Source: Methylosinus sp. C49 (GTDB lineage: Bacteria; Pseudomonadota; Alphaproteobacteria; Rhizobiales; Beijerinckiaceae). From it: a stretch of 64,000 nucleotides of DNA. The stretch covers positions 496,001 through 560,000 of the forward strand of contig NZ_AP022332.1 of assembly GCF_009936375.1 (NCBI RefSeq), in the 5' to 3' direction. A model generated the notes under the pieces. It worked only from the letters and a program-made list of their open reading frames with translations. It searched no databases and had not been told where the DNA came from. Position numbers and translations under genes: made by a program. Shown piece after piece: positions 1 through 64,000 of the stretch. Numbering within the stretch: the stretch's first letter is position 1; each line of letters begins with the position of its first letter.

Positions 1-4
1 TCCG

Positions 5-874
5 TCACCCCTCCAAATGTCGCTTGGGCCTCCGCAAGCGAATCAAGCCGCCGGTCTTTCCGAAAATCAATGAGAGGAAATAAGCGCCGCCCGCCATGAG
101 GATGATCACGGGTCCGGCGGCGAGGCCCGTGCGGAAGGACAGGACGAGGCCGAAATAAGAAGAGGCCGCGCCGATCGCCGCCGCCAGCGGCAGCGCCCCG
201 GTGAGATCGCGCGTCCACAGCCGCGCCGAGGCGGCCGGCAGCATGATGATTCCAACCGCCATCAGCGTGCCCAGCGCATGGAAGCCGGCGACCAGATTGA
301 GCACCACCAGCGCCAGAAAGGCGAAGGGAATCCATTCCCCCAGCGGGCTGACGCGGCGGGCGAAGAGTGGATCGAAAGTGTCCAGCGCCAGCGCCCGATA
401 GGCGAGCGCGAGCGCCACGAGCGTGAAGCTCGCAATGGCGGCGAGGAAGATCAGCGTGGCGTCGTCGAGCGCCAGCACCGAGCCGAACAGCACATGCAGC
501 AGATCGACATTCGAGCCCTTGAGCGAGACGAGCGCGACGCCGAGCGCCAGCGAGACGAGATAGAAAGCCGCGAGCGAGGCGTCCTCGCGTAGGGCCGTCC
601 AGCGCGCCGCCGCGCTCGACGCCACGGCGACGGCGAGGCCGGCGAGCAGGCCGCCGAAGGTCATCGCCGGCAGCGACAGGCCGCAGGCGAGATAGCCGAG
701 CGCCGCGCCGGGCAGAATAGCGTGCGAGAGCGCGTCGCCGGCGAGCGACATGCGGCGCAGAATCAGGAAGACGCCGAGCGGGCAGCCGGAGATCGAGAGA
801 GCGATTGCGCCGACCAGCGCACGGCGCATGAATTCGTAATCGACGAAAGGCGCGATGAAGAGCTCATGCAGCAT
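5..874 (-). CDS. znuB: Zinc/metal ABC transporter permease (ZnuB-like)
   Basis: Integral membrane subunit of an ABC-3 family importer for zinc or manganese; it should form the inner-membrane channel. The 289-residue product is almost entirely hydrophobic, with about eight or nine helices. Its N-terminal region contains LILRRMSLAGDALSHAILPG, the typical ABC-3 cytoplasmic segment that contacts the ATPase. The start overlaps the 3' end of the upstream ATPase gene by 11 bp, so the two are probably translationally coupled. The stop lies 5 bases from the window edge, so a periplasmic binding protein gene may follow outside the window. Zinc rather than manganese is inferred from the Zur-type operator at the head of the operon. 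Confidence 0.85.
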   Translation of the reverse strand: MLHELFIAPFVDYEFMRRALVGAIALSISGCPLGVFLILRRMSLAGDALSHAILPGAALGYLACGLSLPAMTFGGLLAGLAVAVASSAAARWTALREDASLAAFYLVSLALGVALVSLKGSNVDLLHVLFGSVLALDDATLIFLAAIASFTLVALALAYRALALDTFDPLFARRVSPLGEWIPFAFLALVVLNLVAGFHALGTLMAVGIIMLPAASARLWTRDLTGALPLAAAIGAASSYFGLVLSFRTGLAAGPVIILMAGGAYFLSLIFGKTGGLIRLRRPKRHLEG

Positions 875-1622
875 AGGGAGTCTCGTCGCGCCGGCATTCC
901 TCGGCCTCGCGATCGAAAGCTTCGACCATGCGGCTCGCCTGCGCGAGATGCGCCTCGGACAGCGCCTCTCGCGTCGCGCCCCAGAAGATCGGCTCGCGCG
1001 CCAGCAGCAGCGCCTGCGGAAAGGCGCGGCGGGCGAGATCGAGTTCGTGCAGAACCGCGACGACGCTGCGGCCCTCCTCCCGCCATCGGGCGATGATCTT
1101 CACCAGATCGTCGATGGTCCGGGCGTCGATGGCGCCGAAAGGCTCGTCGAGCAGAATGACCGGGCAATCCTCGACCAGCAGCCTTGCGAACAATACGCGC
1201 TGCATCTGGCCGCCGGAGAGCGTGCCGATCGCGCGGTCCTCGAAACCCTCGAGCCCGACCGCGGCGAGCGCCGATGCAATGCGCGCGTGCTCCGCCGCGC
1301 CGACGCGGCCGAAAAGCCCGATGCGGCGCATCGCGCCCATGGAGACGAAATCCAGCACATCGATCGGAAAGGCGTGATCGATCTCCGCCGATTGCGGCAG
1401 ATAGGCGATATCGCGCAACGCGAGGCCGTCATAGACGATGCGGCCGCCGAGCGGCGGGAGCAGGCCGGCGAGCGCTTTGAGCAGAGTGGATTTGCCGGCG
1501 CCGTTCGGCCCGCAAACGGCGAGCCCGGCGCCGGCCTCGACGACGCCGGAAATATGATGAACGGCTGGGCGACGCTCATAGCCGAGCGTCACATTCTCCA
1601 GCCGGATCGCGCCAGCTCTCAT
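864..1622 (-). CDS. znuC: Zinc/metal ABC transporter ATP-binding protein (ZnuC-like)
   Basis: Cytoplasmic ATPase that powers the zinc importer. Visible motifs are Walker A GPNGAGKST, Q-loop YLPQS, signature LSGGQMQRV, Walker B VILLDEP followed by FGAID, and the switch histidine in VLHELD. I place the start at 1622 (MRAGAIRLEN, 252 aa). It lies just beyond the stop of the small upstream ORF and has a GAAGG ribosome-binding site 8 nt upstream. An in-frame start at 1649 would add nine residues and overlap the small ORF. The gene overlaps the permease gene downstream. Confidence 0.87.
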   Translation of the reverse strand: MRAGAIRLENVTLGYERRPAVHHISGVVEAGAGLAVCGPNGAGKSTLLKALAGLLPPLGGRIVYDGLALRDIAYLPQSAEIDHAFPIDVLDFVSMGAMRRIGLFGRVGAAEHARIASALAAVGLEGFEDRAIGTLSGGQMQRVLFARLLVEDCPVILLDEPFGAIDARTIDDLVKIIARWREEGRSVVAVLHELDLARRAFPQALLLAREPIFWGATREALSEAHLAQASRMVEAFDREAEECRRDETPYAA

Positions 1623-1633
1623 CGATCGCGCCT

Positions 1634-1807
1634 TCAGCTCAGCGCCCAATAGACGGCGGCCCAGAGCAGCGCCAGCACGGCGGCGGCGGCGAGAAGCCGC
1701 TCGCCCGCCGAAAGGCGCAGCAGCGAGACGCGGCCGTCGGCGCGCTCGCCATGCGCATGAGCGGCGGGCGCGTCCTTTTGAAAAATCGCCGATTGCGGTC
1801 GGTTCAT
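1634..1807 (-). CDS. 57-residue predicted membrane micro-protein, first ORF of the Zur-type operon
   Basis: Small ORF translating to 57 residues. It has a polar N-terminus with a HAHGE motif around residues 17-21, then a single hydrophobic helix rich in Ala/Leu ending AVYWALS. It begins 8 bases after a Zur-type palindrome and ends 11 bases before the preferred start of the ATPase gene, so it would be the first gene of the operon. Only GGAA directly abuts the ATG, so a near-leaderless message is likely if the TATAAT within the palindrome is the -10 box. I do not recognise a family. The His-x-His suggests, but does not show, metal contact. It could also be non-coding leader. Confidence 0.5.
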   Translation of the reverse strand: MNRPQSAIFQKDAPAAHAHGERADGRVSLLRLSAGERLLAAAAVLALLWAAVYWALS

Positions 1808-1814
1808 TTCCAAA

Positions 1815-1829
1815 TGTTATATTATAACA
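1815..1829 (-). promoter_or_regulatory. Zur-type operator overlapping a TATAAT promoter box
   Basis: Perfect 15-bp inverted repeat TGTTATATTATAACA centred on 1822. It matches the known shape of Zur boxes in proteobacteria (GTTATA-x-TATAAC core). Read on the minus strand it contains TATAAT (1821-1826), suitable as the -10 element for the zinc transporter operon, so repressor binding would occlude the promoter. The ATG of the 57-residue ORF is only 8 bases away, implying a very short 5' leader. The assignment rests on sequence resemblance and on the transporter genes downstream. Confidence 0.8.
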
Positions 1830-1856
1830 GATGCGGCCGGCAAGCCCGGAATGCCA

Positions 1857-3134
1857 TCAACTGGCGCGCCTGGGCGCCAGAATGACGCGGAAGTCGTTCA
1901 CATTGGTGCGCGTCGGGCCGGTGACGAGGAGATCGCCGAGCTTCTCGAAGGCGGTATAGGCGTCGTTATTGGCGAAGAGCGCCTTGAGATCGACGCCCTG
2001 CGCCGCCGCCCGCGCGAAGGAATCAGCGGTCATTATGGCGCCGGCGTTGTCCTCGCTGCCGTCGATCCCGTCCGTATCGCAGGCGATGGCGGAGATTCCG
2101 CCAAAGCCCTCGAGCGCCAGCGTCAGCGCCAGCAGGAACTCCGCGTCGCGGCCGCCCTTGCCGTTGCCGCGCACGGTGACGGTGGTCTCGCCGCCGGAGA
2201 TGATGGCGACGGGCGGCGCGATCGGCTGCGCATGACGCGCGATCTGCCGCGCGATGCCAGCGTGGACCAGCGCGACATCGCGCGATTCGCCCTCGAGATC
2301 GCCGAGGATGAGCGGCGTGAAGCCGGCCTTGCTCGCCACTGCGGCGGCGGCGTCCAGCGAGCCTTGCGGCGTCGCGATGAGAATATTCTCGACGCGATCG
2401 AAAATCTTGTCGCCGGGCTTGGGCGTCTCGCAGGCGTCGCTCGACAGATAGGCGAGCACGGCGGGCGGCGCGTCGATCTTATATTTGGCGATGACGGCGA
2501 GCGCGTCCTCGCGCGTCGTCGGGTCCGGCACTGTGGGGCCGGAGGCGATGACGGAAAGATCGTCATTCGGCACGTCGGAGATCATCAGCGCGACGACCTT
2601 GGCCGGCGCCGCGACGCGGGCGAGGCGTCCGCCCTTGATCGCCGAGAGATGCTTGCGCACGCAATTCATCTCGGAAATGGTCGCGCCGCTCTTCAGCAGC
2701 GCCTTGTTGACGGCCTGCTTTTCTTCCAGCGTCACGCCATCGGCCGGCAGCGCCATCAGCGCCGAGCCGCCGCCGGAAATCAGCGCGAGCACGAGATCGT
2801 CCTCGGTGAGGCCCTGCACCTTCTGCAGGATGCGGCCCGCGGCGGCGCGGCCGGCGGCGTCCGGCACCGGATGCGAGGCCTCGATCACCTCGATCTTGGA
2901 AGTCGGAGCGCCATGCTCGTAACGGGTGACGACGAGGCCCTCGATCGGATGCGGCCAATGCGCTTCGACCGCCGCGGCCATGGAGGCCGCCGCCTTGCCC
3001 GCGCCGACGACGATGGTGCGGCCCTTGGGCGGCGCGATCTTCTCGAGGAAGGCCGGCAGGCAGACGGACGGATGCGCCGCGCCGACAGCGGCGTCGAACA
3101 TGGCGCGGAGAAGCGTGCGATAGTCGTCAGACAT
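1857..3134 (-). CDS. gck: Glycerate 2-kinase (MOFRL family)
   Basis: Phosphorylates D-glycerate to 2-phosphoglycerate, the step that returns serine-cycle carbon to PEP. The 425 residues show the glycerate-kinase domain (VVGAGKAAASMAAAVE near residues 42-57, and ALISGGGSALM near 115) and the C-terminal MOFRL domain (ACDTDGIDGSEDNAGAI). Length is normal for the GckA/TtuD group. It is the last serine-cycle gene of the leftward cluster, separated from mclA by the repeat/DUF559 block. The remnant DUF559 reading frame runs into its first codons. Its stop lies 27 bases before the Zur box, so read-through into the zinc operon is possible. Confidence 0.9.
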   Translation of the reverse strand: MSDDYRTLLRAMFDAAVGAAHPSVCLPAFLEKIAPPKGRTIVVGAGKAAASMAAAVEAHWPHPIEGLVVTRYEHGAPTSKIEVIEASHPVPDAAGRAAAGRILQKVQGLTEDDLVLALISGGGSALMALPADGVTLEEKQAVNKALLKSGATISEMNCVRKHLSAIKGGRLARVAAPAKVVALMISDVPNDDLSVIASGPTVPDPTTREDALAVIAKYKIDAPPAVLAYLSSDACETPKPGDKIFDRVENILIATPQGSLDAAAAVASKAGFTPLILGDLEGESRDVALVHAGIARQIARHAQPIAPPVAIISGGETTVTVRGNGKGGRDAEFLLALTLALEGFGGISAIACDTDGIDGSEDNAGAIMTADSFARAAAQGVDLKALFANNDAYTAFEKLGDLLVTGPTRTNVNDFRVILAPRRAS

Positions 3135-3277
3135 TCCTAAGCCTCGGTGTTCTCCCTTCTCCCATTCGTGGGAGAAGGCGGCCCGACGAAGTCGGGTCGG
3201 ATGAGGGTCCTCGCCGCTTCGCGATCGTTCTATCCGCCTCGCGAAGAGTTTCCAACGGAATCCGATTCTCTTCGCCG
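3127..3277 (-). pseudogene. Remnant of a second DUF559 gene (C-terminal end only)
   Basis: Minus-strand translation between two repeat units gives NRIPLETLREA followed closely by IAKRRGPSSDP. This aligns with NIPLERIREAIANRRGPSSDP at the end of the intact DUF559 gene at 3342-3776. The rest of the domain is missing, cut off by the inverted repeat at about 3278-3336. The frame continues through the repeat and stops at 3127-3129, inside the first codons of gck. I read it as the decayed end of an older copy of the same repeat-flanked unit. Confidence 0.6.
3151..3211 (+). repeat. Two-stem palindromic repeat, copy 1 (forward)
   Basis: About 60 bp with two stem-loops: CTTCTCCC pairing with GGGAGAAG, then GCCCGAC pairing with GTCGGGT, followed by GGATGAGGGTCCT. 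The same layout recurs at 3278-3336, 3356-3417, 3781-3837, 3889-3950 and 51971-52030. Stems co-vary between copies (for example CCCGG/CCGGG in copy 3), so folding seems to be conserved. Confidence 0.85.
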
Positions 3278-3336
3278 GCCCTCATCCGACCCCGCTACGC
3301 GGGGCCGCCTTCCCCCGCCCTGCGGGAGAAGGAGGA
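3278..3336 (-). repeat. Two-stem palindromic repeat, copy 2 (reverse)
   Basis: Inverted copy of the repeat. It starts with GCCCTCATCCGACCCCG, then CGGGGCCGCC, then the first hairpin with arms CCCGC and GCGGG and GAGAAGGA. It bounds the DUF559 remnant on its upstream side. Confidence 0.8.
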
Positions 3337-3341
3337 GAGCG

Positions 3342-3776
3342 CTACGACCGTCGTGTTCTCCCTTCTCCCGCTTGCGGGAGAAGGTGGCCCGGCGGAGCCG
3401 GGTCGGATGAGGGTCCGCGACGATTTGCGATCGCTTCCCGAATCCGCTCCAGCGGGATATTGCCACCGCCGATGACAAGGTCATTGTCTAGGCGACGGAC
3501 GTGATAGCCACGCTCACGCAGCCACTTATCGCGAATGGCGTCATGGCGGCGTTGGTCTTCGTGTTCATGCGGCCGGCCGTCCAGCTCGACGATCAGCCGG
3601 TGCTCGGTGCAGAGAAAATCGGCGACATAATTCCCGATCGGGACTTGCCGCCGGAATTTCAATCCGTCGAGCCCAGAATTGCGCAAGGAACGCCAGAGGA
3701 TTTCCTCCGCGTTCGTCATCTCGCGCCGCAGACGTCTTGCGAAAGCAGTCTTGGACTTCGAGACTCGCGTCGGCAT
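3342..3776 (-). CDS. DUF559 (Vsr/PD-(D/E)XK-like) endonuclease-domain protein, repeat-flanked
   Basis: About 144 residues. Signature elements of the DUF559 family are visible: N-terminal AFARRLRREMTNAEEILWRSLR, then GLKFRRQVPIGNYVADFLC, then LIVELDGRPHEH (catalytic-type acidic and ELDG core), and RDKWLRERGYHVRRLDND. These proteins belong to the very-short-patch-repair-like nuclease fold; substrates are unknown. The gene is bracketed by inverted repeat copies. The ATG (3774-3776) sits just past the repeat at 3781-3837, which supplies a GAGG-type ribosome-binding site. The last about 25 residues (GPSSDPAPPGHLLPQAGEG) are read through the repeat at 3356-3417. It interrupts the serine-cycle cluster between mclA and gck. 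Confidence 0.78.
   Translation of the reverse strand: MPTRVSKSKTAFARRLRREMTNAEEILWRSLRNSGLDGLKFRRQVPIGNYVADFLCTEHRLIVELDGRPHEHEDQRRHDAIRDKWLRERGYHVRRLDNDLVIGGGNIPLERIREAIANRRGPSSDPAPPGHLLPQAGEGRTRRS
3356..3417 (+). repeat. Two-stem palindromic repeat, copy 3 (forward), encodes the DUF559 C-terminus
   Basis: Arms CTTCTCCCGC/GCGGGAGAAG and GGCCCGG/CCGGGTC, then GGATGAGGGTCC. It lies at the 3' end of the DUF559 gene, whose last codons and stop run through it. Together with copy 4 it forms an inverted pair around the gene. Confidence 0.85.
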
Positions 3777-3780
3777 GCGA

Positions 3781-3837
3781 GGACCCTCATCCGACCCGGC
3801 TTCGCCGGGCCACCTTCTCCCACAAGTAGGAGAAGGA
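3781..3837 (-). repeat. Two-stem palindromic repeat, copy 4 (reverse), at the DUF559 start
   Basis: Reads GGACCCTCATCCGACCCGG, then CCGGGCCACC, then arms CTTCTCCCAC and GTAGGAGAAG. It lies immediately upstream of the DUF559 ATG and provides its ribosome-binding region. Confidence 0.85.
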
Positions 3838-3888
3838 TATGAACCCGACGATTCCGCGAAACGATCGTAAGCTTGCGGCGCCGCGCCG

Positions 3889-3950
3889 TTCTCCCTTCTC
3901 CCGCAGGGCGGGAGAAGGCAGCCCCGCGTAAGCGGGCTCGGAGGAGGGCC
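3889..3950 (+). repeat. Two-stem palindromic repeat, copy 5 (forward, divergent variant)
   Basis: CTTCTCCCGC arm with GCGGGAGAAGG, then GCCCCGC/GCGGGCT arms, then GAGGAGGGCC in place of GATGAGGGTCC. It follows the mclA stop by about 18 bases on the leftward transcript, where its hairpins could act as a terminator or mRNA 3' end protector. Confidence 0.75.
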
Positions 3951-3967
3951 GGGCCGATCGCCGGACC

Positions 3968-4942
3968 TTACGCAGCGCCGATCTGATCCGCCTTGTCGAT
4001 CAGCGCCTGGGCCATGCGGATGCTGGCGATGTCGATCAGGCGGCCGTCGAGGGACACCGCGCCGCGGCCTTCCTTGGCCGCCTGCTCCATCGCCTCGAGA
4101 ATGCGGCGGGCCTTCTTCACTTCCGCCTCGGAGGGGGTGAAGACCTGATTGGCCAGATCGATCTGCGAGGGATGAATCGCCCACTTGCCCTCGAAGCCGA
4201 GGACCGCGGCGCGCTTGGCGGCGGCGATATAGCCATCGGGATCGCCGAAGTCGCCGAAGGGACCGTCGATCGGACGCAGGCCATAGGCGCGCGCCGCGAC
4301 GAGGAAGCGCGTCTGCGCCGCATGCCACTGGTCGGCCCAGAAATACTGGCGATTGCCCTCAGCGTCCTTGTCCGAGAGAACGCCGTAATCCGGGTTCACG
4401 CCGCCGATGACGGTGGTGCGGGCGCGGGTGGAGGCGGCGTAATCGGCGACGCCGAAGGAGAGCGCCTCATTGCGCTTGCTCGCCTGAGCGATCGCCTCGA
4501 CATTGGCCATGCCGAGCGCGGTCTCGATCAGCAGCTCGAAGCCGATGCGCTTGGTGCGCTTCTTGTAGCTCTCGATCTGCGTGACCAGCATGTCGATGGC
4601 GTAGACGTCCTGCGGAACGCCGACCTTCGGAATGAGGATCACGTCGAGACGCGGGCAGGCCTCGACGACGTCGACGACGTCGCGATAGCAGAAATGCGTG
4701 TCGAGGCCGTTGATGCGCAGCGTCATCGTCTTATTGCCCCAATCGATCTCATTGAGGCCCTGGATGATGTTCTTGCGCGCCTGCTCCTTGTCGTCCGGCG
4801 CCACGGCGTCCTCGAGGTCGAGGAAGACCTGGTCGGACTTGGAGGTCGCGGCCTTCTCGAACATGCCGGGGGCGGAGCCCGGAACGGCCAGCTCGGAGCG
4901 ATGGAGACGCGGCGTCGCCTGCTCGATCAAAGTGAAGCTCAT
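3968..4942 (-). CDS. mclA: Malyl-CoA lyase
   Basis: Cleaves malyl-CoA to glyoxylate and acetyl-CoA, closing the serine cycle. The 324-residue protein belongs to the HpcH/HpaI-CitE family and begins MSFTLIEQATPRLHRSELAVPG. It shows VFLDLEDAVAPDDK (Mg-binding acidic cluster), LRINGLDT, VILIPKVG, FELLIETALGMANVEAIA and WAIHPSQIDLANQVF, the pattern expected for MclA. Start 4942 fits the family N-terminus. It lies 26 bases downstream of ppc and is followed by the repeat/DUF559 block. A distant second family member is encoded at 36521-37381. Confidence 0.93.
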   Translation of the reverse strand: MSFTLIEQATPRLHRSELAVPGSAPGMFEKAATSKSDQVFLDLEDAVAPDDKEQARKNIIQGLNEIDWGNKTMTLRINGLDTHFCYRDVVDVVEACPRLDVILIPKVGVPQDVYAIDMLVTQIESYKKRTKRIGFELLIETALGMANVEAIAQASKRNEALSFGVADYAASTRARTTVIGGVNPDYGVLSDKDAEGNRQYFWADQWHAAQTRFLVAARAYGLRPIDGPFGDFGDPDGYIAAAKRAAVLGFEGKWAIHPSQIDLANQVFTPSEAEVKKARRILEAMEQAAKEGRGAVSLDGRLIDIASIRMAQALIDKADQIGAA

Positions 4943-4968
4943 GATTTTTCCTTTCCCTGTGTGAGAGT

Positions 4969-7716
4969 TTATCCGGTGGCGCCGAGGCCGGCGGCGATGC
5001 AGCTGATCGACAGCAGCAGAGCCGACTTGTATTCCTCCTTCAGCGCTTCCTCTTCGGTGGTGCGGAACAGGCGCAGCAATTCCACCTGCTCGCGGTTGAC
5101 CTCGTTGATGGTGGCGAGGCGATGCGCGAGCCGCGCCTGATAGTCGGTGAAGCGCGCGCCGATCTCGCCGCCGCCGGTGATGCGCAGCACGCTCTCGCAA
5201 GTGAGGTGATATTCGGCCTCGATCGCCGAAAAGATCTTCTTGCGCACGGCTTCGTCGGCGACCAGCGAAGCGTATTGGCGCGCTATGCCGAGATCGACCA
5301 TCGCCAGCGTCTTCTCCACCTCGTCGAGGATGAGGCGGAAGAGGCGTGAATCTTCGAACATGCGATGCAGCAGCTGCAGGCCGCGCTCGCCGCGCACCTC
5401 GATGAAGCTGGAGAGGCCGGAGCCGACGCCATACCAGCCGGTGATGGCGTGGCGATTCTGCGCCCAGGCGAAGACCCAAGGAATGGCGCGCAGATCGGCG
5501 AGGCTGCGCGCGCCGAAACGCCGCGCCGGCCGCGAGCCGATATTGAGCATCGAGATTTCCTCGAGCGGGCTCGCCGCCTGGAAATAGGCGACGAGATCGG
5601 GATCGGCGATGAATTTGCCATAGGCCGCGAGCGAAGCGCCGGAAAGCGCCTCCAGCGCATCGTCGAACTCCGCGCGGGGAACCAGCGCATCCTCGCGCTC
5701 GGACTTCAGCGCATGGGCGAAGACGCTGCTCGCCAGCAGCTCCAGCTGATAGGAGGCCGTGCCGCGATTAGCGTATTTGAAGGAGACGACCTCGCCCTGC
5801 TCCGTCACGCGGAAGCGGCCGCGAATCGAGCCCGCCGGCTGCGCGGCGATGGCGTGTCCGGTCGGCGCGCCGCCGCGGCTGACCGAGCCGCCACGGCCGT
5901 GGAAGAAGGCGATGGCGACGCCCAGCTCCTCGCCGAGGCGGGTGAGCTTGGATTGCGCTTTCGCCAGCTCCCAGTTGGACGACATGAAGCCGCCGTCCTT
6001 GTTGGAGTCGGAATAGCCGATCATCACCTCTTGCACATTGCCCTGCCAGCGCGTGCTGCGACGCACGACGGGCACGCGAAGAAGCTCGCGCATGATGACC
6101 GGCGCGGCGCGCAGATCGGGAATCGTCTCGAACAATGGCACGATCGGCAGGGTGCATAGCTCGAGGCCGGCGTCGTCGAGATAGAGCCCGCCGTGCTTGG
6201 CCAGCACATAGGCGCCGAGAACATCGGCGACCGAATGCGTCATGGAGAGGATGAAGCTGCCGAAGGCCTCGCGATCGAGCCGCGAGCGCATGTCCGCGAC
6301 CAGCGCGAACATGTCGAGCGTGTCCTGCGACTCCGGCGCGAGGCCGGTAAGCGCAACGCCATTGCGCGGCTGCGCCAGCTCGGCGATGAGCCAGGCCTGC
6401 CACTCGGGCGAGTCGACGTCCGGCGCATCCTTGCCGGTCTTGATGCGGTGAATGTCGCGCAGCGCATTATTGGTGCGCGTCGTGTTCTCGCGCAGATCGA
6501 GACGCACGGTGCTGAAGCGGAAAATCTCCACCGCGCGCCGCACCGGCCGCACCAGATCATTGGCGAGCGATGGGCTGCGGCTCTCGATCAGCGCCTGCTC
6601 GAGAATGCGCAGATCGCGGATCAGCTCATCGGCATTGGCGTAGCGCGCCTTGCCGCGGCCTTCGCCCTTGGTGGTGAGGATCGTCTCGTCGAGCTTGCGC
6701 AGCACGCAGGTGAGATATTGGCGGAAGGCCTCGCCGTGATTGCGCGTCTTGATTCTGTCCGCGTCCTCGACCTGCGCCAGCTCCGCCTCGAGCGCGGCGC
6801 GGAACTCGGCCGGGATCGTCACCGAGCCTTCGCTGATCGACAATACGCGGGCGAGATCGAGAATGCGCTGGCGATAATAGTCGAGGCTGGCGAGCGCGTT
6901 GACGATCATCGTCTCGCGCGTCACCGCATTGGTGACGAAAGGATTGCCGTCGCGGTCGCCGCCGATCCAGGAGCCGAATTGGAAGAAGGGCGTGATGTCG
7001 AAGCGCTCATTGGGATAATGAGCGGCGAGCGCGCTCTCGAAGGAGGCGAGCATCTCCGGCGCGAGATCGAAGAGATTCTCGGCGAAGAAATGCAGCCCCC
7101 AGGCGACCTCGTGCTCGACGGTCGGCTTCTCGAGATGCAATTCGCCCGTGAGCCACAAGAGCTCGATCTGATCGCCGACGGCGCCGATGCGGCTGGCGCG
7201 CTCGCGATCGGTCCAGCGCGAGGATTCGAGATCCTTCAGCAGCAGATAGATCTTGCGATTCTTCTCGAGGACGGTGACGCGCTTGGCCTCGGTCGGATGG
7301 GCGGTGATGACCGGGCGAATGCGCAGCGATTTGAGCTGCGCGCGAATCTCGTCCGCGGTGACGCCGGCCTTGGCGGCGTCAGCCAGAACATGCGCGAAGG
7401 AGCCGAGCAATTCGTCGCGGCCCTTGGCGCGCTCTATGGTGCGGCGGCGGCGCATGGCCGAGGCCTGCTCGGCGATGGAGAGCAGCTGAAACCATATGCC
7501 CTGCGCCTGCAGAGCCCGCGCCATGAGCGCCGGCGGCATTCCGGCGGAGGAGCCGAAGCCGCTCAGAACGGGTGCGATCTCGGGCTGATGGCGCTTCACC
7601 ACGCCCACGAGCTGATCGAGCAGAAAGGCCGCCGCCTCTTTGACCGATCGCGTCGCCAGCGCCGAAGGGGCGGCGGACGAGGTCGATTCGGACAAGACCT
7701 TCTGGTCGGCGGTCAT
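4969..7716 (-). CDS. ppc: Phosphoenolpyruvate carboxylase
   Basis: Carboxylates PEP with bicarbonate to oxaloacetate, the CO2-fixing step of the serine cycle. The 915-residue protein carries VITAHPTEAKR (catalytic His, near residue 138), GSWIGGDRDGNPFV, IGYSDSNKDGGF and FHGRGGSVSRGGAPTG (active-site loop). It ends CIAAGLGATG where most homologues end in a form of AAGLRNTG. Length is usual for bacterial Ppc. It lies downstream of mtkB with a 70-bp gap that holds a strong hairpin, so its expression may be set apart from the mtk genes. Confidence 0.94.
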   Translation of the reverse strand: MTADQKVLSESTSSAAPSALATRSVKEAAAFLLDQLVGVVKRHQPEIAPVLSGFGSSAGMPPALMARALQAQGIWFQLLSIAEQASAMRRRRTIERAKGRDELLGSFAHVLADAAKAGVTADEIRAQLKSLRIRPVITAHPTEAKRVTVLEKNRKIYLLLKDLESSRWTDRERASRIGAVGDQIELLWLTGELHLEKPTVEHEVAWGLHFFAENLFDLAPEMLASFESALAAHYPNERFDITPFFQFGSWIGGDRDGNPFVTNAVTRETMIVNALASLDYYRQRILDLARVLSISEGSVTIPAEFRAALEAELAQVEDADRIKTRNHGEAFRQYLTCVLRKLDETILTTKGEGRGKARYANADELIRDLRILEQALIESRSPSLANDLVRPVRRAVEIFRFSTVRLDLRENTTRTNNALRDIHRIKTGKDAPDVDSPEWQAWLIAELAQPRNGVALTGLAPESQDTLDMFALVADMRSRLDREAFGSFILSMTHSVADVLGAYVLAKHGGLYLDDAGLELCTLPIVPLFETIPDLRAAPVIMRELLRVPVVRRSTRWQGNVQEVMIGYSDSNKDGGFMSSNWELAKAQSKLTRLGEELGVAIAFFHGRGGSVSRGGAPTGHAIAAQPAGSIRGRFRVTEQGEVVSFKYANRGTASYQLELLASSVFAHALKSEREDALVPRAEFDDALEALSGASLAAYGKFIADPDLVAYFQAASPLEEISMLNIGSRPARRFGARSLADLRAIPWVFAWAQNRHAITGWYGVGSGLSSFIEVRGERGLQLLHRMFEDSRLFRLILDEVEKTLAMVDLGIARQYASLVADEAVRKKIFSAIEAEYHLTCESVLRITGGGEIGARFTDYQARLAHRLATINEVNREQVELLRLFRTTEEEALKEEYKSALLLSISCIAAGLGATG

Positions 7717-7747
7717 GCAGTCTCCCTGGCTATGGTGAGGCGGATGG

Positions 7748-7778
7748 GCGCCTCTCCCCGCGGCGCGGGAAGAGGCGC
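7748..7778 (-). terminator. Intra-operon hairpin between mtkB and ppc
   Basis: GCGCCTCT at 7748-7755 pairs with AGAGGCGC at 7771-7778, and an inner CCCGC/GCGGG stem follows after one mismatch. There is no clear T-run on the leftward strand, so it may be a processing or attenuation element rather than a full terminator. Confidence 0.55.
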
Positions 7779-7786
7779 GTGTCGTG

Positions 7787-8674
7787 TCACGCGCGCTTCA
7801 GCACGGCGGCGACGGCGGAGCCGAACTCGGCCGGGCTCGGCGCCACGGCGAGGCCGTAGGACTTCATGATCTCGGTCTTCTCCGCGGCGCTGTCGCCGGT
7901 CGCCGAGATGATGGCGCCCGCATGGCCCATGCGGCGGCCCTTGGGCGCGGTGAGGCCGGCGACGAAGCCGACCACCGGCTTGGAGAAATTCTCCTTGATC
8001 CAGGCCGCGGCCTCGGCCTCCTGCGGACCGCCGATCTCGCCGATGATGAGCACGGCTTCCGTCTCCGGGTCCTGATCGAACAGCACGAGATGATCGAGGA
8101 AGGACGAGCCGTTGATGGGATCGCCGCCGATGCCGACCGAGGTCGAGATGCCGAGCCCGAGCTCCTTCAGCTGCGAGGCCGCCTCATAGCCGAGCGTGCC
8201 GGAGCGCGAGATGAGGCCGACGTTGCCCTGCTTGTAGATGTGGCCGGGCATGATGCCGAGCATGGCCTTGCCGGGGCTGATGATGCCGGCGCAGTTCGGC
8301 CCGACCATCATCGGCCGGCGCTCGCGCGGATAGCGCAGGAAATAGCGCTTCACGCGCATCATGTCCTGAGCCGGAATGCCATCGGTGATGGAGCAGATGA
8401 GATGAATGCCGGCGTCCGCCGCCTCCATGATCGCGTCGGCCGCGAATGGCGGGGCCACGAAAGTGATGCTGGTGGTCGCGCCGGTCTGCTTCACCGCCTC
8501 GCGCACCGTGTCGAAGATCGGCACGCCATGCACGGTCTTCCCGCCTTTGCCCGGAGTGACGCCGGCGACGACATTCGTGCCGTAGTCGATCATCTCCTTG
8601 GCGTGAAAGCTGCCCTTGTCGCCGGTGATGCCCTGGACGAGGATGGGCGTTTTTTCGTCGATGAGAATGCTCAT
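7787..8674 (-). CDS. mtkB: Malate-CoA ligase (malate thiokinase), alpha subunit
   Basis: Subunit of the ATP-dependent enzyme that makes malyl-CoA from malate, the substrate of MclA. The 295 residues match the succinyl-CoA synthetase alpha type. A CoA-binding Rossmann region begins [27 protein letters not shown] is present, and [10 protein letters not shown] contains the phosphorylated histidine. The gene starts 22 bases after mtkA and shares its operon. Malate rather than succinate is inferred from placement between mtkA and ppc in a serine-cycle cluster. Confidence 0.93.
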
Positions 8675-8696
8675 TGTTTCCTCCCGGCCTCGCCGC

Positions 8697-9866
8697 TCAC
8701 TTCACGGAGCGCCAAGCGGCGACGGCCTTTTGGGCGGCGTCGGCCAGCGAATCGGCGGTGATGACATTGATGCCGCTCTCGTCGAGCAGCTTGCGGCCGG
8801 CCTCGACATTGGTGCCGGCGAGACGCACGACGAGCGGCGCAGTGATGTTGGTCGCCTTCACCGCGTCGACGACGCCTTGCGCGACCCAGTCGCAGCGATT
8901 GATGCCGGCGAAGATGTTGACGAGCACCACCTTCACATTGGCGTCGGAGAGCACGAGACGGAACGCCGTCGCGACGCGCTCGGCCGAGGCGCCGCCGCCG
9001 ACGTCGAGGAAGTTCGCCGGATTGCCGCCGGCGTGCTTGATCATGTCCATCGTCGCCATCGCGAGGCCCGCGCCATTGACGATGCAGCCGATCTCGCCGT
9101 CGAGGCCGATGTAGTTGAGCGAATGCTCGAGCGCCTGCGCCTCGCGCGGGTCGGACTGCGAGGGATCGTTCATGTCGACGATGTTGCGGCGACGGAAGAG
9201 AGCGTTGTCGTCGAAGGACATTTTCGCGTCGAGCGCGAGAACCTTGTCGTCCTTGGTGACGACCAGCGGATTGATCTCCAGCATGGTCGCGTCATTGTCG
9301 CGGAAGGCGCGATAGGCGCCGAGGATCGACTGAACCGCGCGCGACACCTGCTTGAGATTGAGGCCGAGCTGAAAGGCCAGCTCGCGCGCCTGGAAGGGCA
9401 GCAGGCCGACGGCCGGCTCGACGATGACCTGGAGAATGGCGTCGGGATCGGTCTTGGCGATCTCCTCGATCTCCATGCCGCCATGCTTGGAGGCGATGAC
9501 GCGCACGCGCTCGAGCTTGCGGTCGAGGACGAAGCCGAGATAGAGCTCGCGCTCATAGGGGTCGGCGAGTTCGACATAGACGCGCTGCACCGGCTTGCCT
9601 TCCGGCCCGGTCTGCTTGGTGACGAGACGCTTGCCGAGCAATTCGCGCGCGGCCTGCTGAACCTCGTGATAGGTGCGGCACAGCTTGACGCCGCCCGCCT
9701 TGCCGCGCGCGCCGGCGTGAATCTGCGCCTTCACCACCCAATGCGAGCCGCCGAGCTCGGTCGCCGCGTAAACGGCCTGATCGGGGCTGAAAGCGACGGT
9801 GCCGGGGGGCACCGCGACGCCGCAGCTCGCCAATAATTCTTTGGCTTGATACTCATGGACGTCCAT
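8697..9866 (-). CDS. mtkA: Malate-CoA ligase (malate thiokinase), beta subunit
   Basis: ATP-grasp subunit of malate thiokinase, 389 residues, beginning [17 protein letters not shown] as in SucC-type proteins. It shows ATP-grasp features ([18 protein letters not shown] near residues 45-62) and the ligase domain [16 protein letters not shown] followed by [22 protein letters not shown] ribosome-binding region precedes the ATG. It lies directly downstream of fchA (44-bp gap) and upstream of mtkB. Confidence 0.93.
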
Positions 9867-9910
9867 GTTTCCTCTCCCCTTGCAGTTTTATCGCCGGCTC
9901 GAGAGTGAAA

Positions 9911-10540
9911 TTACGAGCCGATCTTGTCTCTCACGACCTTGTAGACGGCTTCGGTCTTCTCGGCGGCGGCGGCCAGCAGAGCCTCGACCTCGCCGATCTG
10001 TTTCTCTGCGAACTCGCGATCCTTGATCGCCTTTGCATTGATGTAGACGTTGAGCGCGGCGCTCCGCAATCCGGCATTGGCCGCGAGGACGGCGACGCCG
10101 GCGTCGCTGATAACGTTGAGATTGCCCTTGTCGGCGACAGCCTCGGAGAGGACGATCACCTCGAAGCAGGCCTTCACGGCGCGCAGCGGCGCGAGCGTGG
10201 CGTCCTTCAGCGCGACCTGAATGGCGGCCGTGCGCACAGCCTTGTCCTCATCGGTAGCGCGCGGCAGTCCGTAAGCGCCCATCACGGAATTGAAGGCGAC
10301 GACATCTTCGTCGATCGCCGCGGTCAGCTCGGCGCGGACGCGCTCGGCTTCTGCTCGCGCAGCTTTGAGATCTTCCTCGACGGCTTCGTAATTCTTCTTG
10401 CCGATGGTGAGATTGGCGACCATCGACACCAGCGCCGCGCCGATCGCGCCCATCACCGCAGCGGCGCCGCCGCCGCCCGGCGTCGGACGCTCGCTGGCGA
10501 GATCGTCGAGAAATTTGCCGATCGTTTCGTCCTTGGTCAT
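9911..10540 (-). CDS. fchA: Methenyltetrahydrofolate cyclohydrolase
   Basis: Hydrolyses 5,10-methenyl-tetrahydrofolate to 10-formyl-tetrahydrofolate (reversibly), linking MtdA and FtfL. The 209-residue product is of the formiminotransferase-cyclodeaminase family, starting MTKDETIGKFLDDLASERPTPGGGG and continuing AAVMGAIGAALVSMVANLTIG, the usual folate-binding start. I prefer 10540 because longer in-frame extensions do not resemble the family and run into mtdA. The gap to mtdA is 17 bases. Confidence 0.93.
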   Translation of the reverse strand: MTKDETIGKFLDDLASERPTPGGGGAAAVMGAIGAALVSMVANLTIGKKNYEAVEEDLKAARAEAERVRAELTAAIDEDVVAFNSVMGAYGLPRATDEDKAVRTAAIQVALKDATLAPLRAVKACFEVIVLSEAVADKGNLNVISDAGVAVLAANAGLRSAALNVYINAKAIKDREFAEKQIGEVEALLAAAAEKTEAVYKVVRDKIGS

Positions 10541-10557
10541 TCTCGTCGATCCTCGGG

Positions 10558-11418
10558 TCAGGCGTTGGCCTTTGCTTGCGCGTAGATTTCCTCGGCGTCG
10601 AGCACCTTGTCGGACGACTCGAACAGCTGGCCGATGCAGGCGCGATGCAGCTTCAGCTTCAAGCCGCCGACGCCGAGCGCGCCGATGACGATCTTGCCGT
10701 GACGCTCCTTGGCCTTGTCGGTCGCCTCGACGCCGCCGATGCCGAGCGGCGGCTGCGCATTGACGTCGGCGAGCAGCTCGATCGTCGGATCGTTCTGCCA
10801 ATCCTTCTCTTCCAGCAGTTGCACGCCGATGGCGCCCGCCGCGAAGACGATATTGGTTCCCTTCACCGCCGCGGCGCGGGCGGCGTTATCGACCGCCTCG
10901 ATCGCGGTGGGCGTGAAGCCGAAACGCTCCTGCAGCGCAGCGGCCGCAGCGTCGGCGCGCGACTTCTGGCGCGAGGTGATGGCGACCTCGGCGCCCTCCG
11001 AATGCAGGAAGGCGGCGGCGCGCAGACCCACAGGGCCGGTGCCGGCCAGCACGGTGGCCTTCTTGCCAGCGAGCGGCTTGGCCTTGGCGAGCAGCGCCAC
11101 GCCAGCGGCGGCCGTCGTGTTGGAGCCGTTGGAGTCGAGCATCACGGAGACGCGGAAATTCGAGAAGAAGCGCTTGCGCACCGCTTTGAACAAGGTCTCG
11201 CCGGCGACCATATCGCCGCCGCCCACGAAGAGCGCGGTGAACTGCTTCTCCTTCGGACCGCGCGTGTAGATCGCGCCATCGACCAGCGCGCCGACATTCG
11301 CAGGCGTCACATTGGCGTAGCCGATGACATGATCCGCGCCGCCGTCATAGGCGACGACCGTGTCGAACACGCTCGGGACCGCATCGGTGTCGAGAAGGAA
11401 GAGCAGCTTTTGAGTCAT
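10558..11418 (-). CDS. mtdA: NADP-dependent methylenetetrahydromethanopterin/methylenetetrahydrofolate dehydrogenase
   Basis: Oxidises methylene-tetrahydrofolate (or methylene-H4MPT) with NADP; in methylotrophs it acts at the branch between assimilation and oxidation of C1 units. The 286 residues begin MTQKLLFLLDTDAVPSVFD. They include YTRGPKEK, VMLDSNGSNTTAAAGV and the nucleotide-binding VLAGTGPVGLRAAAFL, as in MtdA from methylotrophs. Start 11418 gives the expected length. It lies between hprA and fchA, the same order as in other serine-cycle bacteria. Confidence 0.94.
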   Translation of the reverse strand: MTQKLLFLLDTDAVPSVFDTVVAYDGGADHVIGYANVTPANVGALVDGAIYTRGPKEKQFTALFVGGGDMVAGETLFKAVRKRFFSNFRVSVMLDSNGSNTTAAAGVALLAKAKPLAGKKATVLAGTGPVGLRAAAFLHSEGAEVAITSRQKSRADAAAAALQERFGFTPTAIEAVDNAARAAAVKGTNIVFAAGAIGVQLLEEKDWQNDPTIELLADVNAQPPLGIGGVEATDKAKERHGKIVIGALGVGGLKLKLHRACIGQLFESSDKVLDAEEIYAQAKANA

Positions 11419-11445
11419 AGCAGTTCCTGTGAAAGGCTGTCCGTC

Positions 11446-11468
11446 ATGGCCGGGCTCGTCCCGGCCAT
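11446..11468. repeat. REP-like hairpin between hprA and mtdA
   Basis: ATGGCCGGG pairs with CCCGGCCAT around CTCGT. The wording (TCATGGCCGGGC, then CCCGGCCATCCACG) is the kind of dispersed palindromic element often seen in Rhizobiales genomes. It sits about 30 bases upstream of the mtdA start on the leftward transcript. Confidence 0.5.
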
Positions 11469-11564
11469 CCACGCCACGAGGCCACGCAAGGCGCCCGACA
11501 TGCGCCGAGTCATTCCCGTTTCGTCTCGACCGCTCCGCGACCGGGCGCGAGACTGCGACTGCGT

Positions 11565-12506
11565 TTACGCCGTCACCAGATTACGCGGCGCGCCGGCGAC
11601 GAAAGCGTCGACATTGTCGATCAGCTGATCGGCCAGCACCTGCATCGCTTCCCTAGAGGCCCAGGCGACATGCGGCGTGACGATGAGATTGGGGATCGTC
11701 GGATCGAGCAGAATATTGCCCTGCTTGGGCGGCTCGACGGTCAGCACGTCGAAGCCGGCGCCGGCGATGACGCCATTGCGCAGCGCATCGGCGAGCGCCT
11801 GCTCGTCGACGATGCCGCCGCGCGCGGTGTTGATGATGATCGACGTCTTCTTCATCGAGGCGAGCTCTTTCGCGCCGATGAGATTCTTCGTCTGCGGCGT
11901 CAGCGGCAGATTGAGCGTCACGACATCGGCCTCGCGCAGAATCGTCGGAATGTCGACGATGCCGGGGCCGGGAACGACATCATTGATGAGCAGCTTCATG
12001 CCCAGCGCCTCGGCGCGCGTCGCGATCGACTTGCCGAGCGCGCCATAGCCGATGATGCCGAGCGTCGAGCCGGCGATGTCATAGATCGGATAGTCGAAAT
12101 AGCAGAACTGGCTCGCCTCCTGCCAACGGCCGCGGCGCACCGAATCCACATAGTTCACGAGATTGCGGCGCAGCGCGAAGATCAGCGCGATCACATGCTC
12201 GGGAAGCGTGTTGTAGGCGTAATTGCGGATGTTGGAGACGGTGATTCCATTGGCCGTCGTATAGGCCTTGTCGATCACGTCGGTGCCCGTCGCGGCGACC
12301 GCGATCAGCTTCAGGTCGGGAAGCTGCTTCAGCGCGTCCTCACGCAGCGGCACCTTATTGGTGATGGCGATGGTCGCGCCCTTCAGGCGCTCGACGACAT
12401 CGGCCGGAGAGCTCTGCGCATATTCCGTATAGTCGTGCGGGAAATTCGGCTTGCGCAAATTGGCGTCGAGCGTCTCGCGATCGAGAAAGACGATTTTGTG
12501 CGACAT
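11565..12506 (-). CDS. hprA: Hydroxypyruvate reductase (NADH-dependent D-2-hydroxyacid dehydrogenase)
   Basis: Reduces hydroxypyruvate to glycerate in the serine cycle. The 313-residue protein has the D-isomer 2-hydroxyacid dehydrogenase fold. LGIIGYGALGKSIATRAEALG is the NAD-binding glycine motif, NTARGGIVDE holds the catalytic Arg, and VTPHVAWAS holds the catalytic His. The start at 12506 (MSHKIVFLDRETLDANLRKP) has GGAAG 9 bases upstream. It is separated from sga by a 30-bp palindrome. Confidence 0.94.
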   Translation of the reverse strand: MSHKIVFLDRETLDANLRKPNFPHDYTEYAQSSPADVVERLKGATIAITNKVPLREDALKQLPDLKLIAVAATGTDVIDKAYTTANGITVSNIRNYAYNTLPEHVIALIFALRRNLVNYVDSVRRGRWQEASQFCYFDYPIYDIAGSTLGIIGYGALGKSIATRAEALGMKLLINDVVPGPGIVDIPTILREADVVTLNLPLTPQTKNLIGAKELASMKKTSIIINTARGGIVDEQALADALRNGVIAGAGFDVLTVEPPKQGNILLDPTIPNLIVTPHVAWASREAMQVLADQLIDNVDAFVAGAPRNLVTA

Positions 12507-12587
12507 TTTTGCTGCTTCCCCCGAAGTCGCTCGGCCGTTTCGGCTCGACATTTTGCGACGTCAATCGTCGCGCCTCGTATTGAAGAA

Positions 12588-12617
12588 GCGGCCTCGCCCT
12601 CGCGAGGGCGAGGCCGC
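12588..12617 (-). terminator. Perfect 30-bp palindrome just after sga
   Basis: GCGGCCTCGCCCTCG (12588-12602) is followed directly by its exact reverse complement (12603-12617). It begins 6 bases past the sga stop on the leftward transcript and is followed by CTTCTTCAATAC. It resembles a partial terminator or an mRNA-stabilising 3' hairpin that would lower hprA relative to sga. Confidence 0.65.
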
Positions 12618-12623
12618 GAAACA

Positions 12624-13817
12624 TCAGACCTGGAGGATCGGATTGGCGCGATAGACGGCCTGGGCCGCCGCGACGCCGCTGCCGGCCGTGACCGGAATGC
12701 CGACGTCGAGCATCGCCATTTCCGCGCCCGCGATGGCGCCGAGCAGCATCAGCTCGTTGAGATCGCCGAGATGGCCGATGCGGAACACCTTGCCGGCGAC
12801 CTTGTTGAGGCCGGCGCCGAGCGCGAGATTGTAGCGCTTATAGGCGATCTCGATGACCTTGGCGGCGTCGAAGCCTTCCGGCACCACGATCGCGGTCACA
12901 GTGTCGGAGTTCCACTTGGCTTCCTTGGCGCAGGGCTTGAGGCCCCAGGCCGCGACCGCGGCGCGCACGCCCTCGGCGAGATGGTGATGACGCGCATAGA
13001 CCTGATCGAGGCCTTCCTCGAACAGAACATTGAGCGACTCGCGCAGGCCGTAGAGCAGCGGCAGCGCCGGCGTGTAGGGGAAGTAGCCGGTGGCGTTCGC
13101 CTTCACATGATCCTGGAAGTCGAAATAGGCGCGATGCAGCTTGGCGGTCTCGCCGGCCTTCAGCGCCTTCTGGCTGACGCTCATGATGGCGAGGCCGGCC
13201 GGCAGCATGAAGCCCTTCTGCGAGCCGGAGACGGCGACGTCGACGCCCCACTCGTCCTGCTTGAAGTCCAGCGAGCCGACCGAGGACACGCCGTCGACGA
13301 ACAGCATGGCCGGATGCTTGGCGTTGTCGATCGCCTTGCGCACGGCGCCGATGTCCGAGGTCACGCCCGTGGCGGTCTCGTTATGCGTGGCGAAGACGGC
13401 CTTGATCTCGTGATTCTTGTCGGCCTTCAGCGTCTCTTCGATGCGGTCGGGATTGTTGCCGACGCCCCACTCCTCGTCCTGCTCGATCACATCGAGGCCG
13501 ATGCGCTTGGCGAGGTCGATCCAAAGATGGGTGAACTGGCCGAAGCGCTGCGCGATGACCTTGTCGCCGGGCGACAGAGTGTTGGTGATCGCCGCTTCCC
13601 AGCCGCCGGTGCCCGAAGCCGGGAAGATGAAGGCCTGAGCGCTCTCGGTCTTGAAGACCTTCTTGAGCTGGGTGAACAGCGGCAGCGTCAGCTCGGGGAA
13701 CTTCGGCGAACGATGATCCTCGGAGACGACATTCATCGCGCGCAGGATACGATCGGGAATATTGGTCGGGCCCGGAACGAACAGAAAATTGCGGCCCGGA
13801 ATTCTGGAATTCGACAT
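12624..13817 (-). CDS. sga: Serine-glyoxylate aminotransferase
   Basis: Transfers the amino group of serine to glyoxylate, giving hydroxypyruvate and glycine. The 397-residue class V PLP enzyme has FVPGPTNIPDRILRAM near the N-terminus, FPASGTGGWEAAITN, HNETATGV, FVDGVSSVGSLD and the PLP lysine in VSGSQKGFMLP. I chose 13817 because AAGGGAG lies 8 bases upstream; a start at 13841 would add eight residues without family support. It lies downstream of ftfL and upstream of hprA. Confidence 0.93.
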   Translation of the reverse strand: MSNSRIPGRNFLFVPGPTNIPDRILRAMNVVSEDHRSPKFPELTLPLFTQLKKVFKTESAQAFIFPASGTGGWEAAITNTLSPGDKVIAQRFGQFTHLWIDLAKRIGLDVIEQDEEWGVGNNPDRIEETLKADKNHEIKAVFATHNETATGVTSDIGAVRKAIDNAKHPAMLFVDGVSSVGSLDFKQDEWGVDVAVSGSQKGFMLPAGLAIMSVSQKALKAGETAKLHRAYFDFQDHVKANATGYFPYTPALPLLYGLRESLNVLFEEGLDQVYARHHHLAEGVRAAVAAWGLKPCAKEAKWNSDTVTAIVVPEGFDAAKVIEIAYKRYNLALGAGLNKVAGKVFRIGHLGDLNELMLLGAIAGAEMAMLDVGIPVTAGSGVAAAQAVYRANPILQV

Positions 13818-13934
13818 GTCTAGGGCTCCCTTCGAGCTCATCGGTTCGAGTTTGTTTTCGTTGGACGCTGGCGACGAGGCCCGGCGCCCGTTGCTTCTTC
13901 CCGCGGCGGCCGCGCTCAGAGCCGGCTCCGATCA

Positions 13935-13954
13935 CTCGAACGAGATCGTTCGAG
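13935..13954 (-). terminator. Hairpin downstream of ftfL
   Basis: CTCGAACGA (13935-13943) and TCGTTCGAG (13946-13954) form a 9-bp stem with a two-base spacer. It lies 12 bases past the ftfL stop. A second palindrome AGAGCGCTCT overlaps the stop region. No strong T-run follows, so termination may be partial. Confidence 0.5.
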
Positions 13955-13965
13955 CGAAGAGCGCT

Positions 13966-15690
13966 CTAGAACAGGCCGGCGATCCGCCCGTCCGCGCCGA
14001 CCTCGATATTATTGGCGGCGGGAACCTTGGGCAGGCCCGGCATGGTCATGATGTCGCCGCAGACGACGACGACGAATTCCGCGCCCGCCGACAGCCGCAG
14101 CTCGCGCACCGGAATCACATGACCCGAGGGCGCTCCCTTGGCGTTGGCGTCGGTCGAGAAGCTGTATTGCGTCTTGGCGATGCAGACCGGCAGGTGGCCG
14201 AAGCCCTCTTTCTCCAGCTCCGCGAAGCGCGTCTTCACCGACGGATCGAGCGCGATATCCGAAGCGCCATAGAGCTCGCGGGCGATGGTGCGCACCTTCT
14301 CGACGAGCGGCAGATCGTCGGCGTAGAGCGGCTTGAACTGCGACGGCTTGGTCTCGATCGTCGAGACGACCTTATGGGCGAGCTCCGCCGCGCCCGGACC
14401 GCCCGAGCCCCAATGATCGGCGAGCACGCAATCGACGCCCTCGGCCTCGGAAAGCTTCTGCAGCAGATCGATCTCCGCCTGCGTGTCGGTGCTGAAGCGG
14501 TTGACGGAGACGATCACCGGCACGCCGAACTTCTGCACATTGGCGATATGGCGCTTCAGATTGGCGAAGCCCTTCTCGAGCGCCGCGACATTCTCGACCT
14601 TCAGATCGTCCTTGGCGACGCCGCCATGCATCTTCAGCGCGCGAATTGTCGCGACGATGACGGTGACGTCCGGCTTGATTCCGGCCTTGCGGCATTTGAT
14701 GTCGAAGAACTTCTCCGCGCCGAGATCGGCGCCGAAGCCGGCTTCCGTCACCACATAATCGGCGAGCTTCAGCGCCGCCTTGGTGGCGATGACCGAATTG
14801 CAGCCATGCGCGATATTGGCGAAAGGCCCGCCATGGATGAAGGCCGGGTTGTTCTCGAGCGTCTGCACCAGATTGGGGGCGATGGCGTCCTTCAGCAGCG
14901 CGGCCATCGAGCCCTGCGCCTTCAGCTCGGAGGCGCGAATGCTCTTCTTGTCGCGCGTCTGCGCGACGATGATGTCGCCGAGCCGGCGCTGAAGATCCTC
15001 GAGGCTGGTGGCGAGGCAGAAGATCGCCATCACCTCGGAGGCGACGGTGATGTCGAAGCCGTCCTCGCGCGGGAAGCCATTGGCCACGCCGCCGAGCGAG
15101 GAGACTATCGAGCGCAGCGAGCGGTCGTTCATATCCACGGCGCGGCGCCAGGAGATGCGGCGCGGATCGACGCCGAGCGAATTGCCCCAATAGACGTGAT
15201 TGTCGATGAGCGCGGAGAGCAGATTATTGGCCGCGCCGATGGCGTGGAAGTCGCCGGTGAAATGGAGATTGATGTCCTCCATCGGCACGACTTGTGCATA
15301 GCCGCCACCGGCGGCACCGCCCTTCACGCCGAAGCAGGGGCCGAGGCTCGGCTCGCGAAGGCACATGATGGCCTTCTTGCCGATGTGATTGAGCGCGTCG
15401 CCGAGGCCCACCGTGGTGGTCGTCTTGCCTTCGCCGGCGGGCGTCGGCGTGATGGCGGTGACGAGGATCAGCTTGCCGTCCGGGCGGTCCTGCAGGGAAT
15501 TGAGATAATCGAGGGAGATTTTCGCCTTGTAATGTCCGTAAGGCAACACATGTTCGGCGGGGATGCCGAGCTTCTCGCGGGCGACGTCGACGATCGGACG
15601 CATGGACGCCGCTTGAGAGATCTCGATATCGGATTTGGGAGAAAGATGCTGGTTGCCTTTCCCGCTGGCCGGGATGGACGTATCGGACAT
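13966..15690 (-). CDS. ftfL: Formate-tetrahydrofolate ligase
   Basis: ATP-dependent formation of 10-formyl-tetrahydrofolate from formate, the entry of formate carbon into the serine cycle. The 574 residues carry the P-loop [16 protein letters not shown], then [20 protein letters not shown] and [16 protein letters not shown], all family hallmarks. It ends [12 protein letters not shown]. It is some 17 residues longer at the N-terminus than typical. It is the first gene of the leftward serine-cycle cluster, with 660 bp of non-coding DNA upstream that should hold the main promoter. Confidence 0.95.
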
Positions 15691-16351
15691 TACAATTTCT
15701 CTCCCCTCGCAGAAAGCGTTTCGCCCGCCCTCGAAGATTTATCCGGGCCGAATGGCTTTGCCCCGCGCAGTGAAAATCCCTGCGCGCGCCGCCAACGGCC
15801 GTCGGGCCAAGACCGGGAAACCCGGTCTTCGCCGTCATTGTTCCGCGAAACTAGAACCTTCCGATAGTTTCATCAAGAACCACGGCTGGCGGACATCGGG
15901 CCCTGCGACATCGTCTCCTGCCTGCAAGACGCCGATCGATATCCGCGGCCCAGTGGCTATGGAGAGATCGAAATTCCTCGTCAAGCGAAAATATCGGGCG
16001 ATATAGCCCAGAGTTTCCGCGGAAATCGCGCGATTGCGGCGCTCTCCTCTTCGTTCGGAGAAGCGCCCGACTCGCTTCGCACATTCGAATAGCCGGGGCT
16101 GCTGGCCCACCCTTTGCCTATCCGATCAGAGGGCTCCAGATCGACTTGCATGGCGCGCACGCCGTGGCCGGATCGGCCCATATCAGTTTGAAAATCAACA
16201 TACGCAGGGGAAGATACAGTCGCTCGCGCCGACCCTCCAGATCGAAAGGAGCGTATAAGCTCGCGCGAGAAGGTCGCCGCGGCCCACCCGTACCCCTTCG
16301 AGCGGGGGAGGGGAGGGTCGCAAGACGAATGGGATAGCGCCTACCCGCCCG
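15691..16351. other. Non-coding region upstream of ftfL, with one hairpin
   Basis: About 660 bp separates ftfL and msrB, both on the minus strand. I see no convincing gene in it. It contains a perfect hairpin with arms AAGACCGGG (15809-15817) and CCCGGTCTT (15821-15829) around AAA. This is about 120 bases before the ftfL start and so probably in its 5' leader. The region should carry the promoter and regulator sites of the serine-cycle cluster, but I could not assign them. Confidence 0.5.
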
Positions 16352-16756
16352 TCATTCGGGAAAAAAAGTCAGGGCGAGGCCATTGATGCAATAGCGCAGG
16401 CCCGTGGGCGGCGGACCGTCGGGAAACACATGGCCGAGATGCGAGCCGCAGCGGCTGCAATGCACCTCGGTGCGGGTCATGCCATGGGAGTGATCGACGG
16501 AGGTGGCGATGGCGCCGTCGAGCGGATCGAAGAAGCTGGGCCAGCCGGTGCCGCTCGAGAATTTCTGGCGCGTGGCGAAGAGTGGCTGATCGCAGCCGGC
16601 GCAGGAGAACACGCCGGGGCGCTTCTCCTGATCGAGCGCGCAGCTGCCCGGCGGCTCCGTGCCATGGCGGCGCATGATGACATATTGATCGGGAGTGAGG
16701 CGCGCGCGCCACTCCTCCTCGGTGCGGGTGACGGGGAATTGATCTCCGCTGGTCAT
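16352..16756 (-). CDS. msrB: Peptide-methionine (R)-S-oxide reductase
   Basis: Repairs methionine-R-sulfoxide in proteins. The 134 residues show both zinc CxxC pairs (CAGC and CSRC), GTGWPSFF, SHLGHVFPDGPPPTGLRYCIN with the catalytic Cys, and the usual ending. The start at 16756 has GAGGA five bases upstream; longer in-frame extensions do not look like MsrB. The partner msrA is encoded far away at 48577-49170. Confidence 0.93.
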   Translation of the reverse strand: MTSGDQFPVTRTEEEWRARLTPDQYVIMRRHGTEPPGSCALDQEKRPGVFSCAGCDQPLFATRQKFSSGTGWPSFFDPLDGAIATSVDHSHGMTRTEVHCSRCGSHLGHVFPDGPPPTGLRYCINGLALTFFPE

Positions 16757-16980
16757 GGCGTCCTCCTCGAGAGCGTTCGGTTCGCCGCCGGCGACATGAC
16801 GAAGCTTATCGGGACCGGGCGTCACGGAGAAGATCGTTTCCGCGCCAATGGGGCAGATCCATGCGGAAAAGCGCGGCGCCCCGCCCGGAGGCCCCGCCTT
16901 CTTGGGCATGGCTTTATCGCGGAGGCCGGCGCAGAAATCTCTCGCGCCACGTCGAGGTGGCGAGAGTGGATGCGCGCCGC

Positions 16981-18243
16981 TCAGCTGGAATAGGTCTCCA
17001 CCCGCGCAAAGAAATCGCGGATGCGCGGAACGATCTCACGGCGGAAGCGCGAGCCGTTGAAAACGCCGTAATGGCCGACGCCCTCCTGCAGATAATGCTG
17101 CTTGCGGACGTCTGGAATATTGGCGCACAGTTCTTGCGCGGCGTAGGTCTGGCCGACGCCGGAGATGTCGTCCTTCTCGCCTTCCACTGTCAGCAGCGCG
17201 GTGCGCTGTATGGCCGAAAGATCGATGATCTCGCCGCGATGGCGCAGCAGGCCCTGCGGAATCTCGTGGCGGATGAACACTTTCTCGACCGTCTCGAGAT
17301 AGAACTCGGCGGCGAGATCCATGACCGCGAGATATTCGTCGTAGAAGTCGCGATGCTTCTCGGCGGAATCGCCGTCGCCCTCGACGAGATGGTTGAACAT
17401 ATCGAAATGCGCGGCGACATGGCGCTCGAGATTCATCGCCATGAAGCCCGAGAGCTGCAGAAAGCCCGGATAGACCTTGCGCCCGAGCCCGGCGTGCGGA
17501 AAGGGCACGGAATGGATGCAATTGCGGTGGAACCAGTCGACGCCGCGCTCCACCGCGAGGCGATTGACCGCCGTCGGGCTGCGGCGCGGATCGATCGGCC
17601 CGCCCATCAGCACCATGGATTCGGGCGCGTCGACGCCGCCCTCGCCATCCAGCGCCGCAATGGCGCAGACGAGCGGCACGGACGCCTGGCAGACGCCGAG
17701 CGTATGCAGCGGAACGCCATCGTCGCGCTTCGACAACAGGCGCAGCATGTCGACGAGATAATCGACATAATCGTCGAGGCCGAAAACGCCTTTCTCGGTC
17801 GGCACGGCGCGGGCGTCGCACCAATCGGTGATGTAGACGTCATGGCTCGGCAGGAATGCCTCGACCGTGCCGCGCAGCAGCGTGGCGTAATGGCCGGACA
17901 TTGGCGCGACGATCAGCAGCTTGGATTGGCGCGGCGCCTCGCCCTGGAAGATTCGCTGGAAATGCAGCAGCCGACAGAAGGGCCGCTCCCACACCACCTC
18001 CTCGACGATGGGCGTCGCCACGCCGTCGATCAGCGTCTCGGGAAGGTCGAAGATCGGCTTGCCGTAGCGGCGCGTCATGCGCTCGAACAATTCGGCCGCC
18101 GCCGCGACGCTGCGTCCTACCGACGTGTGCGCGAAGGGATTGAACGGATTTTTGAAGGTCGTGAGAGTCGCGTCCGACATCGCCCGCGCCGGGGCGAAGG
18201 CCAGATGCATCATCTCATAGAACTGGTACGATATCCGGTCCAT
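16981..18243 (-). CDS. phaZ: Intracellular poly(3-hydroxyalkanoate) depolymerase
   Basis: Hydrolyses stored PHB granules in the cytoplasm. The 420-residue protein begins MDRISYQFYEMMHLAFAPAR and has the lipase-like box GVCQAS with a cysteine nucleophile, around residues 185-190, as in the PhaZ1 group. It also carries APMSGHYATLLRGTVEAFLP and, near the C-terminus, EGVGHYGVFNGSRF with the catalytic His. There is no signal peptide. Serine-cycle methylotrophs accumulate PHB from acetyl-CoA, so the context fits. Confidence 0.92.
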   Translation of the reverse strand: MDRISYQFYEMMHLAFAPARAMSDATLTTFKNPFNPFAHTSVGRSVAAAAELFERMTRRYGKPIFDLPETLIDGVATPIVEEVVWERPFCRLLHFQRIFQGEAPRQSKLLIVAPMSGHYATLLRGTVEAFLPSHDVYITDWCDARAVPTEKGVFGLDDYVDYLVDMLRLLSKRDDGVPLHTLGVCQASVPLVCAIAALDGEGGVDAPESMVLMGGPIDPRRSPTAVNRLAVERGVDWFHRNCIHSVPFPHAGLGRKVYPGFLQLSGFMAMNLERHVAAHFDMFNHLVEGDGDSAEKHRDFYDEYLAVMDLAAEFYLETVEKVFIRHEIPQGLLRHRGEIIDLSAIQRTALLTVEGEKDDISGVGQTYAAQELCANIPDVRKQHYLQEGVGHYGVFNGSRFRREIVPRIRDFFARVETYSS

Positions 18244-18409
18244 CTCTCCACGCTCCCTTCATGCGCAGCGGCCGCTCTTCGAGCTGTGCTGCGACGCACA
18301 AAAAAGAAATAATAGCATAGTCAATGTCTCCTGAAATGAAATCTGGTGATGTTTTGCGCTAGGCGCCAAAAATTTTTCACTCCACCCGCCCAAGCACCAG
18401 CTAATCTGC

Positions 18410-19387
18410 TCAATTACTGAGCAGCACCACAGCGGCGCCTGCGAAAGCGCAGATCGTCGTCGCCGCGGCGCAGCTGAAAATCCGCAAGGCGCGGCGAATA
18501 TCGGCCGGCGTCGCCTCTGCGCGGCCCGAGCCGAGCCAGACGCCCGCGACCTCATGCGCGCCATAGGCGCGCGGGCCGCCGAGCCGCAAATCCAGGGCGC
18601 CGGCCATCGCCGCCTCCGGCCAGCCGGCGTTGGGCGAGGCATGCGCGCCCGCGTCGCTCAGGCAGGTCGAAATCGCGGCCCGAAAGGAGGTCCCCGTCAG
18701 CGCTGCGCCGATCGCGATGAGAGCCGCCGAGAGGCGCGCGGCGGGAAGATTGAGGAGATCGTCCAATCGGGCGCTCGCCCAACCGAACGCTTCATGTCGC
18801 ATCGTCCTGTGGCCTATCATGCTGTCGGCCGTATTGACGCTTTTGTATATGAGCGCGCCGGGCAGTCCGAACAAGACTGTGGCGAGCGCCGGGCCGATGA
18901 CGCCATCCGAGAAATTCTCGGCGAGGCTTTCGATCGCCGCCCGGCTCACGCCCGCCTCATCGAGCCGCGAGACGTCGCGGCCGACGATTTTTCCGACGCT
19001 GGCGCGGCCGCGCTCGAGCGAGCGATCGAGTTGCTCGGCCACATCCCTCACATGCGTATAGAGGCTGCGTTGCGCATAGAGGCTGGATGTCAGCACGGCG
19101 AGCGGGAGAATCCCGAAAGGCAGAGCGAGACAGGCCGCCTGCAGCAGCCAGCCGATGGCGAAGGCGATGGCGACGACGAGGAGGATCGCGACGACGCCGG
19201 CGAGGCGGCGCAGCAGCGGCGGCGCGCCATCGTGATTGAGCGAGCGATCCAGCGCCGCGATCAACGCGCCGATCCAAGTGACCGGGTGGCCGATGGCGGC
19301 GAAGAGGCGAGGCGGATAGCCGATCGCCGCCTCGATCGAAAGACCGAGCGCGGCGAGCGCCAGATTTTCCGCGAGAGCAGCGAGCAA
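18410..19387 (-). CDS. cobD: Adenosylcobinamide-phosphate synthase (CobD/CbiB)
   Basis: Membrane enzyme of late cobalamin synthesis that attaches the aminopropanol arm to adenosylcobyric acid. The 325 residues are multi-helical and include the family segments IGYPPRLFAAIGHPVTWIGALI near the start, ESLAENFSDGVIGPALA, and KSVNTADSMIGHRTM. It starts 3 bases after the YbhB-like gene, so they are probably cotranscribed. cbiD is divergently transcribed just beyond that gene. Confidence 0.9.
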   Translation of the reverse strand: MLAALAENLALAALGLSIEAAIGYPPRLFAAIGHPVTWIGALIAALDRSLNHDGAPPLLRRLAGVVAILLVVAIAFAIGWLLQAACLALPFGILPLAVLTSSLYAQRSLYTHVRDVAEQLDRSLERGRASVGKIVGRDVSRLDEAGVSRAAIESLAENFSDGVIGPALATVLFGLPGALIYKSVNTADSMIGHRTMRHEAFGWASARLDDLLNLPAARLSAALIAIGAALTGTSFRAAISTCLSDAGAHASPNAGWPEAAMAGALDLRLGGPRAYGAHEVAGVWLGSGRAEATPADIRRALRIFSCAAATTICAFAGAAVVLLSN

Positions 19388-19390
19388 GGC

Positions 19391-19942
19391 TCAGCGGCCG
19401 TAGAGGCCGGTGAGGCTCGCCTTGGCGAGGACGTTCTGATTGACGATGAAGCCGACGAGCGAAGCCGTCGCGCCCTCCGGCGCCTCCACTTTCTCGACGC
19501 TCAGCGCATAGACAGTGAAGACATAGCGATGCGGCGGATCGCCGACAGGCGGGCAAGGACCGCCCCAATGCGAGAAGCCGTAATCATTGCGAATGGGCTT
19601 CGCGCCCGCGGGCAGGCCGGCGCCGCCCGCCGCTCCGGCGCCTTGCGCCAGCGCGCGCGCGGAGGCGGGAATATCGACGACGAGCCAATGCCAGAAGCCG
19701 GCGCCGCCGGTCGGCGCGTCCGGGTCGTGGCAGAAGAGCGCGAAGCTCTTGGTTCCGGCCGGCGGCTCGCTCCAATTCAGCTGCGGCGAGACATTGTCGC
19801 CCGTCCCGCCGAAATCGTCGAAAACGAATTTGCGATCGATGGTCGCGCCCTCGGCGATATCCGGGCTGGTGAGCGAAAAGCCGCCGCCTGCGGCCTCCGC
19901 CGGCGCGAGGAGAATATGGAAATCGAGGAGATTGCGCGTCAT
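19391..19942 (-). CDS. YbhB/YbcL-family (PEBP-like) protein
   Basis: Phosphatidylethanolamine-binding-protein fold of unknown function in bacteria. The 183 residues show the PEBP core: NVSPQLNWSEPPAGTKSFAL, then CHDPDAPTGGAGFWHWLVVDIP, then GPCPPVGDPPHRYVFTVYAL. Start 19942 (MTRNLLDFHILLAP) is chosen because it begins the homologous part. No signal peptide is evident. It is the first gene of a two-gene unit with cobD and diverges from cbiD, with about 95 bases between them. Confidence 0.85.
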   Translation of the reverse strand: MTRNLLDFHILLAPAEAAGGGFSLTSPDIAEGATIDRKFVFDDFGGTGDNVSPQLNWSEPPAGTKSFALFCHDPDAPTGGAGFWHWLVVDIPASARALAQGAGAAGGAGLPAGAKPIRNDYGFSHWGGPCPPVGDPPHRYVFTVYALSVEKVEAPEGATASLVGFIVNQNVLAKASLTGLYGR

Positions 19943-20037
19943 TTCGGCCCCCTGTCTCGCTGCTTTGGACGAGGACATTCTTCTAGTCCAACTCGCGCGC
20001 AGTGTCGCGCGGAGAGAATGCGGTTTATGTGTCGCCC

Positions 20038-21168
20038 ATGACAGACGCGGACCCGACAAAGCCCCCGCTGCGCCGCGGCTGGACCACCGGCGCCTGCGCC
20101 ACTGCGGCGGCGCGGGCGGCCTTCGTCGCGCTCGTCTCCGGGCGCGAGCCGCCCGATCCGGTGGAGATCGGCCTGCCGAGCGGAAGACGCGTCGCCTTCG
20201 CGCTCGCGCAATTCACCCGCGGCGCGGACTATGCCGAGGCCGGCGTGGTGAAGGACGCCGGCGACGATCCCGACGTCACTCATGGCGCGCTGATCCGCGC
20301 GAAGGTGCGGCGCGCGCCGGCGGGCGCGGGGGTGAGCTTTGCGGCCGGCCCCGGCGTTGGCGTGGTGACGCGCCCCGGCCTGCCGCTGCCGCCGGGCGAG
20401 CCGGCCATAAACCCCGTTCCCCGCGCCATGATGCGGCAGGCGATAGCGGAAGCCGCGGCCGAGCTCGGCGCGGCGCCGGACGCGCAAATCGAGATTTCTG
20501 TCGAAAACGGCGCGGAACTCGCCCGCTCGACGCTCAACGGACGGCTCGGAATTATCGGCGGGCTCTCCATTCTCGGCACGACGGGAATCGTCGTGCCCTA
20601 TTCCTGCTCCGCCTGGATCGACAGCATCCACCGCGGCGTCGACGTCGCCCTCGCCTGCGGCCTCGACCATATCGCCGCGACCACCGGCTCCACTTCGGAA
20701 GACGCCGTGCGCAAGCTCTACGGCCTGCCGGAGGAGGCGCTGATCGAAATGGGCGACTTCGCCGGCGGCCTGCTGAAATATTTGCGCAAGCATAGGGTCC
20801 CGCGCGTGACCCTCGCCGGCGGCTTCGCCAAGCTGACCAAGCTGGCGCAGGGGCGGCTCGATCTTCACTCCAGCCGCTCCTCGGTCGATCTACCCGATCT
20901 CGCGGCGACCGCCCGCGCGGCCGGCGCCGGCGAGGGGCTCTGCGCGGCGATCGAAAAGGCCAATAGCGCGCTGGAGGCGCAGGCGACCGCCCGCGCGGCG
21001 GGCGTGGACCTCGCCGCGCCGATCGCGCAGCGCGCATGGTTCACGGCGGCCGCGGCGCTCGCCAATTCGGCGACCGCGCTCGAGATCATCGTCGTCGGCC
21101 GCGACGGCGCCATACTCGCACGCTCAAGCTTTCGCCCAGCGATTCGCGCAGAGGACACCCAAAAGTGA
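20038..21168 (+). CDS. cbiD: Cobalt-precorrin-5B (C1)-methyltransferase
   Basis: C1-methylation step of corrin-ring synthesis. The 376-residue protein has the CbiD opening LRRGWTTGACATAAARAAF, then AINPVPRAMMRQAI, GGLSILGTTGIVVPYSCSAW and TLAGGFAKLTKLAQGRLDLH. Start is uncertain: ATG 20038 has a poor ribosome-binding site, and GTG codons at 20002 and 20029 are in frame. It ends in a GTGA overlap with the MFS gene. CbiD belongs to the oxygen-independent route but also serves hybrid pathways in alphaproteobacteria lacking cobF. Confidence 0.9.
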   Translation: MTDADPTKPPLRRGWTTGACATAAARAAFVALVSGREPPDPVEIGLPSGRRVAFALAQFTRGADYAEAGVVKDAGDDPDVTHGALIRAKVRRAPAGAGVSFAAGPGVGVVTRPGLPLPPGEPAINPVPRAMMRQAIAEAAAELGAAPDAQIEISVENGAELARSTLNGRLGIIGGLSILGTTGIVVPYSCSAWIDSIHRGVDVALACGLDHIAATTGSTSEDAVRKLYGLPEEALIEMGDFAGGLLKYLRKHRVPRVTLAGGFAKLTKLAQGRLDLHSSRSSVDLPDLAATARAAGAGEGLCAAIEKANSALEAQATARAAGVDLAAPIAQRAWFTAAAALANSATALEIIVVGRDGAILARSSFRPAIRAEDTQK

Positions 21169-22604
21169 ACAAGCCCGCCGCCGGCTTCTCGCACGCCCAT
21201 CTCAGCCGAGGCGAGATGCTGCAGATCATGATCGGGCTCGGCCTCGCCATGCTGCTCTCGGCGCTGGACCAGACCATCGTCGCCACCGCTCTGCCGACGA
21301 TCGGCAAGGACCTCGGCGATTTCGAGCATCTGCCTTGGATCGTCACCGCCTATCTCGTGGCCGCGACCGCGCTGACGCCGCTCTATGGCAAGCTCGCCGA
21401 TATTCACGGCGTGCGCGTGATGCTGCTGATCGGCATTTTCACCTTCGTGCTCGGCTCGCTCGCCTGCGCCGTCTCGCCGAACCTCACCTTGCTCGCCATT
21501 GCGCGCGCGGCGCAGGGCGCGGGCGGCGGCGCGCTCATCGCGCTGGCGCAGACGATCATCGCCGATCTCGTCAGCGTGCGCGAACGCGGCCGCGCCCTCG
21601 CCTATTTCTCCGTCGTCTTCGCCGGCGCCAGCGTCGGCGGGCCGATCCTCGGCGGCGTCTTCGCCGAATATCTGCATTGGTCGCTGATCTTCTGGATCAA
21701 TCTTCCGCTCGGCCTCGCGGCTTTCTTCATGACCTATTTCAAGCTGGCGCGGTTGCCGCTGCGCCGCCATCCGCATCGCGTCGATATCGCCGGCGCGGCG
21801 ATGCTCATCGTCGCCTCGGTCGCCTCGCTGCTCGCGCTCTCCTGGGGCGGCGTGCGCTATCCCTGGGGCTCGGCGCCCATTCTCGCCATGCTGGCCACCG
21901 CCCTCGCCGGCTGGGCGATCTTCGCCTGGCGCACCAAGACGGCGGAGGAGCCGCTGATCCCGCTCGCCGTGCTGGCCGACGACGTTATTCGCAACGCCAT
22001 TCTCGCAGGCGGTTTTGGGCTCGGAACCTTCGTCGCGCTGACGATGTATATGCCGATTTACTTCGAAGGCGCGCTGCGCCTCTCCGCCGACCAGTCCGGC
22101 CTCGCGCTGATCCCGCTCACCGTGGCGACAGTGACCGGCGCCGCCATCTCAGGACGGCTGCTCGGCCGTCTACGCCATTACAAGGCGCCGCCGCTGGCGG
22201 CGCTCGCGCTCGCTTTCGTCGCTCTGCTCATCGCGCGGCAATTTCTCGCCGATCTACCGCTCGCCGCGCTGGATGCGCTGCTGGCGATCGTCGGCTTCGG
22301 CGTCGGAGCCATGCTGCCGGTGACGACGGTCTGCGTGCAGAGCGCGGCGCCCGGGCATAATCTCGGAACGGCGACCGCTGTGATGCAATTCTCGCGTCAG
22401 CTCGGCGCGGCGCTGATCGTCGCGATCATCGGCGCGATCGTCATCGGCGCCGGCCATGGCGCGCTCATCGCCGAAGCCGGCGCCGGCGTGGAAGCGCTGC
22501 GCGAGACCTTCCGCACGGCGTTTCTGGTAGGCGCGATGTTCATCGCTTTGTGCTTCTTCTTCCTCGCGCGCATGGAGGAGAGGAATTTGCACGGGGAGGG
22601 GTGA
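21165..22604 (+). CDS. MFS multidrug-type exporter (DHA2, EmrB/QacA-like)
   Basis: 479-residue inner-membrane protein with the 14-helix pattern of DHA2 drug:H+ antiporters. The motif-C-like segment VVFAGASVGGPILGGVFAEY and the start LDQTIVATALPTIGKDLG are typical. It starts at GTG 21165, overlapping the cbiD stop as GTGA, with GAGGA 9 bases upstream. A link to cobalamin genes is only positional. The substrate cannot be read from sequence. Confidence 0.88.
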   Translation: MNKPAAGFSHAHLSRGEMLQIMIGLGLAMLLSALDQTIVATALPTIGKDLGDFEHLPWIVTAYLVAATALTPLYGKLADIHGVRVMLLIGIFTFVLGSLACAVSPNLTLLAIARAAQGAGGGALIALAQTIIADLVSVRERGRALAYFSVVFAGASVGGPILGGVFAEYLHWSLIFWINLPLGLAAFFMTYFKLARLPLRRHPHRVDIAGAAMLIVASVASLLALSWGGVRYPWGSAPILAMLATALAGWAIFAWRTKTAEEPLIPLAVLADDVIRNAILAGGFGLGTFVALTMYMPIYFEGALRLSADQSGLALIPLTVATVTGAAISGRLLGRLRHYKAPPLAALALAFVALLIARQFLADLPLAALDALLAIVGFGVGAMLPVTTVCVQSAAPGHNLGTATAVMQFSRQLGAALIVAIIGAIVIGAGHGALIAEAGAGVEALRETFRTAFLVGAMFIALCFFFLARMEERNLHGEG

Positions 22605-22628
22605 GCGTCGCCTCACCATGTTGCATAT

Positions 22629-22661
22629 ATCTCGCGCCATCGAAAATCGACGGCGCGAGAT
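22629..22661. terminator. Bidirectional hairpin between the MFS gene and mosA
   Basis: ATCTCGCGCC (22629-22638) pairs perfectly with GGCGCGAGAT (22652-22661). The loop carries an inner TCGA/TCGA stem. It lies between converging genes ending at 22604 and 22678. T-runs are weak on both sides. Confidence 0.6.
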
Positions 22662-22677
22662 GTCGGTGTTGCTTTCG

Positions 22678-23511
22678 TCAGCTGTTCCGGCGCGCGGCCG
22701 TGTGAATGATCGTGCCGACATGCTCGCCGCGCAGCGCCGCGGTGAGGCGGCCGGGGACGAGGCCGTTGACGATCTGCACATGGTCGATATGGCGCGCCGT
22801 CGCCATCACCTCGAGCAAGGCGCGATCGAAGGGCAGCGTGCCCTTGTGCTCGGCGACCTCGGCGAAGCTCGTCTCGCCGATGAGCTGCGCCTTCTCGCCG
22901 TCCGGACCATTGGGATCGCTCGTGTAGAGGCCGTCCACATCCTCCACAATGGTGAGGCCTGCGGCGCCATAGGCGTCGGCGAGCAGAAAGGCGCCCGTGT
23001 CGGCCCGATGCGGCGGAATGCGCGAGCCCGGGAACTCATGATGGTGATAGGGCGGGAAGGCGCTACCCACCACGGCGCGGGTCGCGCTGAGATGAATCGC
23101 CAGCTGATTGGCGATGGTCGGATGCTCGATATAGGAAACGCCTTCCGGCGCGAGCAGCGAGGCGAGTATGTGGCCGTTCTGGCCGGCCTCGCTCGCGGCG
23201 AGCGGCGCCAGCGAGCCGACCGGCAGGCCGAGATCGAGCCCGACGCCATAGAGATGGCGCGCGCGCACGCCGGCCCCGGTGAGGAAGAGCAGCCGATGCT
23301 CGGGCATGAGCTTGCGGATCTCCTCCACCAGCGGCAGGATCGCATCGGCGCCGCGATCCATGATGGAGCGGCCGCCGATCTTCACCACCTGCAGCCACGG
23401 GAGAACGCGGATCGGCCGCTTGCCGGCGACGGGCCGCGTCAGCTCGGAGTCGAGAAGGGTCTGCCGCGCGAGCGGAGAGGCGACATGCTTGATGTTGTAG
23501 GTGTGGGTCAT
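22678..23511 (-). CDS. mosA: Molybdenum storage protein, alpha subunit (MosA)
   Basis: Subunit of the cytoplasmic MoSto hexamer, which packs polyoxomolybdate (or tungstate) clusters inside an ATP-dependent cage. The 277 residues closely resemble Azotobacter MosA as I remember it: [60 protein letters not shown] (the histidine-rich cluster-binding loop) and [20 protein letters not shown]. The fold is an amino-acid (UMP/glutamate) kinase, but the full-length resemblance separates it from UMP kinase. It lies 8 bases after mosB and is cotranscribed with it. Confidence 0.93.
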
Positions 23512-23519
23512 GATCTATC

Positions 23520-24332
23520 TCAGCTCGCGGTGATGATGGTGCCGACATGCTCTCCAGAAAGAGCGCGGGTCATATTGCCGGGCACGAGGCCGTTGACGAC
23601 CTGCACCTCGCGGATGTGACGCGCTGATTTCAGCAGATCGAGCAGCGGGAACTCGAGGATCGAATCCTGCAGTCCCTGCTCCTTCATCTCATCGACCGTG
23701 ATCTTGGGGATGAATTTCGCATTCTTGTCGGTCTTGGGATTGGCGGTGAAGAGGCCCTGCTCGTCCTTGACGAAGATCATCGCCTTGCAACCGAATTGCT
23801 CCGCGATGAGGAAACAGCCCGCATCGGTGCGATAGGGCGGAATGACGCCCTCGGCCGCCGGACGCATCCACAGATTATAAGGCGGCATTCCGCTGAAGAC
23901 CACGGCGTTCACCTCCTCGAGATAGAGCGGCACCGCCGAGAGGCCGGCGCCCTCCACGGCGGAAATGCCATGCTTGGCGAGAAGCTGGCCGAGCATCGCC
24001 GCATTCTGATCGGCGACGGAGGCGCCGAGCTGCGACAGCACGCCCGCCGGCAGGCCGACGCCCGCCGCTATGGAATAAAGATGACGCGCGCGCGTGCCGG
24101 CGCCGGTGCCGATCAGCATTTGATGCGTCTTGCGCGCGGTGACGATCTCATCGACCAGCGGATAGACCGCCGAGCGGCCGCGATCGATAATGCTCTGGCC
24201 ACCGATCTTGATCACCGACGCGTCCGGCAAGATGCGAAAATCCTCGGCCTTGTCCGCTGCCGCGAGAAGCTCGACGTCGGTGAGCGAGCGCTGCATGAGG
24301 ATCGCCTCGAGCTCCGCTGTCGTATGTGCCAT
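23520..24332 (-). CDS. mosB: Molybdenum storage protein, beta subunit (MosB)
   Basis: Partner of MosA in the MoSto (alpha-beta)3 cage. The 270 residues (same length as the Azotobacter protein) begin MAHTTAELEAILMQRSLTD. They contain VIKIGGQSIIDRGRSAVYPL, SGMPPYNLWMRPAAEGVIPP and NGLVPGNMTRALSGEHVGT, ending GTIITAS. Start 24332 matches the family N-terminus. It precedes mosA on the same transcript. About 390 bp of non-coding DNA separates it from the divergent phosphoesterase gene. Confidence 0.93.
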   Translation of the reverse strand: MAHTTAELEAILMQRSLTDVELLAAADKAEDFRILPDASVIKIGGQSIIDRGRSAVYPLVDEIVTARKTHQMLIGTGAGTRARHLYSIAAGVGLPAGVLSQLGASVADQNAAMLGQLLAKHGISAVEGAGLSAVPLYLEEVNAVVFSGMPPYNLWMRPAAEGVIPPYRTDAGCFLIAEQFGCKAMIFVKDEQGLFTANPKTDKNAKFIPKITVDEMKEQGLQDSILEFPLLDLLKSARHIREVQVVNGLVPGNMTRALSGEHVGTIITAS

Positions 24333-24726
24333 CAGTGACGCCTTTCGTCGTTGTTTCTGCTGTCGTCGACTATCATGCGTGTAGGTAGAACGCGTTGAAG
24401 ATTCTCGCAATATGCGAAAACGGTGCGTGCTTGGCGGGAAAGCCGCAAATTTCCGCCTTCTTCTACTTTGTCGGAAAAAACAACGAAAAACGCGCATTTC
24501 TCGACTGTCAGCTAGTCGCGGAGCGGGGCGCGTCAAGCATGCGGCAAAGTCGCACGCCGCGCCTCGGCGCGCGAAGTCCGAACGAGCGGCCGCAGTCATC
24601 GTAGCTTCATTGCGCAGCCATCGCGCTGAGATCGGGCGTCGCTAGCTTGGCATGCCGCGACGCTCACGGCGAGCGCCGGCCTCGAGATTGGAAAATTGCT
24701 TTTTCGTTGGAAAATGCGAGGGCCGC
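24333..24726. other. Divergent intergenic region upstream of mosB and the phosphoesterase gene
   Basis: 394 bp without a convincing gene. It should hold both promoters. The only tidy motif I see is a small inverted repeat TCGCA-ATA-TGCGA at 24405-24417, about 73 bases upstream of mosB. No clear ModE-type box or Moco riboswitch is visible by eye. Confidence 0.5.
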
Positions 24727-26577
24727 ATGAACATACGATTGTTTTTGAAGAGCGCCTGTCTCGCGACGACGGCGCTCACCGCGACGTCGACCGCGATTGT
24801 CGCCAATGCCGATTCGTCCACGCGGACGCCGATCAAGCATGTCATCATCGTCGTCGGCGAGAATCGCACATTCGACAATCTCTTCGGCGGCTATCGTCCC
24901 GCCGCCGGTCAGAGCGTCGACAATCTGCTGAGCAAGGGCATCATCAAGGCGGATGGAACGCCCGGCCCGCATTTCTCCGAGGCGGCGCAGAACATCGGCT
25001 CCGATCTCTATCATTATGAGGTGGCGACGCCTTCGACCGGCGCCTACGCCACGCTGCCGCAGCCCTACACCACTTATGCGGCCGGCGTTCCCCAGGGCGT
25101 GCCGGATACGCGCTTCCCCGCCGATCTGCCCAACGGGCCTTATCAGATCAGCAAATATGTCTCCTACGCCGCTTACACGGGCGACCCCGTGCATCGCTTC
25201 TTCCAGATGTGGCAGCAGTGGGACGGCGGCAAGCTCGACAAATTCGTCTGGGTGGAGAAGACGATCGGCACGGGCTCCAACGGCAAGCCCCCCGCCGGCT
25301 TCGATCCCAAAGAAGGCGCGATCTCCATGGGCTTCTTCAATATGAACGCCTATACGGATGCGCATGGCGTCGCGCAGACCGGCGACGCGCCCTATTTCAA
25401 ATCGCTCGCCGATTCTTATGCGATCAGCGACAATTTTCATCAGGCGGTGATGGGCGGCACGGGCGCCAATTTCCAGGCGATCGTCACCGGCCATGCGGCC
25501 TTTTATACCGATCCCACGCGTCTCGACGGCTCGCCGGCGACTCCGCCCGTCAATCAGATCGAGAATCCCGATCCGGTGAGCGGCACGAATAATTATTACA
25601 CACAGGACGGCTATAGCGGCGGCTCCTATGTGAATTGCCATGATCTCTCGCAGCCGGGCGTCGCGGCCGTCGATCAGCAACTGCGCAGAAACGGGGCGTT
25701 CGAGCGCAAATGCGCGCCGGGGCATTACTACCTCGTCAACAATTACAACATGTATTGGAACGAGAAGCCCTCGGTGACGCGCGCACTCGGCGCGACGAAC
25801 TTCACCCTGCCGCCGCAGAAGGCCTCGACCATCGTCGATGTGCTGAACGCGCATGGCGTGTCGTGGAAATATTACAGCGCCGATCGCGGCGACGATCCCA
25901 CCGTCTTCGCCAATTCCGTCGACGGCGTGAATTTCCCCGTGGCGGGCGGGACGCCCTTCCACGCCTATTGCGGCATTTGCGATCCGCTCACCGGCTATCT
26001 GCAGGTGATGACGACGAGCGAATACGCCAAGCTGCAGAACTATGGCGCCTTCTTGAAGGATCTGACCGACAGCGCGCTGCCGGCCGTCTCCTTCGTGCGT
26101 CCCTTCGAGGCCTTCGCCGCGCATCCGGCCGATTCGACCAGCCATCTCTATGAGCAATTCTTGAAGACGCTGATCGCGCGCGTGCAGAGCTCCTCCGCCT
26201 GGGACTCGACCGCGATCTTCATCACCACGGACGAAGGCGGCGGCTACTATGATTCGGGCTATATCCAGCCGGTGGACTTCTTCGGCGACGGCACGCGCAT
26301 TCCGTTCATCGCGGTCTCGCCCTACGCCAAGAAGGGCTATGTCGACCACACTTATTACGACCATGTCTCGCTGCTGAAATTCATCGAGCGGAACTGGAAG
26401 CTGCCGACGGTCTCGCATCTCAGCCGCGACAATCTGCCAAACCCGATTCCCTCGCGCGAGAATCCCTATATTCCCGCCAATCGGCCGGCGATCGGCGATC
26501 TCGTCGATCTCTTCGTCTTCGCCGATCACGACGACGATCACGATCACGGTCACCATCATCACGGCCGTGATCGCTGA
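24727..26577 (+). CDS. Exported phosphoesterase family protein (phospholipase C/acid phosphatase type)
   Basis: Probable periplasmic phosphoesterase of the PF04185 family. The 616 residues start with a signal peptide (MNIRLFLKSACLATTALTAT, cleavage near VANA-DSS). The family signature IKHVIIVVGENRTFDNLFGGY follows, then SDNFHQAVMGGTGANFQAIV, then FITTDEGGGYYDSGYI and YVDHTYYDHVSLLKFIERNW near the C-terminus. The extreme C-terminus is an Asp/His-rich tail (DHDHGHHHHGRDR) of unknown role, perhaps metal-binding. GAGGG precedes the ATG. Substrate (phospholipid or phosphomonoester) cannot be told. Confidence 0.88.
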   Translation: MNIRLFLKSACLATTALTATSTAIVANADSSTRTPIKHVIIVVGENRTFDNLFGGYRPAAGQSVDNLLSKGIIKADGTPGPHFSEAAQNIGSDLYHYEVATPSTGAYATLPQPYTTYAAGVPQGVPDTRFPADLPNGPYQISKYVSYAAYTGDPVHRFFQMWQQWDGGKLDKFVWVEKTIGTGSNGKPPAGFDPKEGAISMGFFNMNAYTDAHGVAQTGDAPYFKSLADSYAISDNFHQAVMGGTGANFQAIVTGHAAFYTDPTRLDGSPATPPVNQIENPDPVSGTNNYYTQDGYSGGSYVNCHDLSQPGVAAVDQQLRRNGAFERKCAPGHYYLVNNYNMYWNEKPSVTRALGATNFTLPPQKASTIVDVLNAHGVSWKYYSADRGDDPTVFANSVDGVNFPVAGGTPFHAYCGICDPLTGYLQVMTTSEYAKLQNYGAFLKDLTDSALPAVSFVRPFEAFAAHPADSTSHLYEQFLKTLIARVQSSSAWDSTAIFITTDEGGGYYDSGYIQPVDFFGDGTRIPFIAVSPYAKKGYVDHTYYDHVSLLKFIERNWKLPTVSHLSRDNLPNPIPSRENPYIPANRPAIGDLVDLFVFADHDDDHDHGHHHHGRDR

Positions 26578-26642
26578 CGAGCGAGCCGAGGCCGCGTCCG
26601 ATGCGACGGGCCTTTTCGTCCCTCTCGGACCCGAAACGAAAA

Positions 26643-26667
26643 CGGCCGCGCCTCTTCGGCGCGGCCG
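26643..26667 (-). terminator. Terminator between converging genes
   Basis: CGGCCGCGCC (26643-26652) and GGCGCGGCCG (26658-26667) with a TCTTC loop. On the minus strand the stem is followed by TTTTCGTTTC, a U-rich tail that should end the 26693-27091 transcript. It may also serve the phosphoesterase gene in the plus direction. Confidence 0.8.
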
Positions 26668-26692
26668 CGTCATTTCGTGAGATCGCTCGTTT

Positions 26693-27091
26693 TCAGAAGC
26701 CCACGCCGACGAGCACGAAGCGGGGGCAGGTGATCGCCTCGCAGCGACGCGCGGCCGGATGCAGCGCCTCCGCCACAGGCGCCGGAAGAAGCGGCGCGCG
26801 CGCCTCGATGCGGCGGCGAGTCGGCAGCGGATGATGCGCGAGCGCGCCGGACCGGCGAGCGGCGCTGCAAATCCTGCGATGCGGAGCGGCCGTGGAGGGA
26901 CGCGCGACGCGCGCGCGCTCGATCACCGGCGGGAGAGGCGCGACATCGGCGACGGGAGCGGTCTCGGGGACGCGGACATCGAGCTGGGCGATAGCGGCGG
27001 GCGCCATATCCTTAGGGGATGCAGCGGGCATTTCGAGCGCCAGCACGGAAAAAGATACGCAAGTGGCGAAGATCGCCGCAGCAAGCCGCAT
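26693..27091 (-). CDS. Exported hypothetical protein, Pro/Arg-rich
   Basis: 132 residues with a clear signal peptide (MRLAAAIFATCVSFSVLALE). An Ala/Pro/Arg-rich low-complexity body follows, and a Cys-containing end (RRCEAITCPRFVLVGVGF). I recognise no family. Support for it being real comes from AAGGA 7 bases before the ATG, a signal peptide, and a terminator with a U-tract directly after its stop. Function unknown. Confidence 0.6.
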   Translation of the reverse strand: MRLAAAIFATCVSFSVLALEMPAASPKDMAPAAIAQLDVRVPETAPVADVAPLPPVIERARVARPSTAAPHRRICSAARRSGALAHHPLPTRRRIEARAPLLPAPVAEALHPAARRCEAITCPRFVLVGVGF

Positions 27092-27458
27092 GGCCTCATC
27101 CTTTCGTCTATGAAACGTCGCCTCGGACGTTCCCCCGTCCGGGCCTTTGGAAAATACGTTGAACGGCGCACACGCTCGAAACCGCGTCGATATTACGACG
27201 CCGAGAACCCTTCAAAAGCGTTGATGCTCTCGAATGAGCGGCCACACTAGACGATTTCGCCCGCCTTGGCCAGCGATTGGGCGAGCGGGCGGCAGAGTGG
27301 CGGTGGGCATGTCGAACTTCGCCGAGGCGGCAATGGGCGGACGGTCTCGATAACGGAAATCAGCGCCATCGTAGCTTGAAAATGATCACACCGGAGGCGT
27401 AGAAATTTTCATAATTCGCCGCGAACGATCTGGCGAGACCGCCGTAAGGGTTTTTCTT
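27092..27458. other. Non-coding gap before the LprI-domain gene
   Basis: 367 bp between divergent genes. Both promoters should lie here. I see no RNA gene, repeat or convincing small ORF. Confidence 0.4.
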
Positions 27459-28742
27459 TTGATACCTCATTTTTTGCGCGTTTCGTTCATCGCGACAGTG
27501 CTGCTGATTTCAGGCGCCACAGCCCGGGCCATGGACTGCGCCAAGGCGACGACGCTCGTCGAAAAAACCATCTGCGCCGATCCGCACATCAAATGGCAAG
27601 ACGATGTCATATCGCGCAACTACTTCGCCGCGCTGAAATCCCTGCGAGAAAAGGGCGACAAGCCTGCGCACGCCCAAATGCAGGAGACGCAGCGAAGATG
27701 GCTCGCGGCACGTAATGCCTGCGGCTCGAAAGCGGCAGGAGGGCTCGACTACTGTATCGAGGAGACAACGAGTAAGCGACTGGGGCGTCTGCCGGCCCCG
27801 ACTGCCGAGGCCGGAGCGGTTCCGCCGGCCGGCCTCAGAATCGGGACGGAAATCCTTGCCTGGGGCAAACCGAAAGACGGTCTGCGCACGCTCGACCATC
27901 GCGGACGTATCGTTCTGCAAGAGCCTCGCAACTCACTCGTCGACTCGCCATTCACAATTCACGACCGCTGGAAGGACGGCCAGACAGATGCAGTCTTGGT
28001 GGAGGAGGGCGCCGCCGATTACAATAATTGCTCGACATTCTATGTCGTGGAAAGCAGGAAGCCCGGCGCCGTCGCGCGTCACGAGCTTGGAAAGATCTGC
28101 GGCGACCGTTCGAGCGACGACGACTCGGACAATGATCCAGACCCCTGGTCGACGCGCAATGCGGATGGTTTCGCCTTCGTCTCGCCCGCGCGTCCATTCT
28201 CTAACGGCGAGGTCAGGCAGTGGCGCTCGAAAACGGGAGATTTGACCACGAGCGTCATCCAGTTTCTTCCGACGCCCGGCTCGACGATGCAGAGCCTCGC
28301 GGAGAGCCAGGAGCCGAAGGTCATAGAGCCGCTGCGTAACGCGGAATTTTTCGCCGCCGTGTCTCGCCTCGCGACGCTCGACAGAAGACGCATGGCCGAC
28401 GCCTTGTGGGAGCTGACAAACGGCGGTTATCGAAATCGGAGCCCCGATATGCCGCAACCGGAACTCTACGGTCTGGCGATGGACCAGAATACGGTCGCGT
28501 ATTCGGGGTGCGGCGCAGTATGGCGCGGAGGCGCCCACTTCGGTTGCGAGGAAGGCGACGCGCTCGCCGTGTGGGATCGCGCCGGAGGCGGATTCTACTT
28601 CGCGCTGAACAAGTTCGGCGACAACGGCCGCGACAGAGAAAAGGCGCAGGTCGAGCCCCCGCTCGCCTCTTGGCCGCCATCTACCCGCGCCCGCTACGAG
28701 AATTGGCGTAACGGCGGTCGCTGGACAGACGAGCGGCGGTGA
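27459..28742 (+). CDS. Exported protein with N-terminal LprI-like (DUF1311) domain
   Basis: 427 residues. A signal peptide (VSFIATVLLISGATARA) is followed at about residues 26-95 by an LprI/DUF1311-type domain with DCAKATTLVEKTICADPHI and QRRWLAARNACG, the cysteine pattern of periplasmic lysozyme-inhibitor-like proteins. The remaining about 300 residues match nothing I know and include several cysteines (YNNCSTFYV, SGCGAVW, HFGCEEGD). I place the start at TTG 27459 because AAGGG lies 8 bases upstream and the signal peptide needs it. It converges on a small exported protein and a GH25 lysozyme. Confidence 0.7.
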   Translation: MIPHFLRVSFIATVLLISGATARAMDCAKATTLVEKTICADPHIKWQDDVISRNYFAALKSLREKGDKPAHAQMQETQRRWLAARNACGSKAAGGLDYCIEETTSKRLGRLPAPTAEAGAVPPAGLRIGTEILAWGKPKDGLRTLDHRGRIVLQEPRNSLVDSPFTIHDRWKDGQTDAVLVEEGAADYNNCSTFYVVESRKPGAVARHELGKICGDRSSDDDSDNDPDPWSTRNADGFAFVSPARPFSNGEVRQWRSKTGDLTTSVIQFLPTPGSTMQSLAESQEPKVIEPLRNAEFFAAVSRLATLDRRRMADALWELTNGGYRNRSPDMPQPELYGLAMDQNTVAYSGCGAVWRGGAHFGCEEGDALAVWDRAGGGFYFALNKFGDNGRDREKAQVEPPLASWPPSTRARYENWRNGGRWTDERR

Positions 28743-28778
28743 TCCCTATTGGAATTTCTTTTTCAGCTCCGGGCGCGC

Positions 28779-29177
28779 TCAACGCCCGCCGCGCGGCCGC
28801 GAATAGACGCCGGTTCGGCCGCCCTCGAAGCGCCGCGACAGGCCGCCTCGCGGCGTGACGGCGAGCTCGAGCCGATCGAATTTCATCGGATCGTCCATGC
28901 TCGCCTCGAACTTCGAGACAGCGAGCGTCACCATATCGCCCCGGCGCGACCAGCAGCCGGAGGCGATCTCGTCCAGCGCGCCATAGGCGAGCATATAGTC
29001 GAAGCGCCCGTCCGGTCGCAGCAGCAGTTCGGAGCCGGTCTCCATCACGCCGCTGAGATAATAATGGCCCACGAGCGAAGGATCGCCCGCCTCGCAGCCG
29101 GCCGCCTCGGCCGCGGGCAGCGTCGCCGCGAGGGCGAGCCAAAAGGCTCGCGCGCGCGCCGCCCGGCGGGGGATCAC
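28779..29177 (-). CDS. Small exported hypothetical protein coupled to the GH25 gene
   Basis: 132 residues starting at GTG 29177, which overlaps the lysozyme stop as GTGA. It has an Arg-rich start and a signal peptide (AFWLALAATLPAAEAAG), then a compact domain including DPSLVGHYYLSGVMETGSELLL, RPDGRFDYMLAYGALDEIASG and VTLAVSKFE. This looks like a small beta-rich domain. Two cysteines are present in the mature part. No family recognised; the overlap suggests a role with the lysozyme. Confidence 0.7.
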   Translation of the reverse strand: MIPRRAARARAFWLALAATLPAAEAAGCEAGDPSLVGHYYLSGVMETGSELLLRPDGRFDYMLAYGALDEIASGCWSRRGDMVTLAVSKFEASMDDPMKFDRLELAVTPRGGLSRRFEGGRTGVYSRPRGGR

Positions 29178-30133
29178 TGCGCGTTCTTCATCGCGGAGGG
29201 CAGCATCGCCGGATCCTCCTCGATCAGCTTTTCTATGCTGCGATCGTCGATCGGCTTGGCCGCCGCCGTGGCGACCGGCTGCGCCTTCAGCCCGGTCTGA
29301 TCGGCGAGCCATTCCCGCCATTGCGCATGGCTGCCGTTGAAGGTGTTCTGATCCACGGCGACGGGAATTCCGGGGACATGGCCGTCGGAGCGATATTGCC
29401 AGAAGGTCCATTTGCGGTCGCCATAGCGCACCGCCGGATGATATTTCGTCGAGCGCACCCAGATCGGATATTCCGCCAGCGCGCCGGAATGCAGGATCGC
29501 CTGATAGAAATCCACCGAGCTGTAGATGATCGGCTTCTTGCCGTAATGGCGCTCCATATCCTCGAGCATGACGCGCATGTCGCGCAGCACCTCGTCGCGA
29601 TAGAGCGTGCGCTTGCAGCTGCGGGAGGTGGGCGTCGCCTCCACGTCCAGCACGGGCGGCAGCGCGTCCGGCTCCACCGGCACGACGGATTTGAAGAAGC
29701 CGGTCTCCTCATGCGGGGGCCGGCACCAATAGACGAAATGATAGGCGCCGCGCGGCACGCCGGCCGCCTTGGCCGCCGCCCAATTGCGCTGGAACTTGGA
29801 ATCGAGCGCGTCGCCGCCCTCGGTCGCCTTGATGAAGGCGAAGCCGACGCCGGACTCCTTCACCGCCTGCCAGTCGATGTCGCCCTGATATTTGGAGACA
29901 TCGACGCCATGCACGGCGAATTCGGCGCTGCGCGTCGCCGGATAGGCGTGCAGCTGCGACTCCGGCACCGCATAGGCGAGATAGGTCGGGTCCTTGCGCG
30001 CGTTGACCAGCGGCGCGCTGGTCGCAAAGCGCGGGCGCGCGCTATAGGACGGATCCACGGCGCTGCCGCAGCCGGAGAGGGCCGTGGAAAGAAGGACGGC
30101 GGCCGCAGCCGCGAAAATCTCGTTCGATCGCAT
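29174..30133 (-). CDS. GH25-family lysozyme, lipoprotein
   Basis: 319 residues. The lipoprotein signal ends in a lipobox (LSTALSGCGS), so it should be membrane-anchored in the periplasm. The glycoside hydrolase 25 domain begins FAVHGVDVSKYQGDIDW, with catalytic-type acidic residues there and in PPVLDVEATPTS, plus FAFIKATEGGD and the terminal KWTFWQYRSDG motif. It should cut the glycan strand of peptidoglycan. The start at 30133 gives a proper lipoprotein signal. It is coupled to the small exported protein downstream. Confidence 0.88.
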   Translation of the reverse strand: MRSNEIFAAAAAVLLSTALSGCGSAVDPSYSARPRFATSAPLVNARKDPTYLAYAVPESQLHAYPATRSAEFAVHGVDVSKYQGDIDWQAVKESGVGFAFIKATEGGDALDSKFQRNWAAAKAAGVPRGAYHFVYWCRPPHEETGFFKSVVPVEPDALPPVLDVEATPTSRSCKRTLYRDEVLRDMRVMLEDMERHYGKKPIIYSSVDFYQAILHSGALAEYPIWVRSTKYHPAVRYGDRKWTFWQYRSDGHVPGIPVAVDQNTFNGSHAQWREWLADQTGLKAQPVATAAAKPIDDRSIEKLIEEDPAMLPSAMKNAQ

Positions 30134-30216
30134 TGCGCGAAAATATCCCGCAAGCCGGTAACGAAGCGTTAATTCCCCAAAGCCCGCGCGATTCGCCGCA
30201 GTCTCGGCCGCACGAC

Positions 30217-31629
30217 TCATCCCAGGCGGAACCATAACGTGGCTATGCCCAGAAAGGAACCATAGCCGACGACATCGGTGACGGTGGTGACGAAGGCGCT
30301 GGAGGCGACGGCCGGATCGACCTTCCAGCGCTCGAGCAGCATGGGCACCAAAATGCCGCCCAGCGCGCCGGCGGCGAGATTGGTGAACATGGCCATGGCC
30401 ATCACCGGGCCGAGGCCGATCGTCTGGAACCAATTGGCCGCGACGAGCCCGGTGAGCAGGCCGAAAGCCGCGCCATTGAAGGCCCCGGTCGCCAGCTCGC
30501 GCAATATGATGCGCATGGCGTTGGAGCGCGAGAGCTCGCGCGTCGCCAGCGCCCGCACCGTCACCGTCATCGTCTGCGTCGCTGAATTGCCGCCCTGGCT
30601 CGCGACGATGGGCGCGAGCACGGCCAGCGCCACCATTTGCTGCAGCTGCGACTCGAAGGTCTTCAGCACGCTCGCCGAGATGAAGGCGGTGCCGAGATTG
30701 ATAAGGAGCCAGAGAAAGCGGCTCTTGACGATCCACCAGAAGCTGTCGGTCAGCTCCTCGTCCGGGCTGACGCCGCCGAGCGCCTTGATCTCCTCGGAGG
30801 CCGCCTCCTGGATGACGTCGACCACGTCGTCGATGGTGATGACGCCGACGAGCCGCTCCGCCTCGTCCACCACGGGAACGGACACGAGATTGTAGCGCTC
30901 GAAGAGGCGAGCCACCTCCTCCGTGTCTTCGTCGAATTGCACGCGGCGGCGGTCCGCCTGCATGATCTCCTCGACGCGGGTCTGGGGATGGGCGCGCACC
31001 AGCGCGTCGAGAAAAACCGTGCCGAGCAGCCGATAGGCCGGATCGACGACGAAGACCTCGAAGAAATTGTCCGGCAGCTCGTCCGGCTCCGTCGCGCGGA
31101 AAAAATCCAGCACCTCGCCCGCCGACCAGAAGGGCGGCACGGCGATCAGCGTCGTCTGCATCAGGCGCCCGGCGGTGCCCTCGGCGGCCTCCAGCGAGCG
31201 GCGCAGAATGATGCGCTCCTGGGCCGGCAGCGCCTCCAGGACCTCGGCCTGCTCCTCGGGCTCCAGCGTCTCCAGAATGGCGACGGCGTCGTCGCTCTCG
31301 AGCTCGCGCATCGCCTCGGCGAGCGTCGCGACCGGCAGCTCCTCGAGAATTTCCTCGCGGGTCGTCTCGCCGACCTCGGTCAGAGCGGCGAAGTCGAACT
31401 CGTCGCCCATCAGCTCGACGAGGCGTGGGCGCTCCTCGTGATCGAGCAATTCGATCAGCGCGCCGACATCCGCCTCGTGGAGCGGAGAGACCAGCTCCTT
31501 CACATGGCCGGAATCGCCTTCGGCGATGGCCTCTTCCACCGCGGCGACGAAATCGGCGCGCGGCTCGCCGGTTTCCTCGTCACGAAAATTTCCTTCCGCA
31601 GGCGCCGATTTTTCATGGTCTTGCGACAT
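30217..31629 (-). CDS. mgtE: Magnesium transporter MgtE
   Basis: Mg2+ channel of the inner membrane. The 470 residues have the cytosolic MgtE N domain (ALIELLDHEERPRLVELMGDEF, then EEQAEVLEALP), two CBS domains (about residues 170-290, including VVDEAERLVGVITIDDVVDVIQ) and a five-helix channel domain with PIVASQGGNSATQTMTVTVRALA. Length is standard. A stem-loop at 31654-31691 lies in its probable 5' leader. Confidence 0.93.
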   Translation of the reverse strand: MSQDHEKSAPAEGNFRDEETGEPRADFVAAVEEAIAEGDSGHVKELVSPLHEADVGALIELLDHEERPRLVELMGDEFDFAALTEVGETTREEILEELPVATLAEAMRELESDDAVAILETLEPEEQAEVLEALPAQERIILRRSLEAAEGTAGRLMQTTLIAVPPFWSAGEVLDFFRATEPDELPDNFFEVFVVDPAYRLLGTVFLDALVRAHPQTRVEEIMQADRRRVQFDEDTEEVARLFERYNLVSVPVVDEAERLVGVITIDDVVDVIQEAASEEIKALGGVSPDEELTDSFWWIVKSRFLWLLINLGTAFISASVLKTFESQLQQMVALAVLAPIVASQGGNSATQTMTVTVRALATRELSRSNAMRIILRELATGAFNGAAFGLLTGLVAANWFQTIGLGPVMAMAMFTNLAAGALGGILVPMLLERWKVDPAVASSAFVTTVTDVVGYGSFLGIATLWFRLG

Positions 31630-31653
31630 ATGGGGGCCTGATCGATGCGCGAG

Positions 31654-31691
31654 GGGAGCCTACCGGCCGGCGAGACCGGGACAGGGCTCCC
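31654..31691. other. Stem-loop in the mgtE / deacetylase divergent region
   Basis: GGGAGCC (31654-31660) pairs with GGCTCCC (31685-31691), with smaller CCGG-rich stems in the loop. On the minus strand it lies 25 bases before the mgtE ATG. It could be part of a leader or promoter structure; I cannot match it to a known Mg-sensing element. Confidence 0.35.
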
Positions 31692-31723
31692 TTAACGCGC
31701 CGCGCCGGGAAAGCAAACCGCCA

Positions 31724-32620
31724 ATGCATGTTCTTTCGACTCTCTTTCGTCTTACTGCGGCTCTGCTCGCCCTCATGCCCGCCGCCGCCGGCGCGGCCGA
31801 ATGCGGCGCGCAGGCTCTGGGCGTCTCGCGGACGATCGCGATCGACGGAAGCGAGGGATTGGCGCTCGGCCTGCAGACCTATCCGCGCACGCTGGCGCTC
31901 GCCGATCACGAGGTCGTCCTCACCTTCGACGACGGCCCGGCCCATGGCGCGACCGAGCGCGTGCTGGATGCGCTGAAGGCGGAATGCGCGCGGGCGACCT
32001 TCTTCCTCGTCGGCTCCCATGCGGCGGAATCGCCGGCGCTGGTCCGCCGCATCGTCGCAGAAGGACACAACGCCGGACATCATTCCTACAGCCACCCCGC
32101 CCGCACGCTGCGGCTGATGAGCGAGGATGCGGCGCAGGCCGACATAGAAAAAGGCTTCCGCGCCGTCGACGCCGCCGCCGGCTTTCCTCCCGCCGACAGC
32201 CCGCATTTCCCCTTCTTCCGCTTCCCCGGCTTCGCCGACACGCCGCAGCTGGTGCGCTGGCTGGAAGACCGCGACGTCTCGGTCTTCGGCGCCGATCTGT
32301 GGGCCTCGGACTGGCAGGAAATGTCGCCGCATGCCGAGCTGGAGCTGGTGATGTCGCGGCTGCAGGCGGCCGGCAAGGGCATCGTGCTGTTCCACGATCC
32401 GCGGCCCTCGACGGCGGCGATGATGCCGGATTTTCTACGCGAGCTGAAAGCGCGCGGCTTCCGCCTCGTTCACATCGTCCCCGGCGAAGGACCGACGCCG
32501 ATCGCCCGCGCCAAGCCCGGCTGGACCTCGGCGACCGAGGCGATCATCGCCAAGACGCTCGGCCCCAAGGGCCTGCGCAGCGAGCCGCAGGAGGAAGGCC
32601 GGGGCGTCAAATCGCAGTAA
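31724..32620 (+). CDS. Exported polysaccharide deacetylase
   Basis: 298 residues with a signal peptide (MHVLSTLFRLTAALLALMPA, cleavage near AGAA-EC). The NodB-homology domain follows: VVLTFDDGPAHGA (metal-binding Asp pair), GHHSYSHPARTL (HxxxH zinc motif) and FRFPGFADTPQLV, with FHDPRPSTAAMM near the end. It should remove acetyl groups from peptidoglycan or an extracellular polysaccharide; the substrate cannot be told. Its 3' end is 3 bases from that of a converging gene. Confidence 0.87.
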   Translation: MHVLSTLFRLTAALLALMPAAAGAAECGAQALGVSRTIAIDGSEGLALGLQTYPRTLALADHEVVLTFDDGPAHGATERVLDALKAECARATFFLVGSHAAESPALVRRIVAEGHNAGHHSYSHPARTLRLMSEDAAQADIEKGFRAVDAAAGFPPADSPHFPFFRFPGFADTPQLVRWLEDRDVSVFGADLWASDWQEMSPHAELELVMSRLQAAGKGIVLFHDPRPSTAAMMPDFLRELKARGFRLVHIVPGEGPTPIARAKPGWTSATEAIIAKTLGPKGLRSEPQEEGRGVKSQ

Positions 32621-32623
32621 AAA

Positions 32624-33220
32624 TCAGAGCTTTCCGCGGTCACAGGCGTAGAAGCCCTTCGCGCCCCAGCAGGGGCCGGTCTGGTAGACGGCGCCGAGAT
32701 CGCGATCCTTGAGCCGCGCGGTCCAGACGCGACCCTGCCGCAGCTTGATCGTCAGCGGGCCTTCCTCGATCTCGAAGATGACCTCCTTCGGCTCACGCAG
32801 GATACGGCACGACTTGGCGATCACGACACGGCCCTGGAGCTTCACGAAGCAGCGCGCCTCATATTCCTCGAGCGCGCCCGCAGGAGCGGGGGCCGGATCG
32901 GAGGGCGGCGGCGCCGGCTCCTCGGCCTCGGCGACCGGCGCCGGCGCGGCGGCGGCCGGAGGCGGCGCGTGAGCTCGGACCGGGGCTCGGACTGGAGGTT
33001 GGGCGGGAGCCGTGGTCGCCGTCGGCTCCGGGTCCGCCGGCGGGACGAAAGGCGCGGCGAGCGGCGGCGCATTGTCGAAGGCGCCGCGCGGCTTGCTCGA
33101 AAATTCGCCGAGCGCCGAGGCCGGATAGCCGAGATCGCCCGCCACGGCCGTGGTGGCGGCGAGGCCGGCGGCCAATAGCGCGCCGGCCAGCGCAGGTCTG
33201 ACGCTCATGCCCGCGCTCAT
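32624..33220 (-). CDS. Exported proline-rich hypothetical protein
   Basis: 198 residues. A signal peptide (VRPALAGALLAAGLAATTAVAG) is followed by a long Pro/Ala-rich linker (about residues 45-115), then a C-terminal domain with EARCFVKLQGRVVIAKSCRI, GPLTIKLRQGRVW and TGPCWGAKGFYACDRGKL. The cysteines probably form disulfides in the periplasm. Start 33220 has GGAG 8 bases upstream; 33208 is an alternative. No family recognised; conserved-looking C-terminal domain of unknown role. Confidence 0.72.
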   Translation of the reverse strand: MSAGMSVRPALAGALLAAGLAATTAVAGDLGYPASALGEFSSKPRGAFDNAPPLAAPFVPPADPEPTATTAPAQPPVRAPVRAHAPPPAAAAPAPVAEAEEPAPPPSDPAPAPAGALEEYEARCFVKLQGRVVIAKSCRILREPKEVIFEIEEGPLTIKLRQGRVWTARLKDRDLGAVYQTGPCWGAKGFYACDRGKL

Positions 33221-33495
33221 GCCCCTATCTCCTCGCCTCATGTCCCACATTGCCGCGTCTCGATTTCTATCATGCTGGCGCCGAAGAGGTTTCCTACGTG
33301 AGCGTGGCGGCGAAAAAGGGCGCGAGTTCGGCGCTGGAAGGGCCGCCCCGTGTCTGCGACGCGCAAGCTCGCGCGCGATGGAGCCCAAGACCGCCCGAGG
33401 ACCGCATCCTCGCCGCATTGGCGAGAGAGGATGCGGCCGAGCGGCGCCACGCGAGCCGGACTCGCAGAAGCCGCGACGGATGAGCTGGTTCGATC

Positions 33496-34269
33496 ATGGC
33501 CGACTGGAATGCGCTTCTCTATTCGACTTTCGAGACAGAACGCACGCGGCCCGCGCGCGAGCTGCTGGCTCGCATTCCGCTCGAGGCGCCGAGATTCATC
33601 ATCGATCTCGGCTGCGGGCCGGGCAATAGCGCAGAACTGCTGGCAGGGCGTTTTCCCACAGCCCGTCTGCTCGGCGTCGATTCTTCGCCGGACATGATCG
33701 CCGCCGCCCGCGCGCGCCTTCCCGCCGCCGATTTGGCGCTGGCGGACATCGCCGATTTTCGTCCCGACGCGGCGCCCGATCTCCTCTTCGCCAACGCCTC
33801 GCTGCAATGGCTCCACGATCATCGCGCGCTGCTTCCGCGCCTCGTCGCCACGCTCGCGCCCGGCGGCGTCCTCGCCATGCAAATGCCCGACAATCAGGAC
33901 GAGCCGAGCCATCGGCTGATGCGGGAGGCCGCCGCCGCCGGACCCTGGGCGCAGAAGATCGGCGACGCCGCGGCGATTCGGACGAAAATCCTCGCCGCCG
34001 AGGCCTATTACGATCTTCTGCACGAAGCCGGCTGCGAGACGGATGTCTGGCGCACGACCTACGCCCATCCGCTGGCGGGGGCGGACGCGATCGTGGAATG
34101 GGTGAGAGCGACCGGGCTGCGCCCGTTTCTCGCGCCGCTGACGGAGGAGGAGGCGCGCGGCTTCGTCGCCGCTTACCGAGCGGCGCTCGCCAAAGCCTAT
34201 CCGCGCCGGGCGGACGGAAAGGTCCTGCTGCTCTTTCCGCGGCTGTTCATCGTGGCGCGCCGCAAATGA
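33496..34269 (+). CDS. tam: Trans-aconitate 2-methyltransferase-like SAM methyltransferase
   Basis: 257-residue cytoplasmic methyltransferase. Motif [22 protein letters not shown] is the SAM site. The sequence also carries [28 protein letters not shown], and the Tam-like C-terminal part [20 protein letters not shown]. Tam methylates trans-aconitate, an aconitase inhibitor. Start [20 protein letters not shown] fits the family. acnA is elsewhere in the window. Confidence 0.83.
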
Positions 34270-34291
34270 GCGGGCGCGAGCGCGCCGCGGC

Positions 34292-34768
34292 TCAGGCGGA
34301 GGCGGCGGGCTTGGCCAATTGCGCGGCGCGGGTCGCCTGCTCGCGGCTCGGCACCATGACCCAGGCCTCGCCGTCCAGCACCACCTTGCCGTCCACCAGG
34401 CACTCACAGTGCAGGCGGGCGCGACGGCCCTTCTCGATCAGCTCGACGATTTCGACCACGACGTGAATCACGTCGCCGATCTTGACCGGAGCGCGGAAAT
34501 TCAGCGTCTGCGACAGATAGACCGCGCCCGGCCCCGGCAGATACATGCCAATGACGGTGGAGATCAGCGAGGCCGTGTAGAGCCCATGCACGATGCGCTC
34601 GCCGAAGCGCGTCTTGCTGGCGAAATGGTCCGACAGATGGATCGGATTGCGGTCGCCGGAGAGATCGGCGAAGGCGATCACGTCGTCGTCCATGACGGCC
34701 TTCATCAAGGTCTCGCGCATTCCGACGGCGAGGTCTTCGAAATAATAGGTCTTGAAGGGCGTCGACAT
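34292..34768 (-). CDS. MaoC-family (R)-specific enoyl-CoA hydratase-like protein
   Basis: 158-residue hot-dog fold hydratase. The catalytic Asp/His pair is in FADLSGDRNPIHLSDHFA, followed by GERIVHGLYTASLIS and YLSQTLNFRAPVKIGD. PhaJ-type members feed (R)-3-hydroxyacyl-CoA to PHB synthesis, and ethylmalonyl-CoA pathway dehydratases are related; which applies here cannot be decided. Start 34768 begins at MSTPFKTYYFEDL. The ribosome-binding site is weak. Confidence 0.82.
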   Translation of the reverse strand: MSTPFKTYYFEDLAVGMRETLMKAVMDDDVIAFADLSGDRNPIHLSDHFASKTRFGERIVHGLYTASLISTVIGMYLPGPGAVYLSQTLNFRAPVKIGDVIHVVVEIVELIEKGRRARLHCECLVDGKVVLDGEAWVMVPSREQATRAAQLAKPAASA

Positions 34769-34827
34769 GGATGCGGTCACCGGCCATTTTCGCCCAGGCG
34801 GAAGAGGCCGCTGGGCCGTTTCTCCAT

Positions 34828-35706
34828 CTACCACACCAGAAACGGCGCAAATGCAACCGGTTTGACTCCGGCCCCGGCCAGAAGCGCCCCCATTGCGGCC
34901 GCGTCCAGCCGGCGGTCCGGCGGCGGGTAGAGCTCGTCGCGATGCACGCCCTCGGTCAAGAACAGCGAGTCGAGGCCGGCGCGGGAAGCCCCCAGCAAAT
35001 CCGTCGCCACTCCGTCGCCGATGGCCAGAACGCGGGCGGGAGCCTCGCCGGCGAGAGCGGCGATGCGGCCGATAGCGGCGGCGTAGATCGGCGGATAGGG
35101 CTTACCGGCCATCACCACCTCGCCGCCCAGCGCGGCGTAACGCTCGGCCAGAGCGCCGGCGCAATAGACCAGCTCGCCGGCGATGCCGACCACAATGTCG
35201 GGATTGGCGCAGAGCATAGGCAGGCCGCGCGCGCGCATGCGCTCCAGCGTTCCCGCATAATCGTCCGGCGTCTCGCGGCGCTCGTCGATGAGCCCGGTGC
35301 AGACGACATAATCGGCGTCCTCGAGCGGGACGCGGCGGAATTTTCCGCCGAGCAGCCGATCGGCGGCCTCGAAAAGCCCATTGTCGCGCGGCGGGCCGAG
35401 GTGATGGCACGCCTCGCCGTCGCGCGCGACCATCTGCTCCAGCGTCAATTGCCCGGCGCTGACGAGATCGTCATAGGCGGCGCGCGGCAGGCCGAGCCCG
35501 TCGAGCTGCCGGCGGACCTCCTCGCTCGGCCGCGAGGCGTTGGTGACGAGCGCCACCTTGCCGCCGCGGGCGCGGAATTTTTCCAGCGCCTCGGCCGCGA
35601 CGGGAAAATGCGAGCGCCCGTCGATGAGCACGCCCCAGACGTCGCAGAGGATCGCATCATAGCGATCGGCGAGCTGCGCCAGGCCGGAAATCTGCGGAAT
35701 CGTCAT
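34828..35706 (-). CDS. HAD-superfamily class IIA hydrolase
   Basis: 292 residues. Motif I YDAILCDVWGVLIDGR has the nucleophile Asp in a DVWG form. Motif II VALVTNAS, the class IIA cap, and the late motif VMAGKPYPPIYAAAI with IGDGVATDLLGASRAG follow. The family (TIGR01459-like, near NagD) dephosphorylates small metabolites; substrate unknown. It starts one base after the carbonic anhydrase stop, so the two are cotranscribed. Confidence 0.87.
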   Translation of the reverse strand: MTIPQISGLAQLADRYDAILCDVWGVLIDGRSHFPVAAEALEKFRARGGKVALVTNASRPSEEVRRQLDGLGLPRAAYDDLVSAGQLTLEQMVARDGEACHHLGPPRDNGLFEAADRLLGGKFRRVPLEDADYVVCTGLIDERRETPDDYAGTLERMRARGLPMLCANPDIVVGIAGELVYCAGALAERYAALGGEVVMAGKPYPPIYAAAIGRIAALAGEAPARVLAIGDGVATDLLGASRAGLDSLFLTEGVHRDELYPPPDRRLDAAAMGALLAGAGVKPVAFAPFLVW

Positions 35707-35707
35707 A

Positions 35708-36427
35708 TCAGAACCGCGGCTGCGCAAAGGCGGCGGCATGGGCCTGCGGCGCGACCTGCGAGAATTCGCCCGTGGCCTCGTCCAGCGCCAGCAGCCTTCC
35801 GTCCATCACGCCGAAATAGGCGCCATGCAGCGAGAGATAATGGCGCTGCTCCAAAGTCGCGATCCAGGGGAAGCTGCGCAGATTGGCGACGCCCTGCTTG
35901 ATCGATTCGAAGGCGAGTCGCTCGACATAATCCGGCGTGAGAGGGTCTGGAATGGCGCCGGCGCGCTCGGCGGCCGGGGCCAGCAGCTTGATCCAGCTGC
36001 CGATGAAATCGCCGGCCGAGAGCGGCCGCGTGTAGGGATCGGCTTGGCTCTCCGCATAGGCGCGCACGCCGCCGCATTGGGCGTGGCCGAGGATAACGAG
36101 ATGATTCACCTTCAGCGCCATCACCGCATATTCCAGCGCCGCCGAGGTGCCGTGATATTGATTGTCCGGCGCATAGGGCGGCACGAGATTGCCGACGTTG
36201 CGAATGACGAACAGCTCGCCCGGCCCGGCGTCGAAGATCGCCTCCGGCGCGACGCGCGAATCGCAGCAGCCGATCACCATCGTCCGTGGCTTCTGGCCTT
36301 CCGCCGCCAGCTGGTGGAATCGCTCCTGCTCGCTGCGAAACCGCCCGGCGAGAAAGGTCTCGTAACCTTTCTCGAGATGGGCGGGGAGAATGTCGCCGGG
36401 CTGCTCTGTCGGGCCGGCTTCGGTCAT
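35708..36427 (-). CDS. Beta-class carbonic anhydrase
   Basis: Interconverts CO2 and bicarbonate. The 239 residues have the zinc ligands and Asp/Arg dyad in VIGCCDSRVAPEAIF and GHAQCGGVRAY, plus VIRNVGNLVPPY and GTSAALEYAVMALKVNHLVI. Start 36427 has GAGGAG directly upstream. It leads a two-gene unit with a HAD hydrolase and diverges from a CitE-like gene. Supplying bicarbonate for Ppc is a plausible but inferred role. Confidence 0.92.
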   Translation of the reverse strand: MTEAGPTEQPGDILPAHLEKGYETFLAGRFRSEQERFHQLAAEGQKPRTMVIGCCDSRVAPEAIFDAGPGELFVIRNVGNLVPPYAPDNQYHGTSAALEYAVMALKVNHLVILGHAQCGGVRAYAESQADPYTRPLSAGDFIGSWIKLLAPAAERAGAIPDPLTPDYVERLAFESIKQGVANLRSFPWIATLEQRHYLSLHGAYFGVMDGRLLALDEATGEFSQVAPQAHAAAFAQPRF

Positions 36428-36520
36428 ATTCGCTCCTCGTGACGGCCGGCGATGGCGCGCCGGCGGCGGCTCCTTTATTGTGGAGCGCGACCGACGAGGC
36501 AAGGGGAGAAAAAGAGAGCC

Positions 36521-37381
36521 ATGATTTCGCGACCGCGACGCAGCGTGCTGGCCATGCCGGGCTCCAATGCCAGAGCGCTGGAGAAGGGCAAGACGCTCGC
36601 AGCCGATGTGCTGATGTTCGAGCTCGAGGACGGCGTCGCCGAGGCCGCCAAGGAGGCGGCGCGCGAGCAGGTCGTCGCCGCGGTGAAGGGCGGCGGCTAT
36701 GGCTCCCGCGAGATCATCGTGCGCGTCAACGTCTTCGATTCACCCTGGTACGCCGCCGATATAGCGGCCGTCGCCGCGGCGGGGCCGGACGCCATCGTCG
36801 TCCCCAAGGCCAATAGCCGCGAGGATATTCTGCGCGCCGCGCGCGATATGAAAGCCGCCGGCGCCCCCGCCCACACCACGCTCTGGGCGATGATCGAGAC
36901 GCCGCGCGCGCTCTTCGACATAGAGAAAATCGCCAGCGCAGCCGAGGAAGCGCCGCTCTCCGCCATGATGCTGGGGCCGAACGACATCGCCAAATCGACG
37001 CGGGCGCGGCTGACGCCGGGCCGTCCGGCGCTGGTCGCCTGGCTCTCCGCCTCGGTGCTGGCGGCGCGTCTGCACACTGTCGATATCATCGACGGCATCT
37101 ACAATGATTTCAACGATCTCGAAGGGCTGCGCCGCGAGGCCGAGCAGGGCCGCGACCTCGGCATGGACGGCAAGATGCTGATTCATCCGGGCCAGATCGC
37201 CACGGTCAACGAGGTTTTCGCGCCCTCGCCGTCCGAGATCGAATTCGCGCGCAAGATCGTCGAGCTGTTCGACGCGCCGGAGAATGCGGCGATCGGCGTC
37301 GCGCAGATCGACGGCCGCATGGTGGAGCGCCTGCATCTCGACGGCGCGCGGCGGACGCTGGCGCTCTACGGCGCGGCCTGA
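36521..37381 (+). CDS. CitE/HpcH-family CoA-ester lyase or thioesterase
   Basis: 286 residues of the HpcH/HpaI-CitE family: RSVLAMPGSNARALEKGKTL, then VLMFELEDGVAEAAKE, then DAIVVPKANSRED, then WAMIETPRALFDIEKIA, then MLIHPGQIATVNEVFAPS. It is a distant paralogue of MclA (3968-4942). Alphaproteobacterial Mcl2-type proteins act as (3S)-malyl-CoA thioesterases, and others split citramalyl-CoA or similar esters; I cannot assign which. It diverges from carbonic anhydrase. Confidence 0.83.
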   Translation: MISRPRRSVLAMPGSNARALEKGKTLAADVLMFELEDGVAEAAKEAAREQVVAAVKGGGYGSREIIVRVNVFDSPWYAADIAAVAAAGPDAIVVPKANSREDILRAARDMKAAGAPAHTTLWAMIETPRALFDIEKIASAAEEAPLSAMMLGPNDIAKSTRARLTPGRPALVAWLSASVLAARLHTVDIIDGIYNDFNDLEGLRREAEQGRDLGMDGKMLIHPGQIATVNEVFAPSPSEIEFARKIVELFDAPENAAIGVAQIDGRMVERLHLDGARRTLALYGAA

Positions 37382-37389
37382 GCGGAGGG

Positions 37390-38664
37390 CTATCGAAGAG
37401 GCGAGGGCGACGCGCCCTCGCCTTCCCGCGTTTTGCCGTCCAGCAGGCAGCTCACGGTCACATCGCCCATCACATTGATCGCCGTGCGGCAGCGATCCAG
37501 CAGCCAGTCGATCGTCAGCAGCAGCGCGATATAATCCGTCGGCAGCGCGACGGCGCGAAAAACCATGGTCATGGTCACGAGGCCGGCCTCTGGAATGCCG
37601 GCCGCGCCCACAGAAGCGACGACCGAGGTCAGCACCACCAGAAATTGCTGGCCAAGCGTCAAATGCAATCCCAGCAATTGCGCGACGAAGAGCGCCGCCA
37701 TCGCCTCATAGAGCGCCGTGCCGTCATTGTTGAAATTGGAGCCGACCAGCGCGCCCATGCTCGCCGATTGCTCGCGCAATCCGACGCGCTCGCGCAAGAG
37801 CTCATAGGTGAGCGGCATGGTCGCCGTGGAGCTGCCGGTCGAAAAAGCCATCAGCAATGCGTCGCGCACGCCGGCGACCACATGCAGCGGCCGCGCCCAT
37901 GAGCCGAGCCTGATGCGCAGCAGATAATAGAGGAATTGCAGCGCCAGCGCGGTGACGACGGCGATGAAGAATCCGCCGAGCGCGAGAAAATCGCGAAAGC
38001 CGCCGACCCCGACGATACTGGCGATGAGGCCGAAGACGGCGAGCGGCACCACATCGATGATCCAATGCAGAATGGTGATGAGGCTCGTGAGCGCCACATG
38101 CACGAGATCCTCCACCGTGCGCACCTCATGCGTGCGCAGCCCGCGCAGCGCGACGCCGAAAGCGACGGCGATGAAGATGACGCCCATTACCGCGCCATTG
38201 TCGCCGAAAGGCCCCAGAAGGCTCTTGGGCACGCTGTCGAGAAATTGCGTCAGCGGATCGGCGCCGGAGGCCGCGGCTTTCGCCGCCGGAGCGCCGGGGG
38301 CGGCCGTCGTCCAGGCGCCGGGCTGCAGCACATTGGCCACGGCGAGGCCGATGAGGGTCGCGACCAGAGTATTGGTGAAGAGCAGAATGACGAGGCGCAT
38401 CGCCTGCCCGCCGGCGAGATGCGCGCGCATGAGCGCCTGCACGATGGCGAGCAGGATCAGCGGCGGCGCCAGCGCGCCCAGCAGGCGCAGGACGAGCTTG
38501 GCCGGCGTCCCGAGGATATGCGCAGAGCCGCCGAGCGCGAGGCCGGCGACGACGCCGAGCGCCACGGCGACGATGATGCGCGCATAGAGCGGAATGGCGC
38601 GCCAATGCGCGATGAGGCCGGTCGTCGTCTCTGTCTCGTTCGATCGCAATCTTTCGTCCTCCAA
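37390..38664 (-). CDS. Dicarboxylate/amino acid:cation symporter (DAACS family)
   Basis: 424-residue membrane transporter with eight to nine helices and re-entrant loops. The family signature regions are FSTGSSTATMPLTYELL (serine-rich loop), GSNFNNDGTALYEAMAALFVAQLLG, and VVASVGAAGIPEAGLVTMTMVF. GltP/DctA relatives take up glutamate, aspartate, malate or succinate with Na+ or H+. It ends 8 bases from the CitE-like gene, converging on it. Confidence 0.88.
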   Translation of the reverse strand: MEDERLRSNETETTTGLIAHWRAIPLYARIIVAVALGVVAGLALGGSAHILGTPAKLVLRLLGALAPPLILLAIVQALMRAHLAGGQAMRLVILLFTNTLVATLIGLAVANVLQPGAWTTAAPGAPAAKAAASGADPLTQFLDSVPKSLLGPFGDNGAVMGVIFIAVAFGVALRGLRTHEVRTVEDLVHVALTSLITILHWIIDVVPLAVFGLIASIVGVGGFRDFLALGGFFIAVVTALALQFLYYLLRIRLGSWARPLHVVAGVRDALLMAFSTGSSTATMPLTYELLRERVGLREQSASMGALVGSNFNNDGTALYEAMAALFVAQLLGLHLTLGQQFLVVLTSVVASVGAAGIPEAGLVTMTMVFRAVALPTDYIALLLTIDWLLDRCRTAINVMGDVTVSCLLDGKTREGEGASPSPLR

Positions 38665-38733
38665 TGATCGCCGACATGAAAATGACGCGAATTGTCAACC
38701 TTATAGGCCTAGTCCCGGCGTCTCGGGAGTCCC

Positions 38734-39903
38734 ATGCTCGGCGCGTCCTTCGCTCTCATCGTCAACATAATGATCGCGGCGCTGTTCGCTGCGAGCTTCG
38801 CCTTCGTCGCGCTGACCAATCCAGGCGATCGCCGGGCGCTGTGGTTCGCCGCGAGCTATATGCTCGGAATGGTGGCCCCGCTGAGCCTTTTCGTCATTCG
38901 CTTCGGCCTCTGGCCCGATTTCTTCGGCGCGCTGAACTATGTGGGCTTTTGCGCGGGCCTTTTCTTGATGACGGGCTCTCTCGCCCGCTTCTACGGCCGC
39001 GGCCCGCGCTGGAGCGCGGTCGCCGGGCTCTATGGCGCGGCGCTGCTCAGCGGCGCGGCGATCGGCGAATGGCCGCAAGACAGTCTCGCCTTCAACCTCG
39101 TCTATCAGACGCCCTATGCTCTGGCGACCGCCTGCTGCGGCTGGATCATCCTGCTCGCGAGCCGACGCGGGGCGCTCGAGATCGCGCTCGCCGGCCTCTA
39201 TGGGGTGATCGCGGCGCATTTCATCATAAAGCCGTTTTTCGCGACCGCCTTCGGCGTCGGCCGCACGCCGAGCGAATATGTCGCCAGCTCCTATGCGATC
39301 GCCTCGCAATCGGCGACCGGCGTTCTGCTGATCGCGGCGGGGCTGCTCACCTTGCTCATCGTCGCGCAGGAGGCGATCCGCGAGGCGCGCCGCGCGGCGG
39401 AGATCGATCAATTGACCGGGCTCTTGAACCGGCGCGGCTTCGACCTCGCTTGCGCGCCTCGGCTCGCGAGCGCGCAGGCCGAGCGCGATCCGACGACGGT
39501 CGTTCTCCTCGATCTCGATCATTTCAAGCGGGTCAATGATCGATTCGGCCATGCGGTCGGCGACGAGGTTCTGCAATATTTCGCCGCGCTGCTGCGGCTG
39601 ACGACTCCCGAAGGCGCGCTCGCCGGCCGCCTGGGCGGAGAGGAGTTCGTCATTTTCCTGGCAGGCGCGCCGCTCGCTCGCGGACGGCGCGTCGCCGAGA
39701 TGATCCGGCAGGCGGCGGCGCTGCATGTCACGCCGCGCCTGCCCCCGATCACCGTCAGTATAGGCGTCGCCGAAATCGCCGCGGACGAGAGCTTCTCCCA
39801 CGCCATGCGCCGCGCCGACGAAGCGCTCTACCGCGCCAAGACGCTGGGCCGTGATCGCGTCTGCGTCGCCCGCGGGGCGAGACTGAAGGAGATCCAGGGC
39901 TGA
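38734..39903 (+). CDS. Membrane diguanylate cyclase (GGEEF) without an I-site
   Basis: 389 residues: about six to seven N-terminal helices (residues 1-220) then a GGDEF domain with DQLTGLLNRRGFDL, VVLLDLDHFKRVNDRFGHAVGD and the active-site GGEEF. It should make c-di-GMP at the membrane. The residues before GGEEF (TPEGALAGRL) lack the RxxD inhibitory site, unlike the cyclase at 62786-63919. The signal sensed is unknown. Confidence 0.9.
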   Translation: MLGASFALIVNIMIAALFAASFAFVALTNPGDRRALWFAASYMLGMVAPLSLFVIRFGLWPDFFGALNYVGFCAGLFLMTGSLARFYGRGPRWSAVAGLYGAALLSGAAIGEWPQDSLAFNLVYQTPYALATACCGWIILLASRRGALEIALAGLYGVIAAHFIIKPFFATAFGVGRTPSEYVASSYAIASQSATGVLLIAAGLLTLLIVAQEAIREARRAAEIDQLTGLLNRRGFDLACAPRLASAQAERDPTTVVLLDLDHFKRVNDRFGHAVGDEVLQYFAALLRLTTPEGALAGRLGGEEFVIFLAGAPLARGRRVAEMIRQAAALHVTPRLPPITVSIGVAEIAADESFSHAMRRADEALYRAKTLGRDRVCVARGARLKEIQG

Positions 39904-39979
39904 GCGCCGACCGTCGCGCCGCGCTCGGCCGAACGCTATATAGTCGTCGCCCCACCTCGCATCGAAAGGCCACGCCGGC

Positions 39980-40681
39980 ATGATCCGCGTAATAGCCCTT
40001 TCTCTTCTCGCCTTCGCCTCCCACGCCTACGCCGCAGAGCCGAAATCGCAATATAGCTCTCTCCAGAACTGCCCCGCGGTCGATCGGCTGAAGCTCGCGA
40101 GCCGCACGCTGGAGAGGAGCGGCAGGACCGCGATTTTCCACTGCGCCGGCGTCGGCGGCTTTTCCGTCTATGTCGTGGACGATGATCCGCGCAGCTTCCT
40201 CGTGCTGGAGCGCGGCAAAACGCTCTACTCGCTGGAACGGCCCATGGCCTCGGCCTTCTCGCTCGGCAATTTTCCCAATGTCACGGGCGCGAAGCAGGCC
40301 GAGTGGCGGCTCGATCCCGCCGGCGCGCTGGCCGGGCTGATCGTGCGCGTCGCCTATCAGCGCGCCGACGGCGCGGCCGCCTCCACGCTCATGGTCTTCG
40401 ATCTGCGCAGCGAGCCCACGATCATCGGCGCGGCGAAGACGAATGAGGAGGCGCGCGGCCTGATCGACGGCATGCTCGTCGCCAGAACGCTGGAGGAAAA
40501 GCTGTCGCGCGAATGCAACGCCATCTATGTCTCGCTCTGCAAGGGATTTGCGCCCGGCCCGGAAATGCTCGGCGACTGCTTCGACGCGCGGCCCGCGATC
40601 GCCGACGAGATTCCGCAAAAATGCGTCGCCGATTTCCAGACCAATGTGGAGAATTATCACGAGGCCAAGGGCGGCCATTGA
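39980..40681 (+). CDS. Exported hypothetical protein
   Basis: 233 residues with a short signal peptide (MIRVIALSLLAFASHAYAAE). The mature part holds six cysteines, including QNCPAVDRLKL, IFHCAGVGGF, SRECNAIYVSLCKGF and LGDCFDARP. It looks like a disulfide-bonded periplasmic protein. No family recognised. It ends just before a strong hairpin shared with mfd. Confidence 0.72.
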   Translation: MIRVIALSLLAFASHAYAAEPKSQYSSLQNCPAVDRLKLASRTLERSGRTAIFHCAGVGGFSVYVVDDDPRSFLVLERGKTLYSLERPMASAFSLGNFPNVTGAKQAEWRLDPAGALAGLIVRVAYQRADGAAASTLMVFDLRSEPTIIGAAKTNEEARGLIDGMLVARTLEEKLSRECNAIYVSLCKGFAPGPEMLGDCFDARPAIADEIPQKCVADFQTNVENYHEAKGGH

Positions 40682-40695
40682 CCGAGGCTACCCGG

Positions 40696-40719
40696 CTCGT
40701 CGCGCGTGAGCGCGACGAG
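40696..40719. terminator. Bidirectional hairpin between converging genes
   Basis: CTCGTCGCGC (40696-40705) and GCGCGACGAG (40710-40719) form a perfect 10-bp stem with a GTGA tetraloop. It lies between the exported-protein gene and the end of mfd. Confidence 0.7.
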
Positions 40720-40720
40720 A

Positions 40721-43700
40721 TCACGCCGCCTTCTTCTTCTCCGCGATCGACACCAGAGTGCGCAATATGCGGCGCGCGCCCTCGAGACGGCTCTTCATAT
40801 CGGCGAATTCGCGGATGAAGACGATTCGCATGTCCGGCCGCACCTTGGCCTGCGTGCTCGGCTCCATCACATAACGCGCGAGGCCGGCGGGATCGGCGAA
40901 ATTGCCCTCGCGGAAGGCGACGATGACGCCCTTCGGCCCCGCTTCCAGCTTCTCCACATGCGCGCGGCGGCAGAGCGCCTTGATGGCGACGATCTTGAGC
41001 AGAAGCTCCACTTCCGGCGGCGTCGGGCCGAAGCGGTCGATCAATTCCGCCGCGAAGGATTCGATGTCCTGATCCGTCTCCAGCGTCGAGAGACGCCGAT
41101 AGAGCTGCAGGCGCAACGTCAGGTCCTGAACGTAATCTTCCGGTATCGTCACCGGCGCGCCGATCGCTATGGTCGGCGACCACGCCTCCTCCTCCGGCTC
41201 CTCTATGCCGGCCTTCAGCAGCGTGATCGCATCGCCCAGCATCTGCTGATAGAGCTCGTAGCCGACCTCCTTGATATGGCCGGACTGCTCCTCGCCCAGG
41301 AGATTGCCGGCGCCGCGAATGTCGAGATCATGGCTGGCGAGCTGGAAGCCGGCGCCGAGCGTGTCGAGGCTCTGCAGCACTTCGAGACGCTTTTGCGCCT
41401 GCGGCGTGATCGTCTTATTGGCGGGCGTGGTGAACAGCGCATAGGCGCGCGTCTTGGAGCGGCCGACGCGGCCGCGCAGCTGATAGAGCTGCGCGAGGCC
41501 GAACATATCGGCGCGCCAGACGATGAGCGTGTTGGCGGTCGGAATGTCGAGCCCGGATTCGACGATGGTCGTCGAGAGGAGAATATCGAATTTTCCCTCG
41601 TAGAAAGCCGTCATACGCTCTTCGAGATCGCCGGCCGCCATTTGCCCATGCGCCATGACGAATTTCGCCTCCGGCACGGCCTCGCGCAAAAATGCGGCGG
41701 CGTCTTCCAGATCTTCGATGCGCGGGCAGACGAAGAAAGCCTGGCCGCCGCGATAGCGTTCGCGCAGCAGCGCCTCGCGCACGATGAGCGGATCGAAGGG
41801 AGAAACGAAGCTGCGCACGGCGAGGCGATCGACCGGCGCGGTGGCGATGAGCGACAATTCGCGCACGCCTGTCATGGCGAGCTGCAATGTGCGCGGTATC
41901 GGCGTCGCCGAGAGCGTCAGCACATGCACCTCGGCGCGCAGCTCTTTTAAGCGCTCCTTATGGCCGACGCCGAAATGCTGCTCCTCATCGATGATGACGA
42001 GGCCCAAGTCTTTAAAGGAGATCGCCTTGCCGAGCACGGCGTGCGTGCCGACGACGATATCGACCGTGCCATCCGCAATGCCGGCCTTGGCGAGGCGCGT
42101 ATCGGCGCTATTGGTCATGCGCGACAATTGCGCGATGCGAATCGGCAAGCCGGAGAAACGCGTCGAGAAGGTTCGGTAATGCTGGCGCGCGAGCAAGGTC
42201 GTCGGCACGACGACGGCCACTTGCCGGCCGTTGATCGCCGCGCAAAAGGCGGCGCGCAGCGCCACTTCCGTCTTGCCGAAGCCGACGTCGCCGCAGACGA
42301 GCCGATCCATCGGCCGGCCCGAGGCGAGATCGTCCAGCACGGCCTCGATCGCCGCGGCCTGATCCTCCGTCTCGTCGTATGGGAAGCGCGCGCAAAATTC
42401 GTCGTACAGCCCTTCCGGCGGGACGAGCTTGGTCGCCTGCCGCAGGCTGCGCTGCGCCGCGATCGCGATGAGGCCCTTGGCCATCTCGCGAATGCGGTTC
42501 TTCAGCCGCGCCTTGCGCGTCTGCCAGCCGACGCCGCCGAGCTTGTCGAGAACCGCCTCCGTATCCTCGGAGCCATAGCGCGTCAAAAGCTCGATATTCT
42601 CGACCGGCAGATAGAGCTTGTCGCCGCCGGCATAGTGAATCTCGAGACAGTCGTGCGGCGCGCCGGCGGCCGTGATCGTCTCGAGGCCGATGAAGCGGCC
42701 GATGCCGTGATCGACATGCACGACGAGATCGCCGGCCGAGAGCGCCGCCACCTCGCCGAGCAGATTCTCCGTATGCTTGGTCTTGCGCCGGCGGCGCACG
42801 AGGCGGTCGCCGAGAATGTCCTGCTCGCCGAGAATGGCGAGGCCTTCCGTCTCGAAACCATGCTCCACGCCGAGCACGGCCAGCGCCGCCGCGCCCTTGC
42901 CGAGCGCCAAGGCCGCCGGCAGAGAGGCGACGGTTTTGAGGTCGCGCAGCCCATGCTCGGCGAGCACGCTGCCGAGACGCTCGCAGGAGCCGTCCGACCA
43001 GCCGGCGACGACGACGGTTCTGCCGGCGCCGCGCAGCGATTTCACATGCGCGACGGCGGCCTCGAAGACATTGGCGTTTTCGTCATTGCGCTCCGGCGCG
43101 AAATCGCGGCCTGCGCGGGCGGCGCAATCCACCGTCTCCTTGCCGGCCCCGTCCGGCGCGGCGAAGGGCGAGAAGGTCGCGAGGCTGCGGCCCTCGAGCT
43201 TGCCGCGCCATTCTTCTATGGTGAGATAGAGCTGATCCGGCGGCAGCGGCTTGTAGTTGGAGTCGGCCGGCGCCGCGTCATAGGCGAATTTGCGCGCGTC
43301 GTAATAATCGGCGATCTGCGTCAGCCGCTCGCCGGCGGCCTCCTCGACCAGCGGATCGAGCAGCAGCGGCGCCTCGCCCACATAATCGAAGACGCTGCCC
43401 ATGCGCGCATAGAACAGCGGCAGCCAATGTTCGGCGCCCTGATGGCGGCGGCCCTCGCTGATCGCCTCATAAAGAGCGTCGCCGCGCGTCTGGCCGCCGA
43501 AGCGCGTCGTGTAGGCCTGGCGAAAGCGCCGCATCGTGTCGCTGGTGAGGCGCAATTCGCTCATCGGCACGAGATCGAGCGAGCGCAGCTGCCCGATGGT
43601 GCGCTGGCTCTCGGGATCGAAACTGCGAATCGATTCGAGCGTGTCGCCGAAGAAATCGAGGCGGATCGGCCCCGGCATTCCCGGCGCGTAGAGATCGACG

Positions 43701-44242
43701 ATGCCGCCGCGCTGGGCGTATTCGCCGGTCTCGCGCACGGTGGAGGAGCGCAGAAAGCCATTGGTCTCCAGCCAGAGCGCCAGCTCGTCGAGACGCACCA
43801 CATTGCCGGGCGCGGCGGAAAAAGTGTCGGCGGCGACATTCTCCAGCGGCGGCACGCGCTGCAGCAGGCAGTCCACCGTCGTCATGACGACGCGGGGCCG
43901 CTCGGCCGAGGATTTGGAGCGGGCGAGACGCGCCAGCGCCGTCATGCGGCGGGCGGAAATCGCCGCGTTGGGCGAGACGCGATCATAGGGCTGGCAATCC
44001 CAGCCGGGAAAATCCAGCGCCTCCACCTCGGGCGCGGCGAATCGCAGCGCCTCGCGAAAGGCCGCCGAGCGCTGCGCGTCGCGCGCCACATGGACGAAGA
44101 CGGCCGGCCGCCCCTCCGCGACGCGGGCCAGCGCGCGGGTGAGATCGGCGGCGACGAAAGCGTCGAAACCGTCCGGGACATTCACGAAGCGGAGCTTGTC
44201 GCCTCTTTCCAGGCGGGCGACCGCGGATTTGAGATCGGTCAT
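40721..44242 (-). CDS. mfd: Transcription-repair coupling factor Mfd
   Basis: ATPase that removes stalled RNA polymerase and recruits UvrA. The 1173 residues show the UvrB-homology N-terminus (VFVHVARDAQRSAAF), the RNA-polymerase-interacting CarD-like domain around residues 490-560 (SAGDLVVHVDHGIGRFIG), and helicase motifs VCGDVGFGKTEVALRAAF and IIDEEQHFGVGHKE. It also has QLRGRVGRSKTRAYALF and the C-terminal TRCF domain. Full length. sdhE lies 57 bases upstream on the same strand. Confidence 0.96.
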   Translation of the reverse strand: MTDLKSAVARLERGDKLRFVNVPDGFDAFVAADLTRALARVAEGRPAVFVHVARDAQRSAAFREALRFAAPEVEALDFPGWDCQPYDRVSPNAAISARRMTALARLARSKSSAERPRVVMTTVDCLLQRVPPLENVAADTFSAAPGNVVRLDELALWLETNGFLRSSTVRETGEYAQRGGIVDLYAPGMPGPIRLDFFGDTLESIRSFDPESQRTIGQLRSLDLVPMSELRLTSDTMRRFRQAYTTRFGGQTRGDALYEAISEGRRHQGAEHWLPLFYARMGSVFDYVGEAPLLLDPLVEEAAGERLTQIADYYDARKFAYDAAPADSNYKPLPPDQLYLTIEEWRGKLEGRSLATFSPFAAPDGAGKETVDCAARAGRDFAPERNDENANVFEAAVAHVKSLRGAGRTVVVAGWSDGSCERLGSVLAEHGLRDLKTVASLPAALALGKGAAALAVLGVEHGFETEGLAILGEQDILGDRLVRRRRKTKHTENLLGEVAALSAGDLVVHVDHGIGRFIGLETITAAGAPHDCLEIHYAGGDKLYLPVENIELLTRYGSEDTEAVLDKLGGVGWQTRKARLKNRIREMAKGLIAIAAQRSLRQATKLVPPEGLYDEFCARFPYDETEDQAAAIEAVLDDLASGRPMDRLVCGDVGFGKTEVALRAAFCAAINGRQVAVVVPTTLLARQHYRTFSTRFSGLPIRIAQLSRMTNSADTRLAKAGIADGTVDIVVGTHAVLGKAISFKDLGLVIIDEEQHFGVGHKERLKELRAEVHVLTLSATPIPRTLQLAMTGVRELSLIATAPVDRLAVRSFVSPFDPLIVREALLRERYRGGQAFFVCPRIEDLEDAAAFLREAVPEAKFVMAHGQMAAGDLEERMTAFYEGKFDILLSTTIVESGLDIPTANTLIVWRADMFGLAQLYQLRGRVGRSKTRAYALFTTPANKTITPQAQKRLEVLQSLDTLGAGFQLASHDLDIRGAGNLLGEEQSGHIKEVGYELYQQMLGDAITLLKAGIEEPEEEAWSPTIAIGAPVTIPEDYVQDLTLRLQLYRRLSTLETDQDIESFAAELIDRFGPTPPEVELLLKIVAIKALCRRAHVEKLEAGPKGVIVAFREGNFADPAGLARYVMEPSTQAKVRPDMRIVFIREFADMKSRLEGARRILRTLVSIAEKKKAA

Positions 44243-44299
44243 CGGAAGGTCGGGCTTTTTATCGCTGTTCGAATTCGCATGTTCTCGAGGAGCATGCTC

Positions 44300-44590
44300 T
44301 CAAAGATCGATCGGCTTCTCATGCGTGTGGAAAGCCGCGATCCGGCGGAAGAGGGACGTGTCATAGCGTGGGGGAACCGGCTCGGCGCGCGACAGCCAGC
44401 GGAAGACGACGTCATCCTCGACGTCCAGCAGCGCTTCGAGATCGTCGAGCTCGGCCTCGGGCAGAGAATCGACCGTGGCGTCGACGAAACGGCCCATCAA
44501 TATGTCCATCTCGCGCATGCCGCGGCGCCAGGCGCGAATTTTTATGCGCTTGCGGCGGATATCGGAATCGTCTGGCGTCGAGTGGCTCAA
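44300..44590 (-). CDS. sdhE: FAD assembly factor SdhE
   Basis: Small protein that helps attach FAD to succinate dehydrogenase. The 96-residue reading carries RRKRIKIRAWRRGMREMDIL, containing the essential RGxxE motif (RGMRE), then MGRFVDATVDSLPEAELDDL and WLSRAEPVPPRYDTSLFRRI, all characteristic. No ATG lies early enough. I propose TTG 44590 (MSHSTPDDSDIRRKR), which gives the family length; the ribosome-binding site is weak. It precedes mfd on the same strand. Confidence 0.85.
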   Translation of the reverse strand: MSHSTPDDSDIRRKRIKIRAWRRGMREMDILMGRFVDATVDSLPEAELDDLEALLDVEDDVVFRWLSRAEPVPPRYDTSLFRRIAAFHTHEKPIDL

Positions 44591-44810
44591 GGGCGGAAAT
44601 CCGCGGGCGGACAGGGGCCGAGTACAAGAATTCGCGCGCCGGGCCGCCATTTCGGGCGCCGGCGCGAGATCGCAGGGATTAGCGCAGCCGGCGGCGAAAA
44701 GATAGATCATCCACAGCCTGCGCGAAGCCGTGCGAGACTGTCGTCGAGACAGTTGCAATCACGCTTCGATTACGGCATAAGGACCCCCGTCGCGTCGCCG
44801 CGACACGGAT

Positions 44811-44885
44811 GCGGGTGTAGCTCAGGGGTAGAGCACAACCTTGCCAAGGTTGGGGTCGAGGGTTCGAATCCCTTCGCCCGCTCCA
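44811..44885 (+). tRNA. tRNA-Gly (anticodon GCC)
   Basis: Cloverleaf visible: acceptor GCGGGTG pairs with CGCCCGC; D-arm GCTCAGGGGTAGAGC; anticodon arm CAACC-TTGCCAA-GGTTG with GCC; T-arm GAGGG-TTCGAAT-CCCTT. Discriminator T and an encoded CCA end the gene. Confidence 0.96.
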
Positions 44886-44908
44886 AAAATCATCGCTTCA
44901 GATGATAG

Positions 44909-44934
44909 GCGAAGCCCTCTGGGCCTTTTCTTGC
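44909..44934 (+). terminator. Possible terminator of tRNA-Gly
   Basis: Short GC stem (GCCC, TCT loop, GGGC) followed by CTTTTCTTG about 25-45 bases after the tRNA. Confidence 0.4.
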
Positions 44935-44988
44935 CGTCCGCCCCGAGGCCGACGGCGCTCCCCCACCCAAAAAAGAGAGTTTCTTCCT

Positions 44989-46038
44989 CTAGACCACCTT
45001 TTGCCCAGCGGAATGCGCGCCCGAGTCGGCATGCGGGAGCCGGAAGGACCGCGGCCTCTCGAACAAAAAGCGCAGTCGTCCCCGCTCGGTCATGCGATGC
45101 AGCAGCAGCGGGACGATGACGCCGGCCAATGTGACGATGAGCGAGGCCAAGCCCACGCTGTCCACGAGATCATGATCGACGATCAGCTTGCGGGCGGCCG
45201 CCATCGGCAGGAAGAATCCGAGATAAATGGCCAGCGAATTGGCGCCGCAGTAGCGGAGCCATGCCATCGACGGAAGATCGGCGAGCAGAGCCGCCCCGGC
45301 GATGACCGCCGCAGCGCCGGCGAAGCCCGTGACGAGGCTGACCAGCGGCAATGAGGCGAGCGTCGGATAATCCGCCGAGGGCGAGGGCGAGAAAGCCAGA
45401 GCCGCATCGGCCATAGCCCAGCCGAGCAGCCAGCAGAGCGCCTCGCGCGGATGCCGCCGCGCCGATTCGGCCAGAGCGAAGACCTGCGGCGCGAACAGAT
45501 AGCCGGACAGAAAATAGACATAACGTGCGGCGAATTCGTCGGGAACCGCCCAGCCAGTCTCGATCGGCGCTATCTCCAGCAGAGCGGCCGAAACCAGCAT
45601 GAGCGGCGGCGGAACGAAGCGCAACAGCTTGGTCGCGACGAAAAAGATCGGCAGCAGATAGATGAACCACAGGGTTCCGAACGGCTCGACCAAAGCGAGC
45701 GCCAATTGCCCGAGCGCGGTCAGCGGATCGGCGCCCGGCCGCAGCGCGCTCTTGAACAGCCATTGGATGAAAAGCCACAGACAATAGAAATAGGCGAAAT
45801 GCGCGACCTTTTTGTCGAGATAGCTCCGCCAGTTCTGATCGATGGCGCGCGACAGAAACAGGCCGGCGATGACGAAGAAGCCGGGAATGCGAAACGGCTT
45901 GGCGAAAGCGACCAGCCAATGCAGCAGCCCCTCGCCCCCCATGGCCTCACCGACGCCGAGCGCGGAGTGCATCATGACGACGAGGATGACGCTGATCCCT
46001 TTCGCATTATCGATCCACGCGATCCGAGCTTCTCTCAT
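44989..46038 (-). CDS. Acyltransferase 3 family membrane protein
   Basis: 349 residues with about ten helices. The N-terminus IAWIDNAKGISVILVVMMHS carries the conserved His, and RIPGFFVIAGLFLSRAID the conserved Arg, of the acyltransferase-3/OpgC-like family that acylates surface glycans. Start 46038 has GGAGGTG 8 bases upstream. Acceptor unknown. Confidence 0.83.
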   Translation of the reverse strand: MREARIAWIDNAKGISVILVVMMHSALGVGEAMGGEGLLHWLVAFAKPFRIPGFFVIAGLFLSRAIDQNWRSYLDKKVAHFAYFYCLWLFIQWLFKSALRPGADPLTALGQLALALVEPFGTLWFIYLLPIFFVATKLLRFVPPPLMLVSAALLEIAPIETGWAVPDEFAARYVYFLSGYLFAPQVFALAESARRHPREALCWLLGWAMADAALAFSPSPSADYPTLASLPLVSLVTGFAGAAAVIAGAALLADLPSMAWLRYCGANSLAIYLGFFLPMAAARKLIVDHDLVDSVGLASLIVTLAGVIVPLLLHRMTERGRLRFLFERPRSFRLPHADSGAHSAGQKVV

Positions 46039-46239
46039 CGGCGCCCACCTCCACACGACTGGCAGGCGCCGCAGGAATGCGCGCGCTTCGCGGAACGAAT
46101 TCGCTGAATAGCCGAGGAAAGTTACGGAAGTCTCCGCATAAAGCGCAGCTCGCCCGCGGGCGTCGCGCTCATTCGGCGAAGGGCGATTCCGCGGCGGGCC
46201 GCATCCGACGAAGATGAGAATTGCGCCTGCTCTATAGTC

Positions 46240-46809
46240 CTAGGACGCCGCTCGGCTTCGTCCGACCGCCGCGTTCATGCCATCCACGGAGGCCAGCACG
46301 AAATCGGCGCGCGCCGCCGCAGTGCTCTTCGGCAGGTGCAACACCTCATACTCCAACGCCGGATAGGTCTCCATGAGGCGGTGATACTCCACCACTGCCG
46401 CATCGAACCCGTGCTTGCGATCCGTATCGGTCACATAGATGTCGGGCCAAGGCGGCGCCATGAATACGCGGCGATGATAGCGATGCGTCATACACAACGG
46501 ACGCAGGACCGGTTCGCCGGTCAAAGCTTCCAATGCCGATGCTGCGTCGACAATGCCGCGATCGAAGAATACCCAGCCCTTCTGCTCCACCGCCGCCACG
46601 TGGTCCGCCAACGCTATGTCGATCGCGCGACGCAGAAACATCGCGAGATCGCCCCACGGCAATGCGCTGCCACCGCCGGCGGTTTCCTCGGCGATGATGC
46701 GGCGACCGGGTTCTTCCACGACGACATGGCCGCGAGCCTTCAACTCGGCCAGGAGGGTCGACTTCCCTGCACCCGAACAGCCGGAAATCACGACAAGTCG
46801 ATTCTTCAA
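46240..46809 (-). CDS. AAA-type ATPase/kinase-like protein (AAA_28)
   Basis: 189 residues. Walker A VISGCSGAGKSTLLAELK is at the N-terminus, then VVVEEPGRRIIAEE, WVFFDRGIVDAASALEA and MAPPWPDIYVTDTDRKHGFD. This is the pattern of small predicted ATPases with a nucleoside-kinase-like fold. Function unknown. It diverges from the beta-lactamase gene with 46 bases between starts. By eye the codon choice looks less GC-extreme than in neighbouring genes, which may mean recent transfer of both. Confidence 0.8.
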   Translation of the reverse strand: MKNRLVVISGCSGAGKSTLLAELKARGHVVVEEPGRRIIAEETAGGGSALPWGDLAMFLRRAIDIALADHVAAVEQKGWVFFDRGIVDAASALEALTGEPVLRPLCMTHRYHRRVFMAPPWPDIYVTDTDRKHGFDAAVVEYHRLMETYPALEYEVLHLPKSTAAARADFVLASVDGMNAAVGRSRAAS

Positions 46810-46855
46810 GAGGTATCATCCTTTCACCGGAATGGGCACATAGTATGGAAACCGC

Positions 46856-47746
46856 ATGTCTTCTCCAATCCTGACCCGTCGCACCGCAATCGCCTCGATG
46901 ACAATGGCTGTCGCAGCGCCGCTGTCGACCTCTTCCAATGTCCTGAGCAGCCCTCGAGGCATCGAAGCCGAGCTCGAGGAGCTCGAAGCGCGCAGCGGTG
47001 GGCGGTTGGGTGTGGCCGTGTTGGATAGTGCGACCGGTCGGATCATGGGTAACCGAATCGACGAGCGCTTTGCCATGTGCAGCACAATGAAGGCGCTGGC
47101 CGTCGCCCATGTCCTGGCCCGTGTCGACCTCGGAAAGGAAAGGCTCGACCGGCGCATCGTCTTCACCGAGCATGACTTGGTGACCCCTTACAAGGCGACC
47201 CAACCTCATGTCGGCCCTGAAGGCATGTCGATCGAGGCGCTTTGCGAGGCGGCTATCACCGTCAGCGACAGCACCGCCGCCAATCTGTTGCTGACCAGCT
47301 TTGGCGGTCCGACCGCTCTTACCGCCTATTTGCGATCCCTCGGCGATCATGTCACGCGGTCAGATCTCTTCGAATTGAAGCTCAATGTCGTAAAGCCGGG
47401 CGAAACGCACGACACGACGACGCCCCGCGCCATGGTCGGGACATTGCACCGGCTGCTATTGGGCGACGCCCTTTCCGAAGCGTCGCGCGCAAGGTTGACG
47501 AGTTGGATGGTCGAGGCCAAGGACGCGGCCACGCGACGCTTGCGCGTCGGATTGCCTGCCGGTTGGCGCATTGCGAACAAGCCCGGCACTTGGGAGGGAA
47601 TTTCCACCAACGATATTGGTGTGATCTGGCCGCCCGGCCGTGAGCCGATTGTGGTCGCCGCCTATCTCGGAAACGCGCCAGGCTCCACTGCGGCGCAGGA
47701 AGGTGTTTTGGCGGGTGTCGCCAGAATAATGGCTGAACAAGTGTAG
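46856..47746 (+). CDS. Class A beta-lactamase, Tat-exported, with KPG motif
   Basis: 296-residue serine beta-lactamase. The N-terminus LTRRTAIASMTMAVAAPL looks like a twin-arginine signal. The catalytic STMK is in FAMCSTMKALAVAH, the second motif is SDS in TVSDSTAANLLL, and the omega loop carries FELKLN (general-base Glu and Asn) followed by DTTTP. The usual KTG/KSG triad reads KPG (IANKPGTWEG), which is unusual. Length is normal. Whether it is active and on which drugs cannot be told from sequence. Confidence 0.9.
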   Translation: MSSPILTRRTAIASMTMAVAAPLSTSSNVLSSPRGIEAELEELEARSGGRLGVAVLDSATGRIMGNRIDERFAMCSTMKALAVAHVLARVDLGKERLDRRIVFTEHDLVTPYKATQPHVGPEGMSIEALCEAAITVSDSTAANLLLTSFGGPTALTAYLRSLGDHVTRSDLFELKLNVVKPGETHDTTTPRAMVGTLHRLLLGDALSEASRARLTSWMVEAKDAATRRLRVGLPAGWRIANKPGTWEGISTNDIGVIWPPGREPIVVAAYLGNAPGSTAAQEGVLAGVARIMAEQV

Positions 47747-47891
47747 CGTAAGCTCTACCGCCGGACGCCGTGCGGCGATCGGCCGTTTTAGGCGGCAATA
47801 GTGTCAGGCGATGGAGTGAAAACTGTGGTTCGCCATGCCGCTTGCGGTCATGCGGCAAGAATATCGGGCCGTAGAGGAAAATCGGCTGAAC

Positions 47892-47981
47892 TGGCGGAGG
47901 GGGCGGGATTCGAACCCGCGATACGGTTTCCCGTATACACACTTTCCAGGCGTGCGCCTTCAACCACTCGGCCACCCCTCC
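47892..47981 (-). tRNA. tRNA-Ser (anticodon GGA)
   Basis: Minus-strand class II tRNA of 90 nt including an encoded CCA. Acceptor GGAGGGG pairs with CCCCTCC, anticodon loop CTGGAAA with GGA, a long variable arm (TACGGGAAACCGTA stem), and T-arm GCGGG-TTCGAAT-CCCGC. Discriminator G. Confidence 0.96.
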
Positions 47982-48169
47982 ATCGACCCTGGCCGGCTCG
48001 GAATCGGCCCCGGATCGGCGCGCACTATATTCACAAGCAGCCAGAGTGCAAATCTTTCCGTAGGGAAATCCACGCCGAAGCGACATTCTCTCGCCTCGTG
48101 GCGGCCCGGCGTGGACAGACGGCCCGGCGCATCCTATTCAAGAGCCTTCCCTTGGGGCTCGAAAGCGCC

Positions 48170-48487
48170 ATGCTGCGATTGATCGTCCGATTTCTCGGTC
48201 TCCTCCTTTTGGCCGGCGGATTCGCGGCCCTCATCGTCGACGGCACGCGCTCGCTGGCCGGGGACGGGCTGCATGTTACCCCGCTCAGCGAAGGCGCGGC
48301 CGATCTTTTTCCGGCGCAGATGAAGGCCTTTCGCATCGCGCTGGAGCAGAAAGCCCCGCAAATCTGGGGCTCCGTCGTCTTCGCTCTGCTGCTCGCGCCC
48401 TTGAGCCTCACGCTCACCGGCCTCGGCGGCCTGCTCATTGCATTGAGCCGCAAGCGCCGCCGGCCGATCGACTATCCCTTACGCTGA
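48170..48487 (+). CDS. Small membrane protein of unknown function
   Basis: 105 residues with two predicted helices: residues 3-24 ([20 protein letters not shown]) and about 68-92 ([20 protein letters not shown]), with a central periplasmic or cytosolic stretch and a basic C-terminus ([12 protein letters not shown]). Conserved-looking, but no family recognised. The ATG at 48170 begins the first helix. Confidence 0.7.
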
Positions 48488-48576
48488 CGCCCCCTGGCGC
48501 TGAACGCCCTTTCGCCGTCGGCGCCGCGGGGCCATATCGGGGGTCTCGGCGCATCTCGCGCGAAAGGTCGACAAAA

Positions 48577-49170
48577 ATGACCGATCACTTCGTCAATCAT
48601 CATCCGATCGAAGGCCCGTTTCCGCCGGGGCTGGAACAGGCCGTCTTCGGCCTCGGCTGCTTCTGGGGCGCGGAGCGTCGCTTCTGGAAGCTCGGCGAGA
48701 GCGTCTACACGACCGCCGTCGGCTATGCCGGCGGGACCACGGAGAACCCCACCTATAAAGAAGTATGCACGGGCCGCACCTTCCATGCGGAAGTGGTGCT
48801 CGTCGTCTTCGACCCCGCGAAAATCTCCTATGAGGAGCTGCTGCGCGTCTTTTGGGAGAGCCACGACCCGACGCAGGGCAATCGGCAGGGCAATGACGTC
48901 GGCACGCAGTATCGCTCGGCGATCTTCTGCTATTCCGACGACCAGCTGCGGATCGCCGAGGCGTCCGAGCGCGCCTATGGCGAGGCGCTGGCGGGCCGAG
49001 GCTTCGGGCCGATCACCACGCAAATCGCGCCGGCCCCGCGCTTCTACTACGCCGAGGAGTATCACCAGCAATATCTGGCCAAAAACCCCGACGGCTATTG
49101 CGGCCTGGGCGGCACGGGCGTCGCCTGCCCCGTGGGGCTCAGCGTCGAGCCGGACGCGAATCCAGGCTGA
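48577..49170 (+). CDS. msrA: Peptide-methionine (S)-S-oxide reductase
   Basis: Repairs methionine-S-sulfoxide. The 197 residues show the catalytic [13 protein letters not shown], then [20 protein letters not shown], then [11 protein letters not shown], then [23 protein letters not shown], and [20 protein letters not shown] with resolving Cys. Followed closely by the converging mepA gene. Confidence 0.95.
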
Positions 49171-49181
49171 ATTCGATTCAT

Positions 49182-50096
49182 CTATCGCGCCTTCAGCACC
49201 TCGCGGCATTCCCCGGGCAGCTTGGCCATGGTCATGGGCGGCCAGGTCTTGGTCGATTTCTTGGGGTGCAGCGCCTCGTCGGTGAACCACCAGGCCAGGG
49301 ATGAATCGCAGCCGTCGCCCGCCGGCACGGGGTCCTGATCCTTGCAGCTCTCCGCATCCTTCGGGCAATAGAGCCGGATGTGGAAGTGGTAATTGTGCCC
49401 GAACATGGGGCGCACCTTGGCGAGCCAGGAGCGGTCGCCCGTCGCCTGCCGGCACAGCGCCCTTTTGATGGCCGCGTTGACGAAGATGCGCTGCACCTCC
49501 GGCGCGCGCGCCGCCGTGCGCAGAACGGCGAGATGCCCCTCGGTCCACACCTTGGGATCGATATCGAGCCGATCCTCGCGCACCATATCGGTGGCCGACA
49601 TCTCCTCCCGCTCGGCGCGGGACAATTCGCGCTGCGGCATGGGGGTGAGCCAAATATCGGCGTCGAGGCCGATCTGATGCGAGGCGTGGCCGGTGAGCAT
49701 AGGCCCGCCGCGAGGCTGCGAGATATCCCCGACGAGCAGGCCCGGCCAGCCGGAGGCCTGCGACGCCGCCGGGGCGAGGCGCTGCAGAAAGCCGATGAGC
49801 GCCGGATGGCCCCAGAAGCGATTGCGCGACAAGCGCATGATCTGCCAATTCGGGCCGTTCACGGGCAGCGCCTCGGCGCCGGCGAGGCAGCCATGCGAAT
49901 AGAAGCCGATCGGATCGGGATCGAGCGGGGCCGGGCTGGTGGCGCGGCCGAAGAGCTCCTTGGCGGGCGTCGACGGGTCGTCGGGATGGGCGAGCGGCGG
50001 CAAGGGCTTGGGGTCCAACGTGCCCTTGTCCTGCGCGAAGGCCGGGGCGATCGCGGCGAGCCAGAGAACCAATGCGGCCGATCTTTGCAGGTTCAT
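49182..50096 (-). CDS. mepA: Penicillin-insensitive murein endopeptidase
   Basis: Periplasmic LAS metallopeptidase that cuts peptidoglycan cross-links. The 304 residues have a signal peptide (MNLQRSAALVLWLAAIAPAFAQ) and metal-binding GGPMLTGHASHQIGLDADIWLTP with the HxxxxxxD motif. RPMFGHNYHFHIRLYCP provides the second His motif. It diverges from the L,D-transpeptidase gene, another cross-link enzyme, with 240 bp between the starts. Confidence 0.93.
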   Translation of the reverse strand: MNLQRSAALVLWLAAIAPAFAQDKGTLDPKPLPPLAHPDDPSTPAKELFGRATSPAPLDPDPIGFYSHGCLAGAEALPVNGPNWQIMRLSRNRFWGHPALIGFLQRLAPAASQASGWPGLLVGDISQPRGGPMLTGHASHQIGLDADIWLTPMPQRELSRAEREEMSATDMVREDRLDIDPKVWTEGHLAVLRTAARAPEVQRIFVNAAIKRALCRQATGDRSWLAKVRPMFGHNYHFHIRLYCPKDAESCKDQDPVPAGDGCDSSLAWWFTDEALHPKKSTKTWPPMTMAKLPGECREVLKAR

Positions 50097-50336
50097 TTCT
50101 GGGGCTTTCGTGGCGAAGTGAGGGAGCGGAAGCGTGAATCAGTCAGATTCTGGGCGCTTTGCGGTCTTTTCGCCAGTCCGCGCAGCATCGGAAAGAGAAG
50201 GCGAATCGATTCGCCTCGTTTTTCGGCTTTCGCGTCAACCTTACCCTCGGATATAGATTGCCCCTACGTAGGAGGCGCCATTTTATGCCGCCCTAACTGT
50301 GCGGCGTGTGTCTCGTGTTCGTGGGGGAGTGTTGTG

Positions 50337-50924
50337 ATGCGTTGTTTCAAAGCCTTCGGGCTCATTCTCGTTGCGATGTTCGCATCGATCGGCGCGGCGC
50401 AAGCGACCGTGCAAATCCATATCGATCTTTCCACCCAGAGAATGCAGGTCGAGTCCTCCAAGGGCTCCTATAGCTGGCCGGTCTCGACCGCTCGCGCGGG
50501 CTATGTGACGCCGCGCGGCACTTATGCGCCCACCGGCCTGCAGAAAATGCATTATTCGCGCAAATATCACATGTCGCCCATGCCGCACTCGATCTTCTTC
50601 AGCGGCGGCTATGCGATCCACGGCACCTATGCGACCGGCGCGCTAGGCCGCCCCGCCTCGCATGGCTGCGTGCGCGTCTCCCCGGCCAACGCCGCGACGC
50701 TCTACAAGCTGGTGCAGGAGGAGGGCGCGCAGATCTCCATCACCGGCTCCTCGCCCGCGACGCGCTACGCCGCCCACAAGCCGCATCGGACCCAAGTCGC
50801 GGGCCTGCATCATCGGCCGCATCGCTCTCACGCGCTCGCCTATGGTCCGGGACAGCGCTATCGCTCCGTCACCAGCGTGAAGAGCTGGCAGTCGGCGCCG
50901 ATGACGAGCCCCTTCGGCAACTGA
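50337..50924 (+). CDS. L,D-transpeptidase (YkuD domain)
   Basis: 195 residues with a signal peptide (MRCFKAFGLILVAMFASIGAAQA). The YkuD domain covers about residues 24-140 and contains TPRGTYAPTGL, SGGYAIHGTYATGALGRPASHGCVRVSPANA with the active HGCVRV cysteine. A basic His-rich tail follows. Makes 3-3 cross-links or anchors proteins to peptidoglycan. GGGGGAG lies 7 bases before the ATG. Confidence 0.92.
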   Translation: MRCFKAFGLILVAMFASIGAAQATVQIHIDLSTQRMQVESSKGSYSWPVSTARAGYVTPRGTYAPTGLQKMHYSRKYHMSPMPHSIFFSGGYAIHGTYATGALGRPASHGCVRVSPANAATLYKLVQEEGAQISITGSSPATRYAAHKPHRTQVAGLHHRPHRSHALAYGPGQRYRSVTSVKSWQSAPMTSPFGN

Positions 50925-50929
50925 CGCTT

Positions 50930-50950
50930 CGCGGCTGATTTTCAGCCGCG
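50930..50950. terminator. Bidirectional hairpin between ldt and the LysR gene
   Basis: CGCGGCTGA (50930-50938) and TCAGCCGCG (50942-50950) with a TTT loop. It lies between converging genes and includes the stop codon of the LysR gene. Confidence 0.65.
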
Positions 50951-51859
50951 CGACAGGCTGGACGGCTCGGCGGCGGCGAATTCGGCGACGACCCAATCCT
51001 TCAGCGCGGCGACCGCCGGCCGGTCTTCCGCGCCGAGGGGATGGACGAAGTCATATTGCAGGCCGTCGAGCACGGGGCCGAAGGGCTGCACCAGCGCGCC
51101 GGAGGCTAGCTCGGCGGCGACCAGCGGCAGGCTGGCCAGCGCCACGCCCTGACCGGCGACGGCGGCGCGTATGGCGCTCTCCTCGTCCGCGACGACGGTT
51201 CCGACCTCCGGGTCGAAGCTCTTCGCGCCGCGCTCGTCGGCCCAGCGGCGCCAGCTCGCCAGGCGCGGGCCATTGGCGTGCGGCCCCCATTCGCGGTGAA
51301 TGAGCGTCGCGCCGGCAAGATGCTTGGGGCGGCGAATGTCGAGCCGCGGGCTGCACACCGGCGCATAGCGATCGGTGAACAGCGGCGTCGCCACCTGGCC
51401 GGAATATTGGCCGACGCCGCAGCGGATCGCCGCATCCGCCTCGCCGGCGCGCAGATTGGCCGGACGGTCGGAGGCGTGCAGCCGCAAATCCCAGCCCGGA
51501 TTCTGGCCGCGGAAGGATTCGGCGCGCGGCGCCAGCGCACGTGAGGTGAAGGCGACTGTGGCGGAGAGTGTCGCCGCCTGCTTGCGCTCGGTCGGGCGCC
51601 GCGCGCGATCTATGGCCTCGGCCATGGAATCGAAGGCGACGCGCAGATCGAGATAGAGCGCCAGACCTTGCGGCGTCAGCGCGACCTCGCGCGCCTTGCG
51701 CGTGAAGAGACGCAGGCCGAGGTCGGTTTCGAGACCTTTGATCTGATGGCTGATCGCCGTCGGCGTGACGCCGAGCTCGGCGGCGGCGAGCTTGAAGCTC
51801 TCCCGCCGCGCGGCCGCCTCGAAAGCGCGCAAGGACACAAGCGAGGGCAGAGCCCGCAT
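50942..51859 (-). CDS. LysR-family transcriptional regulator (GcvA-like)
   Basis: 305 residues. N-terminal winged helix-turn-helix: LVSLRAFEAAARRESFKLAAAELGVTPTAISHQIKGLE, the GcvA/AmpR subgroup pattern. A periplasmic-binding-protein-like sensing domain follows. The target is unknown; no divergent gene lies upstream, only repeats, so it may control itself or distant genes. Confidence 0.9.
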   Translation of the reverse strand: MRALPSLVSLRAFEAAARRESFKLAAAELGVTPTAISHQIKGLETDLGLRLFTRKAREVALTPQGLALYLDLRVAFDSMAEAIDRARRPTERKQAATLSATVAFTSRALAPRAESFRGQNPGWDLRLHASDRPANLRAGEADAAIRCGVGQYSGQVATPLFTDRYAPVCSPRLDIRRPKHLAGATLIHREWGPHANGPRLASWRRWADERGAKSFDPEVGTVVADEESAIRAAVAGQGVALASLPLVAAELASGALVQPFGPVLDGLQYDFVHPLGAEDRPAVAALKDWVVAEFAAAEPSSLSRG

Positions 51860-51970
51860 CGCCGCCTCTCATGGATGAGAATTATTCATCTCATGGAGGC
51901 GAATGCGCTATTTGTCAAAAGCTTTGCCGTAAGATGATGAATGAATTCAACTCATCTATCAGGACAGACG

Positions 51971-52030
51971 GTCCCTTCTCCCGTTCACGGGAGAAGGTGG
52001 CCCCGCGAAGCGGGGTCGGATGAGGGTCCT
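51971..52030 (+). repeat. Two-stem palindromic repeat, copy 6
   Basis: Arms CTTCTCCCG/CGGGAGAAG and GGCCCCGC/GCGGGGTC then GGATGAGGGTCCTCG, the same element as near 3.2-3.9 kb. Lies between the LysR gene and acnA. Confidence 0.85.
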
Positions 52031-52095
52031 CGCAGCATTCGCGCTTTTCCGCAGCGCGCAGCGGTCCCTCGAGCCATCCGTCGCGCATTCGCGCG

Positions 52096-52130
52096 ACACC
52101 TTCTCCCACAAGTGGGAGAAGGAGAGAACG
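52096..52130 (-). repeat. Two-stem palindromic repeat, half copy (reverse)
   Basis: Only the first hairpin is kept: CACCTTCTCCCAC arm with GTGGGAGAAGG. With copy 6 it forms an inverted pair 65 bases apart just past the acnA stop, with no DUF559 gene between. Confidence 0.7.
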
Positions 52131-52147
52131 TCGAGGCGCCGCCTTTG

Positions 52148-54874
52148 TCAGCCGGCGAGCTGGCGCAGGACGTAGGGCAGAATGCCGCCATTCTTGAAAT
52201 ATTCGAGCTCGTCCAGCGTGTCGATGCGCGCCAGCAGCGGCACGCTCGCCTGCTTGCCGTCGGGATAGACGATCTCGGCGTTAAGCGTCTGGCGCGGCGT
52301 CAGCGTGTCGCCGGCGAGACCGTGGATCGTCACCGTCTCCGCGCCGGTGAGGCCGAGCGAGGCCCAGCTCGTTCCCGCCTCGAAGGTCAGAGGCAGAATT
52401 CCCATGCCGACGAGATTGGAGCGATGAATGCGCTCGAAGCTCTGCGCGATCACCGCGCGCACGCCGAGCAGCATGGTGCCCTTGGCCGCCCAGTCGCGCG
52501 AGGAGCCATTGCCATATTCGGCGCCGGCAAAGACGACCAGCGGCGCGCCCTCCTCGGCGTATTTCGCCGCGGCGTCATAGATGGAGAGCGTCTCCCCATC
52601 GGGGAAATGCTTGGTGTTCCCGCCTTCCGGCACATTGCCGGCCTCGTCGCGCAGAATATGGTTCTTGATGCGGATATTGGCGAAAGTGCCGCGCATCATC
52701 ACCTCGTGATTGCCGCGGCGCGTGCCATATTGATTGAAGTCCGCCGGCGACACTTGGCGCTCGGTGAGCCAGCGTCCGGCCGGCGAGGCGGCCTTGATGG
52801 AGCCGGCCGGCGAGATGTGGTCGGTGGTGATCTTGTCGCCGAAGAGCGCGAGAATGCGCGCCTCGACAATGTCCTGGATGGGCTTGGGCTCTTTGGTCAG
52901 CCCCTCGAAATAGGGTGGGTTGCGCACATAGGTGGAGCCGCCCGACCATTTATAGGTCTCGCCGGACGGCGCATCGACCTTGCGCCAATGCTTGTCGCCC
53001 TCGAACACATCCGCATAAGTGTCGCGGAACAGCGAGCGCGTGACATTCTTGCGGATGTATTTCTGAATGTCGGCGTTGCTCGGCCAGATGTCGCGCAGGA
53101 ACACCGGCTCGCCCTTCTTGTCATGGCCGAGCGGCTCCTTGGTCAAATCCTTGGCGACCGAGCCCGCCAGCGCGAAGGCGACGACGAGCGGCGGCGAGGC
53201 GAGATAATTGGCCTGCACATCCGGATTGACGCGGCCTTCAAAATTGCGATTGCCCGACAGCACAGCCGCCGCGACAATGTCATGATCGTTGATCGTCTTG
53301 GAGACAGGCGCCGGCAGCGGGCCGGAATTGCCGATGCAGGTGGTGCAGCCGAAGCCGACGAGATTGAAGCCGAGCTTGTCGAGATCCTTCTGCAGCCCGG
53401 CCTTGTCGAGATATTCGGCGACGACGCGGCTTCCCGGCGCGAGCGAGGTCTTCACCCAGGGCTTCACCTTCAGCCCGCGCTCATGCGCGGCGGCGGCGAG
53501 CAGGCCGGCGCCGATCAGCACGCTGGGATTGGAAGTGTTGGTGCAGGAGGTGATGGCGGCGATGACGACATCGCCGTGGCCGAGATCGTAATTCGTCCCC
53601 TCGACCGAGAAGCGCTGCGTCACATCGCCGGGCTTTTTATATTCGGTCGCGAGCGCGCTCGCGAAAGCGGTTCCGACATCCTCCAGCGCGACGCGGCCCT
53701 CCGGGCGCTTCGGCCCGGCGAGGGACGGAACCACGGTCGAAAGATCGAGCGAGATGGTGTCGGTGAATTCCGGGTCGGGCGTGTCGGCCTCGCGGAAAAG
53801 ACCTTGCGCCTTTGTGTAGGCCTCGACGAGATCGATGCGGGAATTGGAGCGGCCGGACATTTTCAAATAATCCAGCGTCTCCTCGTCCACGGGGAAGAAG
53901 CCGCAGGTCGCGCCATATTCCGGCGCCATATTGGCGATGGTCGCGCGATCGGCGAGCGAGAGATGCGGGAGGCCCTTGCCGAAGAACTCGACGAATTTGC
54001 CGACCACGCCCTTCTTGCGCAGCATTTGCGTGACGGTGAGCACGATGTCGGTGGCGGTGACGCCCTCTTTCGGCTCGCCCGTCAGCTCGAAGCCGACGAC
54101 CTCGGGAATGAGCATCGACAGCGGCTGGCCGAGCATGGCGGCCTCCGCCTCTATGCCGCCGACGCCCCAGCCGAGCACGGCGAGGCCGTTCACCATTGTG
54201 GTATGCGAATCGGTGCCGACCAGAGTATCGGGATAGGCGTATTCGATCGTCTCCTTCTTGCCGTCCGTCTTGATCTTCTCCTTCTTCGTCCAGACGGTCT
54301 GGGCGAGATATTCGAGATTGACCTGATGGCAGATGCCAGTGCCGGGCGGCACGACGCGGAAATTGTCGAAGGAGGATTGGCCCCATTTCAAGAAACGATA
54401 GCGCTCGCCATTGCGCTCGTATTCGAGCTCCACATTGGCGTCGAGCGCTTTCTTGGTGCCGAATTCATCGACGATGACGGAATGGTCGATGACGAGATCG
54501 ACCGGCACCAGTGGATTGATCTTCTGCGGATCGCCGCCGAGCGCGACGAAAGCGTCGCGCATGGCCGCGAGATCGACGACGGCGGGAACGCCGGTGAAAT
54601 CCTGCATCAGCACGCGCGCGGGGCGGAAGGCGATCTCACGCTCGGCCTTGCCCTTCTCGGTCAGCCATTTGGAGAAACCTTCGATATGCTCCTTGGTGAC
54701 GGAGCGGCCGTCCTCGTTGCGCAGCAGATTCTCGAGCAGCACGCGCAAGGAATAGGGCAGGCGCGAGACGCCCTCGAGACCATTGGCCTCGGCCGCCTTC
54801 AGCGAGAAAAAGTGATAGGTGTCGTCTCCGACCTTTAGCGTCTCTAGGGCTTTGAAACTGTCGAGTGACGGCAT
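52148..54874 (-). CDS. acnA: Aconitate hydratase A
   Basis: TCA-cycle isomerisation of citrate. The 908 residues begin [22 protein letters not shown]. The 4Fe-4S cysteines lie in [19 protein letters not shown] and [53 protein letters not shown] and the C-terminal swivel domain [15 protein letters not shown] are all present. Full length. Confidence 0.96.
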
Positions 54875-54919
54875 TTCGCGCTTCCTTCGCTTGGAGTCGA
54901 TGACAGGTGCGGACAGAAG

Positions 54920-54998
54920 TCATTGCGAACGAAGCGAAGCAATCCAGAGCCCTGTCGCGGCTCTGGATTGCTTCGTCGCTTCGCTCCTCGCAATGACG
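54920..54998. repeat. Large palindromic repeat between leuA and acnA
   Basis: About 79 bp that folds on itself. GTCATTGCG and CGCAATGAC form the outer arms, GAAGCGAAGCAATCCAGAGC and GCTCTGGATTGCTTCGTCG the inner arms, with CCTGTCGCG at the tip. The wording is of a dispersed element common in Rhizobiales. It lies between the leuA stop and the acnA start and could end leuA transcripts. Confidence 0.8.
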
Positions 54999-55105
54999 AC
55001 GCATCGCGCCTTCCGCGCATCTTGTAGAGAATTTCGGGCCAGCCGGCAAAACGAAACGAGGGACGCGTCGCCGCGTCCCTCGCATAAAGTGAATCTGCGC
55101 AGGGC

Positions 55106-56677
55106 TCAGCCCGCTCTCATTGCCTCGGGCTTGGTCTTATTGCGCTTGACCATCAGCTTATTGAGCGCGGCCACGTAAGCGCGCGCCGAGGCGACCAGCG
55201 TATCGGGATCGGCGCCGCGGCCCGTCACCGATTTTCCGTCCTCCGAAAGACGCACGGAGACTTCCGCTTGGGCATCGGTGCCTTCCGTGACGGCATGGAC
55301 CTGGAACAATTCGAGCGAGGCCTCATGCGGCGCCAGCGCCTTTATGGCGTTGAAGATGGCGTCGACGGGACCATTGCCGGTCGCCTGATGCGTCTTTTTC
55401 TCGCCGTCTATGTCCAAGGTCAGCGCCGCCGTCTGCGGCCCGGCTGTGCCGGCGATGACGGTAAGCGCCGCGACCTTGATGTGGTCATTGGCGGTCACGA
55501 TCTCGTCATCGACCAGGGCGACGATATCTTCGTCATAGACGAGCTTCTTGCGATCGGCCAAATCCTTGAAGCGCTTGAAGGCGTCCTCCAGCGCATTCTC
55601 GCCCAGCTCATAGCCCAGCTCTTTGAGCTTCTCCTTGAAGGCGTGACGGCCGGAATGCTTGCCCATCACCAGCGAGGTCTTGGACACGCCGACGCTCTCC
55701 GGCGTCATGATCTCGTAGGTGTGCGCGTTTTTCAGCATACCATCCTGATGGATGCCGCTCTCATGCGCGAAGGCGTTCCGGCCGACGATGGCCTTATTAT
55801 ATTGCACCGGGAAAGACGTCACCGCCGACACGAGCTTCGACGCGCGCGTCAGGAGTTTCGCGTCGATATTGGTGCGGAAGGGCAGCGCATCGGGGCGCGT
55901 GCGCATCGCCATCACCACTTCTTCCAGCGCGGCGTTGCCGGCGCGCTCGCCTATGCCGTTGATGGTGCATTCGATCTGCCGCGCGCCGCCGCGCACGCCG
56001 GCCAGCGAGTTGGAGACCGCGAGGCCGAGATCGTCATGGCAATGAACCGAGAAGATCGCCTTATCGGCATTGGGCACGCGCTCGCGCACCATGCGGAACA
56101 GCGCCTCATATTCCTGCGGCGTGGCGTAGCCCACCGTGTCGGGAATGTTGATCGTCGTCGCGCCGGCATTGATCGCCGTCTCCACGCAGCGGCACAGGAA
56201 ATCATGTTCCGTGCGCGTGCCGTCCTCGGCCGACCATTCGACATCGGCGACATGATTGCGCGCCCGCGAGACGGAGGAGGCGATCATCTCCAATACTTTT
56301 TCCGGCTCCATCTGGAGCTTGTATTTCATATGGACGGGCGAGGTGGAGATGAAGGTGTGGATGCGCGCGTTGCGGGCGTGACGCAGCGCCTCGGCGCAGC
56401 GGTCTATGTCCTTGGCGGCGGCGCGGGCCAAGCCGGCGATAGTGGCGTTCTTCACGCGCTTGGCGATCTCGAAAACCGATTCGAAATCGCCCTGGCTGGC
56501 GATGGGGAAGCCGGCCTCGATGATATCGACGCCCAGTTCGTCCAGAATATCGGCGACCTCGAGCTTCTCCTCGAAGGTCATGGAGGCGCCGGGCGATTGC
56601 TCGCCGTCGCGCAGAGTGGTGTCGAAAATGACGACGCGATCGGCGTCGCGGGCGGCGGAAGGATTATTGTCGGTCAT
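55106..56677 (-). CDS. leuA: 2-isopropylmalate synthase
   Basis: First committed step of leucine synthesis, joining acetyl-CoA and 2-oxoisovalerate. The 523 residues show IFDTTLRDGEQSPGASM, VHCHDDLGLAVSNSLAG (metal His pair), INGIGERAGNAALEEVVMA, and a C-terminal allosteric domain from about residue 390 that binds leucine. A leader peptide rich in leucine codons lies upstream, so attenuation by leucyl-tRNA supply is likely in addition to feedback inhibition. Confidence 0.95.
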   Translation of the reverse strand: MTDNNPSAARDADRVVIFDTTLRDGEQSPGASMTFEEKLEVADILDELGVDIIEAGFPIASQGDFESVFEIAKRVKNATIAGLARAAAKDIDRCAEALRHARNARIHTFISTSPVHMKYKLQMEPEKVLEMIASSVSRARNHVADVEWSAEDGTRTEHDFLCRCVETAINAGATTINIPDTVGYATPQEYEALFRMVRERVPNADKAIFSVHCHDDLGLAVSNSLAGVRGGARQIECTINGIGERAGNAALEEVVMAMRTRPDALPFRTNIDAKLLTRASKLVSAVTSFPVQYNKAIVGRNAFAHESGIHQDGMLKNAHTYEIMTPESVGVSKTSLVMGKHSGRHAFKEKLKELGYELGENALEDAFKRFKDLADRKKLVYDEDIVALVDDEIVTANDHIKVAALTVIAGTAGPQTAALTLDIDGEKKTHQATGNGPVDAIFNAIKALAPHEASLELFQVHAVTEGTDAQAEVSVRLSEDGKSVTGRGADPDTLVASARAYVAALNKLMVKRNKTKPEAMRAG

Positions 56678-56719
56678 GGCTTCGTCCTGAACTGCTCGGC
56701 CCGAGCTCGCGGGCGCTCT

Positions 56720-56790
56720 CGTTTCGTCTCAGCTCGGCTTCCCCTGAATGCCTGGGCCGGGCGGCCCTGGGGGCGTTCAGGGGCGACTAA
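56720..56790 (-). promoter_or_regulatory. Candidate attenuator hairpin of leuA
   Basis: CCCCTGAA right at the leader peptide stop pairs with TTCAGGGG about 30 bases further on the leftward transcript, with a GC-rich GGCC stem inside. Further on, CCGAGCT can pair with AGCTCGG closer to the leuA start. Alternative pairing of this kind fits an attenuator, but no clear U-run is seen, so the exact terminator is not assigned. Confidence 0.5.
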
Positions 56791-56875
56791 GAAGCAGCAG
56801 GCTGGAAAGAAGACGCGCGGTCTCGAGCGCCGAGGAGCGCGCCGCGTCAATCGTGATGGTGGCCGTCGCCGCCAA
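56777..56875 (-). CDS. leuL: Leucine-rich leader peptide of leuA
   Basis: 32-residue ORF from TTG 56875, preceded by GAGGA at 8 bases. It ends RLLSSLLLLSRP-stop, with six leucine codons (CTT and CTG) in a nine-codon stretch. The stop codon lies within the first arm of a hairpin, and leuA follows about 100 bases later. This is the layout of a classical leucine attenuator. The start codon is not certain, but the Leu run and the hairpin position are plainly visible. Confidence 0.75.
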   Translation of the reverse strand: MAATATITIDAARSSALETARLLSSLLLLSRP

Positions 56876-57014
56876 AGCTCAGTTCCTCGGTCTCATCGGC
56901 GCTGCGCCGATCTGCGCATGAAAATACGCGCCTTCGCCTCGGGTTGCAAGGGTGACTGGCGCCGCAGATGCGAAAGGCAACGCCGACGGTCTGCTCCTGG
57001 GCCCGCCCTTTCGC

Positions 57015-57920
57015 TCACCTCGCCACGCAGGCGCGCGCGATTCGCTCGAGACGCGCGCGGCCTTCCTCAGTCCCGGCGTCAGGCGGCGCATCCTCCCGCG
57101 CCGCCTCGCGCGCTGCGCAATCGCAAGCCGTCTCGCATTTCTGGACGCTCGCGCCCGACGCCACGCATTGCGCGCGACAGGCTTCCGCGAAACGCGCATT
57201 CTGCATCGGCGCGAGCAGCATGGCGACGGCGGTGAAGCCGGCGAAGAACAAGGGCTGATGCAGGAGATAGAGCGCGAGGCTGTGCCGCCCGAGCAAGGCG
57301 ACGCTGCGCGTCGTCACATTGCCATGCGTATCGGCGACGGCCGCTGGGCATAGACGCGCCAGCTTCGCCGCGCCGACGCCGAACAGCAGCGCGCCCGCCC
57401 AAGGCGCGAGCGGGCGATAATCATTGGTCATCGGCTCGAAGGTCGAAAGCCCCGTCCACCAGAACCACGGCGTATCGAAGAAAGGCCCGCGCGCGACAAC
57501 GGACGCCCCGACCAGCGCGACGCCCGCGGCGAAAGCCGCCGGCCAGGGCAGCCGCAGGAAAGGCAGGGCGAGCAGGCTCGCCGCGGCGATGCAATGAAGA
57601 ATGCCGAAAAAGACGAAGCTCGACGGGAAGGCGATGTAAGTCCCGGCGCTCACCAGCAGCGCCGCGCCGATGAGCAGAGCGAGCCGACGCCAATAGGCGC
57701 GCGCGCGAAACGCCGTCCCCTGCGCGAGCGTCAGCGAGAGCCCGGCGATGAAGAGAAAGCTCGCCGCGATCGCATGGCCGAACGCCTTATACGCGTTCGA
57801 ATAGGGAATATCGGGATCGATATGGCCGAAATGGCCGAGGTCCCAGCCGAAGTGAAAGGCGAACATCGCCAGCACGGCGAGGCCCCGCGCGACATCCAGC
57901 CATATGAGGCGCGCGGTCAT
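57015..57920 (-). CDS. DUF1624 (heparan-alpha-glucosaminide N-acetyltransferase-like) membrane protein
   Basis: 301 residues with about seven or eight helices. The N-terminus LIWLDVARGLAVLAMFAFHFGWDLGHFG is the DUF1624 signature, with the conserved Asp and His; relatives acetylate glycans across the membrane. The C-terminal about 60 residues form an unusual cysteine-rich soluble tail with six Cys. The start overlaps the stop of the upstream Tat-type gene as ATGA. Confidence 0.82.
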   Translation of the reverse strand: MTARLIWLDVARGLAVLAMFAFHFGWDLGHFGHIDPDIPYSNAYKAFGHAIAASFLFIAGLSLTLAQGTAFRARAYWRRLALLIGAALLVSAGTYIAFPSSFVFFGILHCIAAASLLALPFLRLPWPAAFAAGVALVGASVVARGPFFDTPWFWWTGLSTFEPMTNDYRPLAPWAGALLFGVGAAKLARLCPAAVADTHGNVTTRSVALLGRHSLALYLLHQPLFFAGFTAVAMLLAPMQNARFAEACRAQCVASGASVQKCETACDCAAREAAREDAPPDAGTEEGRARLERIARACVAR

Positions 57921-58903
57921 TTGACCGCCGTCGCCGCCGTCGATTGAAACTTGCCGAACACCATATCCGGCGCCGAGAGATTGTGCCGCGACGGCATGTG
58001 CCGGCCGAGCCAGATTTCCGTCGCCGGCGCGCCGGGAAAGCCGATCACCGGCGCCTCCTGCCAGCCTATGCCGCGCTTCGTGCGCCAGGCGACCAGCGCC
58101 GCGTCGCTCATCGATTGCGTGGTGTACATGGACCGCAGCGAGGCGAAGGGCAGGCCGTCCGGCATTGCGTCGCTATAGGAGACATCGAGCACGATGCGAT
58201 CCTGATCGATGGAGCCGAGACGCAGCTTGGCCTCGCCGCCACGACGGAAGCGCAGGGTGAAGCTGCGCGTCTGCGGATCGAAGACGATTTCCTTCAGCGC
58301 GACGATGGGGCGCTCCTGCACCTCCACCGGGCCGATGAGGAAGGAGGAGCCATAGGCCGTCCAGCGCATATCCTCGAAAGGCAGCGGGCGGGCGCGCCAA
58401 TAGCCGTCCGGCGGGTAGAAGACCAGAATTTCCTCCGCTCGCTCGCGATAGGTCATCCACAGCTGCACGAGATGAAAGCCCTTCTCCACCCGATCGCCGA
58501 CGCGCACGGGCACGTCGTTCGGCCGCCAGAAGGAGGGGAAAGTGTAGCCGACCAGCCAGAATTCCGGCGTCTCCCAAAAGGTGAGGCGGCGCGCGTCGGC
58601 GGCGAATTTGGAATCATGCGAGAGATCGCAGCTCGTCCAATCCGGCGCCCAGCGGTCCGAGCCGATCATGCCGATATAGGAGGGATGAACCGCCTGCACG
58701 CGCATGCGCCGCACCTGCGGCGAGACGAAATCCAGCTCGATATTGTCCTTCTCGGCGCAGAGCTCGGGCGTGGATCGGTTCTCGATCCGCACTTGCAGAT
58801 CCTCCTCCGCCTCTTGCGGCTGCTGCGCGAAGGACGGGCGGGCGAAGGGCAGGCTGGAAGCGGCGAGGAGAAGCCGGCGGCGGTCGAGCAGCGGTGTGGA
58901 CAT
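57917..58903 (-). CDS. Tat-exported hypothetical protein
   Basis: 328 residues starting MSTPLLDRRRLLLAASSLPFARPSFA, a twin-arginine-type signal. The mature part has VRIENRSTPELCAEKDNIEL, VHPSYIGMIGSDRWAPDWTSCD, TFPSFWRPNDVPVRVGD and LKEIVFDPQTRSFTL. No catalytic family is recognised. It overlaps DUF1624 downstream and lies 35 bases after the membrane glycosyltransferase-like gene, so it is probably part of the same operon. Confidence 0.75.
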   Translation of the reverse strand: MSTPLLDRRRLLLAASSLPFARPSFAQQPQEAEEDLQVRIENRSTPELCAEKDNIELDFVSPQVRRMRVQAVHPSYIGMIGSDRWAPDWTSCDLSHDSKFAADARRLTFWETPEFWLVGYTFPSFWRPNDVPVRVGDRVEKGFHLVQLWMTYRERAEEILVFYPPDGYWRARPLPFEDMRWTAYGSSFLIGPVEVQERPIVALKEIVFDPQTRSFTLRFRRGGEAKLRLGSIDQDRIVLDVSYSDAMPDGLPFASLRSMYTTQSMSDAALVAWRTKRGIGWQEAPVIGFPGAPATEIWLGRHMPSRHNLSAPDMVFGKFQSTAATAVK

Positions 58904-58938
58904 GGGCGGTATCGGATTCCTGTTGCGGGCGCCGGATA

Positions 58939-60741
58939 TTATTGCGCGGGACGCAGGGCGAAAACATGGAAAGGCGAGCGCTCGAGTGGGATTTTCTCGA
59001 GAAAGGGGGGGCTCTCGCCACGCGCGAGGGCGGCCGCCAGCCCATGGGGCGCGCGCTCGATGAGGGCGTTGCCAGTCTCGCCGCCGTCGCACCAGAGTAG
59101 CAGCTCGGCGCCGGCGGCGCGCACCAGGCGCTCGGCCGCGGCGGGCTCGGCCAGAAAAGCGTCGACCGCGAGGCGATTGCCGCGATTGTCGCGATGATAG
59201 GGCGCCGCGAAGACGAAATGCGGCGTGAAGGCGAGAATATGCGCGCCCATATCGACCGGCGCGACGATGCGAGCCGGCGGCAGCGCCGCGAGGCCGGAGA
59301 AGGCGCTCGCCTCGAGGCAGGCGCGGCGCATCTCGCGCGGCGCGGCTTCGCCCTCCGATTGCAGCGCCAGAGCGAGGCCCATGGGCGAGACGAAAAGGCA
59401 GAGCAGGCCGATCGAGAGCCAGCGCAGCAGCGGCATGACATGACCGAGGCGCGCCGATAGCGCCGCAGCGGCCCCGGCGAGCGCGACCATGGCGAGCGGC
59501 GTGACGGAAGAAAAGACGCGAATCTGCCAGAGCGCCGCAGCGAAGCCGATGAGGATCGCCGCCGCCAGCATGGCCCAGCGCCCGCGCGCGAGGCCATGCT
59601 CCCGCCAGGCGAGGACAATGGCGGCGAGGAGCCCGAGCAGTACCGGCGCGGCGGTGGAGACCAGCAGGGCCGGATCGGAAGCAAAAGCCTTCAGCGGCTT
59701 GGCCTCGGTGACATGGGAGAGCCAGAGATCGCGCAGCAGCGGATCGAGCCCGACCAGCGGATCGCCGAGACATTGCGGCGCGCTGGCGACGAAAGTCCCG
59801 ACCGGCGCCGCGCCGACGAGAGCGAGCCCGAGGGCGCGGCGGGGAAGCGTCTCGAGGCGCGGCGCGACGGCGGCCAGCGCGGCAAAGCCGAGCGCGCCGA
59901 CGAGAATGGCGCGAATATGGACGGCCGAATAGGCGTCGCAGGCCGAAAGGCCATAGCGCGAAGGCGCGACAGTCGCCGCGTAAGAGAGCGGCGCGAAGAC
60001 GAGCAGGCCGAGAGCGAATGAGAGAAGACGGCGCGACGCCGCTGCGCCTTCGATGAGGAAGAGGATCGCCGGCGCCGCCAGCAGCACGATGAAGAAGGGA
60101 AGATTCTCGAGGCTGATCGCGAGCGACAGAGCGAGCGGCGCGGCGGCGGCCGCGAGCGCCAGAGGACGCTTACGATGGAGGCCGAGCGCGATGAGGCCGA
60201 ATGTCGCCATCAGCAGCACGATCTGCGGCGCGTGATGATCGATGCGGCCCGGCGAAAATTGCATGAACATGGGCGCCGAGAGAAAGACCAGCCAGACGGC
60301 GAGCATGCGCGCCGCGCGATCCGCCATGACGCGCGCCACAAAGGCCGCGAGCGCGAAGAGCAGACCGAGGCAGAGAAAGGGAAAGGCGAGCCGCGTCGCG
60401 CGCTCCGCCATCTCCGGCGCGAGAAACAGCCCGAACAGCAGATCGAGCACGGCGAGCGGCGTATCGACGATGCGCGACCAATGCATGAAGAGCCCGTCCG
60501 GCGGATCGAGCCGTCGCGCCGTCATATCGAACCAGGCTTGCCCGGCGAGGAGATCGCGCAGCTGCACGGCGCGCATGGCGTCGTCGGAATCGTAGAATTC
60601 GCCAGCGCTCCACACGGCGCGCGCGCGAGGCAGCGTCAATAGCGCGGCGCCGGCGAGCGCTGGGATAATGGCGGCGAGAAGCGGAATTTCCCGACGTGTG
60701 CGCACGGGAAGCTCCGCCGTCTCGCCGGCGAGCGCGCTCAC
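58939..60741 (-). CDS. Large membrane protein, GT-C glycosyltransferase-like
   Basis: 600 residues, about a dozen helices. After a first helix comes a periplasmic loop with EFYDSDDAMRAVQLRDLL (acidic DSDD) and HWSRIVDTPLAV. FSPGRIDHHAPQIVLLM carries a D-H-H element reminiscent of STT3-type enzymes, so a lipid-linked sugar transferase fold is likely. Start is GTG 60741, overlapping the gtrA-like stop as GTGA. The sugar and acceptor are unknown. Confidence 0.75.
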   Translation of the reverse strand: MSALAGETAELPVRTRREIPLLAAIIPALAGAALLTLPRARAVWSAGEFYDSDDAMRAVQLRDLLAGQAWFDMTARRLDPPDGLFMHWSRIVDTPLAVLDLLFGLFLAPEMAERATRLAFPFLCLGLLFALAAFVARVMADRAARMLAVWLVFLSAPMFMQFSPGRIDHHAPQIVLLMATFGLIALGLHRKRPLALAAAAAPLALSLAISLENLPFFIVLLAAPAILFLIEGAAASRRLLSFALGLLVFAPLSYAATVAPSRYGLSACDAYSAVHIRAILVGALGFAALAAVAPRLETLPRRALGLALVGAAPVGTFVASAPQCLGDPLVGLDPLLRDLWLSHVTEAKPLKAFASDPALLVSTAAPVLLGLLAAIVLAWREHGLARGRWAMLAAAILIGFAAALWQIRVFSSVTPLAMVALAGAAAALSARLGHVMPLLRWLSIGLLCLFVSPMGLALALQSEGEAAPREMRRACLEASAFSGLAALPPARIVAPVDMGAHILAFTPHFVFAAPYHRDNRGNRLAVDAFLAEPAAAERLVRAAGAELLLWCDGGETGNALIERAPHGLAAALARGESPPFLEKIPLERSPFHVFALRPAQ

Positions 60742-61169
60742 GCAGAGGCCTTGGCGGCGGGCGCCGAGAAGAGAAGCGCGCGGCGCGCGGTGAAATTGAA
60801 CAGGAAGACGACGCCCGCCGTCGGAATTTTCGCAAAGGCGGGATCGAAGCCGAGACGGCCGACGAGGAGGAGCATCAGCGCCTCTGTGACGAGCAAGCCG
60901 GCGAGGCCGATGACGCAGAAGAGCGTGAATTCCGACGCCGGCCGCACGCTGCGCCGATCGCGGAACACCACCGCTATGCTGAGCGCATAGACGAGCGCGA
61001 GCCCGCCGCAAAAGCCGATCGCCGCCGCGACGAGATAGGGCGCGCCGAGCGTCTTGTGGAAGAGCAGCAGCAGCCCATAGTCGAGCGCCAGCGCCGCGCC
61101 GCTCGCCAGCCCATAGGCGATGAGATCGCGCAGCACGCGCGTCGCGGCGAAGACGCGATGCGTCGACAC
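60738..61169 (-). CDS. GtrA-family membrane protein
   Basis: 143 residues with four helices: RDLIAYGLASGAALALDYGLLLLF, then YLVAAAIGFCGGLALVYALSIAVVF, then TLFCVIGLAGLLVTEALMLLL, then IPTAGVVFLFNFTARRALLF. This is the GtrA pattern of lipid-linked sugar flippases. It starts one base after the FAD enzyme gene and overlaps the next gene. Confidence 0.88.
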   Translation of the reverse strand: MSTHRVFAATRVLRDLIAYGLASGAALALDYGLLLLFHKTLGAPYLVAAAIGFCGGLALVYALSIAVVFRDRRSVRPASEFTLFCVIGLAGLLVTEALMLLLVGRLGFDPAFAKIPTAGVVFLFNFTARRALLFSAPAAKASA

Positions 61170-61170
61170 G

Positions 61171-62661
61171 TCACGCGACCCGCTTCGGCACGAGACGTTC
61201 GCTCGCCAGCGCCTGCTCGGCGCCGGAGACGCCGGCTTCCGTATATTCGGCGTCCTCGTTCACGCCCCAGACGTCATAGATCGCGCGGCCGGCGATGATA
61301 TTGAGCGCCGTCAGCATGCCGGTCATCATCGCATGATCCTGGTTGTTGTATTTGTGCATGCCGTTGCGGCCGACGAGATGCAGGCCGGGATAGCGCGCCG
61401 CGAGCTCGAGCCGAATCGCCTGCACATTGGCGGCGTAGGACTCGTCATAGACCGGATAGGCCTTGGCCTGACGCACGACGCAGGCGTCGCGCACATCCTC
61501 CGCCTTCATGAGGCCGATCTTCGCGATCTCGTCCTTGGCGAGGGCGATGAGATCGGCGTCCGCGGCGTTCCACAATCCATCGCCCTCGAAGCAGAAATAT
61601 TCGAGGCCGAGGCAGGTGGAAACGCCATCGGCGATCATCTCCGGCGACCAGGATTTGAAATTCTGCACGCGGCCGACCTTCACCGACGGATCATGAATAT
61701 AGATCCAATTGTCGGGGAACTCCTCCTGCGGCCGTCCGATCAGCACGACGGTGAGAAAATCGCGATAGGCCAGCGCGCGCGCGTTGAACAGGCTGAGCGG
61801 CGTCGGCGTCAGCGCATTCATCACCTCGCGCAGCGGCGCGGAGGACAGCACATTGTGCGCGCGATGCGTCTCGACAGCGCCCTGCGAATCGCGCGTCGTG
61901 ACGGTCCAAATTCCGCTCGCTTCGTCGAAGGCGAGCTGCTCGACCTTGCAGCCCATTCGCAGGCGGCCGCCGAGCTTCTGCATCTTGCGCGCGGCGGCTT
62001 CCCACATCATGCCGGGACCGCGACGCGGATAGCGGAAGGATTCGATCAGCGTCTTCGCGGCGCTGCTGGATTTGCGGAGCTTCAGGGAGCGACGCAAGCC
62101 GTCGATGATCGCCGCGCCGAGGCTGAGACCCTTGATGCGCTGCGCCGCCCAATCGGCGGAGATGTCGTCGCAGCTCATGCCCCAGACCTTTTCGGTATAG
62201 GTCTTGAAGAAAATGCCGAACAGCCGCTCGCCGAACTGATTGCGCACCCATTGATGGAAGGAGCGCGGCTCCTTCACTGGAAACGCCTTGGCGAAAGCGA
62301 AGGACGCCATGCACAACGCACTCTCGAAGAGCCCGAGATTTTTCAACGCCTCGAAGGCCTTCAGCGGATAGGCGTAGAATTTCTCGCGATAGAAGATGCG
62401 CGACAGACGCGGCCGCTCGATAAAATCATGCGGGAGAATCTCGTCCCACAGATCGACGATCTCTTTCGATTTCGAGAAAAAGCGGTGTCCGCCTATGTCG
62501 AAGAGAAAGCCCTTGTAGCTCGCGGTGCGGCTGATGCCGCCGACATAGGATCGGTCCTGCTCGAGGACGAGAACCTCGTGGCCGTTCTTCGCCAGAACAT
62601 AAGCGGCGGTGAGGCCCGCAGGCCCCGCGCCGATCACTATCGATTCGATGATCTCGCCCAT
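61171..62661 (-). CDS. FAD-dependent oxidoreductase (UDP-galactopyranose mutase/amine-oxidase-like)
   Basis: 496 residues. FAD-binding IVIGAGPAGLTAAYVLAKNG, then SYVGGISRTASYKGFLFDIGGHRFFSK, then the mid part NQFGERLFGIFFKTYTEKVWG and a C-terminal FAD region HLVGRNGMHKYNNQDHAMMTG. This matches the NAD(P)/FAD proteins common in glycan operons; the exact reaction is unknown. Start 62661 begins at the motif region. It heads the run with GtrA and the GT-C-like protein. Confidence 0.85.
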   Translation of the reverse strand: MGEIIESIVIGAGPAGLTAAYVLAKNGHEVLVLEQDRSYVGGISRTASYKGFLFDIGGHRFFSKSKEIVDLWDEILPHDFIERPRLSRIFYREKFYAYPLKAFEALKNLGLFESALCMASFAFAKAFPVKEPRSFHQWVRNQFGERLFGIFFKTYTEKVWGMSCDDISADWAAQRIKGLSLGAAIIDGLRRSLKLRKSSSAAKTLIESFRYPRRGPGMMWEAAARKMQKLGGRLRMGCKVEQLAFDEASGIWTVTTRDSQGAVETHRAHNVLSSAPLREVMNALTPTPLSLFNARALAYRDFLTVVLIGRPQEEFPDNWIYIHDPSVKVGRVQNFKSWSPEMIADGVSTCLGLEYFCFEGDGLWNAADADLIALAKDEIAKIGLMKAEDVRDACVVRQAKAYPVYDESYAANVQAIRLELAARYPGLHLVGRNGMHKYNNQDHAMMTGMLTALNIIAGRAIYDVWGVNEDAEYTEAGVSGAEQALASERLVPKRVA

Positions 62662-62785
62662 GACGGCCCTGAGACAAGCGTGGCGTGCGCCGGCCGCCCG
62701 CGTCACGCGGCGAGGCTCACGGCACGTAGGGGCAGTATGGATGCGCTTTGGTTAATGCGCTGTTACGCTCAGGACGCCCGCATCG

Positions 62786-63919
62786 TTACGCGCTCGCGAA
62801 GATCACGCGGTTGCGGCCCTCCGCCTTGGCGCGATAGAGCGCGTCATCGGCGATGCGCGTCATGGCGGCGAGATCCGGCGTCGCATCCTCGAGCACGGTG
62901 ACGCCGACGCTCACGGTCGCCGCGCCGTCCGCGAGATGCGCGGCGTCGCGGATGAAAGCCGAGCGAATGCGCTCGGCGATCACCAATGCGCTCGTCCGAT
63001 CCGCCGGAGAGAGGATGGCGACGAATTCTTCGCCGCCGATGCGCGCCAGCATGTCGCTCGATCGCGTGTTTCGAGTCGCCGTCGCGCCGAAGGCGGCCAG
63101 CACGCGGTCGCCTTCGGCATGGCCGAATCGATCGTTGATATATTTGAAATTGTCGAGATCGAAGACGAGCACTGCCGTCGATGGCGCAGGGGCCGATCGC
63201 TTCGCGCGCTCGACCGCCCGGTCGAAGGCCCGCCGATTGGGAAGGCCGGTCAGCGGATCGATCATCGCCGCGACTTCTCGTCGCTTGGCGAGGCGCTCTT
63301 TGGAGAGCGTCGCCAATAGAAAACCGAGAACGGCGATAAAGCCGGAGAGTTCGAGGAAGCGGTATTTCAAATAGGGGCTGGTGAGGAAGCTGGTTTCGTC
63401 GACCGCGAGAAAGGGCGCGGCGATCGCGAGCGCGATTTCGAACCCCGCCTGCAGCGCGATGATCCAGGCCGTCACGCGGGACACGACGAGGCGCTGGCCG
63501 CCGATACGATTGTAGCGGAACAATTCGACGGCGGCGACGACTTCATAGATCGCCGAGATCGCAGAGACTTCTGAGATTCGAAAGTGAATGTCGGCGCGCC
63601 ACAGGCCGGCGGCCCAAATCACGCCGCCGAGCAGGGCCAGCAGCGGCCGAACCGGCTCGCCGACAAAAACGAGAACGCCCGTCCACAGCAGACCGCATGC
63701 CCATAAAGTGAGCGCGTTTCCGAAAATGATCGAGAGCCACTCGACCTCATTGCGGAATGCGTAGCAGAGCGCCGAGGCGCCCGCCGTCGCGAAGACCGCG
63801 GCCCACCACCATAATTCCTCGGCTTCTTCGTCGCCGCGCCAGATCGCGTAGAGGAAGACGCCGAGCAGCGACAGCATGAAGGCGCCGAATAAATATAGCG
63901 TCGGCGCCAATGCGATCAT
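62786..63919 (-). CDS. Membrane diguanylate cyclase (GGEEF) with I-site
   Basis: 377 residues. Six or seven helices to about residue 205, then GGDEF domain: DPLTGLPNRRAFDR, AVLVFDLDNFKYINDRFGHAEGD, and RSSDMLARIGGEEFVAIL. The RxxD five residues before GGEEF is the c-di-GMP inhibitory site, so product feedback is expected. It resembles the cyclase at 38734-39903 in architecture but not in this site. The bases beyond 63919 hold only its upstream region. Confidence 0.92.
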   Translation of the reverse strand: MIALAPTLYLFGAFMLSLLGVFLYAIWRGDEEAEELWWWAAVFATAGASALCYAFRNEVEWLSIIFGNALTLWACGLLWTGVLVFVGEPVRPLLALLGGVIWAAGLWRADIHFRISEVSAISAIYEVVAAVELFRYNRIGGQRLVVSRVTAWIIALQAGFEIALAIAAPFLAVDETSFLTSPYLKYRFLELSGFIAVLGFLLATLSKERLAKRREVAAMIDPLTGLPNRRAFDRAVERAKRSAPAPSTAVLVFDLDNFKYINDRFGHAEGDRVLAAFGATATRNTRSSDMLARIGGEEFVAILSPADRTSALVIAERIRSAFIRDAAHLADGAATVSVGVTVLEDATPDLAAMTRIADDALYRAKAEGRNRVIFASA

Positions 63920-64000
63920 CGCGGTTCAGGATCCTATGAGTTGCAAATTGCACAAATGCCGAGAGTTCCCGCTCCTGGAGCGTCAGCGTAGCATCGAATA

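Follow-up and report, generated by a model that had tools for sequence, protein, structure and literature searches.

Does a small nuclease gene that lies among five copies of a structured repeat form one unit with them, and can such a unit multiply within bacterial genomes? The question is raised by a 64,000-nt stretch of the Methylosinus sp. C49 genome (the window), where a DUF559 (PF04480) gene encoding a Vsr-like PD-(D/E)XK nuclease of 144 amino acids (3342..3776, minus strand; Pfam E 2.4e-34; ATG start and TAG stop checked) is situated between a glycerate-kinase-type gene (1857-3134) and a malyl-CoA-lyase-type gene (from 3968), both named from a reading of their gene products. An earlier note on this DNA had described five structured repeat copies around the gene, and all five were located (R1-R5). 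They share one build, in which hairpin 1 (CCTTCTCCC..GGGAGAAGG, with variants) is followed by hairpin 2 and a GGATGAGGG-like tail; copies presenting this order with the GGATGAGGG tail on the plus strand are designated plus. R3 on the C-terminal side (3361..3413, plus; single-stranded DNA fold z -3.97) and R4 on the start side (3784..3836, minus; z -4.07) enclose the gene with their tails inward, as 59-nt arms that are 92% complementary. The note had further assigned the ribosome-binding region to one inverted copy and the C-terminal tail of the protein to another, and both assignments hold: the tail of R4 supplies a GAGGG at the distance typical of a ribosome-binding site, 7 nt ahead of the ATG, and R3 encodes most of the C-terminal tail, with the last residues (..RRGPSSDPAPPGHLLPQAGEGRTRRS) coming from R3 and its edge. 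R1 (3155..3207, plus; z -4.44) and R2 (3279..3332, minus), in which the stem of hairpin 1 is imperfect, form a tail-to-tail pair neighboring the gene unit, and R5 (3894..3948, plus), ending in GGAGGAGGG, adjoins the malyl-CoA-lyase-type gene. Within the folded set of R1, R3, R4 and R5, single-stranded folds beat dinucleotide shuffles throughout (z -3.0 to -4.4). A further copy of the repeat lies elsewhere in the window (L009; 51989..52026, minus; G000:C1:547989-548026), and an Rfam scan of the window at gathering scores returned two tRNAs and nothing else.

The spacer between R1 and R2 (3208..3278, minus) reads like the remnant of a DUF559 C-terminus (ENRIPLETLREADRTIAKRRG, compare NIPLERIREAIANRRG), a likeness taken from reading the sequence and carrying no significance test. 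The syntenic spacers of G008, G002 and G009 can be read similarly, and in Methylosinus Sm6 a tblastn match of 642 nt to the 144-aa query continues into the R1-R2 spacer. The R1-R2 pair looks like an internally deleted unit beside a full one. Inverted ends and a deleted-looking neighbor beside a full unit recall a MITE with its autonomous parent, from which the DUF559 unit differs in having neither a known transposase nor a consistent target duplication. Seven of the ten genomes of the genus keep the window unit (G001 with a shortened match), G003 retains a remnant, and G006 and G007 are without it; the unit is old and stable across most of the genus. R5 was the only arm-associated indel found in three syntenic groups (~10 kb), being without counterpart in G008 and G004. 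Several local variants were also seen. At the kinase locus G007 carries an insert, the start-side arm of G001 (L174) has a greatly lengthened hairpin 2, and a similarly long hairpin occurs in the R5 copy of G009 (L178). In G006, pairs of another repeat family take the place that the window family holds in other species, both at the kinase locus (L181) and at one of the solitary repeat pairs described below (site 1, L381), as if arms had been exchanged in place.

The window protein scores 117.9 bits against PF04480 (curated cut-off 20.6). Its AF2 model (pLDDT 84) has 3hrl, I-Bth0305I and Vsr as top structure matches, and a PD-(D/E)XK Vsr fold as well as the catalytic-domain fold of the EDxHD homing endonuclease I-Bth0305I are predicted from it. 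I-Bth0305I has further domains besides the catalytic one; the DUF559 gene differs in standing free between inverted arms. Residues D53, E64 and H70, candidates for the active site, were invariant in the sequences compared. Vsr itself is a very-short-patch endonuclease with T:G mismatch activity. DUF559 matches are present in 62 of 100 relatives and in 108 of 299 genomes sampled across the phylum. PADLOC-DB gave no match for either DUF559 protein of this genome, an absence that excludes nothing. With the L001 protein as query, 41 of 72,556 plasmid records and 3 of 50,697 phage records matched, several of these "plasmid" records being chromosome-sized; plasmid or phage carriage of DUF559 was rejected on these few matches.

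Methylosinus sp. C49 (G000) has two DUF559 matches only. The second gene lies downstream of lepA, flanked by inverted copies of another, similarly built repeat (CCCCTCTCCCCG..CGGGGAGAGGCCGGGTGAGGGG), the two arms of which reach fold z-scores of only -1.2 and -1.9. This setting shifted attention from a single repeat to an architecture. The window repeat itself occurs at 40 places in the genome by a strict pattern and at 66 by a looser one (33 per strand). Among 30 of the 40 strict loci, 13 separate tail-to-tail pairs could be recognized, the spacer being 25-67 nt long (61-67 nt in seven of the 13), so that inverted doublets with a short spacer, as in REPIN/RAYT systems, are dispersed between genes. 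No convincing DUF559 remnant was found in the 13 solitary pairs (lowest shuffle p 0.02, uncorrected); the idea that arm pairs arise as a rule by deletion from a gene unit is unsupported by this test, and we make no general claim to that effect.

For comparisons between genomes, association was scored as the best local alignment of the upstream flank with the reverse complement of the downstream flank. This test is independent of any given sequence. Its threshold of 20 was fixed once 31 loci had been scored, and the composition of motif patterns A and B likewise followed inspection of the flanks. Flanks measured 450 bp for the first 31 loci, 250 bp for the 79- and 110-locus sets, the GIY-YIG and ParE sets and the phylum sample, 300 bp in named genomes (taking in 90 bp of the 3' end) and 350 bp in the Y1 set. 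The 110 loci comprise 30 direct matches (L036 with an internal TGA) and 80 taken by E-value rank down to 2.2e-28; a G025 match with an internal TGA was passed over despite its rank, and weaker or partial matches were left out. In the sliding control, mock genes were slid along the same loci, 79 remaining from 80 fetched after one was dropped for a short flank. An inverted flanking pair (score at least 20) was found at 61 of 79 DUF559 loci and at 2 of 3120 mock genes. The view that gene and repeats are one unit, laid out like REP elements with their RAYT, is thereby strengthened: the same architecture occurs elsewhere far above controls.

In the full set of relatives, 83 of 110 DUF559 loci have an inverted pair and 27 fall below the threshold. 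With one random locus per genome the count is 38 of 50, and 42 of the 50 genomes have at least one such locus. Because 23 of the 110 loci belong to the genus of the window, several at syntenic places, loci outside it were counted separately (65 of 87). The phylum sample yielded 14 of 30 DUF559 loci (control, 2 of 325), and the named genomes 48 of 76, one of 77 having been dropped (control, 4 of 1091). Seven named-genome loci are shared with the first sample and all seven score, leaving 41 of 69 without them; two loci of named Methylosinus strains, L262 and L263, have the same DUF559 sequence as G009 and G005. Support outside Proteobacteria is thin, with 2 of 8 loci in Bacteroidota (both Runella), 1 of 4 in Chloroflexota, none of 3 in Acidimicrobiia and the single locus in Armatimonadetes. 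Random pairing of flanks from different genomes brought 130 of 1465 cases to the threshold, a consequence of the resemblance among arm families. Given the sliding, ParE and named-genome controls, pairing of DUF559 genes and inverted flanks by chance is very unlikely. Of the 83 loci with arms, 71 have the start-side arm turned with its G-rich side to the gene, and in 43 the reading frame enters the 3' arm; a canonical G-quadruplex motif is present in 25 of 83 arms. The DUF559-type arm motif stands on at least one side of 87 of the 110 loci.

These observations lead us to favor, at a probability of roughly 0.6, the reading that the gene and its inward-facing inverted arms are a unit that replicates within genomes by a REPIN/RAYT-like logic, with an unrelated Vsr-like PD-(D/E)XK nuclease as its enzyme. 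Repeat load across relatives bears on this reading. At least four repeats of one pattern were counted in 41 of 55 genomes with a clear DUF559 gene and in 7 of 45 without (Fisher 2.5e-9, Spearman 0.70), and outside the genus in 32 of 46 and 6 of 44, respectively; these statistics treat genomes as independent, with shared ancestry uncorrected, and assign seven genomes with weak or partial hits only to the group without DUF559. Fourteen of the 55 genomes with the gene remain under four copies by the pattern used. Of 28 genomes with at least 20 copies, 25 have a DUF559 match and seven a Y1 match. The strongest exception is G059, with 91 repeats and no DUF559; in its congener G019 the sole DUF559 match carries a stop codon, and G059 has possibly lost the gene while its repeats survived.

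Occupancy likewise varies among relatives, as the earlier note had expected of a mobile unit: the lepA and glycerate-kinase loci and the two solitary pairs examined all differ in this respect. G000, G008 and G006 have the lepA unit, whereas the 900 nt displayed for each of the remaining seven genomes do not contain it. The G008 copy separates lepA from the gene that comes directly after lepA in G005 and G009, and the gene-less lepA sites of these two genomes have no repeat at the junction, so an arm pair was not needed as target there. At solitary pair site 1, compared without G007, in which the two flanks were not both found, the pair occurs in six genomes, with a single hairpin in G004 and G009 and a pair of another family in G006. 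At site 2, the pair is present in G000, G005 and G002, and missing from G004, G009 and G006, while G008 has a single hairpin; G007 has another insert, and G001 and G003 fall outside the comparison (the two flanks not both found). No consistent target duplication was found at the two sites, and gains are not distinguishable from losses at every site. Separately, the last lepA codons are duplicated after the DUF559 unit of G006 (L191) and, about 1.7 kb from lepA, at G001:C46:192825-192896, as if the end of lepA were an insertion hot-spot. In G002, the right-hairpin loop of site 2 (L387) contains an insert with inverted ends GCACGGCTGTCCGGGG between direct repeats CACAGAGTG, which looks like another small mobile element.

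Load and lepA occupancy together speak to an alternative in which DUF559 is a homing-type selfish endonuclease that cuts resident repeats and is copied in by repair, the repeats being spread by something else. Such an enzyme should find its target at the gene-less lepA junctions of G005 and G009, where there is none, and a passive target would not be expected to track DUF559 presence in its copy number; we consider this alternative unlikely.

The unit reading further implies a relation between each protein and its own arms, which was examined for 83 loci in 42 genomes. Within genomes, protein similarity and arm similarity correlate at 0.50 (75 pairs), and at 0.30 without close duplicates (P 0.013, 67 pairs). 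Across genomes the correlation is 0.294; when arms were shuffled among DUF559 loci of the same genome it averaged 0.06, and 0 of 300 shuffles reached the observed value, so that the arms reflect more than a genome's stock of repeats. We conclude that arm sequence follows the DUF559 lineage beyond genome background. The expectation that the same repeat would be found at other DUF559 genes is accordingly borne out for the architecture and fails for the identical sequence, a search for which would overlook many cases. Copies within genomes were found as well: of 120 protein pairs from one and the same genome, seven share 80-93% identity and lie at different loci (in G020, G041, G036 and G006), and the best between-genome pair reaches 77% in a comparison that left out pairs inside the genus of the window.

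Neither the covariation nor the within-genome copies would be expected if DUF559 were a host nuclease, of the Vsr type in mismatch repair or linked to the SOS response, around which ordinary intergenic hairpins such as terminators or mRNA stabilizers have gathered. The strong hairpins formed by the window arms would suit this explanation, as would the DUF559 protein VsrA of Caulobacter, which is reported to bring on the SOS response in cells without the ScmA methylase (PMC12907096, in part); VsrA differs in that the passages available from that report make no mention of repeat arms. ParE toxin genes from the same 100 relatives (best match per genome, 30 loci, 28 with enough flank) showed an inverted pair at 0 of 28 loci and the DUF559-type motif at 0 of 28. 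ParE is usually accompanied by an antitoxin gene on one side and is for this reason an imperfect control. Altogether, a host nuclease among ordinary hairpins appears improbable.

The edges of the paralogous units agree with the arms in part only, which speaks against a replicating unit and for a further explanation, by which hairpin-rich intergenic sites are recombination hot-spots that gain and lose passengers, DUF559 among them, without a role for the protein. By strict alignment, the homology of L082 and L086 stops no more than 8 nt from the outer arm ends, left and right; of nine paralog pairs, six have at least one edge this close to the arms and one has both edges at the arms. Three pairs (L067/L072, L056/L085, L041/L063) have no edge within 10 nt, and for three more the strict alignment extends little past one arm, the edges fitting the arms less well than under a looser alignment. 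These mismatches favor hot-spots, as does the difference in neighboring sequence at the lepA 3' end, at the G007 kinase-locus insert and in E. coli, where the eef operon or ycjD is found. However, the passenger is specifically DUF559, in arms matched to its lineage, and we hold the hot-spot explanation for decidedly improbable.

The E. coli locus resembles the units described here in part. The DUF559 gene ycjD has arms of similar architecture on its C-terminal side, and differs in that its start side has an unrelated hairpin instead of a matching arm. Beside the gene in E. coli K-12 (L339:2697-2960), part of its 3' end is repeated next to an arm of similar architecture. The ycjD repeat, with a median of 19 matching places per E. 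coli genome, may be the BoxC element. According to passages of PMC12817139, ycjD occupies a single locus, in place of the eef operon in phylogroups A, B1 and C; a clean empty site was not obtained there, both eef-type strains examined carrying an efflux operon at that position.

Y1 transposase genes served as a further comparison (30 loci, 26 scored, 24 with enough flank), and the inverted flanks at 9 of the 24 show that the test also detects a known kind of association; one locus (L347, in G015) has a very strong pair with a score of 90 and is probably an ordinary RAYT or IS200-like unit. That RAYTs drive the repeats while DUF559 genes merely hitch-hike is hardly credible, since the short-spacer doublets do resemble the REPIN layout of inverted doublets with short spacers (excerpts of PMC3116915) but Y1_Tnp has 0 matches in this genome and is absent from 77 of 100 relatives, repeat load shows no significant link to its presence in the same table (P 0.23), and the Y1 loci have flanks of other sequence, with the DUF559-type motif at 0 of 24.

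Returning to the replicating unit of gene and arms, its likeness to REPIN/RAYT systems lies in an enzyme gene between inverted palindromic repeats, in dispersed intergenic inverted doublets, in the covariation of enzyme and repeat and in the rarity of matches on plasmids and phages. The enzyme is different, a PD-(D/E)XK nuclease here and an HUH/Y1 transposase there: the gene flanked by its own repeats encodes a PF04480 protein and not a Y1_Tnp one. In the passages available, the REPtron is described as a tnpAREP gene with REP and iREP, tnpAREP being mostly single copy and without evidence of mobility (PMC8266576); DUF559 units often have several copies per genome. A conserved GTAG next to the palindrome is lacking in R1-R5, where GTAG occurs once in R2 (hairpin 2), its complement CTAC once in R4 (hairpin 1), and neither in R1, R3 or R5; no shared position of R1-R5 has GTAG or CGTC. 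We do not class the DUF559 unit as a REPtron because the defining enzyme and tag fail. GTAG- and CGTC-tagged REPs are dispersed palindromes too, differing from R1-R5 in this tag. Parts of PMC3733652 state that CGTC-tagged REPs are not associated with transposase genes and ask whether untagged repeats have specific binding proteins; these parts contain no link to DUF559. Among titles and abstract beginnings of open-access literature we found no link of DUF559 to dispersed repeats, and the REP survey PMC12306157 gave no match to the probed terms. The logic is of the REP/RAYT kind; the enzyme and the repeats are different.

The action of the DUF559 protein on its arms can be sketched as follows. 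The protein would bind the hairpin arms of its own lineage and make a break at or near them, and repair or strand transfer would then copy the unit, or the arms alone in trans, into another intergenic place. The short arm pairs, by analogy with REPINs, may be non-autonomous dependants. Judging from its nearest functional structures, the homing endonuclease and Vsr, we would guess at a break-and-copy process in preference to a classical transposase reaction.

A parallel is suggested by small GIY-YIG nuclease genes, taken as the best match per genome (30 loci, 29 with enough flank). Inverted flanks are present at 11 of 29 and the DUF559-type motif at 0 of 29, whereas a different motif, found at 0 of 110 DUF559 loci, occurs at 14 of the 29. 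The flanks of these loci (L202-L231) represent another repeat superfamily of GTCATCCCCGGCGAAAGCCGGGATCCAG and CTCATCCTGAGG..GAGG types, and these genes with their own repeats form an apparent parallel system. It is conceivable, at not quite even odds, that small non-transposase nucleases, DUF559 and in parallel GIY-YIG, drive populations of palindromic repeats, each lineage replicating its own arms, and that a large share of the intergenic palindromes without a mover in proteobacteria and beyond are nuclease-driven REPtron-like systems.

Many bacterial palindromic repeats have no known mover, and RAYTs account for one class of them. Position, copy number and sequence covariation here connect DUF559, a common nuclease family of unknown function, with a repeat superfamily. 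This tie gives DUF559 a testable function and the repeats a candidate mover, and since E. coli K-12 carries a partial candidate in ycjD, the idea can be tested there directly. It points to a second, non-homologous solution for the role filled by REP and RAYT, and the GIY-YIG parallel, if true, would extend it to a wider class.
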